Shown: positions 1-64,000 of the stretch, piece by piece
How the letters are laid out: every line of letters begins with the position of its first letter
Numbering within the stretch: the stretch's first letter is position 1
From: Pseudomonas putida
Lineage (GTDB): Bacteria; Pseudomonadota; Gammaproteobacteria; Pseudomonadales; Pseudomonadaceae
Length of the DNA stretch: 64,000 nt
Direction: 5' to 3'
NCBI RefSeq assembly: GCF_025905425.1
Contig: NZ_CP109603.1
Span: 4,604,501-4,668,500 of the forward strand
Position numbers and translations under genes: made by a program
Notes under the pieces: model-generated
What the model saw: only the letters and a program-made list of their open reading frames with translations
Told to the model about the DNA's origin: nothing
Databases searched by the model: none

Positions 1-3000
1 AACGGCGCCTGCTGGCTGCGCGACAATACCAGGGCGGCATAAGCCTGCACGGCGAAGCGGGTATGGTCGGCGTTCTCGCTGTAGTCGACCTCGATCAGGT
101 TACGTTCCTGCAGGTAGCGCAGCAGGCGTTCATTGGCCTTCTTCAGCGCCTCGGCCGGCACGCCGTAGCCCTGGTCACGGGCGCGCAGCAGGAAGTCGGT
201 GACATAGGCGGTCAGCCAGTACTCCTCTTCGCTGTCCGAACTCCACAGGCCGAAGCTGCCGTTGTAGCGCTGCATGCCCAGCAGGTGCTCGATGCCCATC
301 TCGATCTTGCGTTTGCGCACGTCGGCCGGCTCGCCCTTGATCCCCAAACGCTTGAGGCTTTCGGCATCGGCGTACAGCGACGGATAAAGGCCGCTGGTGG
401 TCTGCTCCAGGCAGCCATAGGGGTAGGCTTCGAGGGCGCGAATCTGTTCGGCCAGGTTCAGCGGCGGTCGGCTCGACAAAACCAGGCTGGCTTCAAGGCC
501 CGCCGGTTCGAAGGCCGCCAGGTCAGCGTCGGGCAACGACCAGGGCTGGTCCTTCAAGGCAACCCGGTAGTGCTTGAGCATCGCGGGATAAGCCGGGCGC
601 ACACCCAAAGTCCACTCTCGCTCGAAGGCAGTGGCCGGCTCGTTTGGCAGTTGCAGGCCATTGACCCGCACGCGCACCTTACCCTGCCCCAGGCCGCCCT
701 GGGCCTGCACCGGAATCATCAGCGTGCGGCGCTGGCCTTCATCCAGCGCGACGCTTTGTACCGCGCTCGCGGCAAGGCTCAACTGGCCTTCGGTGCTGAT
801 TTCGACATTCAGTTGCTGGGCACGGCCCGACAGGTTGGCCAGGTCCAGCGCCAGGCTGGTGCGGTCACCACCGGCGAGGAAGCGCGGCGCCGAAAGCTCG
901 GCGATCAGCGGTGCAGCCACCACGGTCTTGCCCTCGGCCATGCCGAAGTGATCCTCGGTCCAGGCCTGCGCCATCAGCCGCAGTTCACCGTTGAAGTCGG
1001 GGATATCGACAGTGGCCTGCCCTTCGCCCTTCTCATCCAGGGTCACCGGCAGGCTCTGCTGAGCGACGATGGTCACCGTGGTGTTGGGGCGCTTGCCCCC
1101 CTTGGCCATGGCCGCGTCACCACCAAATGCCAGGCTGGCCAGGCGGCCCTGGCCGGCCTCGATCAACTGGCCGTAGATGTCCAGTTGATCGGCGCCATAG
1201 GCTTTGCGGCCGAACAGGCTGGCGAACGGATCGGGGGTCTTGAAATCGGTGATGTTGAGGATGCCCACATCAACCGCAGACAACAGCACATGCACCTGCT
1301 GCCCCGCAGCCGCTGCGCTGCCATCGGCATTGGCCACCTTGAACTTCACCGTCAACGGCTGCTTGGGCCGCATTTTCTCCGGCGCCTGCAAGCTGACCGC
1401 CAGCTTGCGCTCGGCACGGTCCAGCGGCAGGTGCAGCACGCCCACCGCGCGTTTCGGTGTGGCATTGGCCTTGCGCTCACCGGGGCGGATCACCAGGGCA
1501 CTGATATACAAATCGTGGCGTGCCCACTTTTTGTCCAGTTGCACGTCGAAGGTCTTGCCTTCGGCCGGCACCTCGATTTCTTGCCACCACAGGGGGCCAT
1601 CACTGGATTCGATCATCAGGTAGCCATTGCCGGCGGCAGGCGGTGTCACCGTGACCTTGGCCGACGCACCATCGGCGTAGGACGGTTTGTCCAGGGCCAG
1701 CTTGACCTGGTCCGGGCGCACCGCGCCGCCTTCGGCGTTGTCCTGGGCGCGGTAGCCGGCCCAGAAGCGCTCGCTGGAGACCAGGCCGGTTTCTGGGTCT
1801 TCGACCTCGACCCGGTAAGGGCCCCACTCGACCTGGAACGACAACTTGGCCGTCGAGCCGGCCTTGACGCTGACGGTCTCCTCGTTCTGGGTGAGGAATT
1901 TCTCGTTGTAGTTGTAGCTCCAGCCGTCGCTCTGCGAGTAGTTCCAGTAGTAGTCACGGCGCTCGCGGATCAACCGCACCTTGAGGTCGTTGGCTGCCAG
2001 CTTCTTGCCGTCACGGTCGGCCACCAGGAACTCGAATTCCACGGGGCCGTCACTGTCGGTTTCCTCACCCTCGAACAGGCCGCGCAGGCCCGGCAAGCGC
2101 TCGGCAGGCCAGATCGGCTGTTCCAGGCGACGGGTGATCGGCCGGCCGCCAGACTCCTGCAGGCTCGCCTGCACGGTCAGTTGCAGCGGCGAGCGGGCTT
2201 CGGCCCAGCGGCTTTCGATATCGACCACCGCCTTGCCGGCCTGGTCGAGGGTGACTTCGTCCAGCTCCAGGTCCTGGTTCAGTTCAGTTTCGGTGACCGA
2301 GCCGAACTGGTAGCCCGGCAGCGCCGGCACCGCTTCGCGCAGCGGGCGCACGTAGGCTTGGCCACTCAGGCGGTTACCCGCAGCGGGCGCGCCGTAGAGG
2401 TAGCGGCCATTGACCTGGATGTGGGCGTCCTGATCTGGCGCAAGCGGCGTGCTGCTGCCTTTGAGCTCCAGCGCCAGACGCTCGGGGAGGAAGTCTTCGA
2501 CCAGAAACTCGTAGACCTGCTTGCGCCCGCCCCCCAGGTCGAGCAGCAATTGCCAGCGACCGGTCGGTGCTTCGCTGGCCAGTTGCAGCTGGTACTGATA
2601 CAGGCCACTGCCATCCGCCTCCCAGACGAACTTGCGGCTGACCTGCTCATCGGGGCGACGCACTTCCACGCTGACCGGCTGAGCCTTGACCGGCTTGCCA
2701 TCTTGATCGCGCAACAGGCCGTTGAGCAGCACCGTCTCGCCCGGACGATACAGGTCGCGGGGGCCGAAGATGAACAACTGCAAAGGGTTGGATTGAGGGC
2801 CGGTAATATCGAATTCGGCCAGGTCCAGGGCGGCGGTGTTAAGGCGCAGCAATGTGGTGTGCACGCCTTGCGTGGCAATCAGGGTATCGGCCTTGGGCGT
2901 GATCGGCAGTTGCGCGTGGCCGTCGCCATCCGTCTTGGCCTGGGCCAGCAGCTTGCCCTTCTCGTCATGCACCTCAAGGTTGACGTCCTTGATCGCCTTG

Positions 3001-3917
3001 CCCCCTTCCAAGGCCTGGGCGAACACGTCGAGGCGGTCGCGGTAACGGTGCGCAGAGACGCCGATGTCGCTGAGGCTGAACAAGGTCGCCGGCTGCGAGT
3101 AGTCGTAGGTACCCGAGGCACGCATCACCGCCAGGTACACGCCCGGTGCCTGCAGCGGCTTGATCCCGGCGATCGGCAGCAGCACGGTCTCGCGGGTGTT
3201 GCGCGCAGGGTTGAGGTCGAAGCGGCCGCTGTAGACCAGCTCGGCCATGTCCAGGGTTTCCTTGGACTGGTAGTAATACAGGCTGCTGTTGCGTCCCCAG
3301 TTGACCAGGAACGTCGAAAGCATTTCGGGCTTCACGCGGAAGAACTCGACATCGACCTTGTCGACGTTGAGCGCGATCACCGGCAGGCCTTCGGCCAGGC
3401 GTGTGGGCAGCAGCGAGCCACGGCTGGCGAAGCCGATGGTCGGCTGCATGTCACGGGTTTCCAGGCGGGTCACTGATTCGCTGTCCAACTGCTTGCCATT
3501 GACTGCCAGCAGGCCTTTATCGACGGTCAGTACCAGCTTGCGCTGTGGCTCCAGGTGGCGCAGGCGCAGTTCCATCTGGTTGTCGGAGAGTTCCCAGGCG
3601 CCATCGACTTTGCCTTTGACGGTATCGACCAAGTGCAGTTTGCTGGCGAAATCCTGTTTGGCATCGAGCGGTGCGGAGAAGCTGATCGACAGCGCACTGG
3701 CGCCATCGAGCTGCACTTCCGAGACATCCAGCACCGTGAGCTCACGGCCCTCGTAGCGCTTGGCGAGCGCAGCCGGGTCTTCGCGCTTGGGCGCGGGGGC
3801 TTCGGCGAGCGCGGTGGCAGCGGGTTTCTCGGCCGGCGCCGGCTTATCCGGCGTGGAAGAGTCACAGGCACTGAGCAAAGCCAGCGCGCAGGCCAGCAAC
3901 AATCCTTTGTTGAACAT
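1..3917 (-). CDS. Alpha-2-macroglobulin family lipoprotein (YfhM/ECAM-like), 3' end outside window
   Basis: Large periplasmic protease-trapping lipoprotein, known in the family to protect the envelope from foreign proteases. The reverse strand is open for about 1305 codons and runs off the left edge. It starts MFNKGLLLACALALLSACDS: a lipoprotein signal with lipobox LSAC (lipidated Cys18). Asp at +2 is the known signal for retention in the inner membrane. Long macroglobulin beta-domains follow. The motif YGCLEQTT near the visible end is the intact CxEQ thioester, so this is the thioester-containing type. The start is at 3917, preceded by a purine-rich GAGTTCCTACTCC stretch. In many genomes pbpC follows; that lies outside the window. 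A long ORF on the opposite strand is a GC-skew shadow. Confidence 0.93.
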   Translation of the reverse strand, partial: MFNKGLLLACALALLSACDSSTPDKPAPAEKPAATALAEAPAPKREDPAALAKRYEGRELTVLDVSEVQLDGASALSISFSAPLDAKQDFASKLHLVDTVKGKVDGAWELSDNQMELRLRHLEPQRKLVLTVDKGLLAVNGKQLDSESVTRLETRDMQPTIGFASRGSLLPTRLAEGLPVIALNVDKVDVEFFRVKPEMLSTFLVNWGRNSSLYYYQSKETLDMAELVYSGRFDLNPARNTRETVLLPIAGIKPLQAPGVYLAVMRASGTYDYSQPATLFSLSDIGVSAHRYRDRLDVFAQALEGGKAIKDVNLEVHDEKGKLLAQAKTDGDGHAQLPITPKADTLIATQGVHTTLLRLNTAALDLAEFDITGPQSNPLQLFIFGPRDLYRPGETVLLNGLLRDQDGKPVKAQPVSVEVRRPDEQVSRKFVWEADGSGLYQYQLQLASEAPTGRWQLLLDLGGGRKQVYEFLVEDFLPERLALELKGSSTPLAPDQDAHIQVNGRYLYGAPAAGNRLSGQAYVRPLREAVPALPGYQFGSVTETELNQDLELDEVTLDQAGKAVVDIESRWAEARSPLQLTVQASLQESGGRPITRRLEQPIWPAERLPGLRGLFEGEETDSDGPVEFEFLVADRDGKKLAANDLKVRLIRERRDYYWNYSQSDGWSYNYNEKFLTQNEETVSVKAGSTAKLSFQVEWGPYRVEVEDPETGLVSSERFWAGYRAQDNAEGGAVRPDQVKLALDKPSYADGASAKVTVTPPAAGNGYLMIESSDGPLWWQEIEVPAEGKTFDVQLDKKWARHDLYISALVIRPGERKANATPKRAVGVLHLPLDRAERKLAVSLQAPEKMRPKQPLTVKFKVANADGSAAAAGQQVHVLLSAVDVGILNITDFKTPDPFASLFGRKAYGADQLDIYGQLIEAGQGRLASLAFGGDAAMAKGGKRPNTTVTIVAQQSLPVTLDEKGEGQATVDIPDFNGELRLMAQAWTEDHFGMAEGKTVVAAPLIAELSAPRFLAGGDRTSLALDLANLSGRAQQLNVEISTEGQLSLAASAVQSVALDEGQRRTLMIPVQAQGGLGQGKVRVRVNGLQLPNEPATAFEREWTLGVRPAYPAMLKHYRVALKDQPWSLPDADLAAFEPAGLEASLVLSSRPPLNLAEQIRALEAYPYGCLEQTTSGLYPSLYADAESLKRLGIKGEPADVRKRKIEMGIEHLLGMQRYNGSFGLWSSDSEEEYWLTAYVTDFLLRARDQGYGVPAEALKKANERLLRYLQERNLIEVDYSENADHTRFAVQAYAALVLSRSQQAP

Positions 3918-4086
3918 GGAGTAGGAACTCTTAGGCAGCGTGTACGTGAGGGCAGCAACTATAGCGCAAGGTCAGGTGCAGCACCCGGCGTTGCGCGTCA
4001 GGTGAGACCATGGTCGCGCGAATTGGTTGCCTGGCCGTTACACTGTGGCCCTTCAGGAAAGCGGCCCCAGATCCCCAGGACCACCA

Positions 4087-5424
4087 ATGACCTCACTGAC
4101 TGCCGACTGGCGCCATCGCCCCACCCACCACAAGGTCTGGGCGCTGGCCGCGCCGATGATCCTGTCCAATATCTCCGTGCCGCTCGTGGCGCTGGTCGAT
4201 AGCACCGTCATCGGCCACCTCCCCCACGCCCACCAGTTGGGTGCCGTGGCCGTGGGCGCCACGTTGTTCACCTTCATGGTCGGCCTGATGGGCTTCCTGC
4301 GCATGGGTTCCACCGGCTTCGCCGCCCAGGCTGCCGGCCGTGGCGACGGTGCGGCGTTGCGCCAAGTGCTGGTGCAAGGGCTGCTGCTGGCGGTCGGCTT
4401 CGCCGTGTTGATTGGCCTGCTGGCCCTGCCGTTCAGCCAGCTTGCACTTCATGCGATGCAACCCAGCGCAGCCCTGCAGCAATCCACCGAAGACTTCTTC
4501 CACACCCGCCTGCTTGGCCTGCCCGCAGCACTGGCCAGCTACGCACTGGTTGGCTGGTTTCTGGGCACCCAGAACGCGCGGGCACCGTTGGCCATTCTGC
4601 TGACAACCAATCTGCTGAACATCATCCTCAACCTGTGGTTCGTCCTCGGCCTGGACTGGGGGGTGCTGGGTTCGGCGCGGGCCTCGGTGATCGCCGAATG
4701 GAGCGCCGCGCTGCTGGGCCTGGCCCTGACCCGCCCGGCCTTGCGCGCTTACCCAGGGCACATCGCCTGGGCTGCACTCACGCGCTGGCAGTCTTGGCGA
4801 CCCTTGTTGGCCGTGAACCGCGATATTTTTCTGCGTAGCCTGGCGTTGCAACTGGTGTTCCTGCTGATCACCGTGCAGGGCGCACGCCTGGGTGAGGCGA
4901 CGGTGGCAGCCAACGCGCTATTGCTCAATGGCCTGCTGCTGACGGCCTACGCCCTCGATGGGCTGGCGCATGCGGTGGAGGCTTTGTGCGGCCACGCCAT
5001 TGGCGCGCGCGATGGCGATACCCTGCGCCGCTCGCTGGTAGTGGCGTGTGGTTGGTCGCTGATCACCAGCGTCGGGTTTGCCGGGCTATTCCTGCTGGGT
5101 GGGCATCTGTTCATCGACCTGCAGACCGATATCGACAGTGTGCGGGGGGCGGCTTATCCATACCTGCCGTATCTGGCGGTACTGCCTTTGATTGCGGTGT
5201 GGAGCTATCTGCTCGACGGGCTGTTCATCGGCGCGACGCGGGCGCGGGAGATGCGTAATGCGATGCTGGCGTCGGTGGTGATTGCGCTGCCGGTGGCGTG
5301 GGCCATGAGTGGGTTTGGCAACCATGGGCTGTGGTTGGCGTTTCTTGGGTTCATGGGGTTGCGGGCGGTGACGTTGGGGTGGGTTGGGTGGCGGTTGCAG
5401 CAAAAGGGGCTGTGGACTCAGTGA
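4087..5424 (+). CDS. MATE-family multidrug/DinF-type efflux transporter
   Basis: Inner-membrane cation-coupled exporter of about 445 residues with roughly twelve hydrophobic segments in two similar halves. The N-terminal signature APMILSNISVPLVALVDSTVIGHL is typical of the DinF branch of MATE transporters. ATG 4087 is preferred over a TTG 60 bases upstream, because CAGGACCACCA places a Shine-Dalgarno at good spacing and the protein then begins MTSLTADWRHRP. It is monocistronic and divergent from the macroglobulin gene. A REP pair lies just after the stop. The substrate cannot be read from the sequence. Confidence 0.9.
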   Translation: MTSLTADWRHRPTHHKVWALAAPMILSNISVPLVALVDSTVIGHLPHAHQLGAVAVGATLFTFMVGLMGFLRMGSTGFAAQAAGRGDGAALRQVLVQGLLLAVGFAVLIGLLALPFSQLALHAMQPSAALQQSTEDFFHTRLLGLPAALASYALVGWFLGTQNARAPLAILLTTNLLNIILNLWFVLGLDWGVLGSARASVIAEWSAALLGLALTRPALRAYPGHIAWAALTRWQSWRPLLAVNRDIFLRSLALQLVFLLITVQGARLGEATVAANALLLNGLLLTAYALDGLAHAVEALCGHAIGARDGDTLRRSLVVACGWSLITSVGFAGLFLLGGHLFIDLQTDIDSVRGAAYPYLPYLAVLPLIAVWSYLLDGLFIGATRAREMRNAMLASVVIALPVAWAMSGFGNHGLWLAFLGFMGLRAVTLGWVGWRLQQKGLWTQ

Positions 5425-5447
5425 TTTTGGGGCTGCTTTGCAGCCCA

Positions 5448-5511
5448 TCGCGACGCAAGGCCGCTCCCACAGGGGATCGCGCCTCACAGTGGGAGCGGCC
5501 TTGCGTCGCGA
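5448..5511. repeat. REPIN (inverted pair of class-B REPs)
   Basis: Two inverted 23-base arms, TCGCGACGCAAGGCCGCTCCCAC (5448-5470) and its reverse complement (5489-5511), separated by 18 bases. It lies between the MATE gene and the RAYT gene. The same arm sequence recurs at 6101 and 59022. Confidence 0.93.
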
Positions 5512-5539
5512 AATGAGGGCGCAGCCCTCACCTGCTGAC

Positions 5540-5995
5540 TCACAGCCAAACACAATCCCAATGGGGGTATTGTCCAGCCCGCTGCACCAGGCCCGCACGA
5601 ATGGGATTAGCGATGATATAGCGCGCCACCGCTTTCACCTCCTCCTCCCGGCGTAAAGCTCGATCATGGAAGCTCGTCTGCCACACATGCCGCCTTTCTG
5701 CCCCAACCTTATACAGCGCACAGGTGCTTCTGGATTTGAACCCGCACATCAGTTCACCGAGGCTCGACTGGCCAAGCTCGATGAGCCAATGAAGGTGATC
5801 GGGCATGAGGACCCATGCCAGAGAGCGACACACCTTGGATTCATCACTGATCCGCAATTGCTGAATCACTGCTCTCGCGAAGCGAAGGTCCCTGAACAGG
5901 GGCTGGCGATTACGTGTCGTGGTGGTGAGCAGATAGAGGCGCCCTGGCTCAGACACCCGACCTCTGCGTAACCGATGGGAGCTTGGACTTTCCAT
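5540..5995 (-). CDS. REP-associated tyrosine transposase (RAYT, Y1/HUH family)
   Basis: Single-strand DNA transposase-like protein of 151 residues, thought to mobilise REP/REPIN sequences as a domesticated single-copy gene. It has the HUH motif in MPDHLHWLIEL (His67, His69) and a candidate catalytic tyrosine, Tyr126, in ARYIIANPIRAGLV. The start at 5995 is preferred (AAAGGA seven bases upstream); an in-frame ATG at 6019 would add eight residues. REPs of the same class lie on both sides (5448-5511 and 6101-6124), the expected RAYT arrangement. Catalytic motifs look intact. Confidence 0.92.
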   Translation of the reverse strand: MESPSSHRLRRGRVSEPGRLYLLTTTTRNRQPLFRDLRFARAVIQQLRISDESKVCRSLAWVLMPDHLHWLIELGQSSLGELMCGFKSRSTCALYKVGAERRHVWQTSFHDRALRREEEVKAVARYIIANPIRAGLVQRAGQYPHWDCVWL

Positions 5996-6100
5996 GTCTA
6001 ATTCCTTTGAACATTGCATTCAAAGGTAGCCCTGGTGATTCGACAGTCGATGATCGAACCATTTCCGGGTGTGAACTCGGTGAGGGCTTCGCCCTCATTT

Positions 6101-6124
6101 TCGCGACGCAAGGCCGCTCCCACA
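6101..6124. repeat. Single class-B REP beside the RAYT gene
   Basis: TCGCGACGCAAGGCCGCTCC followed by CACA, identical to the REPs on the other side of the RAYT gene. A decayed partner may remain at about 6157-6180 (GGGGAAGCGGCCCCGGCGA). Confidence 0.85.
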
Positions 6125-6178
6125 GGGTTAGCGCGCCATCTAAATGGCAGCGCTAGCTTGGGGAAGCGGCCCCGGCGA

Positions 6179-8092
6179 TTACGAGGACAAATACGAAGAG
6201 CGGGTCAGGCCCAGGCGCAGCGCATCCAGGAACTGAGTCCGCTCACGCGCAGTGATCTTGGCGCTGGCCACCTTGTCGCGGTAGTGGGTCATCAACTCCT
6301 CCGGCGACAAGTGCACGTAACGCAGCATGTCTTCGATGGTGTCGTGGGTCTCGATACCGGCGTGGTACACGCTGCCATCGGCGTTCTGGTAGATGTTCAC
6401 CGAGTCGGTGTCACCGAACAGGTTGTGCATGTCACCCAGGATTTCCTGGTAGGCACCGACCAGGAACACACCCAGCAGGTAGTCCTCGCCTTCCTTCAGC
6501 GCATGCACTGGCATGCTGGTCTCGATGCTCTGCTCGTCAACGTACTGGTTGATTTTGCCGTCAGAGTCGCAGGTCAGGTCCTGCAGTACCGCGCGGCGCA
6601 TCGGCTCTTCGTCCAGACGGTGCAGCGGGATGATCGGCAGCACCTGGCCGATGGCCCAGGTATCCGGCAGGCTCTGGAACACCGAGAAGTTGCAGATGTA
6701 CTTGTCGGCCAGCTTGTCGTTGAGCTCGTCCAGCACCTGGCGGTGCGAACGCTGGCGCGCCTTCAGCGAGTTGTGCAGGCGACGGCACACGGCGAAATAG
6801 CACTGCTCGGCCAAGGCCTTCTCGGCCAGGCTGATCTTGCCATCGGCGTACTGCGCGGCCACGTCACCCATGTAGTGGGTGGCGCGCCAGTAGGTCTCGG
6901 TGACCATCTCGATGTCGGTCGGGCCAAGCAGGTCGGCCAGCCACTGCACGGTCTGGGGCAGGCTTTCCTTGTTTTCAATGGTCGGTACGTCGTCGTTGTG
7001 TTTCTCGACGTCGGTCACCTGGATCACCAGCATGGCATGGTGCGCGGTCAGCGAACGGCCACTCTCGGAGAAGATGTGCGGGTGCGGCAGGCCCTGCGCG
7101 TCGCAGAACTCCTTGAGCATGCCCACCACTACGCCGGCATAGTCATCCATGTCGTAGTTGATCGAGCTGGCATTGCGCGAGTGGGTGCCGTCGTAGTCCA
7201 CACCCAGGCCACCACCGACGTCGATGTGATCGACCGGCAGGCCCAACGCACGCAGCTCGCCGTAGTAACGGATGGCTTCCTTGAAGCCGTGCTGGTAGTC
7301 GGCCAGGTTGGCGATCTGCGAGCCCATGTGGAAGTGCAGCAGGCGGATACCCTGGTCAAGGCCTGCATCGCGGAAGCGCTGCACCACCGAAATAAGCTGC
7401 GCGGCAGACAACCCGAACTTGGACTTCTCACCACCGGTGTCGGCCCACTTGCTCGACGCCAGCGACGACAGGCGCACGCGCAAGCCAACCTGCGGCTTGA
7501 CCTTGAGTTCGGCGGCCTCGTCGATCACCAGGGCGACCTCGGATTCCTTCTCGATGACGATGAACACGTTGTGGCCCAGCTTCTGGCCCATCAGCGCCAG
7601 GCGGATGAACTCCCGGTCCTTGTAACCGTTGCAGACGATGGTGCCGCCCTTCGGCGCCAGCGCCAGCACTGCCAGCAGCTCGGGCTTGGAACCGGCCTCC
7701 AGGCCAATCGAGACGTTCTGGGTGGCGATGATGTTTTCCACCACCGCTTCCTGCTGATTGACCTTGATCGGGTACAGCGCGGTGTACTGGCTCTGGTACT
7801 CAAGACGCGCGATGTTGGCGTCGAAGGCTCCGGTCAGCTGGCGCACGCGGTCTTGCAGAATGTCGGGGAAGCGCACCAGCAGCGGCAGCGACAACCCGCT
7901 CTGGCGCAGCTCGTCGACCTGTTCGAACAGGTCGATCGGCGCGCTCTGGGGGCCGTTAGGGCGCACTTCGACGCGCCCGGCTTCATTGATGGCGAAATAA
8001 CCAGCGCCCCAATGGCGGATGCCGTAAACACTGCGGCTGTCGGCCACGGTCCATTGGCTACCATCGTCTTTGCGTGTGCGTCGTACGGACAT
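6179..8092 (-). CDS. speA: Biosynthetic arginine decarboxylase
   Basis: PLP-dependent enzyme converting arginine to agmatine, the first step of the agmatine route to putrescine and spermidine. 637 residues, the normal length for SpeA. The PLP lysine is Lys110 in [10 protein letters not shown]. The alanine-racemase-like barrel includes HFHMGSQI and [12 protein letters not shown]. The active-site region VCDSDGK appears as [16 protein letters not shown] 8092 is preceded by AGGGGACTTGA. Transcribed alone; the next gene upstream (sui1) has the same direction but lies about 150 bases away. Confidence 0.97.
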
Positions 8093-8244
8093 TCAAGTCC
8101 CCTATAAATAAGTCCAAGACACTGCCCCAACAAAAGGGCCGGCGCAGTGTAGAAGCTGAAAATGACGATTCGTCCAGTTCAGGGGTAGACCCTTCCAACA
8201 GGAACGAGTTTAGAAAGCACTGGGCAAAAATTCGCGCACTGGCC

Positions 8245-8616
8245 TCAGCCGCCGGACTTTTTAGCCTTGAAACCCTGTTTGGTCAGCTCGTCGATCAACA
8301 GCTCGACATGGTCGCCCTGAATCTCGATAACACCGTCCTTCAAGGCGCCACCGGTACCGCAGCGGCGCTTGAGCGTTGTGGCCAGCTCCTTGAGCTGATC
8401 GAGGGGCAGCGGCACGCCGGTGACAGTGGTCACGGTCTTGCCACCGCGGCCTTTGTTTTCACGGCGCACACGGGCAATGCCATCGCCTTGCGGGATGATT
8501 TGCTGCTTGCAGATGCAGGCATCCACCGGCTGGCTACAGTCAGGGCAGTGCCGACCGGCATCGGTGGAGAACACGAGACCGCCAAGGGCGGAAAAGGAAG
8601 AAGCTTTCTTGGCCAC
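8245..8616 (-). CDS. SUI1/eIF1-family translation factor (YciH)
   Basis: 123-residue protein with the SUI1/eIF1 fold in the C-terminal two thirds (RRENKGRGGKTVTTVTGVPL, then KRRCGTGG). The N-terminal CPDCSQPVDACIC is a short cysteine cluster usual in bacterial YciH and may bind metal. The start is GTG 8616 with AGAGGAAC upstream. A longer reading to 8880 on the same frame adds 88 residues of REP-derived, non-conserved sequence and is rejected. Bacterial YciH is thought to inhibit aberrant translation initiation, by inference from E. coli. Confidence 0.93.
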   Translation of the reverse strand: MAKKASSFSALGGLVFSTDAGRHCPDCSQPVDACICKQQIIPQGDGIARVRRENKGRGGKTVTTVTGVPLPLDQLKELATTLKRRCGTGGALKDGVIEIQGDHVELLIDELTKQGFKAKKSGG

Positions 8617-8800
8617 TTTTGTTCCTCTGTGCTGAGGACAAAAACTGGTCGGCGGGAGCCGACCGCGAAGCCCCACTCTGGCAGGGGCGGCGCTACTGCC
8701 GCAAGATGCTGCGACAGCCCGAAAAGGGCGCGCAGTGTAACGATAAATCAGGGGATTGCTAAGTACTGGAATGCGCCATTTTGCGAATGTTTTGCGACCC

Positions 8801-8872
8801 TTCGCGGGCAAGCCCGCTCCTACAGGTACTGCACCGTTCTTAAAGACTCCGGTAAACCTGTGCCCGCGAATA
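8801..8872. repeat. Class-A REP with decayed partner
   Basis: TTCGCGGGCAAGCCCGCTCC then TACAG (8801-8825), followed by a shortened inverted partner CCTGTGCCCGCGAATA (8857-8872). Fills most of the gap between the Nudix and sui1 genes. Confidence 0.8.
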
Positions 8873-8890
8873 GGCTGCAACGCCGTGCAA

Positions 8891-9427
8891 CTAGGACAAG
8901 CTGGCTTTGTACCGCTGCAACGCCGCCAGTGAGTCCGGGCAATACGGCTTGCCCAGGCTTTCTTCCTCCGCCTGCTCCAGGCTGATGAACCGCGCCTCGC
9001 TCACCTCTTCCGGCTGCAAGCGCAACGGCGCATCGGACACCGCCGAATACACCGCACACCACAAGCGGTTGTCGGGTTGGTCGAAGTAGAAGCGTTCATG
9101 AAAGCGCAGCTCGACGCCGTCGATCCCCAGTTCCTCGGCCAACTCACGCGCAGCCGATTCGGCATACCCCTCGCCCGCCGTCACCATGCCGCCCGCCGCC
9201 ACATCCCAAAAGCCTGGGTACAGCGCCTTGCTCAAGGTACGCCGGTGCACGCACAACTCACCGGCGCTGTTGAACAGCAGGATGAACGTGCAGCGGCCAA
9301 TCAGGCCGCGCTCGCGCAGGTCTGCCCTGGGCAGGGCGCCAAGGACCTGGTCGGCCTCATCGACCCAGGCGACCAGCTCACGGTCGGAAGCCGCCCGGTG
9401 GGCGGCCTCCTTGGTGCTGATGGCCAC
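8891..9427 (-). CDS. Nudix hydrolase (YfcD-like)
   Basis: 178-residue Nudix protein that should hydrolyse a nucleoside diphosphate linked to another group; substrate unknown. The Nudix box GX5EX7REUXEEXGU is complete in GGMVTAGEGYAESAARELAEELGI. The N-terminal part WVDEADQVLG...RADLRERGLIGRCTFILLF resembles the YfcD/isopentenyl-diphosphate-isomerase-like subgroup. It ends two bases before the stop of the DUF2333 gene and was probably transcribed with it. Confidence 0.9.
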   Translation of the reverse strand: MAISTKEAAHRAASDRELVAWVDEADQVLGALPRADLRERGLIGRCTFILLFNSAGELCVHRRTLSKALYPGFWDVAAGGMVTAGEGYAESAARELAEELGIDGVELRFHERFYFDQPDNRLWCAVYSAVSDAPLRLQPEEVSEARFISLEQAEEESLGKPYCPDSLAALQRYKASLS

Positions 9428-9429
9428 GA

Positions 9430-10497
9430 TCAGCCCTGCGACAGCAGCTGACGCAGGTCGATGACCGCAGCGTTGGCCCGGGAGATGTAGTTGGCCATGA
9501 CCAGCGAGTGGTTAGCCCACATGCCGAAGCCGCTGCCGTTGAGCACCATCGGGCTCCACAGCGCTTCCTGCGAGGCTTCCAGCTCACGGATGATCTGGCG
9601 CACGCTCACCGTGGCGTTCTTCTTGGCCAGTACGTCGGCGAAGTCCACCTCGATGGCCCGCAGCAGGTGCGACAGCGCCCAGGCCTGGCCACGGGCTTCG
9701 TAGAACACGTTGTCGATCTGCAGCCATGGGGTTTCGACCAGTTCCTCGTCAACCTGCGGCGCCTGGCCAGGCTGTACCGACTCGGTCTTGAGGGTCGTGT
9801 TGAGCTTGACCCGGCCAACGCTGGCCGACAGGCGCTGCGACAGCGAACCCAGACGGGTAGCCACATCGCCCAGCCAGTTGTTCAGGTTGTCGGCGCGGGT
9901 GTAGAAGATCGCGCCCTTGTCGCCTGCGGCAAGGCGTGTCTGGTAGCGGTTAAGCGACTTGATGCCTTCCTCGAATTCCGACTCGCTCGACGGCAGGATC
10001 CAGCTTTTGTTGTCAAAGTTGAAGCGCGGTTCGGCCTTGGCCAGGTCGGCGTCTTCAGTGGACTGCGACTGCGAGCGGGCGAAGTCCTTGCGCAGTGCGC
10101 GGGACAGGTCGCGGACCTGAACCAGCACGCCGTATTCCCAGCTCGGCATGTTGTCCATCCACAGCCCCGGCGGGAAGCGGTCGTTGGAAATGTAGCCACC
10201 TGGCTTGTCCAGCAAGGTACCGGCGACGGTTTTGAGGGTTTCGATGGTGGTGTAGCCAACTACCATCTGCTGGCCGTTACGCTCGGCCGCGGCCTGGGCG
10301 TTCTGCTGCACCGGGAACAGCTCCGGCTCCTGGCTCCAGTACCAGCCCAGGCCGATGCAGACCAGCAGGTACAGACCGATCAGGGTACCCAGGGCACGGC
10401 TCCAGAGGCCGCCAAGGTAGCTACGGGCGGCGGCGCCACGGCCATCAACACGCTCGCGGGGTTCGGCTTTGGCCTCGCGGTTTTTCCAGTCCAGCAT
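9430..10497 (-). CDS. DUF2333 family inner-membrane protein
   Basis: 355-residue protein of unknown function. A basic cytoplasmic head (MLDWKNREAKAEPRERVDGR) is followed by one membrane helix (LGTLIGLYLLVCIGLGWYW) and a long, mostly helical periplasmic part with DRFPPGLWMDNMPSWEYGVL. ATG 10497 is chosen because AAGGAC lies seven bases upstream and the sequence begins the conserved head; the frame stays open to 10620 but that extension has no conserved features. Probably co-transcribed with the Nudix gene, which begins two bases after its stop. Confidence 0.9.
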   Translation of the reverse strand: MLDWKNREAKAEPRERVDGRGAAARSYLGGLWSRALGTLIGLYLLVCIGLGWYWSQEPELFPVQQNAQAAAERNGQQMVVGYTTIETLKTVAGTLLDKPGGYISNDRFPPGLWMDNMPSWEYGVLVQVRDLSRALRKDFARSQSQSTEDADLAKAEPRFNFDNKSWILPSSESEFEEGIKSLNRYQTRLAAGDKGAIFYTRADNLNNWLGDVATRLGSLSQRLSASVGRVKLNTTLKTESVQPGQAPQVDEELVETPWLQIDNVFYEARGQAWALSHLLRAIEVDFADVLAKKNATVSVRQIIRELEASQEALWSPMVLNGSGFGMWANHSLVMANYISRANAAVIDLRQLLSQG

Positions 10498-10747
10498 GGC
10501 ATTGTCCTTAATCAGTCTCGACGGTTCAGGGGCTTGGACCACAGGCGTGCGCCAGGGTGCCACGGCAAGCCCGCGTCGCAGCACTATAAAGCAGACATGG
10601 CCGTACGCATAAGCGACCAAGCAGTCAGTAACTGAATATTCGTTCTAAACCCTTTGTTGACTGAGGGCACTCACCCAAAGGAAAAGAGCTGCTAGCATAG
10701 AGCCATCATCGAACCTGCATACCCCCCCACCCATAAGTAGCCAGGAC

Positions 10748-12106
10748 ATGAGCGAAGCAGTCGATCCGAGCCAGCAGAGCCCCGCCCAGCACCTGTCGCG
10801 TACCGGCCTGCGCAAGGATGACCAGCTCAACCAGGTGCCGTTGCCGCCCCTGCGCAAGCCGGTGTACATCCTGCTGCAGGACCATGAGCGCGCCCAGCGT
10901 CTGGCCCAGCAGCTGGAGTTTTTCGGCCTCGGCGTACAGGCCCTGTTCAGTGCCGATGCGTTTCGCGCATCGCTCGCTGAATGCCCGCCATCGGCCATCG
11001 TCATGGACGTCGACTTCACCGGCGCCGGCCAGGGCCTGCTTTTGGCCGCCCAGGCTCAGCAACGTGCGCAGCAGCCAATTCCGCTGCTGTTCTTTAGCCA
11101 TCACGAAACCGACACCCCCACCCGGCTTGCCGCCGTGCGTGCTGGCGGCAAGGAGTTCCTGACCGGCACTCTAGAGGCCTCCAGCCTGCTGGAGAAGGTC
11201 GAACTGCTGACCAACGCGACCCCGCACGACCCGCTGCGGGTGCTGATCATCGACGACTCGCGCACCCAGGCGCTGCACACTGAGCGGGTGCTCAGCAGCG
11301 CAGGCATGATCACCCGCAGCCTCACCGACCCGATCGGCACCATGGCGGAACTGGCCGACTTCCAGCCCGACCTGATCATCCTCGACCTGTACATGCCCGC
11401 CTGCACCGGCCCGGAGCTGGCCAAGGTGATCCGCCACAACGACCGCTACGTCAGTGTGCCGATCATCTACCTGTCGGCCGAGGACGACCTGGACAAGCAA
11501 CTCGATGCCATGAGCGAAGGCGGTGATGATTTCCTGACCAAGCCGTTTCGTTCGCGCCACCTGATCACCACCGTGCGCAACCGCGCCGCCCGCGCCCGCC
11601 ACCTCAAGGCACGCATGGTGCGTGACAGCCTCACCGGGCTGTACAACCACACTCATATCCTGCAACTGCTCGAAGACTGCAGCTTCCGCGCCCGGCGCGA
11701 GCAGCAGCCGTTGAGCTTCGCCATGCTCGATATCGACCGCTTCAAGCAAATCAACGACCGCCATGGCCACCCCATGGGCGACCGGGTGATCAAGAGCCTG
11801 GCATTGTTCCTCAAGCAACGGCTGCGCAAGACCGACTTCATCGGCCGTTATGGCGGCGAAGAGTTTGCCATCGTCATGCCCAATACCGCACTGGACGCTG
11901 CGCACAAGGTGCTGGACGAAATCCGCCGGCGTTTTGCCGAGATCCTTTATCCGGCGCAGCCGCGTGACCTGAACTGCACGTTCAGCGCCGGCGTGGTACA
12001 GCTGGACGACGAGCTGGATGCACTGACCATGGCCAGCGCAGCGGACGAGGCGTTGTACCGGGCCAAGCACGCGGGGCGTAACTGCGTGGTGCGCGTGGAG
12101 CCCTAG
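10748..12106 (+). CDS. Two-receiver response regulator with GGDEF diguanylate cyclase (PleD-like layout)
   Basis: 452-residue REC-REC-GGDEF protein predicted to make cyclic di-GMP from two GTP. REC1 (about 38-155) keeps an Asp in SAIVMDVDFTG, but where a receiver Lys-Pro is expected it has FLTGTL, so it is probably not a normal phospho-acceptor. REC2 (about 162-280) has the acidic pair IIDDS, phospho-Asp in LIILDLYMP and Lys in FLTKPF. The cyclase has RYGGEEFAIV and an inhibitory I-site RKTD five residues earlier. The Shine-Dalgarno (CAGGAC) is unusually close to ATG 10748. No sensor kinase is adjacent. Confidence 0.93.
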   Translation: MSEAVDPSQQSPAQHLSRTGLRKDDQLNQVPLPPLRKPVYILLQDHERAQRLAQQLEFFGLGVQALFSADAFRASLAECPPSAIVMDVDFTGAGQGLLLAAQAQQRAQQPIPLLFFSHHETDTPTRLAAVRAGGKEFLTGTLEASSLLEKVELLTNATPHDPLRVLIIDDSRTQALHTERVLSSAGMITRSLTDPIGTMAELADFQPDLIILDLYMPACTGPELAKVIRHNDRYVSVPIIYLSAEDDLDKQLDAMSEGGDDFLTKPFRSRHLITTVRNRAARARHLKARMVRDSLTGLYNHTHILQLLEDCSFRARREQQPLSFAMLDIDRFKQINDRHGHPMGDRVIKSLALFLKQRLRKTDFIGRYGGEEFAIVMPNTALDAAHKVLDEIRRRFAEILYPAQPRDLNCTFSAGVVQLDDELDALTMASAADEALYRAKHAGRNCVVRVEP

Positions 12107-12222
12107 GCAGGCAAAGTGCCATCTTTTTTTTGACGCCAGGACACAGACGTCATCACTGCGTAACAAAACCGCAATAACTTCAGGCGCTTACCTCGCCCCC
12201 TCCCCGCAGGAAGTTCGCGGCT

Positions 12223-14184
12223 ATGCGCCTGAAGTGGCTGACCAATTTCAACACCCTGTTGCTGGTGACTGTCTGTATCGCCCTCGGCGTGACCTTGTGG
12301 TGGTCACAGCGTGCCCTGGAGCGCCCCTATCAGATGATGGAGCGCTACCTGGGCCTGTCCCAGCAGTTCCAGAACCAGGCGGCGCGCAACATTCAGGCCT
12401 ATTTGGCCAGCGGTGATGCCTTGCGCCATGCCGCCGCCATGGAGGCCAACCAACAGTTGCAGGCGGCATTGGCCGAATGGCCCGACGCGCTGGCCAACAA
12501 ACTGCGCCCCAGCCTCGACAGCCTGCAGGCCTTTACCGCCGAAGAACTGCTGGCGGCCGGCAAGTTGGCCGGCGACCCGCAAGCACTGCTGTTGCAGGCC
12601 GAGCGCGAACTGGGGGCCAACTTCGAACAACTGGCCGGTTACGCCCGCGACAGCGGCAGTGCCGAGGCCAACCGTTACCTGGTGCCCTTGCTTGATGCCA
12701 GCGTGCACCTGGGGCGCCTGTCGCTGGCCCGCGACAAGCTGGTCAGCAGCGGCCGCCCGGAACTGGCCGACGAAGTGGAGCGCGAGCTGCAACTGATCCG
12801 CACCCAGGCTCAGGCCCTCGACAGCTTGCCGTTGTTGGGCATTACCCGTGCGGCCGAGTCCAATGCCGACGATTTCGCCGCCATGATGGGCCTTCAAACC
12901 CAGGCCAGCGAGCAGCAGGAAGACATCGCCGTGGGCCTGAAGCGCGAACTGCAGAGCCTGCTCAATCGCTACCCGGCCGAACTGCAACGCACCCGCGAGC
13001 AGATCGAGCGCCGCGCCGCCCTGGCCGCCAGCACTGGCCAGCGCCTCGACGCGGTGCAACACGCCATCGCCGGGCTGGAGCCGGAAGTCCGTGGCGAGCA
13101 CGCCAAAATTGCCGCCGAAGTGCGTATCAGCCAAGGCCTGATGATTGGCCTGATCCTGCTGATCGCCCTGCTCATCGACACCCTGCAAAGGCGCTTGGCG
13201 CGCACCTTGACCAGCCTGGCCCCGGCCCTGTCGCACTGGGCCGAGGGCGACTTCGCCGCCCCCATCAGCCTGGGCAAGACCAACCGCGAGCTGCACGACA
13301 TCCAGGCATCGCTCAACCGCCTGCGCCAGTACCTGGTGGAGCTGGTCGGCACCCTGCGCCACAATGCCGAGCAAGTGGCTGGCAGCAGCCACGCCCTGGC
13401 CGGCATGAGCGCCGCTCTGCACGACGGTGCCGAGCGCCAGGCCGGCGACACCGGGCAGATCCGCGACGCGCTGGGTGAGTTGGAAGCGACCATTCAGCAA
13501 GTGGCCGGCGATGCCAGCGCGGCCGCCGACGCCAGCCGCGATGCAGGGCGGGCGGTGGAACACGGCCAGGCGGTGATCGGCCAGAGCTTGTCGGGTTTGC
13601 GTGAGCTGGTCGACGAGGTGCAGGGCAATGCCCGCATGATCGAACAGTTGGCTGAAGAGTCCGCCACCATTGGCGGTGTGTTGACGGTGATCCGCTCGAT
13701 TGCCGAGCAGACCAACCTGCTGGCCCTCAACGCCGCGATCGAAGCCGCCCGCGCCGGCGAAATGGGCCGCGGCTTCGCCGTGGTGGCTGATGAAGTGCGC
13801 TCGCTGGCACAGCGCACTACGGGCGCGACCGGCGAGATCCAGGCGCTGATCGACCGTTTGCAACAAGCGGCTAGAGGCTCGGTGGCGGGCATGCGGGCCC
13901 AGCTCGAACATGCCGAAGCCACCGCCAACCAGGCCCAGGCTGCAGATGGCGCGCTGGATGAAATCGTCCGCGCCATTCGGACCATTGCCGATACCGCCGT
14001 GCGAATTGCCGATGTCACGGCGCAACAGAGCGGCGCGGTGAGCGAGATTCGCGACCACAGCGAACGGATTCATGCGTTGGGCGAGGACAACTTGCAGCGC
14101 ATTGGCGAGGGGCGTGAGCAAGGGGAGCAATTGCTGAACCTGGGCAGCGAGCTGAGTACGGCTGTGCGGGCGTTCAGGGTTTGA
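12223..14184 (+). CDS. Methyl-accepting chemotaxis protein
   Basis: 653-residue transmembrane chemoreceptor. One helix at about 8-28 ([17 protein letters not shown]), a wholly helical periplasmic sensor of about 270 residues, a second helix at about 305-322 ([15 protein letters not shown]), a HAMP region, then a long coiled-coil signalling domain. The hairpin tip [21 protein letters not shown] with [18 protein letters not shown] is canonical. The C terminus lacks an obvious CheR-binding pentapeptide. The ligand is unknown; the large helical sensor suggests a helical-bimodular or related type. Confidence 0.93.
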
Positions 14185-14199
14185 TTGTTTGCCTGTGCC

Positions 14200-14295
14200 G
14201 GCCCTTTCGCGGGGCAAGCCCGCTCCCACAGGATCTTCTCTGCGTTCGAGGTTGGCGGTAAACCTGTGGGAGCGGGCTTGCCCCGCGAAAGGGCC
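14200..14295. repeat. REPIN (long perfect class-A inverted pair)
   Basis: Arms of 33 bases (14200-14232 and 14263-14295) are perfect reverse complements, each containing TTCGCGGGGCAAGCCCGCTC. It fills the gap between the chemoreceptor and dsbD and may act as a transcript-end hairpin. Confidence 0.93.
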
Positions 14296-14404
14296 AGTAC
14301 AGGCGAATCAGCCATCGGCCATGTGTCGCACTCCCAGACGCCACACGCCAAACCAAGACCAACTCCGCTATCATGCCCAGCACGTTCCACCTCGCGAGTC
14401 CGCC

Positions 14405-16183
14405 ATGCGCCGCCTGTTTCTCCTGCTGTTCCTGCTGCTGGCCAGCCCTGCCTTCGCCACGGGCCTGCTCGACAATCGCCCCAGCGCCACCCTCGGCGCC
14501 GCTTCGCTGTCCAACACCGCCGATTTCCTGCCCGTGCACGAAGCGTTCAAGCTCAGCCTGATCCAGGCCGACGCCCAAACCATCAAGCTGCGCTTCGTCG
14601 CCACCGACGGCTATTACCTTTACCGCCACCGTTTCCAGTTCCGCACGGAACCGGCCGACGTTGCCTTGGGCGCGCCCGTCATCCCCAAGGGCGAAGCCAA
14701 GCACGACGAGTTCTTCGGTGACGTCGAGGTGTATCACGGTGTGCTCGACATCGAACTGCCACGCACCGACCCACGCGCATTCACCCTGTTGGTGGGGTAC
14801 CAAGGTTGCGCCGACAAGGGCCTGTGCTACCCGCCGGAAACCGAGCGCCTGAGCATCGATGGCGAAGGTGGCACCCGCAGCGCGGCACCTGCCACAGGTG
14901 AACAGGCCTGGAGCTGGAAATCCCTGCTGCTGTTCTTCCTCGCCGGCGTCGGCCTGACCTTCACCCCCTGTGTACTGCCGATGCTGCCGATCCTCTCTGG
15001 CGTGGTCCTGCGCGGCCAGGCCGGCGGCCTGCGCGGCCTTGCGCTGTCGCTTGCTTACGTCATTTCGATGGCTGCCAGCTTCGCCGTGCTGGGCGCGCTG
15101 ATGGGCCTGTTCGGCGCGGGCCTGAACCTGCAGGCGCGGCTGCAGTCGGCGTGGATTCTGGTGCCTTTCGCGCTGTTCTTCGTGGTGTTCGCCCTGGCCA
15201 TGTTCGGCCTGTTCGAACTGAAGCTGCCGCACGCCTTGAACAGTCGCCTGGACACGCTCGCCCACCGCACCAAAGGTGGCTCGCTAGTAGGTGCGGCGGT
15301 ACTGGGTGTGCTCTCCAGCCTGCTGGTGTCGCCTTGCGTGTCGGCGCCACTGGCCGGTGCGCTGCTTTATATCAGCGCCAGCGGCGATGCCTTGGGGGGC
15401 GCGCTGAAGCTGTTCGCCCTGGGCCTGGGCATGGGTGCGCCGTTGCTGCTGGTGGCCACCGGCGGGGCGGCCTGGCTGCCAAAGAGCGGGCCTTGGCTGA
15501 ACACGGTGAAAAACGCCATCGGTGTGTTGCTGCTGGGCCTGGCCATCGGCCTGCTCAGCCGCGTACTGCCGGGGCCGCTGACCTTGCTGCTGGTCGGCTT
15601 CCTGGCGGCCGGCGTGGCGTTATTCCTTGGCGCCCTGGAATTCGTCATCAAGACCCCGCGCCAGCGCCTGGCGCAACTGCTCGGCCTGGCCTTGCTGGTC
15701 TACGCCCTCGCCTGCTGGTACGGCGCCCTGAACGGCCAGGGCGACCCCCTGCGTCCATTGCCTGCACCCACCCTGGCCGCAGGCGGCACCAGCCCCGCCG
15801 CCACGGCCGATGCCTGGCAAACCATCACCACCCCCGCCGCGCTCGACGCCGCCCTGGCCCAGGCCAAGACCGCCGGCCAGCCGGTGCTGCTCGACTGGTA
15901 CGCCGACTGGTGCATCAGTTGCAAGGTGATCGAGCACGAAGTGCTCAATGCACCCCAGGTGCAATCGCAACTGAGCGCCTTCACCTTGCTGCGCTTCGAC
16001 ATCACCGAAAGCAATGCCGAGCAACGCCCCCTGCTGGACCGCTATCAACTGTTCGGCCCGCCTGCGCTGTTGTTCTTTGCACCGAACGGCAGCGAAATGA
16101 CCACTGATCGGGTGATTGGCGAGATAAACGCCGGCGATTTTGCCGGGGTTGTGACGCGCGTGCGCGGCAAACTCGGTCTATAA
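14405..16183 (+). CDS. dsbD: Thiol:disulfide interchange protein DsbD
   Basis: Inner-membrane reductant conveyor passing electrons from cytoplasmic thioredoxin to periplasmic DsbC/DsbE-type proteins. 592 residues. Signal peptide [19 protein letters not shown]-terminal domain with cysteine pair Cys135/Cys141 ([14 protein letters not shown]). Eight-helix membrane domain with the paired cysteines Cys189 (FTPCVLP) and Cys311 ([11 protein letters not shown]). C-terminal thioredoxin domain with active site WCISC (Cys503/Cys506). All six redox cysteines are present. ATG 14405 begins the signal peptide; upstream in-frame codons are REP sequence. Confidence 0.96.
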
Positions 16184-16362
16184 CTTCCCGCGGGCCACGA
16201 AAAATCCTCAATAGAGTGACCGGATTTAATCATCCGGTCACATACTTCGCGCGAATCTCGGACATCGTGCTGGCTATTGCAGGGAACTGGACACTTGCAG
16301 TCGCTTTGCGGCACACTCGCCGCGCTGTGTCGAATTGCCCTACAAATCCAAGGAATCCGCAG

Positions 16363-16815
16363 ATGGCTACGCTACTGGTGCTCCACGGCCCCAACCTCAA
16401 CCTGCTCGGGACCCGCGAGCCGGGCCACTACGGCGCCGTGACCCTGGCCCAGATCAACCAGGACCTGGAGCAACGTGCCCGCGCCGCAGGCCACCATCTG
16501 CAATACCTGCAGAGCAATGCCGAATACGAACTGATCGACCGCATTCACGCCGCACGCAACGAGGGTGTGGACTTCATCCTGATCAATCCGGCTGCTTTCA
16601 CCCACACAAGTGTCGCATTACGTGACGCATTGCTTGCGGTGAGCATCCCATTCATCGAAGTGCACCTGTCCAACGTGCACAAACGCGAACCGTTCCGTCA
16701 CCACTCCTACTTTTCCGATGTAGCCGTAGGGGTGATTTGCGGCTTGGGCGCCAGCGGTTATCGCCTGGCCCTGGAGTCCGCGCTGGAACAACTGGCTGCC
16801 AACGCACAGCCCTGA
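16363..16815 (+). CDS. aroQ: Type II 3-dehydroquinate dehydratase
   Basis: Third step of the shikimate pathway, 3-dehydroquinate to 3-dehydroshikimate. 150 residues, the usual length. Signature [20 protein letters not shown] with the catalytic tyrosine, then [16 protein letters not shown] and [20 protein letters not shown] 16363 has AAGGAATCCGCAG upstream; an upstream extension in frame to 16216 is not conserved. It precedes accBC, the usual order in Pseudomonas. Confidence 0.97.
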
Positions 16816-16915
16816 TGACAGAGACCCTGGCCTAAGTGGGCCGGGGTTAGAGAGAAACGTTTTAGACACGTTTTCAATTACGCCCCCTGACCGAACCTTT
16901 GGGAGTTGATGATTA

Positions 16916-17380
16916 ATGGATATCCGTAAAGTCAAGAAACTGATCGAACTGCTGGAAGAGTCTGGCATCGACGAACTGGAGATCAAGGAAGGCGAAGAGT
17001 CGGTCCGTATCAGCCGTCACAGCAAGACCCCAGCTGCTCAACAGTTCTACGCACCGGCCCCGATGGCTGCCGCACCTGTAGCGGCTCCAGCCGCTGCCGC
17101 CGCTGCACCTGCCGCCGAAGCCGCTGCCGCTGCACCTGCCCTGAAAGGCACCGTGGTTCGCTCGCCAATGGTCGGTACCTTCTACCGCAAGCCATCGCCG
17201 ACCTCGCCTAACTTCGCTGAAGTTGGCCAGTCGGTGAAAAAAGGCGACACCCTGTGCATCGTCGAAGCCATGAAGATGATGAACCACATCGAAGCCGAGT
17301 TCGGCGGTGTCATCGACGCCATCCTGGTAGAAGACGGCCAGCCGGTTGAGTTCGACCAGCCGCTGTTCACCATCGTTTGA
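16916..17380 (+). CDS. accB: Biotin carboxyl carrier protein of acetyl-CoA carboxylase
   Basis: Carries the biotin that shuttles carboxylate from AccC to the AccAD transferase at the first committed step of fatty-acid synthesis. 154 residues: N-terminal domain to about 40, a low-complexity Ala/Pro linker (about 41-75), then the biotinyl domain with the target Lys120 in [12 protein letters not shown]. The leader of about 100 bases after aroQ could host regulation. accC follows after 17 bases. Confidence 0.97.
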
Positions 17381-17397
17381 ACCGCGGAGAGCCAACG

Positions 17398-18753
17398 ATG
17401 TCTGCGAAGCTCGAAAAAGTCCTGATCGCCAACCGCGGGGAAATTGCCCTGCGGATCCTGCGTGCCTGCAAAGAGCTGGGCATCAAGACCGTCGCCGTGC
17501 ACTCCACGGCTGACCGCGAACTGATGCACCTGGGCCTGGCAGACGAATCGGTCTGCATCGGTCCTGCGCCATCCAAAGGTTCCTACCTGCACATCCCGGC
17601 GATCATCGCTGCCGCCGAAGTGACTGGCGCCACCGCGATCCACCCGGGCTACGGCTTCCTGGCCGAAAACGCCGACTTTGCCGAGCAGGTAGAGAAATCC
17701 GGTTTCGCCTTCATCGGCCCCAAAGCCGACACCATTCGCCTGATGGGCGACAAGGTTTCGGCCAAGGACGCGATGATCAAGTCGGGCGTACCGACCGTAC
17801 CAGGCTCTGACGGCCCGCTGCCGGAAGACGAAGAAGTCGCCCTGGCGATTGCCCGCGACGTCGGCTACCCGGTGATCATCAAGGCCGCCGGTGGCGGTGG
17901 TGGTCGCGGCATGCGTGTGGTGCACAAGGAAGAGGACCTGATCTCTTCGGCCAAGCTGACCCGTACCGAAGCCGGTGCTGCGTTCGGCAACCCGATGGTC
18001 TACCTGGAGAAGTTCCTGACCAACCCACGTCACGTGGAAGTTCAGGTACTGTCCGACGGCCAAGGCAACGCCATCCACCTGGGCGACCGTGACTGCTCGC
18101 TGCAGCGCCGCCACCAGAAGGTGCTGGAAGAAGCGCCGGCACCGGGCATCGACGAGAAGGCCCGTCAGGAAGTCTTCAAGCGTTGCGTCGATGCGTGCAT
18201 CGAAATCGGCTACCGCGGTGCGGGTACTTTCGAGTTCCTGTACGAGAACGGTAACTTCTACTTCATCGAGATGAACACCCGCGTACAGGTTGAGCATCCG
18301 GTGTCGGAAATGGTCACTGGCATCGACATCGTCAAGGAGATGCTCAGCATCGCCGCTGGCAACAAGCTGTCGTTCCGCCAGGAAGACGTGGTGATTCGTG
18401 GTCACTCCCTGGAGTGCCGGATCAACGCCGAAGACCCGAAGAAGTTCATCCCGAGCCCAGGCAAGGTCAAGCACTTCCACGCCCCAGGTGGCAACGGCGT
18501 TCGCGTCGATTCGCACCTGTACAGCGGTTATTCGGTTCCGCCGAACTACGACTCGCTGATCGGCAAGCTGATCACCTACGGCAAGGACCGCGAAGAAGCC
18601 ATGGCGCGCATGCGCAATGCCCTGGACGAGATCGTCGTCGACGGCATCAAGACCAACATCCCGCTGCACCGCGACCTGGTGCGTGATGAAGGTTTCTGCA
18701 AAGGCGGCGTCAACATTCACTACCTCGAGCACAAACTGGCCAGCCAGGAGTGA
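17398..18753 (+). CDS. accC: Biotin carboxylase subunit of acetyl-CoA carboxylase
   Basis: ATP-grasp enzyme that carboxylates biotin on AccB. 451 residues, full length. Seen: [20 protein letters not shown], the glycine-rich loop [38 protein letters not shown] and [25 protein letters not shown] 17398 gives [26 protein letters not shown] supplies the Shine-Dalgarno. Same operon as accB; a strong terminator follows. Confidence 0.98.
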
Positions 18754-18772
18754 TCGCGTAGTGTGATGTACC

Positions 18773-18802
18773 AAAAACCCCGGACGAGTTCCGGGGTTTT
18801 TT
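18773..18802 (+). terminator. Rho-independent terminator after accBC
   Basis: Stem AAAAACCCCGGA / TTCCGGGGTTTTTT with loop CGAG, followed by a T run. It lies 20 bases after the accC stop. Confidence 0.93.
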
Positions 18803-18832
18803 ATTGGCTGGGATACCGTGCATGGCACCGGC

Positions 18833-18861
18833 TTCGCCGGTGTTCGCGGGGCGAGCCCGCT
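18833..18861. repeat. Left half of a REP interrupted by the IS110 element
   Basis: TTCGCGGGGCGAGCCCGCT is cut at 18861 where the element begins. The missing CCCACA half and the inverted partner REP are found beyond the other end, at 20105-20157. Confidence 0.85.
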
Positions 18862-18879
18862 TGTGTCTTGGAGAGGGAA

Positions 18880-18885
18880 TAGAAT
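18880..18885 (+). promoter_or_regulatory. Candidate -10 box completed by a -35 only in the circular form
   Basis: TAGAAT (18880-18885) is one base from TATAAT. In the integrated copy the hexamer 17 bases upstream is CCGCTT. If the element circularises, bases 20100-20104 plus 18862 make TTGCTT at exactly 17 bases spacing. A start near 18892 would begin just before the first bridge-RNA hairpin. Confidence 0.5.
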
Positions 18886-18897
18886 CTGAAGTGAGAG

Positions 18898-19039
18898 CGG
18901 TGAATGGCAAGCTGATAGCCCGAGGTGCCCAGAGCACGTGTGGGAGCAAAAGCTGCCATTCACCGTTCCACTTTGGCGAGAGCCCGAACAGTTGGATGAG
19001 GGGCGTAATCTCGAATCACAAGCGTGGGCCAAGCCAAAG
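18898..19039 (+). ncRNA. Predicted IS110 bridge RNA (target loop and donor loop)
   Basis: Two stem-loops lie in the leader. Target loop: perfect 12-bp stem CGGTGAATGGCA (18898-18909) / TGCCATTCACCG (18954-18965). Its loop holds AGCCCG (18917-18922), identical to the left target next to the core CT, and TGTGGGAGC (18939-18947), the exact reverse complement of the right target GCTCCCACA (20102-20110). Donor loop: stem CTTTGGC (18971-18977) / GCCAAAG (19033-19039) plus GCCC (18982-18985) / GGGC (19026-19029). Its loop holds ACAGTTG (18988-18994), identical to the right end (20096-20102), and CACAAGC (19017-19023), reverse complement of GCTTGTG across the left end. The order left-target, right-target, left-donor, right-donor guide matches the published IS621 layout. 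RNA ends are estimated. Confidence 0.82.
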
Positions 19040-19073
19040 CGCTCTCACTCCTTGAGTTTAAGAGGGTTTGGCC

Positions 19074-20009
19074 ATGTCTTCCTCTGTCGGCATCGATGTT
19101 TCCAGTGCCACACTTGCTGTTCACATCCGTCCTGAGGGGGTGAACTTCAGTGTTTCCAATGACTTGAAGGGATTCCAACTGCTCGTCGAAAAGCTTGGCG
19201 AGTATGCAATTTCAATGGTCTTGCTCGAAGCTACCGGTGGCTACGAGTGCAATGTCCTCAAAGCGCTGCAGGATGCCGATTTTCCGGTTTGCCGGATCAA
19301 TCCCAGTCGTGCCCGGGACTTTGCCAAGTCGATGGGTAAACGCGCCAAGACCGATCCCATTGACGCAGCTGTTTTGGCTCACCTGGCTGAAGTTATGCCC
19401 CCACGGCCTTGCCAGGTGATGACACCCGAGCGGGCTTTGCTGCGCGAACTGCTTATGCAGCGGGATCGCTTCGTCCAACAGCGCGACGATGACAAGCGGC
19501 GCCTGAAGCAGGCGCGGGCTCCCAGTGTTTGTTTGCGGTTGGAACAACACATCGCCTATCTGAAGGGTGAAATTCGAGCGCTGGAACAAGAGATCGCACA
19601 GCAGGCAGCAGCTTTGCCTGATGATCGGGTTAAACAGCTCACTCAAGTCAAAGGAATTGGTCTGATTACTGCCGGAAAGCTGATGGCCTTGCTGCCAGAG
19701 CTGGGCCAGGTGGATAAGAAGGAAATTGCCGCCTTGGTCGGTGTTGCGCCGTTCAACCAGGACAGCGGCAAGCAGTCGGGCAAGCGTTCAATCTGGGGGG
19801 GACGCTCACAAGTCAGGCGGGCGCTCTATATGGCCTGCTGGGTGGTGATACGGCACAACAAGGACTTCTGCGAGCGCTACAAAGCACTGCGAGCCCAGGG
19901 GAAGTGCGCGAAAGTATCGGTGGTGGCGTGTATGCGAGTATTGATAGTGAGGCTAAATGCGATGCTCAAGACCGGAACGCCCTGGAAGGAGCAAATAGCT
20001 CATTCGTAG
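19074..20009 (+). CDS. IS110-family DEDD recombinase (transposase)
   Basis: 311-residue RNA-guided recombinase by family. N-terminal RuvC-like DEDD domain: Asp8 (VGIDVSS), Glu52 (LLEATGGYE), Asp94 and Asp97 (AKTDPIDAAVLA). A coiled region sits at about 130-180. The C-terminal Tnp domain has QVKGIGLITAGKLMALLPE, then VAPFNQDSGKQSGKRS with the candidate catalytic Ser231. ATG 19074 follows AGAGGGTTTGGCC; a TTG two codons upstream is not preferred. The stop codon TAG lies inside the first arm of a REP-like hairpin. All catalytic residues are present, so the element may be active. Confidence 0.93.
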   Translation: MSSSVGIDVSSATLAVHIRPEGVNFSVSNDLKGFQLLVEKLGEYAISMVLLEATGGYECNVLKALQDADFPVCRINPSRARDFAKSMGKRAKTDPIDAAVLAHLAEVMPPRPCQVMTPERALLRELLMQRDRFVQQRDDDKRRLKQARAPSVCLRLEQHIAYLKGEIRALEQEIAQQAAALPDDRVKQLTQVKGIGLITAGKLMALLPELGQVDKKEIAALVGVAPFNQDSGKQSGKRSIWGGRSQVRRALYMACWVVIRHNKDFCERYKALRAQGKCAKVSVVACMRVLIVRLNAMLKTGTPWKEQIAHS

Positions 20010-20089
20010 GAGCAAGCCTTGCTGGCGATGCCCGGCACAGCCGGGCCTGGGGCGCTACGCGCCCCATCGCCGGCAAGGCCAGCTTCCAC
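20006..20089. repeat. REP-like inverted pair inside the IS right end, overlapping the recombinase stop codon
   Basis: Arms 20006-20030 and 20065-20089 pair at 20 of 25 positions and enclose two smaller hairpins (CCCGGC/GCCGGG and GGGGCG/CGCCCC). The arms are of a third REP type (GGCGATG end) unlike the target REP. The TAG stop (20007-20009) is part of the first arm. Confidence 0.8.
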
Positions 20090-20101
20090 AAGAAGACAGT
20101 T

Positions 20102-20157
20102 GCTCCCACATCTGCTTCGGGCCCGAAACAAATGTGGGAGCGGGCTTGCCCCGCGAA
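20102..20157. repeat. Right half of the interrupted REP and its intact inverted partner
   Basis: GCTCCCACA (20102-20110) completes the REP cut at 18861. TGTGGGAGCGGGCTTGCCCC then GCGAA (20133-20157) is the partner REP. About 22 bases separate them. Confidence 0.85.
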
Positions 20158-20213
20158 GCGCCGCGCGGGCGGCGCTCGATCTCACAGGCGCTGAAAATCC
20201 TGAGGCAAGCCCA

Positions 20214-22067
20214 TCACCCTTTCATTCTAGGCATCTCGATCCGGTGCTCATGCACCCGCCTGTACAGCGTCGCCCGCGATATCCCCAACGCCCGCGCCGC
20301 ATCAGCCGGCTTCCAGCGGTGCCGGATCAACGCATCGAGCAACAGTTGCCGAGCCGGGCTGCAGGCATCCACTTCGGCAGAAGCCACGGCATCGCCACGC
20401 ACCTCCTGCGGTAAATCTTCAAGCCGCACCCACCCGCCCTCACTCACCGCGCAGGCATAGCGCAACACCTGGCGCAGTTGCCGCAAATTGCCCGGCCAGC
20501 GGTACAGCAACAGCGCCTGCAGCGCATCGTCGGCCAGCACCACCTCGACCCCGCAGGCCTCGGCTTCTTCGACCAGCAACCGATGAATCAAGCCCAGCCG
20601 ATCCTCCCGCTCACGCAACGGCGGCAATTCGAACCTGGCGTTGGCCAAGCGGAAGTACAGGTCCTCGCGAAAGCGCCCGTCCGCCACCATCGCCGCCAGG
20701 TCCCGGTGCGTCGCGCAGATCACCTGGATGTCCACCCGCTCACGCCGGGCCGCCCCCAAGGGTGCCACCTCGCCCTCGGCCAGCACGCGCAGCAGGCGGG
20801 TTTGCAGGTTCAGCGGCATGTCGCCGATTTCGTCGAGAAACAGGGTGCCGCCATCGGCCTGCTGCAAAAGCCCTTGCATGCCTTTGCTGGAGGCACCGGT
20901 AAATGCCCCGGCCACATAGCCGAACAGCTCGCTCTCGATCAGGCTTTCGGGGATGGCTGCGCAATTCAAGGTGACGAAGGGCCCCTCACGCCGCTGGCTC
21001 TGCAAATGCAACTGACGGGCGAAGACTTCTTTGCCCGAACCCGTCTCGCCTTGCACCAGCACCGCCAGGTTGCAGTCCTTGACCCGCGTGGCCAGGCGTA
21101 AATGCTGCTCGATGCGCGCGTCCTGCGTTTGGCGCAGCGGCTGCGGCCGCTGGCGCCGTTGCGGCGCGCTGACCCGGCCATACAGCTCGCCCCAGCCTGG
21201 CAGGCGTTGCGCCGAGGCCGCGTTGATGCAGCGCAGTTGGCCCAGGTCGAACAGCTCGCCGATGTGCTCAGGCAAGCGGCCCAGGCGCTCAACCAGCCGC
21301 TGGCGGGCCAGGCTGTTGATCGCCTGCAGGCGGCCGTCGGCATCCCAGGCCAGCAGGTAGTCCGGCTGGCTCTCGACGTAGCCCGGCGTGCCGTGCGCGC
21401 GCATGACCCAGTGGCCCTGGGCACTGTGCATAAAGAACGCGTTTTCTATCTCGCGTGCGGTCTGCTCGACCAACTGCCGAATCAAGTGCTGGCTGCGGCG
21501 ATCGTCCGGGGACTGCAAGGCCGACACATCCACCACGCCAAGCAGCTCGCCAAGCGGGTCGAACACCGGCGCCGCCGTGCAGGTCAGGCCAATGAAGGCG
21601 GCGCGAAAATGATCGCGCTTGTGCACCGTGACGGGCGCCTTGCTGGTCAGCACCGCCGCCACCCCACAGGTGCCCTCCTCGCCTTCCGACCAACAGGTGC
21701 CCAGGTACAACCCCGCCTTGCGGCAGTCATTGCGGATGGCTGACTCGACCCGGTAATCGATGGTCTGCCCCTGGGCATCGGTAAGCAGCACGCAATAGTC
21801 GGCGCCGCGCACCTGCTCATGCAGCCGCGCCACGGCATCGCTGGCAATGCGCAAAAACAGCTCCGCGCGCTCGCGGCACTCGTTAAGCAGGCTTTGGGAA
21901 AGGATACGTGGCCCCTGCTGGGAGCCTGGATCGAGGCGATACAGGTCCATGGAGCGGCGCCAGGAGTCGAGGATCAGTGGCGGCACCGGCGCCTGTGGCA
22001 GGCGATCGGCGTTTTTCAGCACCCGGCTGACGCAGTCGACATGGGCTCGGGAGTTCGCGGCAAGCAT
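20214..22067 (-). CDS. acoR: Sigma-54-dependent activator of acetoin catabolism (AcoR)
   Basis: 617-residue enhancer-binding protein, divergent from acoXABC. N-terminal GAF-type sensor region (about 70-290). AAA+ domain with Walker A GETGSGKE and sigma-54 contact loop GAFTGA, then FLDEIGDMP. C-terminal Fis-type helix-turn-helix DAARALGISRATLYRRVHEH. In known systems AcoR responds to acetoin or acetaldehyde and activates the aco promoter with RpoN. A perfect palindrome suited to such an activator lies at 22165-22181. ATG 22067. Confidence 0.95.
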   Translation of the reverse strand: MLAANSRAHVDCVSRVLKNADRLPQAPVPPLILDSWRRSMDLYRLDPGSQQGPRILSQSLLNECRERAELFLRIASDAVARLHEQVRGADYCVLLTDAQGQTIDYRVESAIRNDCRKAGLYLGTCWSEGEEGTCGVAAVLTSKAPVTVHKRDHFRAAFIGLTCTAAPVFDPLGELLGVVDVSALQSPDDRRSQHLIRQLVEQTAREIENAFFMHSAQGHWVMRAHGTPGYVESQPDYLLAWDADGRLQAINSLARQRLVERLGRLPEHIGELFDLGQLRCINAASAQRLPGWGELYGRVSAPQRRQRPQPLRQTQDARIEQHLRLATRVKDCNLAVLVQGETGSGKEVFARQLHLQSQRREGPFVTLNCAAIPESLIESELFGYVAGAFTGASSKGMQGLLQQADGGTLFLDEIGDMPLNLQTRLLRVLAEGEVAPLGAARRERVDIQVICATHRDLAAMVADGRFREDLYFRLANARFELPPLREREDRLGLIHRLLVEEAEACGVEVVLADDALQALLLYRWPGNLRQLRQVLRYACAVSEGGWVRLEDLPQEVRGDAVASAEVDACSPARQLLLDALIRHRWKPADAARALGISRATLYRRVHEHRIEMPRMKG

Positions 22068-22164
22068 TCAGGCCCTCCGGTTCTCATTGCTGTTTTTATC
22101 GTTGTGCGGCCATTAAGCACTTGCGCACAAGCCCCGACAAGCACTGTGTGATTACCGGCTCGCT

Positions 22165-22190
22165 TGAGACGCAGCGTCTCAGCGTCTCGG
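22165..22190. promoter_or_regulatory. Candidate AcoR upstream activating sites
   Basis: Perfect 17-base palindrome TGAGACGCAGCGTCTCA (22165-22181), followed directly by another half-site GCGTCTCGG. A further GCGTCTCG lies at 22217-22224. These are 80-140 bases upstream of the sigma-54 promoter, the expected enhancer distance. Confidence 0.6.
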
Positions 22191-22301
22191 CAAACGCAGC
22201 CGCGCGGTGGCACCCCGCGTCTCGCCGGCCCTGCCCGGGACACACCAAACCCTATCGAGAAACCGCTCTGGCACGGCCACTTCAGGCAGCTCGAAGAAAG
22301 C

Positions 22302-22317
22302 TGGCACCGCCCTTGCT
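22302..22317 (+). promoter_or_regulatory. Sigma-54 (-24/-12) promoter of acoXABC-bdh
   Basis: TGGCACCGCCCTTGCT matches the consensus TGGCAC-N5-TTGCW exactly, 34 bases upstream of the acoX start. Confidence 0.92.
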
Positions 22318-22350
22318 CTGTCCCTGACAAACAAGAACATGAGGTGCGCC

Positions 22351-23406
22351 ATGCCGCAACCCACCCCGACTGTCGGGATCATTGCCAACCCTGCCTCCGG
22401 CCGCGACCTGCGCCGCCTGACCGCCAGTGCCGGGCTCTATTCGAGCACCGACAAGGCCTCGGCGATCCAGCGCCTGCTCGCCGCCTTCGGTGCCACCGGC
22501 ATTGGCCGGGTGCTGCTGCCGACCGACATGACCGGCATCGCTGCCGCCGTGCTCAAGGCCAGCCAAGGCCCCGGCGCCCGCGACCAGCACTGGCCGAGCA
22601 TCGAGATTATCGACCTGCCGCTGACCCAGACCGTTGCCGATACCCGCTTGGCCACCCGGCGCATGGTCGAGCACGGCGTGGCGATGATCGCGGTGCTCGG
22701 CGGCGACGGCACCCACAAGGCAGTCGCTGCCGAGGCCGGTGACATTCCACTGCTGACCTTGTCCACCGGCACCAACAATGCCTTCCCTGAACTGCGCGAA
22801 GCCACCAGCGCCGGCCTGGCAGGTGGCTTGCTCGCCAGCGGCCGGGTGCCCGCCAGCATCGGCCTACGCCGTAACAAGCGCTTGCTGGTGAAGGTGCCCG
22901 AGCAGCAGCTGGCCGAGTGGGCCCTGGTGGAGGTCGCCGTGTCGCCCCAGCGCTTCATCGGCGCCCGCGCCCTGAGCCGCAGCGAAGACCTCAGCGAAGT
23001 GTTCGCCTGCTTCGCCGAACCCCACGCCATTGGCCTGTCCGCCTTGTGCGGCCTGTGGTGCCCGGTGTCTCGCCAGGACGCCAACGGCGCCTGGGTACGC
23101 CTGAACCCCGGCGCCGAACAGGCCCTGCTCGCCCCCCTGGCACCTGGCCTGCTGCAAGGCTGCGGCATCACCGCCAGCGGCCCGTTGACGCCAGGCGTCG
23201 CCCATCGCCTGAGCCTGGCCAGCGGCACCCTGGCGCTGGACGGCGAACGCGAGATCGAATTCGCCGAACACGACACGCCCACCATCACCCTGGACCACCA
23301 GGGCCCGCTCACCGTGGACGTCGAGGCCGTGCTGGCCCACGCCGCCCGCCATCACCTGCTGGCCGTTGCGCGCGGCCACCGGCTACACCCTGCAACCGCG
23401 TGTTGA
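22351..23406 (+). CDS. acoX: AcoX, NAD-kinase-fold protein of the acetoin cluster
   Basis: 351 residues. Resembles ATP-NAD/diacylglycerol-kinase-like proteins: VGIIANPASGRD near the start and the phosphate-binding motif VLGGDGTHKA, then LSTGTNNAFPE. Its biochemical role in acetoin breakdown is unknown. ATG 22351 is preferred because GAGGTGCGCC precedes it; an in-frame ATG four codons upstream lacks a ribosome site. First gene of the sigma-54 operon. Confidence 0.92.
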   Translation: MPQPTPTVGIIANPASGRDLRRLTASAGLYSSTDKASAIQRLLAAFGATGIGRVLLPTDMTGIAAAVLKASQGPGARDQHWPSIEIIDLPLTQTVADTRLATRRMVEHGVAMIAVLGGDGTHKAVAAEAGDIPLLTLSTGTNNAFPELREATSAGLAGGLLASGRVPASIGLRRNKRLLVKVPEQQLAEWALVEVAVSPQRFIGARALSRSEDLSEVFACFAEPHAIGLSALCGLWCPVSRQDANGAWVRLNPGAEQALLAPLAPGLLQGCGITASGPLTPGVAHRLSLASGTLALDGEREIEFAEHDTPTITLDHQGPLTVDVEAVLAHAARHHLLAVARGHRLHPATAC

Positions 23407-23428
23407 GACAACCCTGGAGAACAACAAG

Positions 23429-24406
23429 ATGTCCAATCAACTCAGTACAGAACAATTGCTGCATGCCTATGAAGTGATGCGCACCATCCGCGCATTCGAA
23501 GAGCGTCTGCACGTGGAGTTCGCCACCGGCGAGATTCCCGGCTTCGTCCACCTCTATGCCGGTGAAGAAGCGTCCGCCGCAGGCGTCATGGCCCACCTGC
23601 GCGACAGCGACTGCATTGCCTCGACCCACCGCGGGCATGGCCACTGCATAGCCAAGGGCGTGGATGTATACGGCATGATGGCCGAGATCTACGGCAAGAA
23701 GACCGGTGTGTGCGGTGGCAAAGGGGGTTCGATGCACATTGCCGACCTGGAAAAAGGCATGCTCGGCGCCAACGGCATCGTCGGCGCCGGTGCGCCACTG
23801 GTTGCCGGCGCCGCCCTGGCCGCCAAGCTCAAGGGCCGCGATGACGTGTCGGTGGCCTTCTTCGGCGACGGCGCCTCCAACGAAGGTGCAGTGTTCGAAG
23901 CCATGAACATGGCCTCGATCATGAACCTGCCGTGCATCTTCGTCGCCGAGAACAATGGCTATGCCGAAGCCACCGCCTCGAACTGGTCGGTGGCCTGCGA
24001 CCATATTGCCGACCGCGCCGCCGGCTTCGGCATGCCTGGCGTGACCATCGATGGCTTCGACTTCTTCGCGGTGTACGAAGCCGCTGGCGCGGCCATCGAG
24101 CGGGCGCGCTCCGGGCAAGGCCCGTCGCTGATCGAGGTCAAGCTCAGCCGCTACTACGGCCACTTCGAAGGGGATGCGCAAACCTACCGCGCCCCGGACG
24201 AAGTGAAGAACCTGCGCGAGTCCCGCGATTGCCTGATGCAGTTCCGCAACAAGACCACCCGGGCCGGCCTGCTCAGCGCCGAACAGCTGGACGCCATCGA
24301 CGCGCGTGTCGAAGACCTGATCGAAGACGCCGTGCGCCGCGCCAAGTCCGATCCCAAGCCACAGCCCGCCGACCTGCTCAGCGACGTCTACGTCAGCTAC
24401 CCCTGA
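23429..24406 (+). CDS. acoA: Acetoin dehydrogenase E1 alpha subunit (TPP-dependent)
   Basis: Forms with AcoB the thiamine-diphosphate E1 that cleaves acetoin to acetaldehyde and a hydroxyethyl group passed to lipoate. 325 residues, usual length. The TPP motif is seen as FFGDGASNEGAVFEAMNMAS...ENNGYAEAT. HRGHGHCIAKG and GGKGGSMHIAD are typical of E1 alpha. ATG 23429 with CTGGAGAACAACAAG upstream. Confidence 0.96.
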   Translation: MSNQLSTEQLLHAYEVMRTIRAFEERLHVEFATGEIPGFVHLYAGEEASAAGVMAHLRDSDCIASTHRGHGHCIAKGVDVYGMMAEIYGKKTGVCGGKGGSMHIADLEKGMLGANGIVGAGAPLVAGAALAAKLKGRDDVSVAFFGDGASNEGAVFEAMNMASIMNLPCIFVAENNGYAEATASNWSVACDHIADRAAGFGMPGVTIDGFDFFAVYEAAGAAIERARSGQGPSLIEVKLSRYYGHFEGDAQTYRAPDEVKNLRESRDCLMQFRNKTTRAGLLSAEQLDAIDARVEDLIEDAVRRAKSDPKPQPADLLSDVYVSYP

Positions 24407-24439
24407 GCCGCGGATTACAAGAACAAGAGGAGAATCACC

Positions 24440-25462
24440 ATGGCAAGAAAGATCAGCTACCAGCAGGCCATCAACGAAGCCCTGGCCCAGGAAATGCGCC
24501 GCGACAGCACGGTGTTCATCATCGGTGAAGACGTGGCCGGTGGTGCGGGTGCGCCCGGCGAGGAAGATGCCTGGGGCGGCGTGCTGGGCGTGACCAAAGG
24601 CCTCTATCACCAGTTCCCAGGGCGGGTGCTCGATGCGCCGCTGTCCGAAATCGGCTATGTCGGCGCCGCCGTCGGTGCCGCAACCCAGGGCCTGCGCCCT
24701 GTGTGCGAACTGATGTTCGTCGACTTCGCCGGCTGCTGCCTGGACCAGATCCTCAACCAGGCCGCCAAATTCCGCTACATGTTCGGCGGCAAGGCGGTCA
24801 CCCCGCTGGTGATGCGCACCATGTACGGCGCCGGGCTGCGCGCGGCCGCCCAGCACTCGCAGATGCTCACTTCGCTATGGACGCACATCCCCGGCCTGAA
24901 GGTGGTCTGCCCGTCCTCGCCGTACGATGCCAAGGGCCTGTTGATTCAGGCGATTCGCGACAACGACCCGGTAATCTTCTGCGAGCACAAGCTGCTCTAC
25001 AGCATGCAGGGCGAGGTGCCGGAAGAGGTTTACACCGTGCCGTTCGGCGAAGCCAACTTCCTGCGTGATGGCGACGACGTAACCTTGGTGACCTACGGCC
25101 GCATGGTCCACATCGCCTTGGAAGCCGCCAACAACCTGGCCCGCCAAGGCATCGACTGCGAAGTGCTGGACCTGCGCACCACCAGCCCGCTGGATGAAGG
25201 CAGCATTCTGGAAAGCGTGGAGAAAACCGGCCGCCTGGTGGTGATCGACGAGGCCAACCCGCGCTGCTCCATGGCCACCGACATCAGCGCACTGGTGGCG
25301 CAGAAGGCCTTCGGCGCCCTCAAGGGCCCGATCGAGATGGTCACTGCGCCACACACGCCGGTGCCGTTCTCCGATGCCCTGGAAGACCTGTACATCCCCG
25401 ACGCGGCGAAGATCGAGGCCGCTGTGCGCAAGGTGATCGAAGCTGCAAGGAGCGCCGCATGA
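24440..25462 (+). CDS. acoB: Acetoin dehydrogenase E1 beta subunit
   Basis: 340-residue transketolase-like beta chain: FIIGEDVAGGAGAPG, DAPLSEIGYVGAAVGAA, VCELMFVDFAGCCLDQILNQAAKFRYM, and LVVIDEANPRCS near the C terminus. It pairs with AcoA. AAGAGGAGAATCACC supplies the ribosome site. It overlaps acoC by four bases (ATGA), so translation is coupled. Confidence 0.96.
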   Translation: MARKISYQQAINEALAQEMRRDSTVFIIGEDVAGGAGAPGEEDAWGGVLGVTKGLYHQFPGRVLDAPLSEIGYVGAAVGAATQGLRPVCELMFVDFAGCCLDQILNQAAKFRYMFGGKAVTPLVMRTMYGAGLRAAAQHSQMLTSLWTHIPGLKVVCPSSPYDAKGLLIQAIRDNDPVIFCEHKLLYSMQGEVPEEVYTVPFGEANFLRDGDDVTLVTYGRMVHIALEAANNLARQGIDCEVLDLRTTSPLDEGSILESVEKTGRLVVIDEANPRCSMATDISALVAQKAFGALKGPIEMVTAPHTPVPFSDALEDLYIPDAAKIEAAVRKVIEAARSAA

Positions 25463-26565
25463 GCCAGATCCATACGCTGACCATGCCCAAGTGGGGCTTG
25501 TCGATGACCGAGGGCCGGGTGGACACCTGGCTCAAGCAGGAAGGTGACCCCATCAGCAAAGGCGACGAAGTGCTGGACGTCGAGACCGACAAGATCAGTA
25601 GCAGCGTCGAAGCCCCCTTCAGCGGTGTGCTGCGCCGCCTGGTGGCCCAGCCGGATGAAACATTGCCGGTCGGCGCATTGCTGGCCGTGGTAGTCGAAGG
25701 CGAAGCCGACGAGGCCGAGATAGATGCCGTGGTGCAGCGCTTCCAGGCCGAATTCGTCGCCGAAGGTGGCGCGGACCAAGTGCAAGGGCCTGCCCCGCAA
25801 AAAGCCGAAGTGGGCGGCCGCCTGTTGCGCTGGTTCGAACTGGGCGAAGGCGGAACGCCGCTGGTGCTGGTGCATGGCTTTGGCGGTGACTTGAACAACT
25901 GGTTGTTCAACCACCCGGCATTGGCGGCCGAACGCCGCGTCATCGCGCTCGACCTGCCGGGGCATGGTGAATCGGCCAAGGCCCTGCAACGCGGCGACCT
26001 GGATGAACTGAGCGAAAGCGTGCTGGCGCTGCTCGACCACCTGGAGATTCCCCGGGCCCACCTGGCGGGGCATTCGATGGGCGGCGCGGTCAGCCTGAAC
26101 GTGGCGCGCCTGGCGCCGCAGCGGGTGGCCAGCCTGAGCCTGGTGGCCAGTGCAGGCCTGGGGGCGGCGATCAACGGGCAGTACTTGCAAGGTTTCGTGG
26201 CCGCGGCAAACCGCAACGCACTCAAGCCGCAGATGGTGCAGCTGTTTGCCGACCCGGCGCTGGTCACCCGGCAGTTGCTTGAGGACATGCTCAAGTTCAA
26301 GCGGCTGGAGGGCGTCGACGCAGCGTTGCGCCAGCTGGCGTCGGCCATCGCCGAAGGCGACCAGCAGCGCCACGACCTGCGCGGTGTGCTGGGGCAGCAT
26401 CCGGCGCTGGTGATCTGGGGCGCCAAGGACGCGATCATCCCGGCCAGCCATGCCGAAGGGCTGGAAGCCGAAGTGCTGGTGCTGCCAGACGCCGGCCACA
26501 TGGTGCAGATGGAGGCGGCCGAACAGGTCAACCAACAATTGCTCGCCTTCCTGCGCAAGCACTGA
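25459..26565 (+). CDS. acoC: AcoC: lipoyl domain fused to alpha/beta hydrolase, acetoin dehydrogenase E2 component
   Basis: 368 residues. The N-terminal lipoyl domain (about 1-80) has the lipoylated lysine in VETDKISSS. After a linker, an alpha/beta-hydrolase fold (about 118-365) has oxyanion region LVHGFGGDLNNW, nucleophile GHSMGGAV and C-terminal DAGHMVQMEA. It lacks the trimeric acyltransferase core of ordinary E2 enzymes. Known AcoC proteins of P. putida share this layout. Annotated as dihydrolipoyl acetyltransferase by role. Confidence 0.93.
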   Translation: MSQIHTLTMPKWGLSMTEGRVDTWLKQEGDPISKGDEVLDVETDKISSSVEAPFSGVLRRLVAQPDETLPVGALLAVVVEGEADEAEIDAVVQRFQAEFVAEGGADQVQGPAPQKAEVGGRLLRWFELGEGGTPLVLVHGFGGDLNNWLFNHPALAAERRVIALDLPGHGESAKALQRGDLDELSESVLALLDHLEIPRAHLAGHSMGGAVSLNVARLAPQRVASLSLVASAGLGAAINGQYLQGFVAAANRNALKPQMVQLFADPALVTRQLLEDMLKFKRLEGVDAALRQLASAIAEGDQQRHDLRGVLGQHPALVIWGAKDAIIPASHAEGLEAEVLVLPDAGHMVQMEAAEQVNQQLLAFLRKH

Positions 26566-26595
26566 CCCCTACGCGTGAGCCTGGAGACAATAAAA

Positions 26596-27684
26596 ATGAA
26601 TGACCTGAGCCACACTCACATGCGCGCTGCCGTCTGGCATGGCCGCCATGATATCCGCGTCGAACAGGTGCCCTTGCCTGCCGACCCTGCGCCTGGCTGG
26701 GTGCAAATCAAAGTGGACTGGTGCGGGATCTGCGGCTCCGACCTGCATGAATACGTCGCAGGGCCGGTGTTCATCCCGGTAGAGGCGCCCCACCCGCTGA
26801 CCGGCATTCAGGGCCAGTGCATCCTTGGCCACGAATTCTGCGGCGAAATCGCCAAACTCGGCGAAGGCGTCGAGGGCTTTGCGGTCGGCGACCCGGTGGC
26901 GGCGGACGCCTGCCAGCATTGCGGCACCTGCTACTACTGCACCCATGGGCTGTACAACATCTGCGAGCGACTGGCCTTCACCGGCCTGATGAACAATGGC
27001 GCCTTCGCAGAGTTGGTCAACGTCCCCGCCAACCTGCTGTACCGGCTGCCCCAGGGGTTTCCGGCAGAAGCCGGCGCGCTGATCGAGCCGCTGGCGGTAG
27101 GCATGCACGCGGTGAAAAAGGCCGGCAGCCTGCTTGGGCAAACCGTCGTGGTGGTGGGCGCTGGCACCATTGGGCTGTGCACCATCATGTGCGCCAAGGC
27201 CGCTGGCGCGGCGCAGGTCATTGCCCTGGAAATGTCCTCGGCGCGCAAGGCCAAGGCGCGCGAAGTGGGTGCCAACGTGGTGTTGGACCCTAGCCAATGC
27301 GATGCCCTGGCCGAAATCCGCGCACTGACTGCCGGGCTTGGTGCGGACGTGAGCTTCGAGTGCATTGGCAACAAGCACACCGCGAAGCTTGCCATCGACA
27401 CGATTCGCAAGGCGGGCAAATGCGTGCTGGTGGGGATCTTCGAAGAACCCAGCGAGTTCAACTTCTTCGAACTGGTGTCCACCGAGAAACAGGTGCTCGG
27501 GGCCCTGGCGTACAACGGGGAGTTTGCCGATGTAATCGCCTTCATCGCTGACGGAAGGCTGGATATCCGCCCGCTGGTGACGGGCCGGATCGGGCTTGAG
27601 CAGATCGTCGAACTGGGCTTCGAAGAACTGGTGAACAACAAGGAGGAGAACGTGAAGATTATCGTTTCGCCGGGCGTGCGTTGA
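26596..27684 (+). CDS. 2,3-butanediol dehydrogenase (zinc-dependent medium-chain)
   Basis: 362-residue zinc MDR dehydrogenase that interconverts 2,3-butanediol and acetoin, feeding AcoABC. Catalytic zinc ligands in DWCGICGSDLHEY and ILGHEFCGE; structural zinc cysteines in ADACQHCGTCYYCTHGLYNIC; NAD-binding VVVVGAGTIGLCT. ATG 26596 is preferred (GGAGACAATAAAA upstream) over an in-frame GTG at 26575. Last gene of the aco operon, 30 bases after acoC. Confidence 0.92.
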   Translation: MNDLSHTHMRAAVWHGRHDIRVEQVPLPADPAPGWVQIKVDWCGICGSDLHEYVAGPVFIPVEAPHPLTGIQGQCILGHEFCGEIAKLGEGVEGFAVGDPVAADACQHCGTCYYCTHGLYNICERLAFTGLMNNGAFAELVNVPANLLYRLPQGFPAEAGALIEPLAVGMHAVKKAGSLLGQTVVVVGAGTIGLCTIMCAKAAGAAQVIALEMSSARKAKAREVGANVVLDPSQCDALAEIRALTAGLGADVSFECIGNKHTAKLAIDTIRKAGKCVLVGIFEEPSEFNFFELVSTEKQVLGALAYNGEFADVIAFIADGRLDIRPLVTGRIGLEQIVELGFEELVNNKEENVKIIVSPGVR

Positions 27685-27713
27685 TGTAACAAAAGCTCAA
27701 AGCCTGTCGCCCC

Positions 27714-28189
27714 CTGTGGGAGCGGGCTTGTCCCGCGAACACCGGCGAAGCCGGTGCCATGCTCCGCGTGGCCTCATTCGCGGGGCAAGCCCGCTCCCAC
27801 AATGACCACTGTTCTCTGCGTGACAGCGCACCCCCAAGAGGCTGGGCAATCTCTCATAGAGCAAAACTTAACTCACTGAGTTAGCAGCGACTCTGTGGGA
27901 GCGGGCTTGTCCCGCGAACACCGGCGAAGCCGGTGCCATGCTCCGCGCGGCCTCATTCGCGGGGCAAGCCCGCTCCCACAATGACCACTGTTCTCTGCGT
28001 GACAGCGCACCCCCAAGAGGCTGGGCAATCTCTCATAGAGCAAAACTCAACTCACTGAGTTAGCAGCAACTCTGTGAGAGCGGGCCAGTCCCGCGAACAC
28101 CGGCGAAGCCGGTGCCATGCTCCGCGTGGCCTCATTCGCGGGGCAAGCCCGCTCCCACAATGTGGACTGCCCCAAGAGGCTGGGCAATC
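27714..28189. repeat. 179-bp tandem direct repeat (2.6 copies), each unit containing a REPIN
   Basis: Units begin at 27714, 27893 and 28072 (period 179). Each has a forward REP (GTGGGAGCGGGCTTGTCCCG), a hairpin CACCGGCGAAGCCGGTG, an inverted REP and a non-REP tail ending with the palindrome AACTCACTGAGTT. Copies 1 and 2 are almost identical. Copy 3 has GAG for GGG in the first REP and lacks about 30 bases of tail. No ORF is credible here; it fills the gap between bdh and the MORN gene. Confidence 0.92.
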
Positions 28190-28272
28190 ACCCACAGATT
28201 CCCCCAATGCGCTCGCTGTCTCAGGATCCCATTCTGCGTCATACTCGGCAGACCTATTGCCCGGTCTCCACC

Positions 28273-30006
28273 ATGCGTCCACTGCTCCCTATCACCTTGA
28301 TCCTGTTGCTCGCCGCGTGCGGAGATGGCGAATCGCTATTACCTCCGGACGCGCGCCTGCCTGACGGCGGGCGTTACCGGGGTGAGGTGGTCGACGGCCT
28401 GCTGCAGGGCGAGGGCCGCATCGACTACCCCAACGGCAGTTGGTACGCCGGTGGTTTCAAGGATGGCCAGTGGCATGGTCAGGGCGAGTGGCACGGTCGA
28501 AATGGTGAAGTCTACCGTGGCCAGTTCGCCGAAGGCCTGTTCCAGGGGCTGGGCGACCTGACCACACCGGGCAGCCACTATGCCGGTACCTTCAAGCACG
28601 GCCGCCGCGACGGTGAAGGCACCCTCAAGCAAGCCGACCAGACTTACCGTGGCCAGTTCAAAGACGACCAGTACGAGGGCGCGGGCGAGTTGGCGCTTGC
28701 CGACGGCAGCCGCTACCAGGGCCTGTTCGCCAAGGGCAAGCCGAACGGCGCCGGGGTGCGCAGCGATGCCAGCGGCAACCAGTTCAGCGGCCGTTTCGTC
28801 GATGGCCAGCTGCAAGGCAGCGGTACCTACAACAGCGTCGACGGCGAGCAGTACATCGGCGAATTCAAGGACAACCGCCTGGAGGGCCGCGGCCGCTATG
28901 AAAGCGCCGACGGCGACGTATGGATCGGCGAGTTCAAGGACGGCTCACTCATTGGCGAAGGCGAACTGCTCGGCAGCGATGGCAGCCACTACAAAGGCGG
29001 TTTCGTTGACTGGCACCTTGCTGGCCAAGGCAACCTGAAACTGGCCGACGGCAGCCAGTACATCGGCGGCTTCGAAAACGATGCCTACCATGGCCAGGGC
29101 CGACTGACCCTGGCCAACGGCAAGGTCGAGGGCGGCACCTGGGTCAACGGCGTACGCGTGCGTGACGCAAAAGGTACGCTGTTGCCCGACCCGCTGGACC
29201 TGGCCCTGCTCAATCAGGGCCGCCTGCTGGAAGACGCGCTGGCGCGCGTACCGCACAGCGCACCGGCGATCCAGCTTTACAGCCTGGTAGTGGCCGGCGA
29301 TGGCCAGCAAAGCGTGTTCCTGCGTGAAGCCGACTATGTCAGCAACATGCTCAAGGTACGTTTTGGCGCCCGTGGCCAGGTCACCCTGGTCAATCACCGT
29401 GACCACATGGCCAGCCGCCCCATGGCCACCCGCGAAAACCTCACCCGCGCCGCCCGCACCCTGGCCGAGCGCAGCGGCCCCGAGGACCTGGTGTTCATCT
29501 ACCTCACCAGCCACGGCAGCCACGACCACCAATTGGTACTCGACCAACCACGCCTGCAACTGGCCGACCTGCCCGCCGACGAACTGGCCAGTGCCCTGGC
29601 ACCGCTGAAAGATCGCGACAAGGTAATCGTCATCTCTGCCTGCTATTCCGGGGGCTATATTGCACCGCTCAAGGACGATCGCACGCTGATCATGACGGCC
29701 GCGCGCGCCGATCGGGTGTCTTTCGGATGCTCCGAAGAAGCTGACTTCACCTACTTTGGCGATGCCCTGTTCGCCGAAGCGCTCAACCAGACCGACGACC
29801 TGAAACAAGCGTTTGAACTGGCGCGCGCCAGCGTTGCCGAAAGAGAACTAAAGGAAGGTTTCGAAGCCTCTGAACCGCAGCTTTGGGCGCCGCCAGCAGT
29901 ACTGGCACACTGGCAGCACCTAAGGCGGCAACAGGCCGAAGAAGCGCTACGCAATGCTGCACAGGCCACCGTGGAGGAGCAGGCAAAAAAGCCCCGCAAC
30001 CACTAA
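28273..30006 (+). CDS. MORN-repeat lipoprotein with C-terminal C13 (legumain/caspase-like) peptidase domain
   Basis: 577 residues. Lipoprotein signal MRPLLPITLILLLAACGD with lipidated Cys16 and Gly at +2, so likely sorted to the outer membrane. Eleven full and one partial MORN repeats (YxGxFxxGxxxGxG) span about 34-300. The C-terminal region (about 330-560) has a His/Cys pair: His414 in YLTSHGSHDH and Cys457 in VISACYSGGYI, the C13 peptidase arrangement. The tail is charged (EEQAKKPRN). ATG 28273 starts the signal peptide; the upstream frame is REP sequence. Function unknown; I infer an envelope-anchored protease or transamidase displayed on a MORN scaffold. Confidence 0.9.
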   Translation: MRPLLPITLILLLAACGDGESLLPPDARLPDGGRYRGEVVDGLLQGEGRIDYPNGSWYAGGFKDGQWHGQGEWHGRNGEVYRGQFAEGLFQGLGDLTTPGSHYAGTFKHGRRDGEGTLKQADQTYRGQFKDDQYEGAGELALADGSRYQGLFAKGKPNGAGVRSDASGNQFSGRFVDGQLQGSGTYNSVDGEQYIGEFKDNRLEGRGRYESADGDVWIGEFKDGSLIGEGELLGSDGSHYKGGFVDWHLAGQGNLKLADGSQYIGGFENDAYHGQGRLTLANGKVEGGTWVNGVRVRDAKGTLLPDPLDLALLNQGRLLEDALARVPHSAPAIQLYSLVVAGDGQQSVFLREADYVSNMLKVRFGARGQVTLVNHRDHMASRPMATRENLTRAARTLAERSGPEDLVFIYLTSHGSHDHQLVLDQPRLQLADLPADELASALAPLKDRDKVIVISACYSGGYIAPLKDDRTLIMTAARADRVSFGCSEEADFTYFGDALFAEALNQTDDLKQAFELARASVAERELKEGFEASEPQLWAPPAVLAHWQHLRRQQAEEALRNAAQATVEEQAKKPRNH

Positions 30007-30033
30007 GCTTGTGTGTAACAAGGGAGAGACATC

Positions 30034-30678
30034 ATGTATTTGACGCCTCAGCATGTCTTGCTTGCCGGTGCCACGGGTCTGACGGGTGAACACCTGCTCG
30101 ACCGCCTACTCAACGAACCGACCATCAGCCGGGTGCTGGCGCCTACTCGCCGGCCACTGGCCGAACACCCGCACCTGGAAAACCCAGTGGGCGACCCGGC
30201 GGTGTTCCTCCCGCAGCTGGCGGGGCGTGTCGATATCGCCTATTGCTGCCTGGGCACCACGCTCAAGCAGGCAGGCTCCGAATCGGCGTTCCGCGCCGTG
30301 GACCTGGACATGGTCGTGGCCTTCAGCAAACGTGCCAGGGAACTGGGAGCACGGCACCTGCTGGTGGTCAGCGCACTCGGCGCCGACCCTAAGTCGTCGA
30401 TCTTCTACAACCGGGTCAAAGGCGAAATGGAAGAGGCGCTCAAAGCCCAGGACTGGCCGCAGTTGACCATTGTCCGGCCCTCGCTGTTGCTGGGTGATCG
30501 CATTAAGCCGCGCTTTGGCGAGCAACTGATTTCGCCGCTTTCCAAGCTGATACCTGGGAAGTATCGGGGTATCGAGGCGTGCACCCTGGCGCGGGCGCTG
30601 TGGCGCTTGGCGCTGGAGGAGGAAGACGGGGTGCGGGTTATCGAGTCGGATGAGCTGCGCCGGCTGGGCAAAAACTAG
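30034..30678 (+). CDS. NAD(P)-binding Rossmann protein (TIP30/HTATIP2-like)
   Basis: 214 residues, atypical short-chain dehydrogenase. Nucleotide motif [14 protein letters not shown], then [24 protein letters not shown] and [25 protein letters not shown], where Tyr and Lys match the catalytic pair YxxxK. Substrate unknown. AGGGAGAGACATC precedes ATG 30034, 27 bases after the MORN gene, so the two may be co-transcribed. Confidence 0.88.
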
Positions 30679-30711
30679 CATCGCGGTGGGTGGCACGGGC
30701 TTCGCCCGTGC

Positions 30712-30737
30712 TCGCGGGGCAAGCCCGCTCCCACAGG
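30712..30737. repeat. Single class-A REP
   Basis: CTCGCGGGGCAAGCCCGCTC then CCACAGG, preceded by hairpin CACGGGCTTCGCCCGTG (30694-30710). It lies in the short convergent gap. Confidence 0.85.
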
Positions 30738-30753
30738 GGCGTCGATACCGTCA

Positions 30754-31041
30754 TCACAGGCCGCCGGTAGCTTGGAAGCCGACCCCCGCCGCCGTCAGCA
30801 ACGACAACGGCAACAGCAGGGTATCAAGCAACAGGCTGCCGGGCAGATCCAGCCCAGGATAAGCCGGTGCCAGCGCCCCGAAGTGATCCTTGGGGCAGCA
30901 CCCGCCGTTCATCACATACAGGTCCAGCCGGGTCCCGGCATACACCACCGGCGCGCCCGGCTTGTTGGCATCCAGGGTGCGCACCGTGGCGCAGCCACTG
31001 AGAAGCGTCAGCACCATCAACCCCGACAGCGCTCGCTTCAA
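30754..31041 (-). CDS. YceK/YidQ-like small lipoprotein
   Basis: 95 residues with lipobox signal [20 protein letters not shown] (Cys17). [11 protein letters not shown] and the C-terminal [20 protein letters not shown] match the YceK/YidQ (DUF1375) family of unknown function. Its start overlaps the ubiX stop by four bases, so it is the last gene of mpl-ubiX-lipoprotein. Confidence 0.87.
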
Positions 31042-31667
31042 TCATCCACCCCGAAGTGATGCTCACCCCAACGCGGCAGCATGTCCTGGGGAATGTCCAG
31101 CAGGTTGAGAATGCGCGCAACGACGAAATCGATCAGGTCGTCGATGGTCTGCGGCTGATGGTAGAAGCCTGGGGCCGCCGGCAGAATGACCGCACCCATC
31201 TGCGACAGCTTGAGCATGTTCTCCAGGTGGATCGTCGAAAACGGCGCCTCGCGCGGTACCAGGATCAGCTGGCGACGCTCTTTGAGCGTGACGTCAGCGG
31301 CACGCTCGATCAGGTTGTTGCAAGCGCCGGTGGCAATCGCCGACAAGGTACCCGTGGAACACGGCACCACCACCATCGCCGCCGGCGCGCCAGAGCCCGA
31401 GGCCACCGGCGACATCCAGTCTTCCTTGCCATACACGCGGATCTGCCCATCGGCAGCGCCGGTGTATTCGGTCAGAAACGCCTGCATCGCCTGGGGCTTT
31501 GGGGGCAACAGCACGTCGGTTTCGGTGGACATCACCAACTGCGCGGCCTTGGAGATGAGGAAGTGCACCTCGCGGTCCTCACGTACCAGGCAGTCGAGCA
31601 GGCGCAGGCCATATTGGGCGCCCGAAGCGCCCGTCATGGCCAGGGTGATGCGCGCCGGCCCGCTCAC
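31038..31667 (-). CDS. ubiX: Flavin prenyltransferase UbiX
   Basis: Makes prenylated FMN, the cofactor of UbiD decarboxylase in ubiquinone synthesis. 209 residues. Seen: [44 protein letters not shown] and [17 protein letters not shown]. The start is GTG at 31667, overlapping the mpl stop as GTGA, so translation is coupled. A longer reading runs into mpl and is rejected. Confidence 0.95.
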
Positions 31668-33013
31668 TTCAGCGCCTCGGCCAACTTGCCGTGCAGGCCG
31701 CCGAAGCCGCCGTTGCTCATGATCACCACGTGGGTGCCTGGGCGCGCCTGACCCTTGATGCGCTCGATGATCGCCTCCAGGCTGTCGGCGACCACGCTCG
31801 GCACCTTGCACTGCGCTGCCGTGGCGGCCAGGTCCCAGCCCAGGTTGGCCGGGGCGTACCAGATGACCTGGTCGGCATCGTTGACGCTCTCTGGCAGGCC
31901 GTCACGGTGGGCGCCGAGCTTCATCGAATTGGAGCGTGGCTCGATCACCGCGATCACTGGCGCTTCACCGACGCGCTTGCGCAGGCCGTCGAGGGTGGTG
32001 GCAATAGCCGTCGGGTGGTGGGCGAAGTCATCATAAATGGTCACGCCCTGAACCTCGGCGACCGTCTCCATACGCCGTTTAACGCTCTTGAAGGCGCTCA
32101 GCCCGGCGATGCCCATGGCCGGCACCACACCAACATGGCGAGCGGCGGCCAGGGTGGCCAAGGCGTTGGCAACGTTGTGCTGACCGGTTAGCGCCCAATC
32201 GACCACGCCCTGGGCTTCGCCCTCGAACAGCACTTCGAAGCGCGAACCGTCGGGGCTGAGCAGGCGCGCCTGCCACTGCCCGCCTTCACCGGTGGTTTGC
32301 ACCGGGGTCCAGCAGCCCATGCCGATGACCCGCTCCAGCGCCTGCTCGGTGGTCGGATGAATCACCAGGCCTTCGCTCGGAATAGTACGCACCAAATGGT
32401 GGAACTGCCGCTCGATGGACGCCAGATCGGGGAAAATATCTGCGTGATCGAACTCAAGGTTGTTGAGGATCGCAGTGCGTGGGTGGTAGTGAACAAACTT
32501 CGAGCGTTTATCGAAGAACGCACTGTCGTATTCATCGGCCTCAACCACGAAGAACGGGGTGTCGCCCAGACGCGCCGACACCGAGAAGTTCTGCGGCACA
32601 CCGCCGATCAGGAACCCCGGGCTCATGCCCGCGTGCTCCAGCACCCAGGCCAGCATGCTGCTGGTGGTGGTCTTGCCATGGGTACCGGCGACGGCCAGCA
32701 CCCAGCGGCCCTGCAGCACATGGTCGGCCAGCCATTGCGGGCCAGAGACATAGGGCAGGCCCTTGTTCAGCACGTACTCCACCGCCGGGTTGCCCCGCGA
32801 CATGGCGTTGCCGACCACCACCAGGTCGGGTGCCGGGTCTAGCTGAGCCGGGTCGTAGCCCTGGGTCAGTTCGATGCCCTGGGCTTCGAGCTGGGTGCTC
32901 ATCGGGGGATAGACATTGGCGTCGGAGCCGGTGACGCGGTGGCCAAGCTCTTTGGCCAATACCGCCAGGGAACCCATGAACGTGCCGCAAATACCGAGAA
33001 TGTGAATATGCAT
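31664..33013 (-). CDS. mpl: UDP-MurNAc tripeptide ligase (murein recycling)
   Basis: Joins recycled L-Ala-D-Glu-meso-A2pm to UDP-MurNAc. 449 residues, Mur-ligase fold: [24 protein letters not shown] loop [38 protein letters not shown], and [18 protein letters not shown] 33013 has a GCGAGG ribosome site; the first codons give [10 protein letters not shown]. Heads the operon with ubiX. Confidence 0.96.
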
Positions 33014-33079
33014 GGTCGACCTCGCAAAACATCGAGGCAGGGTAGCCCAGGGCGCGGGAAATCGCACCCGCTGTTTCGC

Positions 33080-35110
33080 TCAGCCGGCCCGTGCGATGCC
33101 GTGTTTGCGCAGTTTTCGATACAAGGTATTGCGGCTGATGCCCAGATGCTCGGCAACACGGGTCAAGTGCCAGTGTTTTGCCTCCAGCACTGACAGCAGA
33201 GCTTCGCACTCAGCGTCCTCAAGGCGCACTGGCGCGCTCTTGTGGGAGAGACTGTTTTGCTCATCATCTCGAAGGCTAGTGCTAAACCCGTGTGGGAGCG
33301 GGCTTGCCCCGCGAACACCGGCATAGCCGGTGCCATCCACCGCGTTGCCTGCTTCGCGGGGCAAGCCCGCTCCCACAGGGGCCGCATTACTCCGGAAAGT
33401 CGCGGGCAGGTCGGAGAACCCGATGAAAGTGTTATCGCAAAGCGCCACGAGCGTGCGCAATACATTGCGCATCTGCCGCACGTTCCCCGGCCAGGCAAAG
33501 TCCAGCAGTGCCTGACGTGCACTGGGCTCCAGTTCGACCCGTTGCCCCTGCGCTTCCTGACGCAGCAGAAAGTCCAGCAACGGGCCCTTGTCACTGCGCT
33601 CACGCACTGCTGGCAAGGCCACTTCCAGCCCGTTCAACCGGTAATACAGGTCTTCGCGGAAACTCCCCTGCGCCACCCGCTCCAGCAGGTCGCGGTGGGT
33701 CGCGCTGACAATGCGCACGTCCACGGCTTGGGGCTCGCCGCCAATCGGCACCACCTGGCGCTCTTCCAGTACGCGCAACAAGCGCGTCTGCAAGGCCAGT
33801 GGCATGTCACCGATCTCGTCCAGCAACAGCGTGCCGCCATCGGCCTGTAACAACTTGCCGCGCATGCCTTCCTTGCGCGCGCCGGTAAAGCTGCCACCGC
33901 GATAACCGAACAGCTCGCTTTCGATCAGGCTCTCCGGGATCGAGGCGCAGTTGATTGCCACGAACGGCTTGCCGCGACGCTGGCTGGCCTGGTGCACGGC
34001 CTGGGCAAATGCCTCCTTGCCGCACCCAGTCTCGCCGCGCAGCAGCAGCGGCACATCACGTTCGAACACCCGCACGCAGCGGCGGAAGTCGTTTTGCAAG
34101 GCCGGGTCGAGCAGGCAGATACCCGGTTCTGGTTCGCGCTGGGGCCGAGGTTGGCCAAGCGGTACCGACCAGACGGGTGCACGCGCCTGGCCGCGCAGGC
34201 TGGCAAATACCTGGCGGCCGTCGCGCGTGAGCAAAGGCCAGACGGTGCTGCCGCCGGGTACGGCGCGGCTGAACAACTCGTCAGGGCTGCAGGCAAAAAA
34301 ACGGTCCACCGGTTTGCCCAGCACGCCACCGCGAACGGTGCCCAGCAGGTTGAGCGCGCTCTGGTTGGCAGCGCAAATCCGCCCATCACCCTCGAAGGCC
34401 AACAAGCCCTCGCTGAACAAGCCGACCGATTCGGCCTGCAGATGAAAGCGCAGCAGCCACTGCTGCTGGAAATGCCGCAGGAAATAACAGCTCTCGATCA
34501 TCTTCGCCGACAGATTGACCAGGGCCATGGTGTGGAACTGGCTCTGCCGAGAGACATCGGGCCGCGCCGACGACACGTCAAGCACCGCCAGCAGCTCGCC
34601 ATGCGGGTCGAACACGGGGCTTGCCGAGCAGGTCAGGCCGGTGTGGCGGCCACGGAAATGTTCGTGTTGATGGATGGTCAGGGCCTGGCGCTCGACCAGG
34701 CAGGTACCGATCCCGTTGGTGCCCTCGCGCGCCTCGCTCCAGTCGGCGCCCAGCCACAGCCCTGCCCGCTCGAAGATGCGCCGCTCGCTGGGGGCGCTGA
34801 CACAGTTGAGGATCACCCCGCGGGCATCGGTCAGCAGCACCGCATGGCCAGCGCCAGAGAGCTGCTGATGCAGGCTGTTCATCTCGGAGTCGGCAATTTT
34901 CAGCACCTGATGCAGGCGCTCGCGGGTTTCCAGCAGCCGCCCGTGTTCAAGCACCACGGGGGCTTCGATCAGCGTCGGGTCGAGGTGGTAATCCTCAAGG
35001 CAGCGCAGCCAGGAACGGGCGATCGCCGGGTCACTGCCGCTCTCCCCGGCTTCACCGTGGGCAACGGTGTGAACTTGCTGGGCATGGCGACTCAAGTGAT
35101 TGCTCTGCAT
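33080..35110 (-). CDS. eatR: Sigma-54-dependent activator of ethanolamine catabolism (EatR-like), with an in-frame REPIN
   Basis: 676 residues, AcoR-like: N-terminal GAF/PAS sensor region (about 60-320), AAA+ domain with Walker A GETGCGKE and loop GSFTGA in place of GAFTGA, and Fis-type helix-turn-helix RVAEHLGISRNTLYRKLRKHG. Residues about 578-607 in the linker are encoded by a complete REP pair (33291-33377) kept in frame. It is divergent from the aldehyde dehydrogenase-eat-eutBC genes, as for EatR in P. aeruginosa; the name rests on that context. ATG 35110 (MQSNHL) is chosen over upstream Met codons lacking spacing. Confidence 0.9.
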   Translation of the reverse strand: MQSNHLSRHAQQVHTVAHGEAGESGSDPAIARSWLRCLEDYHLDPTLIEAPVVLEHGRLLETRERLHQVLKIADSEMNSLHQQLSGAGHAVLLTDARGVILNCVSAPSERRIFERAGLWLGADWSEAREGTNGIGTCLVERQALTIHQHEHFRGRHTGLTCSASPVFDPHGELLAVLDVSSARPDVSRQSQFHTMALVNLSAKMIESCYFLRHFQQQWLLRFHLQAESVGLFSEGLLAFEGDGRICAANQSALNLLGTVRGGVLGKPVDRFFACSPDELFSRAVPGGSTVWPLLTRDGRQVFASLRGQARAPVWSVPLGQPRPQREPEPGICLLDPALQNDFRRCVRVFERDVPLLLRGETGCGKEAFAQAVHQASQRRGKPFVAINCASIPESLIESELFGYRGGSFTGARKEGMRGKLLQADGGTLLLDEIGDMPLALQTRLLRVLEERQVVPIGGEPQAVDVRIVSATHRDLLERVAQGSFREDLYYRLNGLEVALPAVRERSDKGPLLDFLLRQEAQGQRVELEPSARQALLDFAWPGNVRQMRNVLRTLVALCDNTFIGFSDLPATFRSNAAPVGAGLPREAGNAVDGTGYAGVRGASPLPHGFSTSLRDDEQNSLSHKSAPVRLEDAECEALLSVLEAKHWHLTRVAEHLGISRNTLYRKLRKHGIARAG
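33291..33377. repeat. REPIN inside the eatR coding sequence
   Basis: Arms TGTGGGAGCGGGCTTGCCCC+GCGAA (33291-33315) and its perfect reverse complement (33353-33377) flank the hairpin CACCGGCATAGCCGGTG. The reading frame stays open through it on the reverse strand. Confidence 0.93.
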
Positions 35111-35302
35111 TTGTTGTCGTTCTCCGCAGATGACGCGTGCAGCCAGCATCCTCCACCCGAGGGGGCTTTGCAATGCACCGTACCGCAGCGTGTCGCAAAC
35201 GGTACAAAGTGTCACCCAGGCCGTGCCACCGCTGGCACAGCGCGATTTCAAAAGCCCCTGAAAACCGCGCCAAGCGCTTGATTTACCTCAACCTCAAAAC
35301 AC

Positions 35303-35318
35303 TGGCCCAACCTTTGCT
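35303..35318 (+). promoter_or_regulatory. Sigma-54 (-24/-12) promoter of the ethanolamine genes
   Basis: TGGCCCAACCTTTGCT fits TGGCAC-N5-TTGCW with one mismatch, 48 bases upstream of the aldehyde dehydrogenase start and divergent from eatR. An inverted GTACC/GGTAC pair further upstream (35178-35208) could be part of the activator site. Confidence 0.82.
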
Positions 35319-35365
35319 CTACGCTTTTCAACTCCCTAACAAACACAATAGCCAGGAGACACACC

Positions 35366-36886
35366 ATGCGTTACGCACATCCCGGTACCGAAGGCGCGAA
35401 GGTTTCCTTCAAGAACCGCTACGGCAACTACATCGGCGGTGAATTCGTAGCTCCGGTCAAGGGGCAGTACTTCGAAAACACCTCCCCGGTGAATGGCAAG
35501 CTGATCGCAGAGTTTCCCCGCTCCACTGCCGAAGACATCGAGAAAGCCCTGGATGCCGCCCACGCCGCCGCCGACGCCTGGGGCCGCACGTCTGTCCAGG
35601 ACCGCTCCAACGTGCTGCTGAAGATCGCCGACCGCATCGAGCAGAACCTTGAAGTCCTGGCCATTGCCGAAACCTGGGACAACGGCAAGCCGATCCGCGA
35701 AACCCTTAACGCCGACATCCCGCTGGCGGTCGATCACTTCCGTTACTTCGCCGGTTGCATCCGCGCCCAAGAGGGCGGCGCCGCCGAAATCAACGAAGGC
35801 ACCGTCGCTTATCACATCCACGAGCCACTGGGCGTGGTCGGCCAGATCATCCCGTGGAACTTCCCACTGCTGATGGCCGCCTGGAAGCTGGCCCCGGCCC
35901 TGGCCGCCGGCAACTGCGTGGTGCTCAAACCCGCCGAGCAGACACCGCTGGGTATCACCGTACTGATGGAGCTGATCGGCGACCTGCTGCCCAAAGGCGT
36001 GCTCAACGTCGTCCAGGGTTATGGCCGCGAAGCAGGCGAAGCCCTGGCTACCAGCAAACGTATCGCCAAGATCGCCTTTACCGGCTCGACCCCGGTCGGC
36101 TCGCACATCATGAAATGCGCCGCCGAGAACATCATCCCGTCCACCGTCGAGCTGGGCGGCAAGTCGCCTAACGTGTACTTCGAAGACATCATGCAGGCCG
36201 AGCCGAGCTTCATCGAGAAGGCCGCCGAAGGCATGGTGCTGGCGTTCTTCAACCAGGGCGAAGTGTGCACTTGCCCGTCGCGTGCTCTGGTGCAGGAGTC
36301 GATTTACGACCAGTTCATGGAAGTGGTGATGAAGAAGGTCCTGCAGATCAAGCGTGGCGATCCGCTGGACACCGACACCATGGTCGGCGCCCAGGCGTCG
36401 CAACAGCAGTTCGAGAAGATCCTGTCGTACCTGGAAATCGCCAAGGAAGAAGGCGCCGAGCTGCTGACCGGCGGCAAGGTGGAAAAACTCGAAGGCGCGT
36501 TGGCCACCGGTTACTACATCCAGCCGACCCTGCTCAAGGGCAACAACAAGATGCGCGTGTTCCAGGAAGAAATCTTCGGCCCGGTGGTCAGTGTCACCAC
36601 CTTCAAGGACGAAGCCGAAGCCCTGGCGATTGCCAACGACACCGAGTTCGGCCTCGGTGCCGGCGTGTGGACCCGCGACATCAACCGCGCCTACCGCATG
36701 GGCCGTGGCATCAAGGCGGGCCGCGTATGGACCAACTGCTACCACCTGTACCCGGCGCATGCCGCGTTCGGCGGGTACAAGAAGTCCGGCGTTGGGCGTG
36801 AGACGCACAAGATGATGCTCGATCACTACCAGCAAACTAAAAACCTGCTGGTGAGCTACGACATCAATCCGTTGGGCTTCTTCTAA
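35366..36886 (+). CDS. NAD-dependent aldehyde (acetaldehyde) dehydrogenase, ExaC-like
   Basis: 506 residues. Oxidises acetaldehyde, here from ethanolamine ammonia-lyase or ethanol, to acetate. Seen: [27 protein letters not shown], glutamate in [14 protein letters not shown], and catalytic cysteine in [16 protein letters not shown]. Strong ribosome site CAGGAGACACACC before ATG 35366. Promoter is the adjacent sigma-54 site; a hairpin follows the stop. Confidence 0.95.
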
Positions 36887-36893
36887 ACCACAT

Positions 36894-36927
36894 CGCCTTC
36901 TTCGCGGATTTACCCGCGAAGAAGGCG
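36894..36927 (+). terminator. Hairpin after the aldehyde dehydrogenase gene
   Basis: Perfect 14-bp stem CGCCTTCTTCGCGG / CCGCGAAGAAGGCG with a 6-base loop, six bases after the stop codon. No T run, so it may attenuate or protect the transcript end rather than fully terminate. Confidence 0.6.
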
Positions 36928-37050
36928 GCACTGACAGACACAAATCCACAGCGGTTCCCGTGCACGAACCGCTCTGGCTCGCTTCCTGCAGTACCTATCA
37001 CCATGGGCTGGAAGTCCCTCCGGCCACCAAGAAAAACAACAGGTGAAACT

Positions 37051-38499
37051 ATGCCAAGCGATCATTCCGGCAATGCGCCGGCAGGCTCTTCCGTAGACTT
37101 CGAAAAAGTCGGCTCGGACTATTTCCAGCAACGTGAACTGAAAAAAGGCGCAGCCGGCTGGGTGCTGCTGGTCGGCCTCGGGGTCGCCTATGTGATCTCC
37201 GGCGACTACGCCGGGTGGAACTTCGGCCTGGCCCAGGGCGGCTGGGGCGGCATGTTCCTCGCCACCTTGCTGATGGCCACCATGTACCTGTGCATGTGCT
37301 TCTCGCTGGCCGAGCTGTCGTCGATGATCCCCACCGCAGGCGGCGGCTACGGCTTCGCCCGCAGCGCCTTCGGCCCCTGGGGCGGTTTTCTCACCGGCAC
37401 GGCGATTCTCATCGAATACGCCATCGCCCCAGCAGCCATCGCCGTGTTCATCGGCGCCTACTGTGAATCACTGTTCGGCATCGGTGGGTGGGTCATCTAC
37501 CTGGCCTTCTACATCGTGTTCATCGGCATCCACATATTCGGTGTCGGTGAAGCGCTGAAGCTGATGTTCATCATCACCGCTATCGCGGCCATTGCCCTGG
37601 GCGTGTTCCTGGTGAGCATGGTGCCCCATTTTGATGCAGCCAACCTGTTCGACATCGCCAAGACGGACGCCGTCGGCGCCAGCAGCTTCCTGCCGTTCGG
37701 TTATGTCGGTGTGTGGGCCGCGATCCCCTATGCGATCTGGTTCTTCCTCGCCGTCGAAGGCGTGCCCCTGGCCGCCGAAGAAACCAAGAACCCGAAACGC
37801 GACCTGCCACGCGGCCTGATCGGCGCGATGCTGGTATTGCTGGCCTTCGCCCTGCTGATTCTGGTGATCGGCCCTGGCGCTGCAGGCTCTGAGGCACTCA
37901 AGGCCTCCGGTAACCCGCTGGTCGAGGCGCTGTCCAAGGCCTATGGCGGCTCCACCTGGATGGGCAGCTTCGTCAACCTGGTGGGCCTGGCCGGCCTGAT
38001 CGCCAGCTTCTTCTCGATCATCTATGCCTACTCGCGGCAGATCTTCGCGCTGTCCCGCGCAGGCTACCTGCCGCGCAAACTCTCCCAGACCAACAAGAGC
38101 AAGGCGCCGGTACTGGCCCTGATCATCCCCGGCATCATCGGTTTCGGGCTGTCGCTGACCGGCCAGGGTGACTTGCTGATTCTGGTCGCAGTGTTCGGCG
38201 CAACGCTGTCCTACGTGCTGATGATGGCGGCGCACATCACCCTGCGCATCCGCAGGCCGAAGATGGAACGGCCGTATCGCACCCCTGGCGGCATCTTCAC
38301 CTCGGGCGTAGCGCTGGTGCTGGCGTGCATTGCCGTGGTGGCGGGCTTCCTGGTCGACCCGCGGGTTGTGATTGGCGCGGCGGTGATCTATGGAGTATTA
38401 ATTGCCTACTTTGCGTTCTACAGCCGCCACCACCTGGTAGCGGGCACACCGGAAGAGGAATTCGCCGCGATCCAAAAGGCCGAAGAGGCCCTGCACTGA
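37051..38499 (+). CDS. eat: Ethanolamine permease (APC family)
   Basis: 482-residue amino-acid/polyamine/organocation transporter with about twelve membrane segments, preceded by a hydrophilic head ending DYFQQRELKKGAAGWVLLVGLGVAYVISGDYAGWNFGL, characteristic of ethanolamine permeases. AVEGVPLAAEETKNPKRDLPRG is the conserved cytoplasmic loop. ATG 37051 has AGGTGAAACT; the longer upstream reading lacks conserved sequence. Lies immediately before eutBC. Confidence 0.93.
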   Translation: MPSDHSGNAPAGSSVDFEKVGSDYFQQRELKKGAAGWVLLVGLGVAYVISGDYAGWNFGLAQGGWGGMFLATLLMATMYLCMCFSLAELSSMIPTAGGGYGFARSAFGPWGGFLTGTAILIEYAIAPAAIAVFIGAYCESLFGIGGWVIYLAFYIVFIGIHIFGVGEALKLMFIITAIAAIALGVFLVSMVPHFDAANLFDIAKTDAVGASSFLPFGYVGVWAAIPYAIWFFLAVEGVPLAAEETKNPKRDLPRGLIGAMLVLLAFALLILVIGPGAAGSEALKASGNPLVEALSKAYGGSTWMGSFVNLVGLAGLIASFFSIIYAYSRQIFALSRAGYLPRKLSQTNKSKAPVLALIIPGIIGFGLSLTGQGDLLILVAVFGATLSYVLMMAAHITLRIRRPKMERPYRTPGGIFTSGVALVLACIAVVAGFLVDPRVVIGAAVIYGVLIAYFAFYSRHHLVAGTPEEEFAAIQKAEEALH

Positions 38500-38548
38500 T
38501 CGCCGACACCCGCCGCGGGCCAGCCCCGCGGCGCTCTGGAGAATCTGT

Positions 38549-39943
38549 ATGGCAAGTTTCGTACACACGGTAGGCCACCTGGTCTACCGCTTCGACAGCC
38601 TCAAGGACGTGATGGCCAAGGCCAGCCCCGCACGCTCGGGGGACTTCCTGGCGGGTGTCGCCGCCAGCAACGACGGTGAGCGGGTCGCCGCGCAAATGGC
38701 CCTGGCCAACATCCCGCTCACGCACTTTCTGAGCGAAGCGTTGATCCCCTACGAAGAGGACGAGGTCACCCGCCTGATCATCGACACCCATGACACCCAG
38801 GCCTTTGCGCCGGTCAGCCACCTCACCGTGGGCGGCCTGCGTGACTGGCTGCTCAGCGAAGCGGCCGACGAAGACAGCCTGCGCGCGCTGGCACCGGGCC
38901 TGATACCGGAAATGGCGGCGGCGGTATCGAAGATCATGCGGGTTCAAGACTTGATCCTGGTGGCGCAGAAGATCCGTGTGGTCACCCGTTTTCGCGGCAC
39001 CATGGGCCTGCGCGGTCGCCTGTCGACCCGTCTTCAGCCCAACCACCCAACCGACGAGCCGGCGGGTATCGCCGCCAGCATTCTCGACGGTTTGCTGTAC
39101 GGCAACGGCGACGCCATGATCGGCATCAACCCGGCCACCGACAGCATCGCCTCGATCTGCGCCATGCTGGAAATGCTGGACGCCATCATCCAGCGCTACG
39201 ACATCCCCACTCAGGCCTGCGTGCTGACCCACGTCACCACCTCGATCGAAGCGATCAACCGTGGCGTACCGCTGGACCTGGTGTTCCAGTCGATCGCCGG
39301 TACCGAGGCCGCCAACGCAAGCTTTGGCATCAACCTCAACGTATTGCAGGAAGGCTACGAGGCGGGCCTGTCGCTCAAGCGCGGCACCCTCGGGCAAAAC
39401 CTGATGTACTTCGAGACCGGCCAGGGCAGCGCCCTATCGGCCAACGCCCACCACGGCGTCGACCAGCAAACCTGCGAGACCCGCGCCTACGCCGTGGCCA
39501 GGCATTTCAAGCCGTTTCTGGTCAACACCGTGGTCGGTTTCATCGGCCCGGAGTACCTGTACAACGGCAAGCAGATCATCCGCGCCGGCCTTGAGGACCA
39601 CTTTTGCGGCAAGCTGCTTGGCGTGCCGATGGGCTGTGACATCTGCTACACCAACCACGCCGAAGCCGACCAGGACGACATGGATACCCTGCTGACCCTG
39701 CTGGGTGTGGCCGGGATCAACTTCATCATGGGCATCCCCGGCTCCGACGACATCATGCTCAATTACCAGACCACGTCGTTCCATGACGCGCTGTATGCGC
39801 GCCAGACCCTGGGCCTCAAGCCCGGCCCGGAATTCGAGGCGTGGCTGGCGCGTACCGGCATCTTCACCCAGGCCGATGGCCGGGTGCGCTTCGGTGAAAA
39901 CCTGCCGCCGGCCTTCCGCCAGGCATTGGCACAGCTTGCATAG
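38549..39943 (+). CDS. eutB: Ethanolamine ammonia-lyase heavy chain
   Basis: Adenosylcobalamin-dependent enzyme that splits ethanolamine to acetaldehyde and ammonia. 464 residues, full length. TIM-barrel signatures include [59 protein letters not shown] and [31 protein letters not shown] precedes ATG 38549. eutC follows after 8 bases. No microcompartment genes are present, so this is the simple cytosolic pathway. Confidence 0.97.
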
Positions 39944-39951
39944 GGATGACC

Positions 39952-40770
39952 ATGGACCCTCGCACAGTAACCCCCGACAACCCCTGGCTGGCCCTGCGCA
40001 CCCTGACACCTGCGCGTATCGCCCTGGGGCGCACGGGCACCAGCCTGCCGACTGGTGCGCAACTGGACTTCCAGTTCGCCCATGCCCAGGCCCGCGATGC
40101 CGTGCACCTGCCGTTCGACCATGCCGGGCTTACCGCCCAGCTCAATGACCGTGGGCGTGACAGCCTGGTGTTGCACAGCGCCGCCCACGACCGCGACCAA
40201 TACCTGCAGCGCCCCGACCTGGGGCGACGGCTGAACGACGACTCGATCGCGACCCTGCGCCAGCATGCCCAGGCCAATCCGGGCGGTGTCGACCTGGCCA
40301 TCGTGGTCGCCGATGGCCTCTCGGCCCTCGCCGTACACCGCCATACCCTGCCTTTTCTGACCCGTTTCGAAGAGCAGGCCGCGGCCGACGGCTGGACCAG
40401 CGCCCCGGTGGTGTTGGTAGAGCAGGGCCGCGTGGCCGTAGCCGACGAGGTGGGCGAGCTGCTCGGCGCCCGGATGACCGTGATGCTGATCGGCGAACGC
40501 CCGGGGTTGAGTTCACCCGACAGCCTCGGCCTGTACTTCACCTACGCGCCACGGGTCGGCCTGACCGACGCCTACCGCAACTGCATCTCCAACGTACGCC
40601 TTGAGGGCCTGAGCTATGGCATGGCAGCCCACCGCTTGCTGTACCTGATGCGTGAAGCCTGTCGGCGGCAGCTTTCTGGGGTGAATCTGAAGGATGAAGC
40701 CGAGGTCCATACCCTCGACAGCGATACCCCCGCCAGCCAAAAAGGAAACTTTCTGCTCGGAAAAGGGTAA
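39952..40770 (+). CDS. eutC: Ethanolamine ammonia-lyase light chain
   Basis: 272 residues. Completes the EutBC lyase. Seen: [90 protein letters not shown] 39952 is favoured because AGGG lies six bases upstream; an ATG two codons earlier overlaps that site. Confidence 0.96.
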
Positions 40771-40878
40771 AAATCATGTCACGGAAGGCGGATTGCGCTT
40801 CTCGCCCGCATTGGGCAGCATGCTGTTGAGAGCGGTTGGCAATCCGCTGTTTCCCCAAATGGATCCTGAGGGCCGCAC

Positions 40879-41337
40879 ATGCGTATCATCAAGGCAACCC
40901 TGGAACACCTCGACCTGCTGACCCCACTGTTCGTCAAATACCGCGAGTTCTATGGGCAATTGCCCTACCCGGACAGCTCACGCAGTTTTCTGGAGAAGCG
41001 CCTGAAGCGGGACGAGTCGGTGATCTACCTGGCTCTGGCAGATGAAGACGACAGCAAATTGCTGGGCTTCTGCCAGCTGTATCCAAGCTTTTCGTCGCTG
41101 TCGCTCAAGCGCGTGTGGATTCTCAACGATATCTATGTGGCCGAAGATTCGCGACGCATGCTGGTGGCCGACCACTTGATGCGCGAGGCCAAGAAGATGG
41201 CCAAAGAGACCAATGCCGTGCGGATGCGGGTGTCGACCAGCGCCAACAATGAGGCAGCGCAAAAGACGTACGAGTCCATCGGGTTTCGCAAGGACACCGA
41301 GTTCGAAAGCTATATCCTGCCGATCCATCAGGATTGA
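40879..41337 (+). CDS. GNAT-family N-acetyltransferase
   Basis: 152 residues with the GNAT fold: VWILNDIYVAEDSRRMLVADHLMREAKKMAKE (acetyl-CoA loop, with RRMLVA instead of the usual RxxGxG/A) and the C-terminal NEAAQKTYESIGFRKDTEF. Substrate unknown. GAGGGCCGCAC precedes ATG 40879. The 108 bases between eutC and this gene hold only a short imperfect repeat (AGCGGTTGGCAATCCGCT). Confidence 0.9.
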   Translation: MRIIKATLEHLDLLTPLFVKYREFYGQLPYPDSSRSFLEKRLKRDESVIYLALADEDDSKLLGFCQLYPSFSSLSLKRVWILNDIYVAEDSRRMLVADHLMREAKKMAKETNAVRMRVSTSANNEAAQKTYESIGFRKDTEFESYILPIHQD

Positions 41338-41344
41338 CTGGGCC

Positions 41345-41376
41345 GGCCTCTTCGCGGGCTTGCCCGCGAAGAGGCC
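41345..41376 (+). terminator. Hairpin after the GNAT gene
   Basis: Perfect 14-bp stem GGCCTCTTCGCGGG / CCCGCGAAGAGGCC with loop CTTG, eight bases after the stop. Lacks a T run. Confidence 0.6.
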
Positions 41377-41524
41377 TGCACAGGAAAAAAATCTGCCGTA
41401 ACCCCCCGCTACAAACTCCCCGGGCATGATGCTCACTTCGCCGTATAATGCCCCACTTGTCATGTGTGAAAATTTACCCCTCCCCTGGTAACCGAGCCTA
41501 CGCCCCAGAACACAGGTGCTGTAC

Positions 41525-42172
41525 ATGGATTTCAACCCGCTGGACCTTATCCTGCATCTCGATGCCTACCTCGATCTGCTGGTCACCAATTACGGTCCCT
41601 GGATCTACGCCATCCTGTTCACCGTGATCTTCTGCGAAACCGGCCTGGTGGTAATGCCATTTCTGCCTGGTGATTCGCTGCTGTTCATCGCTGGCGCCGT
41701 GGCGGCCGGTGGCGGCATGGACCCGGTACTGCTGGCGGGCCTGCTGATGGCGGCGGCAATCCTGGGCGACAGCACCAATTACGTGATTGGCCGAACGGCC
41801 GGCGAACGCTTGTTCAACAATCCCAACTCGAAAATCTTCCGCCGCGACTACCTGCAGCGCACCCACGAATTCTACGAGCGCCATGGCGGCAAGACCGTGA
41901 CCCTGGCGCGCTTCCTGCCGATCTTGCGCACCTTCGCGCCGTTCGTCGCGGGTATCGCCCACATGCACTACCCGCGCTTCCTCGGCTTCAGCGTCGCCGG
42001 TTCGCTGCTGTGGGTCGGTGGCCTGGTGACCTTGGGCTACTTCTTCGGCAACGTGCCGTTCATCAAGCAGCACCTGTCGCTGATGGTGGTGGGTATCATC
42101 TTCCTGTCGCTGGTGCCGATGGTCCTCGGCCTGCTGCGCGGTCGCCTGGGCCGCGCGGCCAAGGCTCACTGA
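41525..42172 (+). CDS. DedA-family membrane protein
   Basis: 215 residues, DedA/VTT superfamily, whose members act in membrane lipid (undecaprenyl phosphate or phospholipid) flipping and proton homeostasis. Conserved FLPGDSLLFIAG and LARFLPILRTFAPFVAGIAHM with the family arginines. About five hydrophobic segments. ATG 41525 follows AGGTGCTGTAC; a GTG three codons upstream is the alternative. Confidence 0.92.
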   Translation: MDFNPLDLILHLDAYLDLLVTNYGPWIYAILFTVIFCETGLVVMPFLPGDSLLFIAGAVAAGGGMDPVLLAGLLMAAAILGDSTNYVIGRTAGERLFNNPNSKIFRRDYLQRTHEFYERHGGKTVTLARFLPILRTFAPFVAGIAHMHYPRFLGFSVAGSLLWVGGLVTLGYFFGNVPFIKQHLSLMVVGIIFLSLVPMVLGLLRGRLGRAAKAH

Positions 42173-42180
42173 TCACCGCC

Positions 42181-42996
42181 ATGTGGTCTTTCAGCGCCTG
42201 GCGGCGTCGGCGCACCCTGAAGCGCTACCCGATCACCCCCAAGCAATGGCAGGCAGTTCGCCAACACCTGCCTTTGCTCGATGGCATCAGTGATGACGAA
42301 GATCGCTGGTTGCGCGAAGCCTGCATCCTGTTTTTGCTTGAAAAGCACCTGACCACTCTGCCCGGTGTCGAGCTGAGCGATGAGCAGCGCCTGTTCCTGG
42401 CCGCCCAGGCGCAGCTGCCACTGCTGCACCTCGGTGACCTCAACTGGTACCAGGGTTTCCACGAGATCATCCTTTACCCCGACGACTTCAAAAGCCCTCA
42501 GCGCCACCGCGATGCCAGTGGCGTGGAGCATGTGTGGGACGGCGAACACAGCGGTGAAGCCTGGCAACAGGGCCCGGTGATCCTGGCCTGGAACGGCGTG
42601 CTGGCCAGTGGTGGGTGGGAGGCCTATAACCTGGTCATCCATGAGTTGGCGCACAAGCTCGACATGCTCAATGGCGATGCCAATGGCCTGCCGCCGCTGC
42701 ACAGTGGCATGCCAGTGGATGAGTGGGCGACGGCCATGCAGCAGGCCTATGACGACCTCAACCGTCAGTTGGACCTGAACCCTGACGCCGAAACCGCCAT
42801 CGACCCCTACGCCGCGGAAAACCCTGCGGAATTCTTCGCTGTCACCAGCGAATACTTCTTCAGCGCCCCCGACCTGTTGCAGCAGGCGTATCCACAGGTG
42901 TACCAGCAACTGTCGCTGTTTTACCGCCAAGACCCACTGGCGCGCCTGAGCCAGTTGCAGGCCGAACACCCCGATTACCGCGAAGGCCACGCCTGA
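42181..42996 (+). CDS. mtfA: Zinc peptidase MtfA (glucitol/glucose PTS regulator family)
   Basis: 271 residues. Zinc motif HELAH (His154-Glu155-His158) in YNLVIHELAHKLDMLNG and downstream glutamate in NPAEFFAVTSEYFF. In E. coli MtfA binds Mlc; no such partner is visible here. ATG 42181 lies eight bases after the dedA stop with no clear ribosome site, suggesting translational coupling. A longer reading overlapping dedA is rejected. Confidence 0.92.
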   Translation: MWSFSAWRRRRTLKRYPITPKQWQAVRQHLPLLDGISDDEDRWLREACILFLLEKHLTTLPGVELSDEQRLFLAAQAQLPLLHLGDLNWYQGFHEIILYPDDFKSPQRHRDASGVEHVWDGEHSGEAWQQGPVILAWNGVLASGGWEAYNLVIHELAHKLDMLNGDANGLPPLHSGMPVDEWATAMQQAYDDLNRQLDLNPDAETAIDPYAAENPAEFFAVTSEYFFSAPDLLQQAYPQVYQQLSLFYRQDPLARLSQLQAEHPDYREGHA

Positions 42997-43088
42997 CGCG
43001 GCCGCACATCAGGCCGGGCGTGGCAAGCCCATGCGGAATGTGCCTATAATCGCCGCCACTTTTTGGTCAACTACGGGGGCACTGCCCA

Positions 43089-43616
43089 ATGAGCTACAGC
43101 AAGATTCCGGCGGGCAAAGACCTGCCGAACGACATCTACGTCGCCATCGAGATCCCGGCCAACCACGCGCCGATCAAATACGAGATCGACAAGGACAGCG
43201 ACACCCTGTTCGTCGACCGTTTCATGGCCACCCCGATGTTCTACCCAGCCAACTACGGCTTCATCCCGAACACCCTGGCCGACGACGGTGATCCGCTGGA
43301 CGTGCTGGTCGTGACCCCGTACCCGGTAGCGCCAGGTTCGGTCATCCGTGCCCGCCCGGTCGGCATCCTGAACATGACCGACGACGGCGGCGGCGACGCC
43401 AAGGTCATCGCTGTGCCGCACGACAAGCTGTCGCAGCTGTATGTCGACGTCAAAGAATACACCGACCTGCCAGCCCTGCTGATCCAGCAGATCGAGCACT
43501 TCTTCGCGAACTACAAAGATCTCGAGAAGGGCAAGTGGGTCAAGATCGAAGGCTGGGACGGCGCCGACGCCGCCCGTGCCGCGATCACCAAATCGGTCGC
43601 TGCCTACAAGGGCTGA
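43089..43616 (+). CDS. ppa: Inorganic pyrophosphatase (family I)
   Basis: 175 residues, soluble homohexameric type. Hydrolyses pyrophosphate to drive biosynthesis. Metal-binding signature [12 protein letters not shown], plus [24 protein letters not shown] and [14 protein letters not shown]. The stop is followed by a terminator. Confidence 0.98.
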
Positions 43617-43628
43617 TACCGGTTGCTG

Positions 43629-43655
43629 AAAAACCCCGCCCTGGCGGGGTTTTTT
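43629..43655 (+). terminator. Rho-independent terminator after ppa
   Basis: AAAAACCCCGC / GCGGGGTTTTTT stem with loop CCTG and T run. Confidence 0.93.
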
Positions 43656-43793
43656 ATGCCCGAGCGAACGTCCTGCAGGTAAAAATTCCTACACCACCCT
43701 ACGCCATCGCCCTACATCGAAGTACTTTTCGCACAAGCCGCATCAACACCCGGTTCATATGCCTGCTGGCACCCGGCCGCTACACTCCCGGCC

Positions 43794-44495
43794 ATGAACA
43801 CATCCGGTGACCGCCTCAAAGCCCTGCTCCACGAATGTGGCTTGACCCCTTCCGATTTCGCCGCCCAGCGCAGCGTCACACCCCAGCACGTCAACAATTG
43901 GTTTAGACGCGGTGTTCCGCTGGCTCGTCTCGACGAAATGGCCGACCTGTTCTGCGTGCATCGCCGCTGGCTACGCAGTGGTGAAGGCCCCAAACACCCC
44001 AACCCGATCTTGCGCAGCGGCCCGCTACGGCCAACCCAGGACAACCCGCCCACCCCGCTGTCAGCACACGGCGGCCGCATGTTGCAGGTGCCCTTCCACG
44101 CACTGCAGCACGGCCTGCTTACCCCCGTCGCCAGCAAACACCTGCGCCTGCCCTCCAAAGCATTGAAAGCGCTGGGCGTTGCGCCGGACTGTGCCATCTG
44201 CCTGGCCATGCCTGCCGCCAACATGGCCCCGCTGATCCCACTGGAGGCCACCTTGGCCGTGGACCTGGGCATGACCGAAGTGATCGAGGGCGAAACCTAC
44301 GCCCTGCTGCACAATGGCACCCTCAGGGTGAACAACCTCAGCCTCGGCCAGCACGGCACCCTGTACCTGCACAGCCATGACCGGCGCAACTACGCCGTCG
44401 AGCGCTACACCCGCGCCCAACGCCAGGCCCAGGGCCTGGAGATTCTCGGCTGGGTCTTTCATTGGTCGCATTTCCGCCGGCATCGCCCCAGTTGA
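43794..44495 (+). CDS. XRE/CI-type regulator with a degenerate S24 (LexA-like) domain
   Basis: 233 residues. N-terminal helix-turn-helix LLHECGLTPSDFAAQRSVTPQHVNNWFRRGVP. C-terminal S24-like fold, but where the nucleophile motif GDSMxP belongs it reads PAANMAPLI (Ser replaced by Asn), and the general-base lysine region reads NGTLRVNNL. So RecA-stimulated self-cleavage is unlikely. Not part of a prophage here; it stands alone between ppa and the sigma-factor genes. Target unknown. Confidence 0.85.
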   Translation: MNTSGDRLKALLHECGLTPSDFAAQRSVTPQHVNNWFRRGVPLARLDEMADLFCVHRRWLRSGEGPKHPNPILRSGPLRPTQDNPPTPLSAHGGRMLQVPFHALQHGLLTPVASKHLRLPSKALKALGVAPDCAICLAMPAANMAPLIPLEATLAVDLGMTEVIEGETYALLHNGTLRVNNLSLGQHGTLYLHSHDRRNYAVERYTRAQRQAQGLEILGWVFHWSHFRRHRPS

Positions 44496-44529
44496 AACAC
44501 GCTGTGCCATTTTTTGCTGGGCAACCTGC

Positions 44530-44721
44530 GCGAGCCCTTGTATGCTACGCGGCACATTTAGCCCCGACCGGCGCAAGCCGCGTTCCAGAGGGCTCGGCAA
44601 CACCCTATACGGGCGTTGACCATCTCTATCAGGCCCTTGTGGCCACACAGTTAAGGCGGTTGCGGCTTACCATAAATTAGTCGGAAGCGTCCCCGAGAAG
44701 CCGGCCACAAGCCGGCTTTTT
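44530..44721 (+). ncRNA. Candidate intergenic small RNA
   Basis: The 409-base gap before the first ECF sigma gene holds no credible ORF but ends its first half in a clear intrinsic terminator (44699-44721). A possible promoter is TGGGCA-17-TATGCT (44519-44547). I do not recognise the RNA; 5' end and strand are inferred. It could instead be the readthrough tail of the regulator gene transcript. Confidence 0.35.
44699..44721 (+). terminator. Rho-independent terminator in the intergenic region
   Basis: AGCCGGC-CACAA-GCCGGCT followed by TTTT, about 200 bases after the regulator stop. Confidence 0.8.
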
Positions 44722-44904
44722 AATTTCCATAAGCTCACGCATTACCTTGCTTGGACGTAGCTTGATCGTCCCCCTCCAAAACATATTTCGCGGCGCATCG
44801 CCTGCTACGCAAGCCGAATCCCGCCATCGCCGCATTGCAAATAGGAAGTGTTCTCGCTAGAGTCTGCCGCTTTCCACTTGCCCCCTTCCGCTGCGGCTAT
44901 CCTC

Positions 44905-45411
44905 ATGTCAAGCATGACCACCGAAGAGCTCGAACAGGCCTACAAGGCCCATGCGCGTGAGCTTCGCCTGTTCCTCTATCGGCAGTTGAACAACCCCGAG
45001 GCGGCCTCCGACCTGGCGCAGGAAACCTACTTGCGCCTGTTGCGCCAGCGTCCACACAAGCCCGTCGGCAACCTGCGCGCCTTCATATTCCGCATCGGGC
45101 GCAATTTGGCCATCGACCACATACGCAATCGCGGCATGCGCGAGCGTAATGACCAGGGGCTGGAATACCTTTACGAAGTCACCGGCGAAAGCCCCGAACT
45201 GATCGACAAGGTGGCCGCTCGCCAGGAGCTGGAATTGCTTGAGCGTGCGCTGCAGCAACTACCTCCACTCACCCGGCAGATTTTTCTGATGGGGCGCCTG
45301 CAGGGCATGAACCACAAGGACATCGCCCGCGAACTCGCCGTGTCGGTCAGTACCGTGGAGAAACACCTGGCGAGCGCACTCGACTTTCTACGCCAATGCC
45401 TGCAACGTTGA
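44905..45411 (+). CDS. FecI-like ECF sigma factor
   Basis: 168 residues. Region 2: LRLFLYRQLNNPEAASDLAQETYLRLLRQ, FIFRIGRNLAIDHIRNR. Region 4: LPPLTRQIFLMGRLQGMNHKDIARELAVSVSTVEKHL. Drives the receptor gene downstream in cell-surface signalling. ATG 44905 (MSSMTTEE) was chosen by similarity to the family; a GTG at 44848 with AGGAA is an alternative. Overlaps the anti-sigma gene. Confidence 0.9.
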   Translation: MSSMTTEELEQAYKAHARELRLFLYRQLNNPEAASDLAQETYLRLLRQRPHKPVGNLRAFIFRIGRNLAIDHIRNRGMRERNDQGLEYLYEVTGESPELIDKVAARQELELLERALQQLPPLTRQIFLMGRLQGMNHKDIARELAVSVSTVEKHLASALDFLRQCLQR

Positions 45412-46337
45412 ACCCAATGTCGCCCGACCAAAACCCGCAAGCGCTTATCGACAAGGCTGCCCATGAATGGGTGGTGCGGCTGACCTCGGGTGACGCAAGC
45501 CCCGACGACATTGCCGCTGCCCGCGAATGGTGTGCGCAACATCCGGCACATCACGCTGCATTTGTCGCCGCACGGCGCCTGTGGCATCTCAGCGGTCACC
45601 TGCCAAAGCCTGCCCGCATCCGTCGGCGCAACAAGGGCGTGCGCTGGGGCGTTGCGGCCATGCTGCTGCTCGGTCTTGGGCTGTCCACTGCCCGTTACAA
45701 TGACTGGGACGCCGATTATCGCACCGCTATCGGCGAACAAAAGTGGGTGGAATTGGCAGATGGTTCGCGCATTACCCTGGACGCCGACTCGGCGCTGGAT
45801 GTGCAGTGGCTGGCCACAGGCAGGCAGATCACCTTGCGCAAGGGCACGGCGCTGTTCGACGTGGCCCATGACCCATCGCGCCCATTTCGCGTCGAGGCCG
45901 GTGACCTGAGTGCCACGGCATTGGGCACGGTGTACAGCGTAAGCCGACGCTCGGACACCAGCGAAGTCACCGTGGCGCAAGGCCGCGTCGCCGTCGCCGG
46001 CCCCGGTGCCACGGCGACTCTGCAAGCAGGTGAACAGGTGGCCTGGACACACAGGCAACTGTCGGCCGTGCACAGCATCGACCCCCAGCGGGAATTGGCC
46101 TGGCAGAAGGGTCGATTGGTGTTCGACAACATGCCGCTGGGCGATGTACTCGCACAATTGCAGCACTATCGCCCAGGCTACGTGCTGCTGGGCGACGCCG
46201 CGCTTCACACCCTCACCGTCAGCGGTACCTTGCGCCTTGACCGCTTGGACGAAGGGATCGACACGTTGGCGCAGGCGTTTGGCCTGAAAAGCCAGCGCTA
46301 TACCCATTACCTGCTGGTACTCACCCGGCAGCAGTGA
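45396..46337 (+). CDS. FecR-like anti-sigma factor / signal transducer
   Basis: 313 residues. N-terminal cytoplasmic DUF4880 region (AAHEWVVRLTSGDASPDDIAAAREWCAQHPAHHAAFVAARRLW), membrane helix at about 86-100 (WGVAAMLLLGLGLS), then the periplasmic FecR domain with VELADGSRITLDADSALDV and a C-terminal STN-like part. It relays receptor occupancy to the sigma factor. ATG 45396 overlaps the sigma gene by 16 bases; ATG 45417 (MSPDQNPQ) is equally possible. Confidence 0.9.
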   Translation: MPATLNPMSPDQNPQALIDKAAHEWVVRLTSGDASPDDIAAAREWCAQHPAHHAAFVAARRLWHLSGHLPKPARIRRRNKGVRWGVAAMLLLGLGLSTARYNDWDADYRTAIGEQKWVELADGSRITLDADSALDVQWLATGRQITLRKGTALFDVAHDPSRPFRVEAGDLSATALGTVYSVSRRSDTSEVTVAQGRVAVAGPGATATLQAGEQVAWTHRQLSAVHSIDPQRELAWQKGRLVFDNMPLGDVLAQLQHYRPGYVLLGDAALHTLTVSGTLRLDRLDEGIDTLAQAFGLKSQRYTHYLLVLTRQQ

Positions 46338-46403
46338 AGCTGTCACGAAGGTTGCGTGCATTAAATTTACGGGTTCAGCGGCGCCCATCGTCTTCCTCTA
46401 AAA

Positions 46404-46422
46404 ATTAACGATAACCATTTGC
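46404..46422. promoter_or_regulatory. Fur-like box before the siderophore receptor
   Basis: ATTAACGATAACCATTTGC matches 13 of 19 positions of the Fur consensus GATAATGATAATCATTATC, 21 bases before the receptor start. Confidence 0.6.
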
Positions 46423-46442
46423 GTTTTATTTTGGGGGACATG

Positions 46443-48935
46443 ATGTTCAATGCTGTTGCTGCCTTTCGCCTTCGACCGCTACCCGCTGCGCTGATAATTG
46501 CACTGCTGCCAGCTGCAGCCTTTGCCGAACCCATGTCGTTCAAAATCGGCGCCCAACCGCTGGCCAGCGCCCTTGATCACCTTGCCGAACAGAGCGGCTT
46601 GCAGGTGATCTACAACGGCGAACTGGTCCAAGGCTTGCAAAGTCCCGGCGTGAACGGCCTCCAAGAGCCGCAAGCAGCGCTTGAACACCTACTCAGCGGC
46701 AGCGGCCTGGCCTGGCGCAGCGTCGGTGCCGCCAGTGTGACGCTGTACAAACGCCCTGCCGACAGCAGTGCACTGGAGCTGAGCGCAACGTCGGTCATTG
46801 CCCAGACACTGGATGACAGTACCGAGAACACTGGGTCGTACACTACAGGCTCGGTCGCGGTGGGCAGCAAGGTCGCCAAGTCGCTGCGTGAAGTGCCGCA
46901 TTCAGTTTCAGTCATTACCCGTCAGCAGATAGAAGACCAGAACCTTCATAACCTCACCGACGTGATGGACAAGACCCCAGGGGTCACCTCGCGCAAGGCC
47001 ACGCAGCGGGCGGGTTCATCCTTCGGTAACGACAGCAACTTCTATTCGCGCGGTTTCGAGGTATCTAACGTACAACTCGATGGGGGCGCCCCGATGGACC
47101 CGTCGATGAGCGGATTCGGTTCGGTCAGCCAACTCGACATGGCACAGTTCGACCATGTCGAGTTCCTGCGTGGCGTCGATGGCCTGTACTCAGGGGCCGG
47201 TGATCCCGGCGGCACTATCAACATGGTGCGCAAACGTGCACTGGCACACAACCAGTTGGCCTTTTCCACGTCTGCCGGCAGCTGGGACAACTATCGCTCC
47301 GAGGCGGATATCACCGGCCCGCTGACAGAACAAGGCAATGTGCGCGGGCGGCTGGGCATTGCCTATCAAGATCGCAAGTATTTCTACGACCCCGGTAACA
47401 TGACCACCAAAGTGGCGTATGGATCTTTGGAGTTCGACCTTAGTCCCGACACATTGTTGACCGTCGGCGGCAGTTATCAGGAAGCACAAGGTGTCATCAA
47501 CTTCGCGGGGTTGCCGCGCGCCATCAACGGCGACGACCTGAAACTGTCGCGTAAGCACGCATTGACCACAGACTGGAACACCAGCCACGAGAAGACCGCG
47601 CAGGGTTACATTCGCCTGCAACACAGTTTCAGCGAAGACTGGGCAATGACGCTTGATGCCATGCGCATGGAAATGGACCGGGACGCCAAGGGCATCTTCG
47701 GCTATGGCGCCGTCAACCCGATCACCGGCAACGGTCATTTCATCACTGGGTATCCTGCCAAGACAGGGATGGACCGGGACGCCTACAGTGCGACCCTGAA
47801 GGGTGGCTTCGACTTGTTTGCACGCCACCACGAACTGGTGATCGTGGGTGACTATCAAAAAGGCAAAGCTTACAGCCGGCAACGCATGAGCAACTTCATG
47901 GAAGCGCCAATCAACATTTTCAACCCGGTCATGCCAGCGGATAACGGCGACTTCCCAGTAAAGGACGATTACTACACCTCTACTAAAACGGGCCTGTCAG
48001 GCATGCTGCGCATGAGCATCACCGATCCGATGAACGTGATTCTCGGGGCACGCGTGGCCAACTACAAACACGCCGATGACAGCTTCTACAAGAACGCTGA
48101 TGGCACTTCGGCAGGCAGTCAGGGCAAACGCGCCCTGGAGGACAACGGTGTCGTGACGCCGTATGTCGGCGTCACGTACGACCTCACCGATCAATGGACA
48201 GCCTACACCAGCTACGCCGAAACCTACCGGCCGCAGTACATGCAGCTGAAAGGTCCGTACCCGGGCAGCCCACTGGATCCATCCGAAGCCAAAAGCTATG
48301 AAGTAGGACTCAAGGGCGAGCTGTTTTCGGGCCGGCTCAACACCTCTTTTGCGCTCTACCGCGTAGAACAGACAGGCGATGCCGCGGCGGACGGCCCATC
48401 CCAGGGGTGGAACCAGGGCAAGCAGTGCTGCTTCATCAATCAGGGCGAAACCATCAGCCAGGGGCTAGATGCCGAGATCAGCGGCGAACTGCAACCAGGC
48501 TGGCAAATGAGTGCGGGCTACACCTACAACCACAGTCGCGATGCCGACACACAGAACGCAGAGTACCGTGCCATTACGCCCAAGCATATGGTCAAGCTCT
48601 GGACGACCTATCAACTGCCCGGGATGCTGCACAACTGGAAGGTTGGCGGCGGGGTGGTGGCTCAAAGCGCGACCTATGTCAGTGGCACGGTGCGTGAATA
48701 CAATCCCGTCAGTGGCGAATTCGATGGGGCCGAACAAGACTTCAAGTTCATTGAACCCGGTCGTGCCATTTGGAGCACCAGTGTGGACTACAAGATTGAC
48801 GAAAACTGGTCAGCAACCATCATCGCCAACAATCTCTTTGACAAGCGCTACTACGAGACCTTCGGCAGCAGTGCCTCGGGTAACTTCTATGGCGAGCCTC
48901 GCAGCTTGGCCCTGACCGTGCGCAGCAAATTCTAG
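46443..48935 (+). CDS. TonB-dependent siderophore receptor with N-terminal signalling (STN) domain
   Basis: 830 residues. Signal peptide ending AAAFA. STN domain at about 25-100 (FKIGAQPLASALDHLAEQSGLQVIYNG). Plug with LREVPHSVSVITRQQIEDQ and GVDGLYSGAGDPGGTINMVRKR, then a 22-strand barrel ending in the C-terminal Phe signature (LALTVRSKF). The STN domain and the sigma/anti-sigma pair upstream show a transducing receptor of FpvA/FoxA type; its ligand cannot be read. ATG 46443 is preferred to the adjacent ATG 46440 for spacing from GGGGGA. Confidence 0.93.
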   Translation: MFNAVAAFRLRPLPAALIIALLPAAAFAEPMSFKIGAQPLASALDHLAEQSGLQVIYNGELVQGLQSPGVNGLQEPQAALEHLLSGSGLAWRSVGAASVTLYKRPADSSALELSATSVIAQTLDDSTENTGSYTTGSVAVGSKVAKSLREVPHSVSVITRQQIEDQNLHNLTDVMDKTPGVTSRKATQRAGSSFGNDSNFYSRGFEVSNVQLDGGAPMDPSMSGFGSVSQLDMAQFDHVEFLRGVDGLYSGAGDPGGTINMVRKRALAHNQLAFSTSAGSWDNYRSEADITGPLTEQGNVRGRLGIAYQDRKYFYDPGNMTTKVAYGSLEFDLSPDTLLTVGGSYQEAQGVINFAGLPRAINGDDLKLSRKHALTTDWNTSHEKTAQGYIRLQHSFSEDWAMTLDAMRMEMDRDAKGIFGYGAVNPITGNGHFITGYPAKTGMDRDAYSATLKGGFDLFARHHELVIVGDYQKGKAYSRQRMSNFMEAPINIFNPVMPADNGDFPVKDDYYTSTKTGLSGMLRMSITDPMNVILGARVANYKHADDSFYKNADGTSAGSQGKRALEDNGVVTPYVGVTYDLTDQWTAYTSYAETYRPQYMQLKGPYPGSPLDPSEAKSYEVGLKGELFSGRLNTSFALYRVEQTGDAAADGPSQGWNQGKQCCFINQGETISQGLDAEISGELQPGWQMSAGYTYNHSRDADTQNAEYRAITPKHMVKLWTTYQLPGMLHNWKVGGGVVAQSATYVSGTVREYNPVSGEFDGAEQDFKFIEPGRAIWSTSVDYKIDENWSATIIANNLFDKRYYETFGSSASGNFYGEPRSLALTVRSKF

Positions 48936-48988
48936 GCACCCAAAACGGCGGCGGCAAAAACTCACTATGCCACCGCCCTCACCCACCT

Positions 48989-51928
48989 TCAGAACCGCGT
49001 CACCACCCCCATCCGCACCGTCCGCCCCGGTGCCGGCATGAAGCTCTGCGCCAGCGGGTCCAGGTAATAGCGATCGGTCAGGTTCTGCAGCGAAACATTC
49101 ACCTCGGTGTTCTCAAGCAACTTGTACTTGAGGAACAGATCGAACAGCGCCACCGAACGGTATTCGATTTGCGGTGTGGTAGCGCCGGACTGCCAGGGTT
49201 TGTCGAGGGTGCTGGTAGGCCCCGAGGTGTAGGTCACGCGGCCGCCCACCGTCAGTGCTTCGTCGAAGAAGCGCAGGCCGGTGGTCAGGTTGGCTGAAAA
49301 GCGTGGTGGGTTCTGGGTGTTGGTGTAGGAGCCCATGAAGCTGCCCGGTGTGCAGTTCGGCGTGTCTTGGGTCTTCTGGTACGGGTTGGCCGTGGCGCGC
49401 AGCTTACCGGCAAAGTCCGAGTCGCAGGTTTCGGTCTTGAGGTAGTAGGTGGCCGACAGGTCGGCGAACACGCGGCCAGCGTCGTAGTTTGACTGCAGCT
49501 CAAGGCCGCGGGTGCTGAAGCTGTCAGTGTTGCTGAAGGTCATCAGGCCCCACAGGCCAGGGCTTGGGTCGTAGTAGCGGGTGATGTAGTTGTTGATCTT
49601 GTTATCGAAGTAGGCAAGTTTGATCGCCGCCGAGTCGTGGTCGGTAAAGAGGTTGTCGCGCAAGGCGCTGACGCCGATTTCCCAGCTCTGCGAGCGCTCA
49701 GGCTTGAGGCTTTTGCCGGGGGCGACTTGCTGGGTGCCCTGGCTGGTCTCGAACAGAGAAGGCAGGCGCAGGCCTTGGGTGTAGGTTACGTAGAAGAACG
49801 TGTCCGGCATCAGCTCGACATTGATGCCGAATGCCGGCGAAAAGCCGCCGCCGCTGCTGCTGCCCTGCGGGGTATGGTCGTAGCCTGTGACCACACTGCT
49901 GATGCCTTCGGGGTCGACCCGAACGCTGGTTGCACCGAAGTCGTTGAAGCGCACGCCGTTGAAGGGCTCGTTGCTGTTGCCGAAGACGATGCCGTTGTTC
50001 AGCCGGGGGTCGGTGGCGTCGGTGTACTGGCCGTTCTGGTCGGGGAACCAGGTCATGCTGCCCCAGCCCTTGGGGCCACTCGCCGACACATAGCGCACCT
50101 CGCGATTTTCACGCCGGGCGGTGGCCAGCACGGTATTGTCCTTGGTGCGGAAGTGGCTGTAACGGCCACCGCCCCACAGGGTCAGTTGCTCGATCGGCTG
50201 ATACTCAAGCTTGCCGTTGAAGCTGAATTCCTGCCGGGAAGCGTCGCGCAGGGTGCGGTTGGCATCGATGTCGTGCTGGGTGATGAGCACGCTTTTCTGC
50301 GGTTGCAGGTCTTCCAGCTGGAACGAGCCGCCCAGGTCCAGCTTGAAGTCGCCATGGGCCGTCTCGAACCTGGAGACGTTGTTCAGGTCGCCGCCGATGC
50401 GGCGGTTGTCCTGGCGTGTCCAACTGCGATCAGAACGGAACAGCTGGGAAACAGGCGCAGTCCATGCCGAACTCAACGAGCTGGTCTTGGCATCGGTCAT
50501 CCACAGGTTGCTGGTCAGGTCCACCCACGGGTTGCCGACGGGCAGGTAGTGGTAGCGGGCGGTGTAGGTATCGATCTTCACCTCGCCCAGGGGGTACTGG
50601 TAGATACCGGCTGTACCGAAGCGGTAGATATCAGAAGGCATGATCTCGGCGCTACGCCCGTCGTAGCGGCGGTAGCCCAGGTCCAGGGTGTGATCGTCGG
50701 CTATCCGCCAGGTTGCCTTGAGCAGATACGAGTCAGTTTTCGATGAGGAGTTGAGCACTTCCTCGCCGGCGTTGTAGGTCATCGCCACGCTGGGTTGTTC
50801 GCTGCCGTAGTCGTTATAGAGGCGGTAGCGGTCCTGGCCTTTCTTGCCGGAGAAGTAGTTGCCTTGGTTGCGGTGCGCATACGCTGCCACCACATCCAGG
50901 CGCTCGGTGGTGAAGGCAAATGCGGCGCTGCCAGAGTCGGCTTCGGAGCCGAACAGGCTGCCGCGATTGTCGCGCGGTGGCGCCGACAGGCGTTCATCCT
51001 TGGCGCTGGCACTACGATGAGCGGGGTCTACGCCGTTGTCCCAGAAGTCGCCTTTCAGGCGCACGCCGACCTGGTTACCGTCAACCAGGATGTCTTGCAC
51101 GCCGATCGTCTGCATTTCCACCGTGCCGCCAATGGCCCCAGACTTGGTTGACGGCCCTTTGTTCACGGTTACGCTGCTGATCAGGTCGGGGTCGATGTAG
51201 CTGCGTTGCTGGGTACCGCCATAGCCGCGATAAACATCCAGAGCCTGCTCCGACCCATCGACCTTCACCGCCACCCGGCTCTGCCCCTGGATACCACGGA
51301 TGTTGACGTCCAGGGCGCCGCCGTTGCGGGTATCGCCGACCTGCACACCGGGCACGCCGTTGAGCAGATCGCCTACCGAAACCCGGCCGAAGCGGTCGAT
51401 CTGCTCGCTGTTCAAATGCACCGATGAGCGTGGTGCTCTGTAAGTGTCCGCCTGAGGCCCCTGTGCAGCGGCATCGACCAGCGTCGGCGATAGCTCTGCC
51501 GCAGCATTCGATGCAACGCCCTGCGCTATCAGCACGTAGCTCCCTGTCGAGTTCGCCACCAGTTGCAGACCGGTATTGGCCAGCAATCGCTGGATGCCCT
51601 GGCTGACCGTATACCGGCCCTTCAAGGCGGGTGCCGTGCGGCCTCGGGTCAATTCAGGGTCATAGGACACCAGTAACCCGGACTGGCTGGTGAAACTGCC
51701 CAGGGCTGCGCCCAACGGCCCTTGAGCAATGTTGTAGTCACGCGGCGTGGCATCGTCCAGGCGGGTCGCGACGGTTGCAGCCGCGCGGGTGTCCTGGGCC
51801 AGGGCCAGGCTGCTGTTCAGCAGGCCGGCACCGCAGCAGCTGATCATCGTGCAACGCAGGGCGAAGGTGATTGGCGACAGGCAAGGCCGAGGGCGCAGAG
51901 CAGGTGTAGGACAACGGACTGGGAGCAT
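48989..51928 (-). CDS. TonB-dependent receptor, HasR-like haem/haemophore type, with STN domain
   Basis: 979 residues. Long leader with a hydrophobic segment ending SSLALAQ. STN domain (YNIAQGPLGAALGSFTSQSGLLVSYDPELTRG). Plug: NGVPGVQVGDTRNGGALDVNIRGIQGQSRVAVKVDG and NKGPSTKSGAIGGTVEMQT, as in haem/haemoglobin receptors. Barrel motifs include GLRLPSLFETSQG and NLTDRYY, ending MGVVTRF. Divergent from its own sigma/anti-sigma pair. No haemophore (hasA) gene is adjacent, so the ligand is inferred from family only. ATG 51928 has a weak ribosome site. Confidence 0.9.
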   Translation of the reverse strand: MLPVRCPTPALRPRPCLSPITFALRCTMISCCGAGLLNSSLALAQDTRAAATVATRLDDATPRDYNIAQGPLGAALGSFTSQSGLLVSYDPELTRGRTAPALKGRYTVSQGIQRLLANTGLQLVANSTGSYVLIAQGVASNAAAELSPTLVDAAAQGPQADTYRAPRSSVHLNSEQIDRFGRVSVGDLLNGVPGVQVGDTRNGGALDVNIRGIQGQSRVAVKVDGSEQALDVYRGYGGTQQRSYIDPDLISSVTVNKGPSTKSGAIGGTVEMQTIGVQDILVDGNQVGVRLKGDFWDNGVDPAHRSASAKDERLSAPPRDNRGSLFGSEADSGSAAFAFTTERLDVVAAYAHRNQGNYFSGKKGQDRYRLYNDYGSEQPSVAMTYNAGEEVLNSSSKTDSYLLKATWRIADDHTLDLGYRRYDGRSAEIMPSDIYRFGTAGIYQYPLGEVKIDTYTARYHYLPVGNPWVDLTSNLWMTDAKTSSLSSAWTAPVSQLFRSDRSWTRQDNRRIGGDLNNVSRFETAHGDFKLDLGGSFQLEDLQPQKSVLITQHDIDANRTLRDASRQEFSFNGKLEYQPIEQLTLWGGGRYSHFRTKDNTVLATARRENREVRYVSASGPKGWGSMTWFPDQNGQYTDATDPRLNNGIVFGNSNEPFNGVRFNDFGATSVRVDPEGISSVVTGYDHTPQGSSSGGGFSPAFGINVELMPDTFFYVTYTQGLRLPSLFETSQGTQQVAPGKSLKPERSQSWEIGVSALRDNLFTDHDSAAIKLAYFDNKINNYITRYYDPSPGLWGLMTFSNTDSFSTRGLELQSNYDAGRVFADLSATYYLKTETCDSDFAGKLRATANPYQKTQDTPNCTPGSFMGSYTNTQNPPRFSANLTTGLRFFDEALTVGGRVTYTSGPTSTLDKPWQSGATTPQIEYRSVALFDLFLKYKLLENTEVNVSLQNLTDRYYLDPLAQSFMPAPGRTVRMGVVTRF

Positions 51929-52070
51929 GCTTTTCTCGCTCGTAGGGTTTGCGCCCACCACTGGCTGCGGGCTGTTACCTCCTCTGTCGCACGAGATCGA
52001 AAAAAGGATATGTGTGCACGGGCACCGGCTGAATTTACCGATTCGGCCTTGTGATCTGAGCAATTCTAGT

Positions 52071-52089
52071 GATAATGGTTTTCATTTGC
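52071..52089. promoter_or_regulatory. Fur-like box between the HasR-like receptor and its sigma gene
   Basis: GATAATGGTTTTCATTTGC matches 14 of 19 Fur consensus positions, 27 bases upstream of the sigma-factor start and within the divergent promoter region. Confidence 0.68.
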
Positions 52090-52116
52090 GACAGTCTTGC
52101 ACCTATTCGACCTACG

Positions 52117-52656
52117 ATGAATGCGCCCTTCTCCCCGCCGAACAGTACCGAGCCGTGCAGCGTCGAGACGTTGTACATCGAGAATCACGCCTGGTTACGC
52201 AACTGGCTCGCCTACCGGCTGAGGTCGTGGGGACGCGGGGTGGCCGACGATCTGGCGCATGATATTTTCCTGCGGGTACTGACCAGCCGAGAGGGCGCGC
52301 GGGTCGAACCGATCCGGCAACCACGCGCCTACCTGACCCGCATCGCCAACTGTGTGCTGGTCAGTTGGCGGCGTCGGCAGTCGCTGGAACGCGCCTGGCT
52401 CGAAGCCTTGCTGCTGCTGCCAGAACCCGAGCACCCTTCGCCTGAGCTGCAAAGCGTGATCCTTGAAACCCTGCACGAGATCGACAGGGTGCTCGACACC
52501 CTGCGCCCACGCGTAAGGCAGGCGTTTCTGATGGCAACGCTGGACGGCATGAAACAAAAGGACATTGCCGCCGCCCTGAACATCGCATTGCCGACAGTCA
52601 AAAAATACATCCACGAGGCCTACCTGACCTGCCTGACGCAGATGCCCGATGAATAA
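52117..52656 (+). CDS. ECF sigma factor (HasI/FecI-like)
   Basis: 179 residues. Region 2: NHAWLRNWLAYRLRSWGRGVADDLAHDIFLRVL, PRAYLTRIANCVLVSWRRRQ. Region 4: LRPRVRQAFLMATLDGMKQKDIAAALNIALPTVKKYIHEAY. Expected to transcribe the divergent receptor gene. ATG 52117 (MNAPFSPPN) is preferred; upstream Met codons fall in the Fur box. Overlaps the anti-sigma gene by eight bases. Confidence 0.9.
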   Translation: MNAPFSPPNSTEPCSVETLYIENHAWLRNWLAYRLRSWGRGVADDLAHDIFLRVLTSREGARVEPIRQPRAYLTRIANCVLVSWRRRQSLERAWLEALLLLPEPEHPSPELQSVILETLHEIDRVLDTLRPRVRQAFLMATLDGMKQKDIAAALNIALPTVKKYIHEAYLTCLTQMPDE

Positions 52657-53596
52657 CAGCACGGCGACGTTTGACGATGCCATTTCTCAGCAGGTGTTAG
52701 CCCAGGCGGCCTCATGGCTGATGCTGATGCAGGAAGGGCCACTGCTGCCGGCCCAACAGCTCGAACTGGAGCGCTGGCGGCATGCCAGTGCCGAGCACGA
52801 GCGGGCCTGGAAGCGGGCGCAGCGCCTGCTTATTCGCCTCGGTAGCCTGCCGCCAACGCTGGCAAAGCAGACCCTGGATCGCCCGACGGGCAGGCGCGCT
52901 GTATTGCGCAGCCTGCTCGTGTTGATCGGTGCCGCACCGCTCAGTTGGTTGGCATGGCGCTCAGGCGCTGGCAGCGATTACCAGACGTCGGTGGGCGAGC
53001 GCCAACACGCACGGCTCGCCGACGGCACACAAATCACCCTCAATAGCGGCAGCGCCGTGGACGTGCTTTTCAACAGCGCGCAACGCTTGCTGCACGTGCG
53101 CCGTGGCGAGGTATACATCGTTACCGCCGCCGACCCACGCCCGCTCATGGCACAGACCCGACAGGGCCAACTGCTGGCCCTGGGCACACGGTTCAGCGTG
53201 CGCCAACTGGGCGATGAAACCTTGCTCGCCGTGTACGAAGGCGCCGTGCAGGTAAACCCGGAGTGCGCCAGCGTGGCACCGGGCGAGAACATTATCCGTG
53301 CTGGCCAGCAAGTGCGCTTCAGCCGCGAGCGCCTGGGCAGCATCGAAGCGGTGCGTGAAACCACGCTGGCTTGGCGCAGCGGTTTGCTGGTGGCAGACGA
53401 CATGCCCCTGGGTGAGTGGGCGCAAGCGTTGATGCGCTACACCCACCAGCGCCTTGAATACGCCCCCGCCTTGGCCGAACTGCGGGTGTCTGGCACGTTC
53501 CCCCTCGATGACCTGCCGCTGGCCTTGGCCATGCTCGCGCAGACCTACACGCTGCAGGTTCATGAGACCGACAGGCAGGTGTTCATCAGCCGTTGA
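52649..53596 (+). CDS. FecR-like anti-sigma factor (HasS-like)
   Basis: 315 residues: cytoplasmic DUF4880 head (QAASWLMLMQEGPLLPAQQLELERWRHASAEHERAWKRAQRLL), membrane helix about 92-108 (LRSLLVLIGAAPLSWLAW), and periplasmic FecR domain (ARLADGTQITLNSGSAVDVLF) with a C-terminal STN-like segment that contacts the receptor. Translationally coupled to the sigma gene. Confidence 0.91.
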   Translation: MNNSTATFDDAISQQVLAQAASWLMLMQEGPLLPAQQLELERWRHASAEHERAWKRAQRLLIRLGSLPPTLAKQTLDRPTGRRAVLRSLLVLIGAAPLSWLAWRSGAGSDYQTSVGERQHARLADGTQITLNSGSAVDVLFNSAQRLLHVRRGEVYIVTAADPRPLMAQTRQGQLLALGTRFSVRQLGDETLLAVYEGAVQVNPECASVAPGENIIRAGQQVRFSRERLGSIEAVRETTLAWRSGLLVADDMPLGEWAQALMRYTHQRLEYAPALAELRVSGTFPLDDLPLALAMLAQTYTLQVHETDRQVFISR

Positions 53597-53627
53597 TCAG
53601 GACTGCGACCGCAAACATACGACTCAA

Positions 53628-54614
53628 TCACAACTGCGCGTACTTGAGCACGTACAGACACAACTCCCGATACACATCGACGGGGAGCTTTGTCATCAAA
53701 CTGTGCGCCAGACCGAGGGTCTTGCAGTTGAGTTCGGCCATCGCTCGGCGATGAACCGTCCCAAGTAAACCGGCATGGACGACCTGCGCATATTGAATAT
53801 ACGAGCAGGGAAAGTCAGACGCAGGGCTTCGCAAGACCTTGAAGTCGACCTTCAAATGCGGGGCCTTGAAGAACGGCGTCCCCTTGTAATCACCCTGAGG
53901 GGTGAGCACGCCCTTCTCGGTACAAACGCTGTAGCATACAGGCCGGCTTGATTTGTCAGTCTCCAGTCCCCGCTGATAAATAACAATCTCGGAGTTCAGC
54001 ACTTGCGTACAGGCATTCTCGAACGCATCAATGATTGATCTGGCATTGATTTGCGCCTCTTCTATTTGTGTGAGGCTTACCACCCGCTCAAGCTGTTCAT
54101 CGGCGACGCTGGTGACTGCGCGATCGAGGGTAGACCAGTGACTGAACTCTTTCTGGCACGCGATCAGGTGAACTTCGGCCTGATAGCCTTTTTTGGCTGC
54201 TTCTGGAGGAAATGCTGCAAACCCAAGGTTATCGAGCGCGGTTTCCATAATGAGGCTGTAGTGGTTGTCCATTGCGTACGTACAGATCATTTCCCCCAAA
54301 CGCCAGATGAAGCGCTCCGTATTGTCATAAACGTGCAACACGCCCTTGTCCTTCATCCTTTCATAGTGGGGGTGCAGTTCGCGGTAGTGCGGCTTGTACA
54401 GACGTACATAATTGGCATATTTACCGTCTTTGAGCAGTACGTTTTCCAGCAAGAACGTCTTGCCCGCCCCTTGAGCGCCGGCAACAATAAGCATCTGGGG
54501 TTTAAATACCCCATCCCCCACGTAATTACGCTCCTTATTATCGAATAGCTCTTGAGTCAATGAACTGAACGCAGCATGCACATCTCTGTCTGTAAACGAA
54601 TAGGTTTCGGTCAT
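53628..54614 (-). CDS. Zeta-toxin-like P-loop kinase, orphan
   Basis: 328 residues. Walker A GAQGAGKT (46-53) in MLIVAGAQGAGKTFLLENVL and SLIMETALDN as the second zeta motif. Zeta toxins phosphorylate UDP-N-acetylglucosamine-type sugars. No small epsilon-type antitoxin lies on either side. The C-terminal 110 residues, with several cysteines, have no recognised family. The gene is visibly richer in A+T than its neighbours, suggesting recent acquisition. It might be a zeta-fold housekeeping kinase rather than a toxin. Confidence 0.75.
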   Translation of the reverse strand: MTETYSFTDRDVHAAFSSLTQELFDNKERNYVGDGVFKPQMLIVAGAQGAGKTFLLENVLLKDGKYANYVRLYKPHYRELHPHYERMKDKGVLHVYDNTERFIWRLGEMICTYAMDNHYSLIMETALDNLGFAAFPPEAAKKGYQAEVHLIACQKEFSHWSTLDRAVTSVADEQLERVVSLTQIEEAQINARSIIDAFENACTQVLNSEIVIYQRGLETDKSSRPVCYSVCTEKGVLTPQGDYKGTPFFKAPHLKVDFKVLRSPASDFPCSYIQYAQVVHAGLLGTVHRRAMAELNCKTLGLAHSLMTKLPVDVYRELCLYVLKYAQL

Positions 54615-54796
54615 GGCAGAAGTTTCCTTTGATCAGCGGGGTATGAAGGCCATTAACATAAAGCGGCGATAAGCCGCACAGCGCGTAAATATCTAATACA
54701 TTCGCCCCTGGACACTGCTGCCTGGCAGTTCATATCAGCGAACGTCGTAGATCACAGGCTTGCCAGCAGGGAGGCACTGTGCTGTATGCTTGCCGG

Positions 54797-54933
54797 GTCT
54801 TCAGGGCGGGGTGTAAGTCCCCACCGGCGGTAAATCGAAAGATGAGCCCGCGAGCGCCCCGGCCATGCCGGGGGTCAGCAGATCTGGTGAGACTCCAGAG
54901 CCGACGGTCATAGTCCGGATGAAAGAAGGCGTC
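54797..54933 (+). promoter_or_regulatory. FMN riboswitch (RFN element)
   Basis: Canonical blocks in order: TCTTCAGGGCGGGGTG, CCCCACCGGCGGTAAA, GAGCCCGCGAGCG, CAGATCTGGTGAGACTCCAG, GCCGACGGTCATAGTCCGGA, TGAAAGAAGG. It lies 81 bases upstream of ribB. FMN binding is expected to shut off ribB. Confidence 0.97.
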
Positions 54934-55014
54934 AGGCAGGGGCCATTCGGGCGCCTCTGCGCGCGCGTTTTGTTCGCCCCGAGACGTTCATCGATCATTC
55001 ACGAGGAGCGTTTC

Positions 55015-55665
55015 ATGTCCCCTATGCTGCAAAAGCAATTCCCCAACATTTCTGCCGCCATTGCCGCCTTCCAGGCCGGGCGCCCTGTCCTGCTGCTGGA
55101 CGACGACGACCGCGAGGACGAAGCGGACATCATCGCCGCCGCTGAAAACATCTCGTTGCAGACCATGGCCATGATGATTCGCGACTGCAGCGGCATCGTT
55201 TGCCTGTGCCTGGACGAGACCACCGTGGACGCCCTGCAACTGGCGCCGATGGTGCAGAACAACCAGGCGCGCCATGGCACCGGGTTCACCGTCACCATCG
55301 AAGCGGCGGACGGCATCACCACTGGCGTGTCGGCACAAGACCGTATTACCACCATCGCGGCGGCGCTCAGCTCGACGGCCGAGCAGCGCCATATCGTCAG
55401 CCCCGGGCACGTGTTCCCGTTGCGCGCGCGCAATGGCGGGGTGCTGACCCGCCGTGGCCATACCGAAGGTTCGGTAGACCTGGCGCGCCTGGCCGGGCTG
55501 CGGCCGGCAGCAGTGCTGTGCGAGCTGATGAACCCCGATGGCAGCATGGCGCGCGGGGAGCAGGTGATGGTTTATGCGCGGCAGTACAATTTGCCGGTGC
55601 TGACCATTGAAGAGCTGGCGCGGTATCGCGAGTCGATGGTGGAGCTGGAAGCTGTGACAGCTTGA
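55015..55665 (+). CDS. ribB: 3,4-dihydroxy-2-butanone 4-phosphate synthase
   Basis: Converts ribulose 5-phosphate to dihydroxybutanone phosphate and formate for riboflavin synthesis. 216 residues, single domain without a fused GTP cyclohydrolase. Acidic metal loop LLLDDDDREDEADIIAAAENI, then GRRHIVSPGHVFPL-type HIVSPGHVFPLRAR and RRGHTEGSVDLARLAG. ACGAGGAGCGTTTC precedes ATG 55015. Controlled by the riboswitch upstream; ribA is separate at 62.2-62.8 kb. Confidence 0.96.
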   Translation: MSPMLQKQFPNISAAIAAFQAGRPVLLLDDDDREDEADIIAAAENISLQTMAMMIRDCSGIVCLCLDETTVDALQLAPMVQNNQARHGTGFTVTIEAADGITTGVSAQDRITTIAAALSSTAEQRHIVSPGHVFPLRARNGGVLTRRGHTEGSVDLARLAGLRPAAVLCELMNPDGSMARGEQVMVYARQYNLPVLTIEELARYRESMVELEAVTA

Positions 55666-55693
55666 TGAATCCCCGGGGCCGCTTTGCGGCCCA

Positions 55694-55775
55694 TTCGCGG
55701 GGCAAGCCCGCTCCCACAGGATCACCTCAGCCTTGCAGCCAACATTATTTCTGTGTGCGGGCTTGCCCCGCGAAT
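55694..55775. repeat. REPIN (class A)
   Basis: TTCGCGGGGCAAGCCCGCTC+CCACAG (55694-55719) and inverted CTGTGTGCGGGCTTGCCCCG+CGAAT (55751-55775). Lies between ribB and xseB. Confidence 0.9.
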
Positions 55776-55871
55776 AGGCCGGCACACCCAGCCTCGGCAT
55801 CCCGAAAGTTTGCTCCCCCTGCCCTGCTCTGCTAGTGTCGCGCCGTTCAGAACGCCACCGAGACAGTCGCC

Positions 55872-56114
55872 ATGGCCCGCAAAAAAGCCTCCCTCGATTT
55901 CGAGCAATCCCTCGCAGACCTGCAAGCCCTGGTCGAGCGCCTGGAGAACGGCGAGTTGTCGCTGGAAGATTCGCTGGCCGCCTTCGAGCAAGGCATCGCC
56001 CTGACTCGCGACTGCCAGGGCGCACTGGCCCAGGCTGAGCAGAAAGTGCAGATCCTTCTGGAACGCGACGGTGAGCTGGCAGCCCAGCCCTTCGACGCCG
56101 AGCCGCAAGCATGA
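55872..56114 (+). CDS. xseB: Exodeoxyribonuclease VII small subunit
   Basis: 80 residues, typical length. [41 protein letters not shown] is the XseB signature. Partner XseA is elsewhere. Overlaps ispA by four bases (ATGA), heading xseB-ispA-dxs. Confidence 0.96.
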
Positions 56115-56998
56115 TCAGCACCTATCAGGCCAGCTGCCAGGCCCGCGTCGACGCCGCCCTCGAACCGCTGTTCGAGGCACCCACCAAAGAACTCGAACGG
56201 CTCTACGCCGCCATGCGCTACAGCGTGATGAACGGCGGCAAACGTGTTCGTCCGCTGCTCGCCTACGCCGCCTGCGAAGCGCTGGGTGCGCCTGCCGAAC
56301 AGGCCAATGGCGCGGCCTGCGCGGTCGAGCTGATCCACGCCTATTCGCTGGTGCATGACGACCTGCCGGCCATGGACGACGACGACCTGCGTCGCGGCCA
56401 GCCGACCACCCACAAAGCTTTCGACGAAGCCTGCGCCATCCTCGCCGGCGACGGCCTGCAGAGCCTGGCCTTCAGCGCCCTGCTCGACCCACGCCTGAGC
56501 CCGCAGTCCGACACCCTTCGCTTGGCCATGGTCCAGGCCCTGGCCAAGGCTGCCGGCCCGGCGGGCATGGTGGGCGGCCAGGCCATCGACCTGGGTTCGG
56601 TTGGCATCAAGCTGGACCAGCAAGCACTGGAATTCATGCACCGGCACAAGACCGGCGCGCTGATCGAAGCCAGCGTGCGCCTGGGCGCCCTGGCCAGCGC
56701 CCGCGCCGAGCAGGTGCAACTGGATGCCTTGCAGACCTACGCACAGGCCATCGGCCTGGCGTTCCAGGTGCAGGACGACATCCTCGACGTAGAAAGCGAC
56801 ACCGCCACCCTGGGCAAGCGCCAGGGCGCCGACATCGCCCGTGACAAACCGACCTACCCGGCCCTGCTGGGCCTGGAAGCCGCCAAGGCCTATGCCATCG
56901 AACTGCGCGACCAGGCGCTGTTCGCATTGCAAGGCTTTGGTGAAAATGCCGAGCCGTTGCGGGCGCTGGCGCGCTATATCGTCGAACGCCGCAACTGA
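56111..56998 (+). CDS. ispA: Farnesyl diphosphate synthase
   Basis: 295 residues. Condenses IPP and DMAPP to geranyl and then farnesyl diphosphate. First Asp-rich motif in [26 protein letters not shown], second in [29 protein letters not shown] near the start. Translationally coupled to xseB. Confidence 0.97.
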
Positions 56999-57101
56999 TT
57001 CATCAGGGCCGCCGAGCGGCCCCATGCTCCCCCCTCTGAATGGGCACTTTTCCCACAATGGGGTAAACTGCCGCGTCTTCACACCTATAACGACTCGCCT
57101 G

Positions 57102-58997
57102 ATGCCCACGACGTTTCAAGAGATCCCCCGCGAACGCCCGGTCACGCCGTTGCTCGACCGCGCTGACACGCCTGCCGGCCTGCGCCGGCTGGCCGAAGCC
57201 GACCTGGAGACCCTGGCCGACGAGTTGCGCCAGGAACTGCTCTACACCGTGGGTCAGACCGGTGGGCATTTTGGCGCCGGTCTGGGCGTGATCGAGCTGA
57301 CGATCGCCCTGCACTACGTCTTCGATACCCCGGACGACCGGCTGGTATGGGACGTCGGCCACCAGGCCTACCCGCACAAGATCCTCACTGGCCGTCGCCA
57401 GCGCATGCTCAGCCTGCGCCAGAAGGACGGCATCGCCGCCTTCCCGCGGCGCAGCGAGAGCGAGTACGACACCTTCGGCGTCGGCCACTCCAGCACCTCG
57501 ATCAGTGCAGCGCTGGGCATGGCCATCGCCGCCCGCCTGCAGAACAGCGCGCGCAAATCGATCGCGGTGATCGGCGACGGCGCCCTGACCGCCGGCATGG
57601 CCTTCGAGGCGTTGAACCACGCCCAGGAAGTCAACGCCGACATGCTGGTGATCCTCAACGACAACGACATGTCGATTTCGCGCAATGTCGGCGGCCTGTC
57701 CAACTACCTGGCCAAGATCCTCTCCAGCCGCACCTACGCAAGCATGCGCGAGGGCAGCAAGAAGGTGCTCTCGCGCCTGCCGGGCGCCTGGGAAATTGCC
57801 CGTCGCACCGAGGAATACGCCAAAGGCATGTTGGTCCCCGGCACCCTGTTCGAAGAGCTGGGCTGGAACTACATTGGCCCAATCGACGGCCACGACCTGC
57901 CGACCATGATCGCCACCCTGCGCAACATGCGTGACCTCAAAGGCCCGCAGTTCTTGCACGTGGTGACCAAAAAGGGCAAGGGCTTCGCCCCCGCCGAGGT
58001 CGACCCGATTGGCTACCACGCCATCACCAAGCTCGAACCTGCCGACAAGCCCGCCGCGCCGAAGAAGGCCAGCGGGCCAAAGTATTCCGCCGTGTTCGGC
58101 CAGTGGCTGTGCGACATGGCGGCCAGCGACAAGCGCCTGGTCGGTATCACCCCGGCGATGAAGGAAGGCTCTGACCTGGTCGACTTCAGCGAACGCTACC
58201 CGGAGCGCTACTTCGACGTGGCGATTGCCGAACAGCACGCCGTCACGCTGGCGGCGGGCATGGCCTGCGAAGGCAGCAAGCCGGTGGTGGCGATCTATTC
58301 GACATTCCTGCAGCGCGCCTATGACCAACTGATCCACGACGTGGCGGTGCAGAACCTTGATGTGCTGTTCGCCATCGACCGCGCCGGCCTGGTCGGCGAA
58401 GACGGCCCGACCCACGCCGGCAGCTACGACCTGTCGTACCTGCGCTGCATCCCCGGCATGCTGGTGATGACCCCGAGCGACGAAAACGAGCTGCGCCAGA
58501 TGCTCACTACCGGCCACCTGTACAACGGCCCGGCGGCAGTGCGCTACCCGCGTGGTACCGGCCCCAACGCCCCGATCAGTGGCGGCCTCGAACCCCTGGA
58601 AATCGGCAAGGGCGTCATCCGCCGCCAGGGTGAAAAAGTCGCCCTGCTGGTGTTTGGCGTGCAGTTGAGCGAGGCCTTGCAAGTTGCCGAGCAGATCAAT
58701 GCCACCGTGGTCGACATGCGCTTCGTCAAGCCGCTGGACGAAGCACTGGTACTCGAACTGGCTGCCAGCCATGAGCTGCTGGTGACCCTCGAAGAGAACG
58801 CCATCATGGGAGGTGCGGGGGCTGCAGTGGGTGAGTTCCTGGCCAGCCAGGCCGTGGTCAAGCCGCTGCTGCACCTGGGCTTGCCGGACATCTATGTCGA
58901 GCATGCCAAGCCTGCGCAGATGCTGGCTGAGTGTGGGCTGGATGCTGCTGGCATCGAAGCTTCGGTGAAAGGCCGGATGGCAAAGCTGGGCCTTTAG
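57102..58997 (+). CDS. dxs: 1-deoxy-D-xylulose-5-phosphate synthase
   Basis: TPP-dependent first enzyme of the MEP isoprenoid pathway (pyruvate + glyceraldehyde 3-phosphate). 631 residues. Seen: [77 protein letters not shown], and [22 protein letters not shown] 57102 ([13 protein letters not shown]) gives family length; the in-frame extension back into ispA is rejected. Confidence 0.97.
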
Positions 58998-59021
58998 ATC
59001 CTTGGGGCCGCTTTGCGGCCC

Positions 59022-59088
59022 ATCGCGACGCAAGGCCGCTCCTACAGGGACCGCGCTGATCTTTGTAGGAGCGGCCTTGCGTCGCGAT
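59022..59088. repeat. REPIN (class B) between dxs and btuB
   Basis: Perfect 25-base arms ATCGCGACGCAAGGCCGCTC+CTACA (59022-59046) and reverse complement (59064-59088). Same class as the REPs beside the RAYT gene. Confidence 0.93.
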
Positions 59089-59121
59089 CGAGGGCACAGC
59101 CCTCGCAAAATGGAACTGCCC

Positions 59122-60996
59122 ATGAAAATCCCGAGCTTCACCGCCACCCTCCTGTGCCTGCCGCTGCCGCTTCTGGCCACTGAACGCGACAACGCCCTAA
59201 AACTCCCCGACGTATTGATCAGCGCCAACCGCCAAGTCGAGTCACGCACCGCCACCAGCGCGGCCAACACCGTCTTCACCCGCGCCGACATCGACCGCCT
59301 GCAACCCACCAACGTCACCGACCTGCTGGCCCGCGTCCCAGGCGTGCAAGTCGCGCCCACCGGGGGGCGCGGCAGCCTGCCCGGCATTTTCATCCGCGGC
59401 ACCAAGGCGGCGCAGAGCCTGGTACTGGTCGATGGCGTACGCATCGCCAATGCCACCTCTGGCGACAGTGGCCTGCAATTTCTTACCGTCGATCAGATCG
59501 AGCGTGTCGAAGTGCTGCGCGGCTCCCGCTCGGCCATCTACGGCAGCGACGCCATCGGCGGCGTGATCCAGATCTTCACCCGGCGCAGTAGCGGCCCTGG
59601 CCTGCAACCGCGCCTGCGCCTGGCCGCCGGCAGCAACCAGACCTGGCAACGTAGCCTGGGCCTGGCCGGTGGCGACGACGCCACTCGCTTCAACCTGGGC
59701 GCCAGCCTGGACGAGACTGCCGGCATCGACGCCACCGGCCCGTCCTTCGCCAGCGATGGCGACCATGACGCGTACCGCAACAGGTCATTCAACCTCAGCC
59801 TCAGTCACACCTTCGGCGAACGCTTCGAGGCCGGCCTCAACCTGCTCGACAGCCATGGGCGCAGTGAATACGACAACCCGTACGGGCGCTTCGACCCGGT
59901 TACCTTCGAGAGTTTCGGGCAAAAGCCCTACACCGACTTCAGCGTCAGCAGCCTGGGCACCTACTTCGATGCCCAGCTCAGCGACACCTGGCATTCACGC
60001 CTGGAACTTGCCCACAGCGAAAACCGTGACGACAAACGCGACAAGCTCAGCGATGAGCGCTCCGTGTTCAACACGTATCGCGATCAAGTTACCTGGCAAA
60101 ACGACCTGGCCTTGAACGACCGGCACACGCTGCTGATCGGCGGCGACTGGTACCAAGACCGGGTGCACGGCAGCACCGACTTCACCGAGGACAGCCGCTG
60201 GAACCGCGCCGCCTTCGTTCAACATCGTTACAAAGGTGAGCGGTTCTCCACCGAACTGGGCGTACGCCGCGACCAGAACCAGCAGTTCGGCGGCCAGACC
60301 ACCTGGAGCGGTAGCCTTACCCTGCCACTGAACGCGCACAACGATGTGCTGCTGTCCTACAGCGAAGGCTTCCGGGCACCGACGTTCAACGACCTGTATT
60401 ACCCACAGTTCAGCAACCCAGACCTGAGCCCGGAGCACTCCAAAAGCTACGAATTGCAATGGCGCAGCCAGCTCACCGCAGACAGCCGCCTGGAGACTTC
60501 GCTGTACCGCACCGACCTGCGCGACGCGATCATCTTTGGCCAGGACTCGATCCCACGCAATGTCGCCTCGGCGCGCATCAACGGCCTTGAACTGTCGCTG
60601 GACCAGCAATGGGGCGCTTGGCGCAGCCAACTTGGCCTGGCGCTGATCGACCCACGTGACCGCGACAGTGGCCATACCCTCGCCCGCCGAGCTCGCCGTA
60701 CCTTGAGCCTGGACCTGGACCGAGCATTTGGACCGTTCAGCGTGGGCGGGAACTGGCAGGCCGTCAGCGCCAGCTACGATGACGAAGCCAACCGCAACCG
60801 GCTCGCCGGCTTCGGCCTGCTTGGCCTGCGCGGTAGCTGGGCGGCAACGGATGAACTGAAACTGGAAGCGAAGCTGGACAACCTGTTGGATCACAGCCAC
60901 AGCCGCGCCCTGTACAGCTATGAAGGCGCCAGCCACCGCTACCGCGAAGAAGGCCGCACGCTGTTGTTCAGCGTCACCTGGACGCCGGCGCTCTAG
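59122..60996 (+). CDS. btuB: TonB-dependent vitamin B12 outer-membrane receptor
   Basis: 624 residues. Signal peptide MKIPSFTATLLCLPLPLLAT; TonB box region KLPDVLISANRQ; plug TNVTDLLARVPGVQVAPTGGRGSLPGIFIRGT and EVLRGSRSAIYGSDAIGGVIQIFTRR; barrel ending LLFSVTWTPAL. No STN domain. The convergent btuF supports B12 as ligand, and EutBC in this window needs B12. ATG 59122 is chosen (TGGAA upstream); ATG 59110 is possible. Its 3' end overlaps btuF on the other strand by 23 bases. Confidence 0.92.
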   Translation: MKIPSFTATLLCLPLPLLATERDNALKLPDVLISANRQVESRTATSAANTVFTRADIDRLQPTNVTDLLARVPGVQVAPTGGRGSLPGIFIRGTKAAQSLVLVDGVRIANATSGDSGLQFLTVDQIERVEVLRGSRSAIYGSDAIGGVIQIFTRRSSGPGLQPRLRLAAGSNQTWQRSLGLAGGDDATRFNLGASLDETAGIDATGPSFASDGDHDAYRNRSFNLSLSHTFGERFEAGLNLLDSHGRSEYDNPYGRFDPVTFESFGQKPYTDFSVSSLGTYFDAQLSDTWHSRLELAHSENRDDKRDKLSDERSVFNTYRDQVTWQNDLALNDRHTLLIGGDWYQDRVHGSTDFTEDSRWNRAAFVQHRYKGERFSTELGVRRDQNQQFGGQTTWSGSLTLPLNAHNDVLLSYSEGFRAPTFNDLYYPQFSNPDLSPEHSKSYELQWRSQLTADSRLETSLYRTDLRDAIIFGQDSIPRNVASARINGLELSLDQQWGAWRSQLGLALIDPRDRDSGHTLARRARRTLSLDLDRAFGPFSVGGNWQAVSASYDDEANRNRLAGFGLLGLRGSWAATDELKLEAKLDNLLDHSHSRALYSYEGASHRYREEGRTLLFSVTWTPAL

Positions 60997-61786
60997 CGTC
61001 GAGCAACGCGCACAGGCGGGCGGTGGCCTCGATCATCTGCCCACTGGGCCGCTCCAACCCCTTGTCCGGCACGACCAGCAAACGATCATCGGCCACCGCA
61101 GCGAGGCGTGGCCAGGCCCTCCAGCTGTCCAGCTGGGCCTGATCACCCGCCAGAATCACCTGGGGGTTTTGCAGCAGCACCGATTCCACGCTCACCTGTG
61201 GTGCCGGCTGGCTCAGGTCGGCGAAGACATTGCGCGCGCCGCACACGGCCAGGGCATCACTGACCACCTGCCGGCCCCCGAGGGTGTACAACGGCCGGTC
61301 CCAAACCTGGTAAAACACCCGCAGCGGCTGCTCACGCCGATACTGCTCGCGCAGTTGCCGCAGCCTCTCGCGCAGGGCTTGCGCATAGTGCCGCCCCTGC
61401 TCGTCACGGCCAACGCGCCGGGCGATGGCCTCGATCTGATCGATCAACTGGTTGATGTCGTGAGGTTCGGCACTGAAGGTGGCAATGCCCAGGCGCTTGA
61501 GCTGATCCCGCTGTGCAGGCGCCACACTGCCGGGCCAAAGCAGCAACAGATCAGGCTGCAAGCTGAGCAGGCGCTCCATGTTCAGTTGCCCTTGGCGGCC
61601 GACCGAAGGCACATCACGCAACGCTGGCGGGCGATCACCGCCGTCGAGCACGCCGACCAGCAGGTCATCGGCGTGCAGCTCAAGCATGATTTCGCTCATC
61701 GAAGGCGCCAGGCTCACGACCCGCAGCCGCTCACCGGCACTGGCGGTACAGGCGCACAGCGCCAGCAGCCAGAGGAAGACGCGCAT
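60974..61786 (-). CDS. btuF: Cobalamin-binding periplasmic protein (BtuF-like)
   Basis: 270 residues. Signal peptide [48 protein letters not shown] is the BtuF/FhuD-type start; also LNMERLLSLQPDLLLLWPGSVAP. Periplasmic carrier of B12. No BtuC or BtuD genes are adjacent. Immediately downstream of a small membrane protein gene. Confidence 0.9.
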   Translation of the reverse strand: MRVFLWLLALCACTASAGERLRVVSLAPSMSEIMLELHADDLLVGVLDGGDRPPALRDVPSVGRQGQLNMERLLSLQPDLLLLWPGSVAPAQRDQLKRLGIATFSAEPHDINQLIDQIEAIARRVGRDEQGRHYAQALRERLRQLREQYRREQPLRVFYQVWDRPLYTLGGRQVVSDALAVCGARNVFADLSQPAPQVSVESVLLQNPQVILAGDQAQLDSWRAWPRLAAVADDRLLVVPDKGLERPSGQMIEATARLCALLDARAPASR

Positions 61787-62205
61787 CAGCCCAGCTGACG
61801 CGGGATGCGGTACAGGTAGAGCACCACCACAGTCGATACTGCCAGGAGGATCTGCGGCACAGCCTCAAGCCCCACCAACACGGACAGCGCGGCGACCCAG
61901 GCAGGGAAGCAGGCATACAGCATGGCCATGCGCCGCACCCGCGCCAATTCGATCCAGGCTGCCGGCTCTTCGGCGCTGCCGAGCACCTTGGAGGTGGCGA
62001 TCAGCGCACGCTTGTAGGCACCAAAACGCGGCAGGCTGAGGAACATGGTCGCCGCACCGGCGATGAACAGTGGCATGGCCAGCACCGGGATCAACCCATC
62101 ACCGCCACCAAATGCCCAGGCCATCACCGGCAGCGGCACCAGGCCCACCGCCAGGTATTGCCACCAGGCCAGCGCCAGGCGTCGCTTGACCTCGGCGCGA
62201 GTCAC
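61786..62205 (-). CDS. Hypothetical small inner-membrane protein
   Basis: 139 residues with about four hydrophobic helices in two pairs ([36 protein letters not shown]; then [34 protein letters not shown]) around a basic/amphipathic middle. No family recognised. It overlaps ribA by four bases and touches btuF, so ribA, this gene and btuF form one unit. Confidence 0.82.
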
Positions 62206-62819
62206 GCCTGGGGCACCTCGCCTTGGTGTTCGTTGCCCAGCATGTGCCCGAGCTTGCCGGCTTTGGTCGCCAGGTAGTAGCGGTTGTGCGGGTTGTGGCC
62301 GGTATGCAGCGGCACGCGTTCGGCAACGACGATATTCATGTCGGTCAGTGCCTTGACCTTGCGCGGGTTGTTGGTCATCAGGCGCAGCGATTTCACGCCC
62401 AGGTGCTCAAGCATCGGCAGGCAGATCGCGTAGTCTCGCTGGTCGGCAGCGAAGCCCAGGCGTTCGTTAGCTTCGACGGTATCGGCGCCACCATCTTGCA
62501 GCTCATAAGCGCGGATCTTGTTCAACAGGCCGATGCCACGGCCTTCCTGGCGCAGGTACAGCAGCACGCCACGGCCTTCGCGGGCGATGGCCTGCAGGGC
62601 GGCTTCCAGTTGCGAACCACAGTCGCAACGCTGGCTGAACAGGGCATCGCCGGTCAGGCACTCGGAGTGCAGACGCCCCAGCACCGGCTCGCCATCGGCA
62701 ATATCACCCAGGCTGAGCACCACGTGCTCACGGCCGGTGGCTTCTTCGAGGAAACCATGCATGGTGAAGGTCGCAAAGGGAGTCGGAAGTTTAGAGGCGG
62801 CAACAAAGACGACGGGCAC
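62202..62819 (-). CDS. ribA: GTP cyclohydrolase II
   Basis: First committed step of riboflavin synthesis from GTP. 205 residues. Zinc cysteines in [52 protein letters not shown] and [15 protein letters not shown] are the other signatures. The start is GTG 62819 with CAGGAGCACAAC upstream. No riboswitch is seen before it. Confidence 0.96.
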
Positions 62820-62940
62820 GTTGTGCTCCTGAATAAGTTGGAAATTTCTCGTGAGGCGATTGTATCAGCAGGTCGGCGCCTGCGCGCTCGTTGAATACCG
62901 ACGGTTAAGATCGAAAAGTTCGATGCTTAGCAGCGCGACA

Positions 62941-63684
62941 TCACCGCGACTGGCTGTCGGCAGCGAATGGATACGGCTGCTTCCAGTGCTCGAAAATCGG
63001 CTTCAATTCACCACTGCGCACCAGCTCGGCCATGCGCTTGTCGAACAGATCTCGCAGCGCCTTGGACTGATCATTGTGGGCGAACGCCAGGTACAGCGGT
63101 AATTCGGCTACGTGGGTTATACGAAAGCGCGCGGGGTCAGAAGCCTGGCCAAGCACGTACTCGACCTCGGTCAGCGCATCGATGTAGAAGTCCACGCGGT
63201 CATGCTCAAGCATCGGCAGAATGCCTTCGCGGCGCTGGATCTCGCGGAAGTTGTGCACATTGGGCAAGTAGCTGGCGTAATCGTAGCCACGCACCCAGGC
63301 CAGGCGATACTGGCCGACCGTGCTCGGGGTAGGCACAGGCTTGCCGGCAAGCCCCAAGGCATAGATATGGTCCATGTCGAAGTGCCAACGCGGGTAGAGG
63401 TTGTCGTCACTCTCGTCCTTGTAGGAGCCTACCCAGGCATCGGCCTCGCCACGTTTGACCAGCCCCACCGCACGGCTGTAGGGCGCGCTCTGGGTGACGA
63501 CCTTGACCCCGGCAGGCTCGAACACCTTGCGCAGTACATCCCAGGCAACCCCGGTACCGTCGGCGTTGGTGTAGTCGAGCCATTCTTCGCTGACCAGATG
63601 GACCTGCTTCGGCACACCTTCGGCCGCCCCCACCCAGGGAGCAAAACCCAGCAGTATTGCCAACAGCACAGTCCTTATGGCCAT
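62941..63684 (-). CDS. Periplasmic solute-binding protein (SBP_bac_3-like)
   Basis: 247 residues. Signal peptide MAIRTVLLAILLGFAPWVGA. Amino-acid-type binding-protein fold: DVLRKVFEPAGVKVVTQSAPYSRAVGLVKRGEADAWVGSY, and C-terminal LRDLFDKRMAELVRSGELKPIFEHW. No permease or ATPase genes are adjacent, so it may be a lone sensor or binding protein. ATG 63684 has GGGAGCGCGTGA. Confidence 0.88.
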   Translation of the reverse strand: MAIRTVLLAILLGFAPWVGAAEGVPKQVHLVSEEWLDYTNADGTGVAWDVLRKVFEPAGVKVVTQSAPYSRAVGLVKRGEADAWVGSYKDESDDNLYPRWHFDMDHIYALGLAGKPVPTPSTVGQYRLAWVRGYDYASYLPNVHNFREIQRREGILPMLEHDRVDFYIDALTEVEYVLGQASDPARFRITHVAELPLYLAFAHNDQSKALRDLFDKRMAELVRSGELKPIFEHWKQPYPFAADSQSR

Positions 63685-63700
63685 TCACGCGCTCCCTGTC

Positions 63701-64000
63701 TCAGGCAACCGCCCACACCAGAACCTGCATGCCCAGCCAGGCAAACACGCCGGCCAGGATATCGTCGAGCATGATCCCGACCCCGCCATGCACATGGCGG
63801 TCGATCCAGCGGATCGGCCACGGCTTGAGGATGTCGAAGAAGCGGAACATCAGGAACCCTGCCAGCAACCATTGCCAGCCCTCCGGCACCAGCCAGAGGG
63901 TGATCCACATGCCGACCATCTCGTCCCAGACAATGCCTTCATGATCGTGCACGCGCAAGTCATTGGCGACTTTGCCGCACAGCCAGAAGCCAAACAGCAT
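63701..64000 (-). CDS. pgpA: Phosphatidylglycerophosphatase A, 5' part outside window
   Basis: The last 99 codons are visible; the gene continues past the right edge. Removes phosphate from phosphatidylglycerol phosphate. Family residues seen: VHDHEGIVWDEMVGMWITL, LAGFLMFRFFDILKPWPIRWIDRHVHGGVGIMLDDILAGVFAW. The Met at the edge is probably internal. In Pseudomonas pgpA usually follows thiL. Confidence 0.94.
   Translation of the reverse strand: MLFGFWLCGKVANDLRVHDHEGIVWDEMVGMWITLWLVPEGWQWLLAGFLMFRFFDILKPWPIRWIDRHVHGGVGIMLDDILAGVFAWLGMQVLVWAVA

Follow-up and report, generated by a model that had tools for sequence, protein, structure and literature searches.

The window, a 64,000-nucleotide stretch of the Pseudomonas putida genome, carries an IS110-group insertion sequence that interrupts a REP repeat (Table 1). 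We set its ends by the alignment-exact termini of 27 full copies in the same genome (one contig of 6.14 Mb), which are 99–100% identical to one another and start and stop at identical bases. The earlier note on this DNA had drawn the element from 18862 to 20110; the start stands, and the end moves back to 20104. The left end measures 212 nt (18862–19073) and holds the predicted guide RNA, and the right end measures 95 nt. In the IS110 group a long non-coding left end precedes the gene, as here; the IS1111-group arrangement, with the guide RNA downstream of tnp, is not what we found, as the predicted guide RNA lies upstream of the recombinase gene. The closest named relatives belong to Pseudomonas, among the best 80 of 486 matches in named genomes, and a plasmid search returned 127 records with relatives, all of them below 60% identity.

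Table 1 Features of the element and its insertion site, in window coordinates.
Feature	Position	Strand	Remark
Left target (LT) AGCCCG, end of interrupted REP	18854..18859	+	AGCCCG in 26/27 copies, AACCCG in 1
Core CT, left	18860..18861	+	
IS110-group insertion sequence	18862..20104	+	1,243 bp; 27 full-length copies with the same ends
-10-like TAGAAT in left end	18880..18885	+	17 bp from the TTGCTT that arises at the circle junction
Predicted bridge RNA, outer stem to outer stem	18892..19047	+	
Target-binding hairpin (TBL)	18899..18964	+	Helix 2: 6 pairs changed on both sides
Left target guide AGCCCG	18917..18922	+	
Right target guide TGTGGGAG	18939..18946	+	Pairs with CT core and CCCACA
TBL handshake guide CA, complement of donor TG	18947..18948	+	From sequence; scheme from PMC11208158
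Donor-binding hairpin (DBL)	18971..19039	+	
Left donor guide ACAGTTG, identical to right end	18988..18994	+	
Right donor guide CACAAG, complement of core CT and TGTG	19017..19022	+	
DBL handshake guide CG, complement of target CG adjoining core	19023..19024	+	
DEDD/Ser recombinase, 311 aa	19074..20009	+	From ATG; TTG start at 19068 possible
Right end, internal inverted REP-like pair (by eye), last letters GACAGTTG	20010..20102	+	
Left donor ACAGTTG (right end of element)	20096..20102	+	
Core CT, right	20103..20104	+	
Right target (RT) CCCACA	20105..20110	+	CCCACA in 26/27 copies, CCCACC in 1

The recombinase matched the Pfam families DEDD_Tnp_IS110 and Transposase_20, both above their curated cut-offs, and thereby has the two parts by which the IS110 family is recognized, a DEDD RuvC-like domain and a Transposase_20 domain with a conserved serine. 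The residues that had been called intact are so: D8, E52, D94, D97 and S231 do not vary in an alignment of 12 relatives. When the PDB was searched, only two sequences matched the recombinase, ISCro4 (E 9e-30), the best match and one compared at the protein level only, and IS621 (E 1e-27).

The right end of the window's element contains, by eye, a REP-like inverted pair at 20010–20090. Right-end length varies in relatives (G, genomes; L, loci), from about 20 nt in G010, G262 and G156 to longer in G219, G158 and G175, and the right ends of G127 and G117 contain a full REP holding the target word. Two solo right ends without an element body were seen in the window's own genome (L028, 1501–1556; L029, 1501–1560); they are 87–91% identical to the last 56–59 bases of the element, continue into CCCAC and may be deletion scars between REP-like stretches of flank and right end. 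Genome G188 also holds a second, more distant IS110 type (L091–L096), the copies of which share flanking repeats; five of these six loci carry an extra ~96 nt after CTCCGGC, and L091 is without it.

Insertion into REP repeats

Exact flanks of AGCCCG-CT-CCCACA surround 25 of the 27 copies, the exceptions having AACCCG (L020) or CCCACC (L014), which bears out the REP target proposed for this element. With 732 exact AGCCCGCTCCCAC words in the same genome (G000), only a few percent of the sites are occupied. A search of relatives with the joined flanks did not find the exact unoccupied site, and most relatives matched on the accC side only. In G007 (L265) both sides of the same neighbourhood are present, the accC side and the downstream regulator, with no element between them; the interval holds an inverted pair of two uninterrupted REPs, one with AAGCCCGCTCCCACA, in a different arrangement. 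A neighbourhood without the element therefore exists, but not the exact site.

Flanks of this kind would also be expected if the recombinase protein itself recognized the REP hairpin and the leader were a folded 5′ untranslated region that regulates translation, as in ISPpu9, the 244-nt 5′ untranslated region of which is reported to regulate tnp (PMC8450116). By eye, a REP-like CGGG stretch lies just left of the target in 25 of the 27 copies, and 99 of the 114 REP-like CTCCCAC sites (defined by pattern in a 794-kb sample of the host genome) already carry AGCCCG. Guide and REP are for this reason inseparable by flanks within the window's own genome, although two copies (L014 and L025) fit the guide with no CGGG part of the REP just upstream, again by eye. 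As guide and common REP are alike here, we turned to relatives.

A predicted bridge RNA in the leader

All four guide segments that the earlier note had read in the leader are present where it placed them, in the order and strand sense that it gave, with its right-guide segment TGTGGGAGC at 18939–18947 and CACAAGC at 19017–19023. Their tie to the CT core also holds, as the cores at 18860–18861 and 20103–20104 adjoin the targets and the donor, and in both loops the left guide is identical and the right guide complementary around CT, which is the IS621 type of organization. The matched target for these guides is AGCCCGCTCCCACA. The left guide matches over six letters; the guide letter T that precedes them fits just 2 of the 27 copies.

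In the computed fold of the leader, two hairpins sit on an outer stem (−77.1 kcal/mol, z −4.7; none of 200 shuffles was equally stable), in agreement with the two hairpins first proposed, and the same pair on an outer stem recurs in an alignment of 15 same-genus leader types. Folding related leaders had been suggested as a check, and it returned the same two hairpins with compensatory changes: in alignment A4, with 14 distinct rows, 10 of 43 pairs are altered on both sides, compared with 3.7 in shuffles, 98.2% of cells pair, and sliding the partners left 0–2 both-side changes. Further pair types in A4 numbered 18, no higher than in shuffles (19.5). An origin of the guide matches by chance, or by capture of REP-derived sequence into the leader, seems to us vanishingly improbable. 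The letters AGCCCG alone turned up in 10,262 of 100,000 dinucleotide-preserving shuffles of the leader, but two or more guides did so in 435 and all four in order in none; the compensatory pairs also speak against it, and this reading is already contradicted because guides and flanks co-vary, as described below.

Run over the window's own genome, covariance model R1 gave 54 matches, of which 27 are sense, one per element, and 27 are weak and on the opposite strand (E 0.117–0.381). A covariance-model search of this genome, in which 150 of 2,125 first-look candidates were scored, found no stand-alone bridge RNA. Second bridge-RNA matches were seen in three related loci (L145, 1751–1903, minus strand; L163, 802–956, minus strand; L137, 3546–3699, plus strand) and probably belong to further elements; their target-loop letters are unlike those of the first match in L145 and L163 and nearly the same in L137. 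In the rows of alignment A5, viewed by eye, the left target guide of many distant relatives (L129–L192) seems to continue across the core with the letters CT. Rows L113–L128, the Pseudomonas and Luteimonas rows compared, have other letters there, and to judge from them the left guide of this clade may no longer pair with the core.

Neither strand of the integrated copy showed a consensus promoter when 18800–19200 was scanned. The best site in integrated copies is CCGCTT-17-TAGAAT, with a score of 2.5, in 26 of 27, and another site, with a score of 3.1, in the remaining one. Joining the right end to the left end produces a promoter-like TTGCTT-17-TAGAAT, which scores 8.7 in the window's type. 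The hexamer weights behind these scores are taken from background knowledge. The form TTGCTT-17-TAnnnT occurs at the circle junction in 14 of 15 types, and T19, A20 and T24 of the left end are invariant in all 15; the exception is G018, with GTTGGCT at the junction and GCT common to both ends.

The opposite strand of the leader may contribute an RNA of its own. The Rfam family sX15, a small RNA of Xanthomonadaceae, matches the full leader on the minus strand (18885–19049, E 1.2e-6), at 45 bits and thus below the Rfam gathering cut-off of 55, and likewise matches five of nine related loci scanned (L119, L123, L124, L126 and L127). An antisense leader RNA similar to Asr9 or sX15 could pair with the guides and control the amount of free bridge RNA, a tentative proposal that we hold to be possible rather than probable and that would add to a bridge RNA, not replace it. 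ISPpu9 is reported to make a very stable antisense RNA in its leader (PMC8450116), but one reported to raise, not lower, tnp translation; the lack of a consensus promoter on either strand in the scan above also counts against an antisense RNA here. Within the sX15 consensus lies CAaCuGUUCgg, which is almost complementary to the region of the left donor guide. Other Rfam matches near the element (WT1-AS_4, WLE3, Pseudomon-groES, MIR9772 and PsrR1) were below their gathering scores, and we took them as chance. On the basis of these alignments, sX15 may itself be an RNA antisense to a bridge RNA of IS110, comparable to Asr9 in ISPpu9. Titles and abstract openings, with few subscription journals and no supplements among them, yielded no paper on sX15 as antisense to IS110 or on any other placing of it; this Xanthomonas small RNA would gain a place as an anti-bridge RNA, should it prove to be one.

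Co-variation of guides with flanks and host repeats

Relatives came from 298 genomes of the genus (25 with a match, own genome included), 369 genomes of the class (11 with a match, own genome included) and named genomes, where the best 80 of 486 were confirmed. A leader covariance model gave 88 matches over 90 loci, made up of L099–L108 from the class scan and the best 80 of 486; 73 of these 90 loci have the bridge-RNA match immediately before the recombinase gene, on the same strand, and in the other 17 no match was in place. We set the ends of relatives from the donor side only, by locating the left donor guide in the right end and by the conserved start of the left end. Rows were dropped if the end was not found, if the match was a weak antisense one or if an anchor was missing (42 of 88), leaving 46 rows, 43 of them distinct.

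Across the 43 distinct relatives, the right guide agrees with its flank at 4.86 of 6 letters, compared with 1.96 ± 0.18 when permuted (maximum 2.60 of 5,000), and the left guide, with its register free, at 4.77 of 6, compared with 3.69 ± 0.10 (maximum 4.05). These statistics ignore relatedness, as no tree model was used, and sets with one row per distinct guide agree with them (right, 4.75 versus 1.66, n = 24; left, 4.81 versus 3.68, n = 37). Guides and flanks thus co-vary, as in an IS621-type bridge-RNA recombinase, and the outcome on which the earlier note had staked its reading went in favour of that reading. For the right target, co-variation upholds letters 1–5, which agree in 19–23 of 24 (one row per guide), but not the sixth (8 of 24).

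Flank letters follow guide letters across relatives with quite different targets, which argues against a recombinase that reads the REP by itself; in G018 the guide is ATTCG, and the host has 134 AATTCGCTCCCAC words and no AGCCCGCTCCCAC. Recognition of the REP hairpin by the protein is in our judgement very unlikely, and the bridge-RNA mechanism, which for the window's element is read from sequence, is very probably right.

In the IS621 structure, each right guide is followed by two letters that may base-pair with the partner DNA once strands have been exchanged; the first of the two has been reported to co-vary (PMC11208158). Of the 43 relatives, 37 have a first DBL handshake letter that pairs with the target, where permutation gives 20.0 on average and never as many as 37 in 20,000 trials, and 18 have a second letter that pairs, against an average of 9.5 and with 16 of the 20,000 permutations reaching that count; these counts keep a few rows whose letters look misplaced, such as L126, L162, L180 and L191. 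Target AG meets handshake CT in L127, and target TG meets CA in L123. Misfits occur within the genus: G158, G165, G188b and G161 keep C against a target C. Guide and flank also disagree in places. G289 has guide AGCCCG, and its two full left flanks read AACCCG, giving a G-T pair, with two more cut by contig ends; in G165 the guide ends in CCCG and all three left flanks in CCCC; and in G188b the one flank is one C short of the guide GCCCC. At L064 (G262) the right flank is CCCACAG, and a second ACAGTTGCT lies just downstream.

We counted exact occurrences of six target words in 15 host genomes. The words were picked from the elements' own targets, so the agreement that follows is a fit and not a blind test: the target guide fits the commonest tested word of its host in 12 of 15 cases, 9 exactly and 3 with a wobble. 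Guide AGCCCG accompanies the 732 AGCCCGCTCCCAC words of the window's own genome, and guide GCCCG accompanies AGCCCGCTCCCAC counts of 307 (G219), 221 (G121), 408 (G179) and 658 (G046), in each case the top of the six words. Guide AGTCCG, with one U-G wobble, is found with 181 (G010), 192 (G262) and 391 (G156) of the same word. Where the guide is GCCCC, AGCCCCCTCCCAC prevails over AGCCCGCTCCCAC, by 1,126 to 11 in G188 and by 521 to 56 in G158, in which three of four left flanks are cut by contig ends; with GCCG and CCTAC in G127, GCCGCTCCTACA does so by 728 to 24. The AATTCG word of G018 occurs in no other of the 15 genomes. Among the misfits, G165 has guide GCCCG in a host with 343 AGCCCCCTCCCAC against 18, its three insertions all lying in CCCC, and G289 has guide AGCCCG in a host with 211 GCCGCTCCTACA, 77 AACCCG and 15 AGCCCG words. 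G161 counts on neither side, its own target word occurring once in its host.

These counts incline us, by a small degree, to the view that this REP-dwelling IS110 lineage of Pseudomonas re-programs itself in nature, its target guide tracking the dominant REP family of the host species, with REPs and guides evolving together. If so, G165 would represent a stage at which the guide has yet to be rewritten. We found no published account of host-tracking guides in Pseudomonas among titles and abstract openings that included few subscription journals and no supplements.

Proposed mechanism and comparison with known systems

The explanation that best accounts for the whole, and about which we have little doubt, is an RNA-guided, REP-directed IS110 element with a predicted bridge RNA. 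As its sequence suggests, and as reported for the same step of IS621, circularization of the excised element would bring its two ends together into the promoter-like TTGCTT-17-TAGAAT, and transcription from there would yield a bridge RNA of some 155 nt with its 5′ end just after the −10 element. The first hairpin would read both strands of the target AGCCCG-CT-CCCACA with its two guides, and the second would read the circle junction ACAGTTG-CT-TGTG. By analogy with IS621, for which these steps are known, a tetramer of the DEDD/Ser recombinase would hold both DNAs on the RNA, the serine would cut beside the CT core and the strands would be exchanged, helped by the handshake guides CA and CG as they fit their new partners. 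The element would in this way enter the REP repeat always at the same point and in one direction.

The novelty attributed to this element was rated too high. Bridge RNAs are general in IS110, with motifs reported for many natural guides, and guides predicted for ISPpu10 and ISPa11 appear in Extended Data Fig. 10 of Durrant et al. (2024; PMC11208160); both elements are known REP inserters (PMC1525189), and IS621 itself targets REPs. Instances of natural reprogramming have also been reported (PMC11187229). With IS110 bridge RNAs, a predicted ISPpu10 bridge RNA and natural reprogramming already known, host-tracking guides would be the most interesting extension. The analysis offers independent computational confirmation of the bridge-RNA scheme of IS110 in a natural element that has reached the high number of 27 copies, with the ends of relatives set without the target guides, and the natural series of guides with matching targets (AGCCCG, AATTCG, GCCCC and GCCG with CCTACA) would be useful for learning which mismatches and handshake misfits are tolerated.

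IS621 of Escherichia coli shares with the window's element a leader bridge RNA with TBL and DBL, the order and strands of the guides, the CT core, a DEDD and Ser recombinase, a REP target and a promoter rebuilt at the circle junction (PMC11208160, PMC11208158); rebuilding of a promoter by the circle is reported for IS110 generally (PMC11208160). IS621 is also reported to tolerate a non-canonical G-T pair in its left target guide, as would be needed in G289 (PMC11208160, PMC11208158). The targets differ, AGCCCG-CT-CCCACA here and ATCAGGC-CT-AC for IS621 in E. coli (PMC11208160), and so do the left-guide letters opposite the core, which are AG, not CT, here, whereas by our reading of the published numbering the left target guide of IS621 pairs through the core (PMC11208158).

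ISPpu9 and ISPpu10 of P. putida KT2440 share the IS110 family, REP insertion (7 of 7 copies each) and a 2-bp end repeat, as described in PMC1525189. The window's element could be a close relative or isoform of these two, which we know by their descriptions, and the AG repeat of ISPpu9 may be the same core on the other strand. ISPa11, of the IS1111 group, shares the REP target, and IS1111-group elements share a guide RNA (seekRNA). In that group the guide RNA is usually downstream of tnp, unlike its upstream place here, and 7–17-bp subterminal inverted repeats and a reversed guide order are described (PMC11187229).
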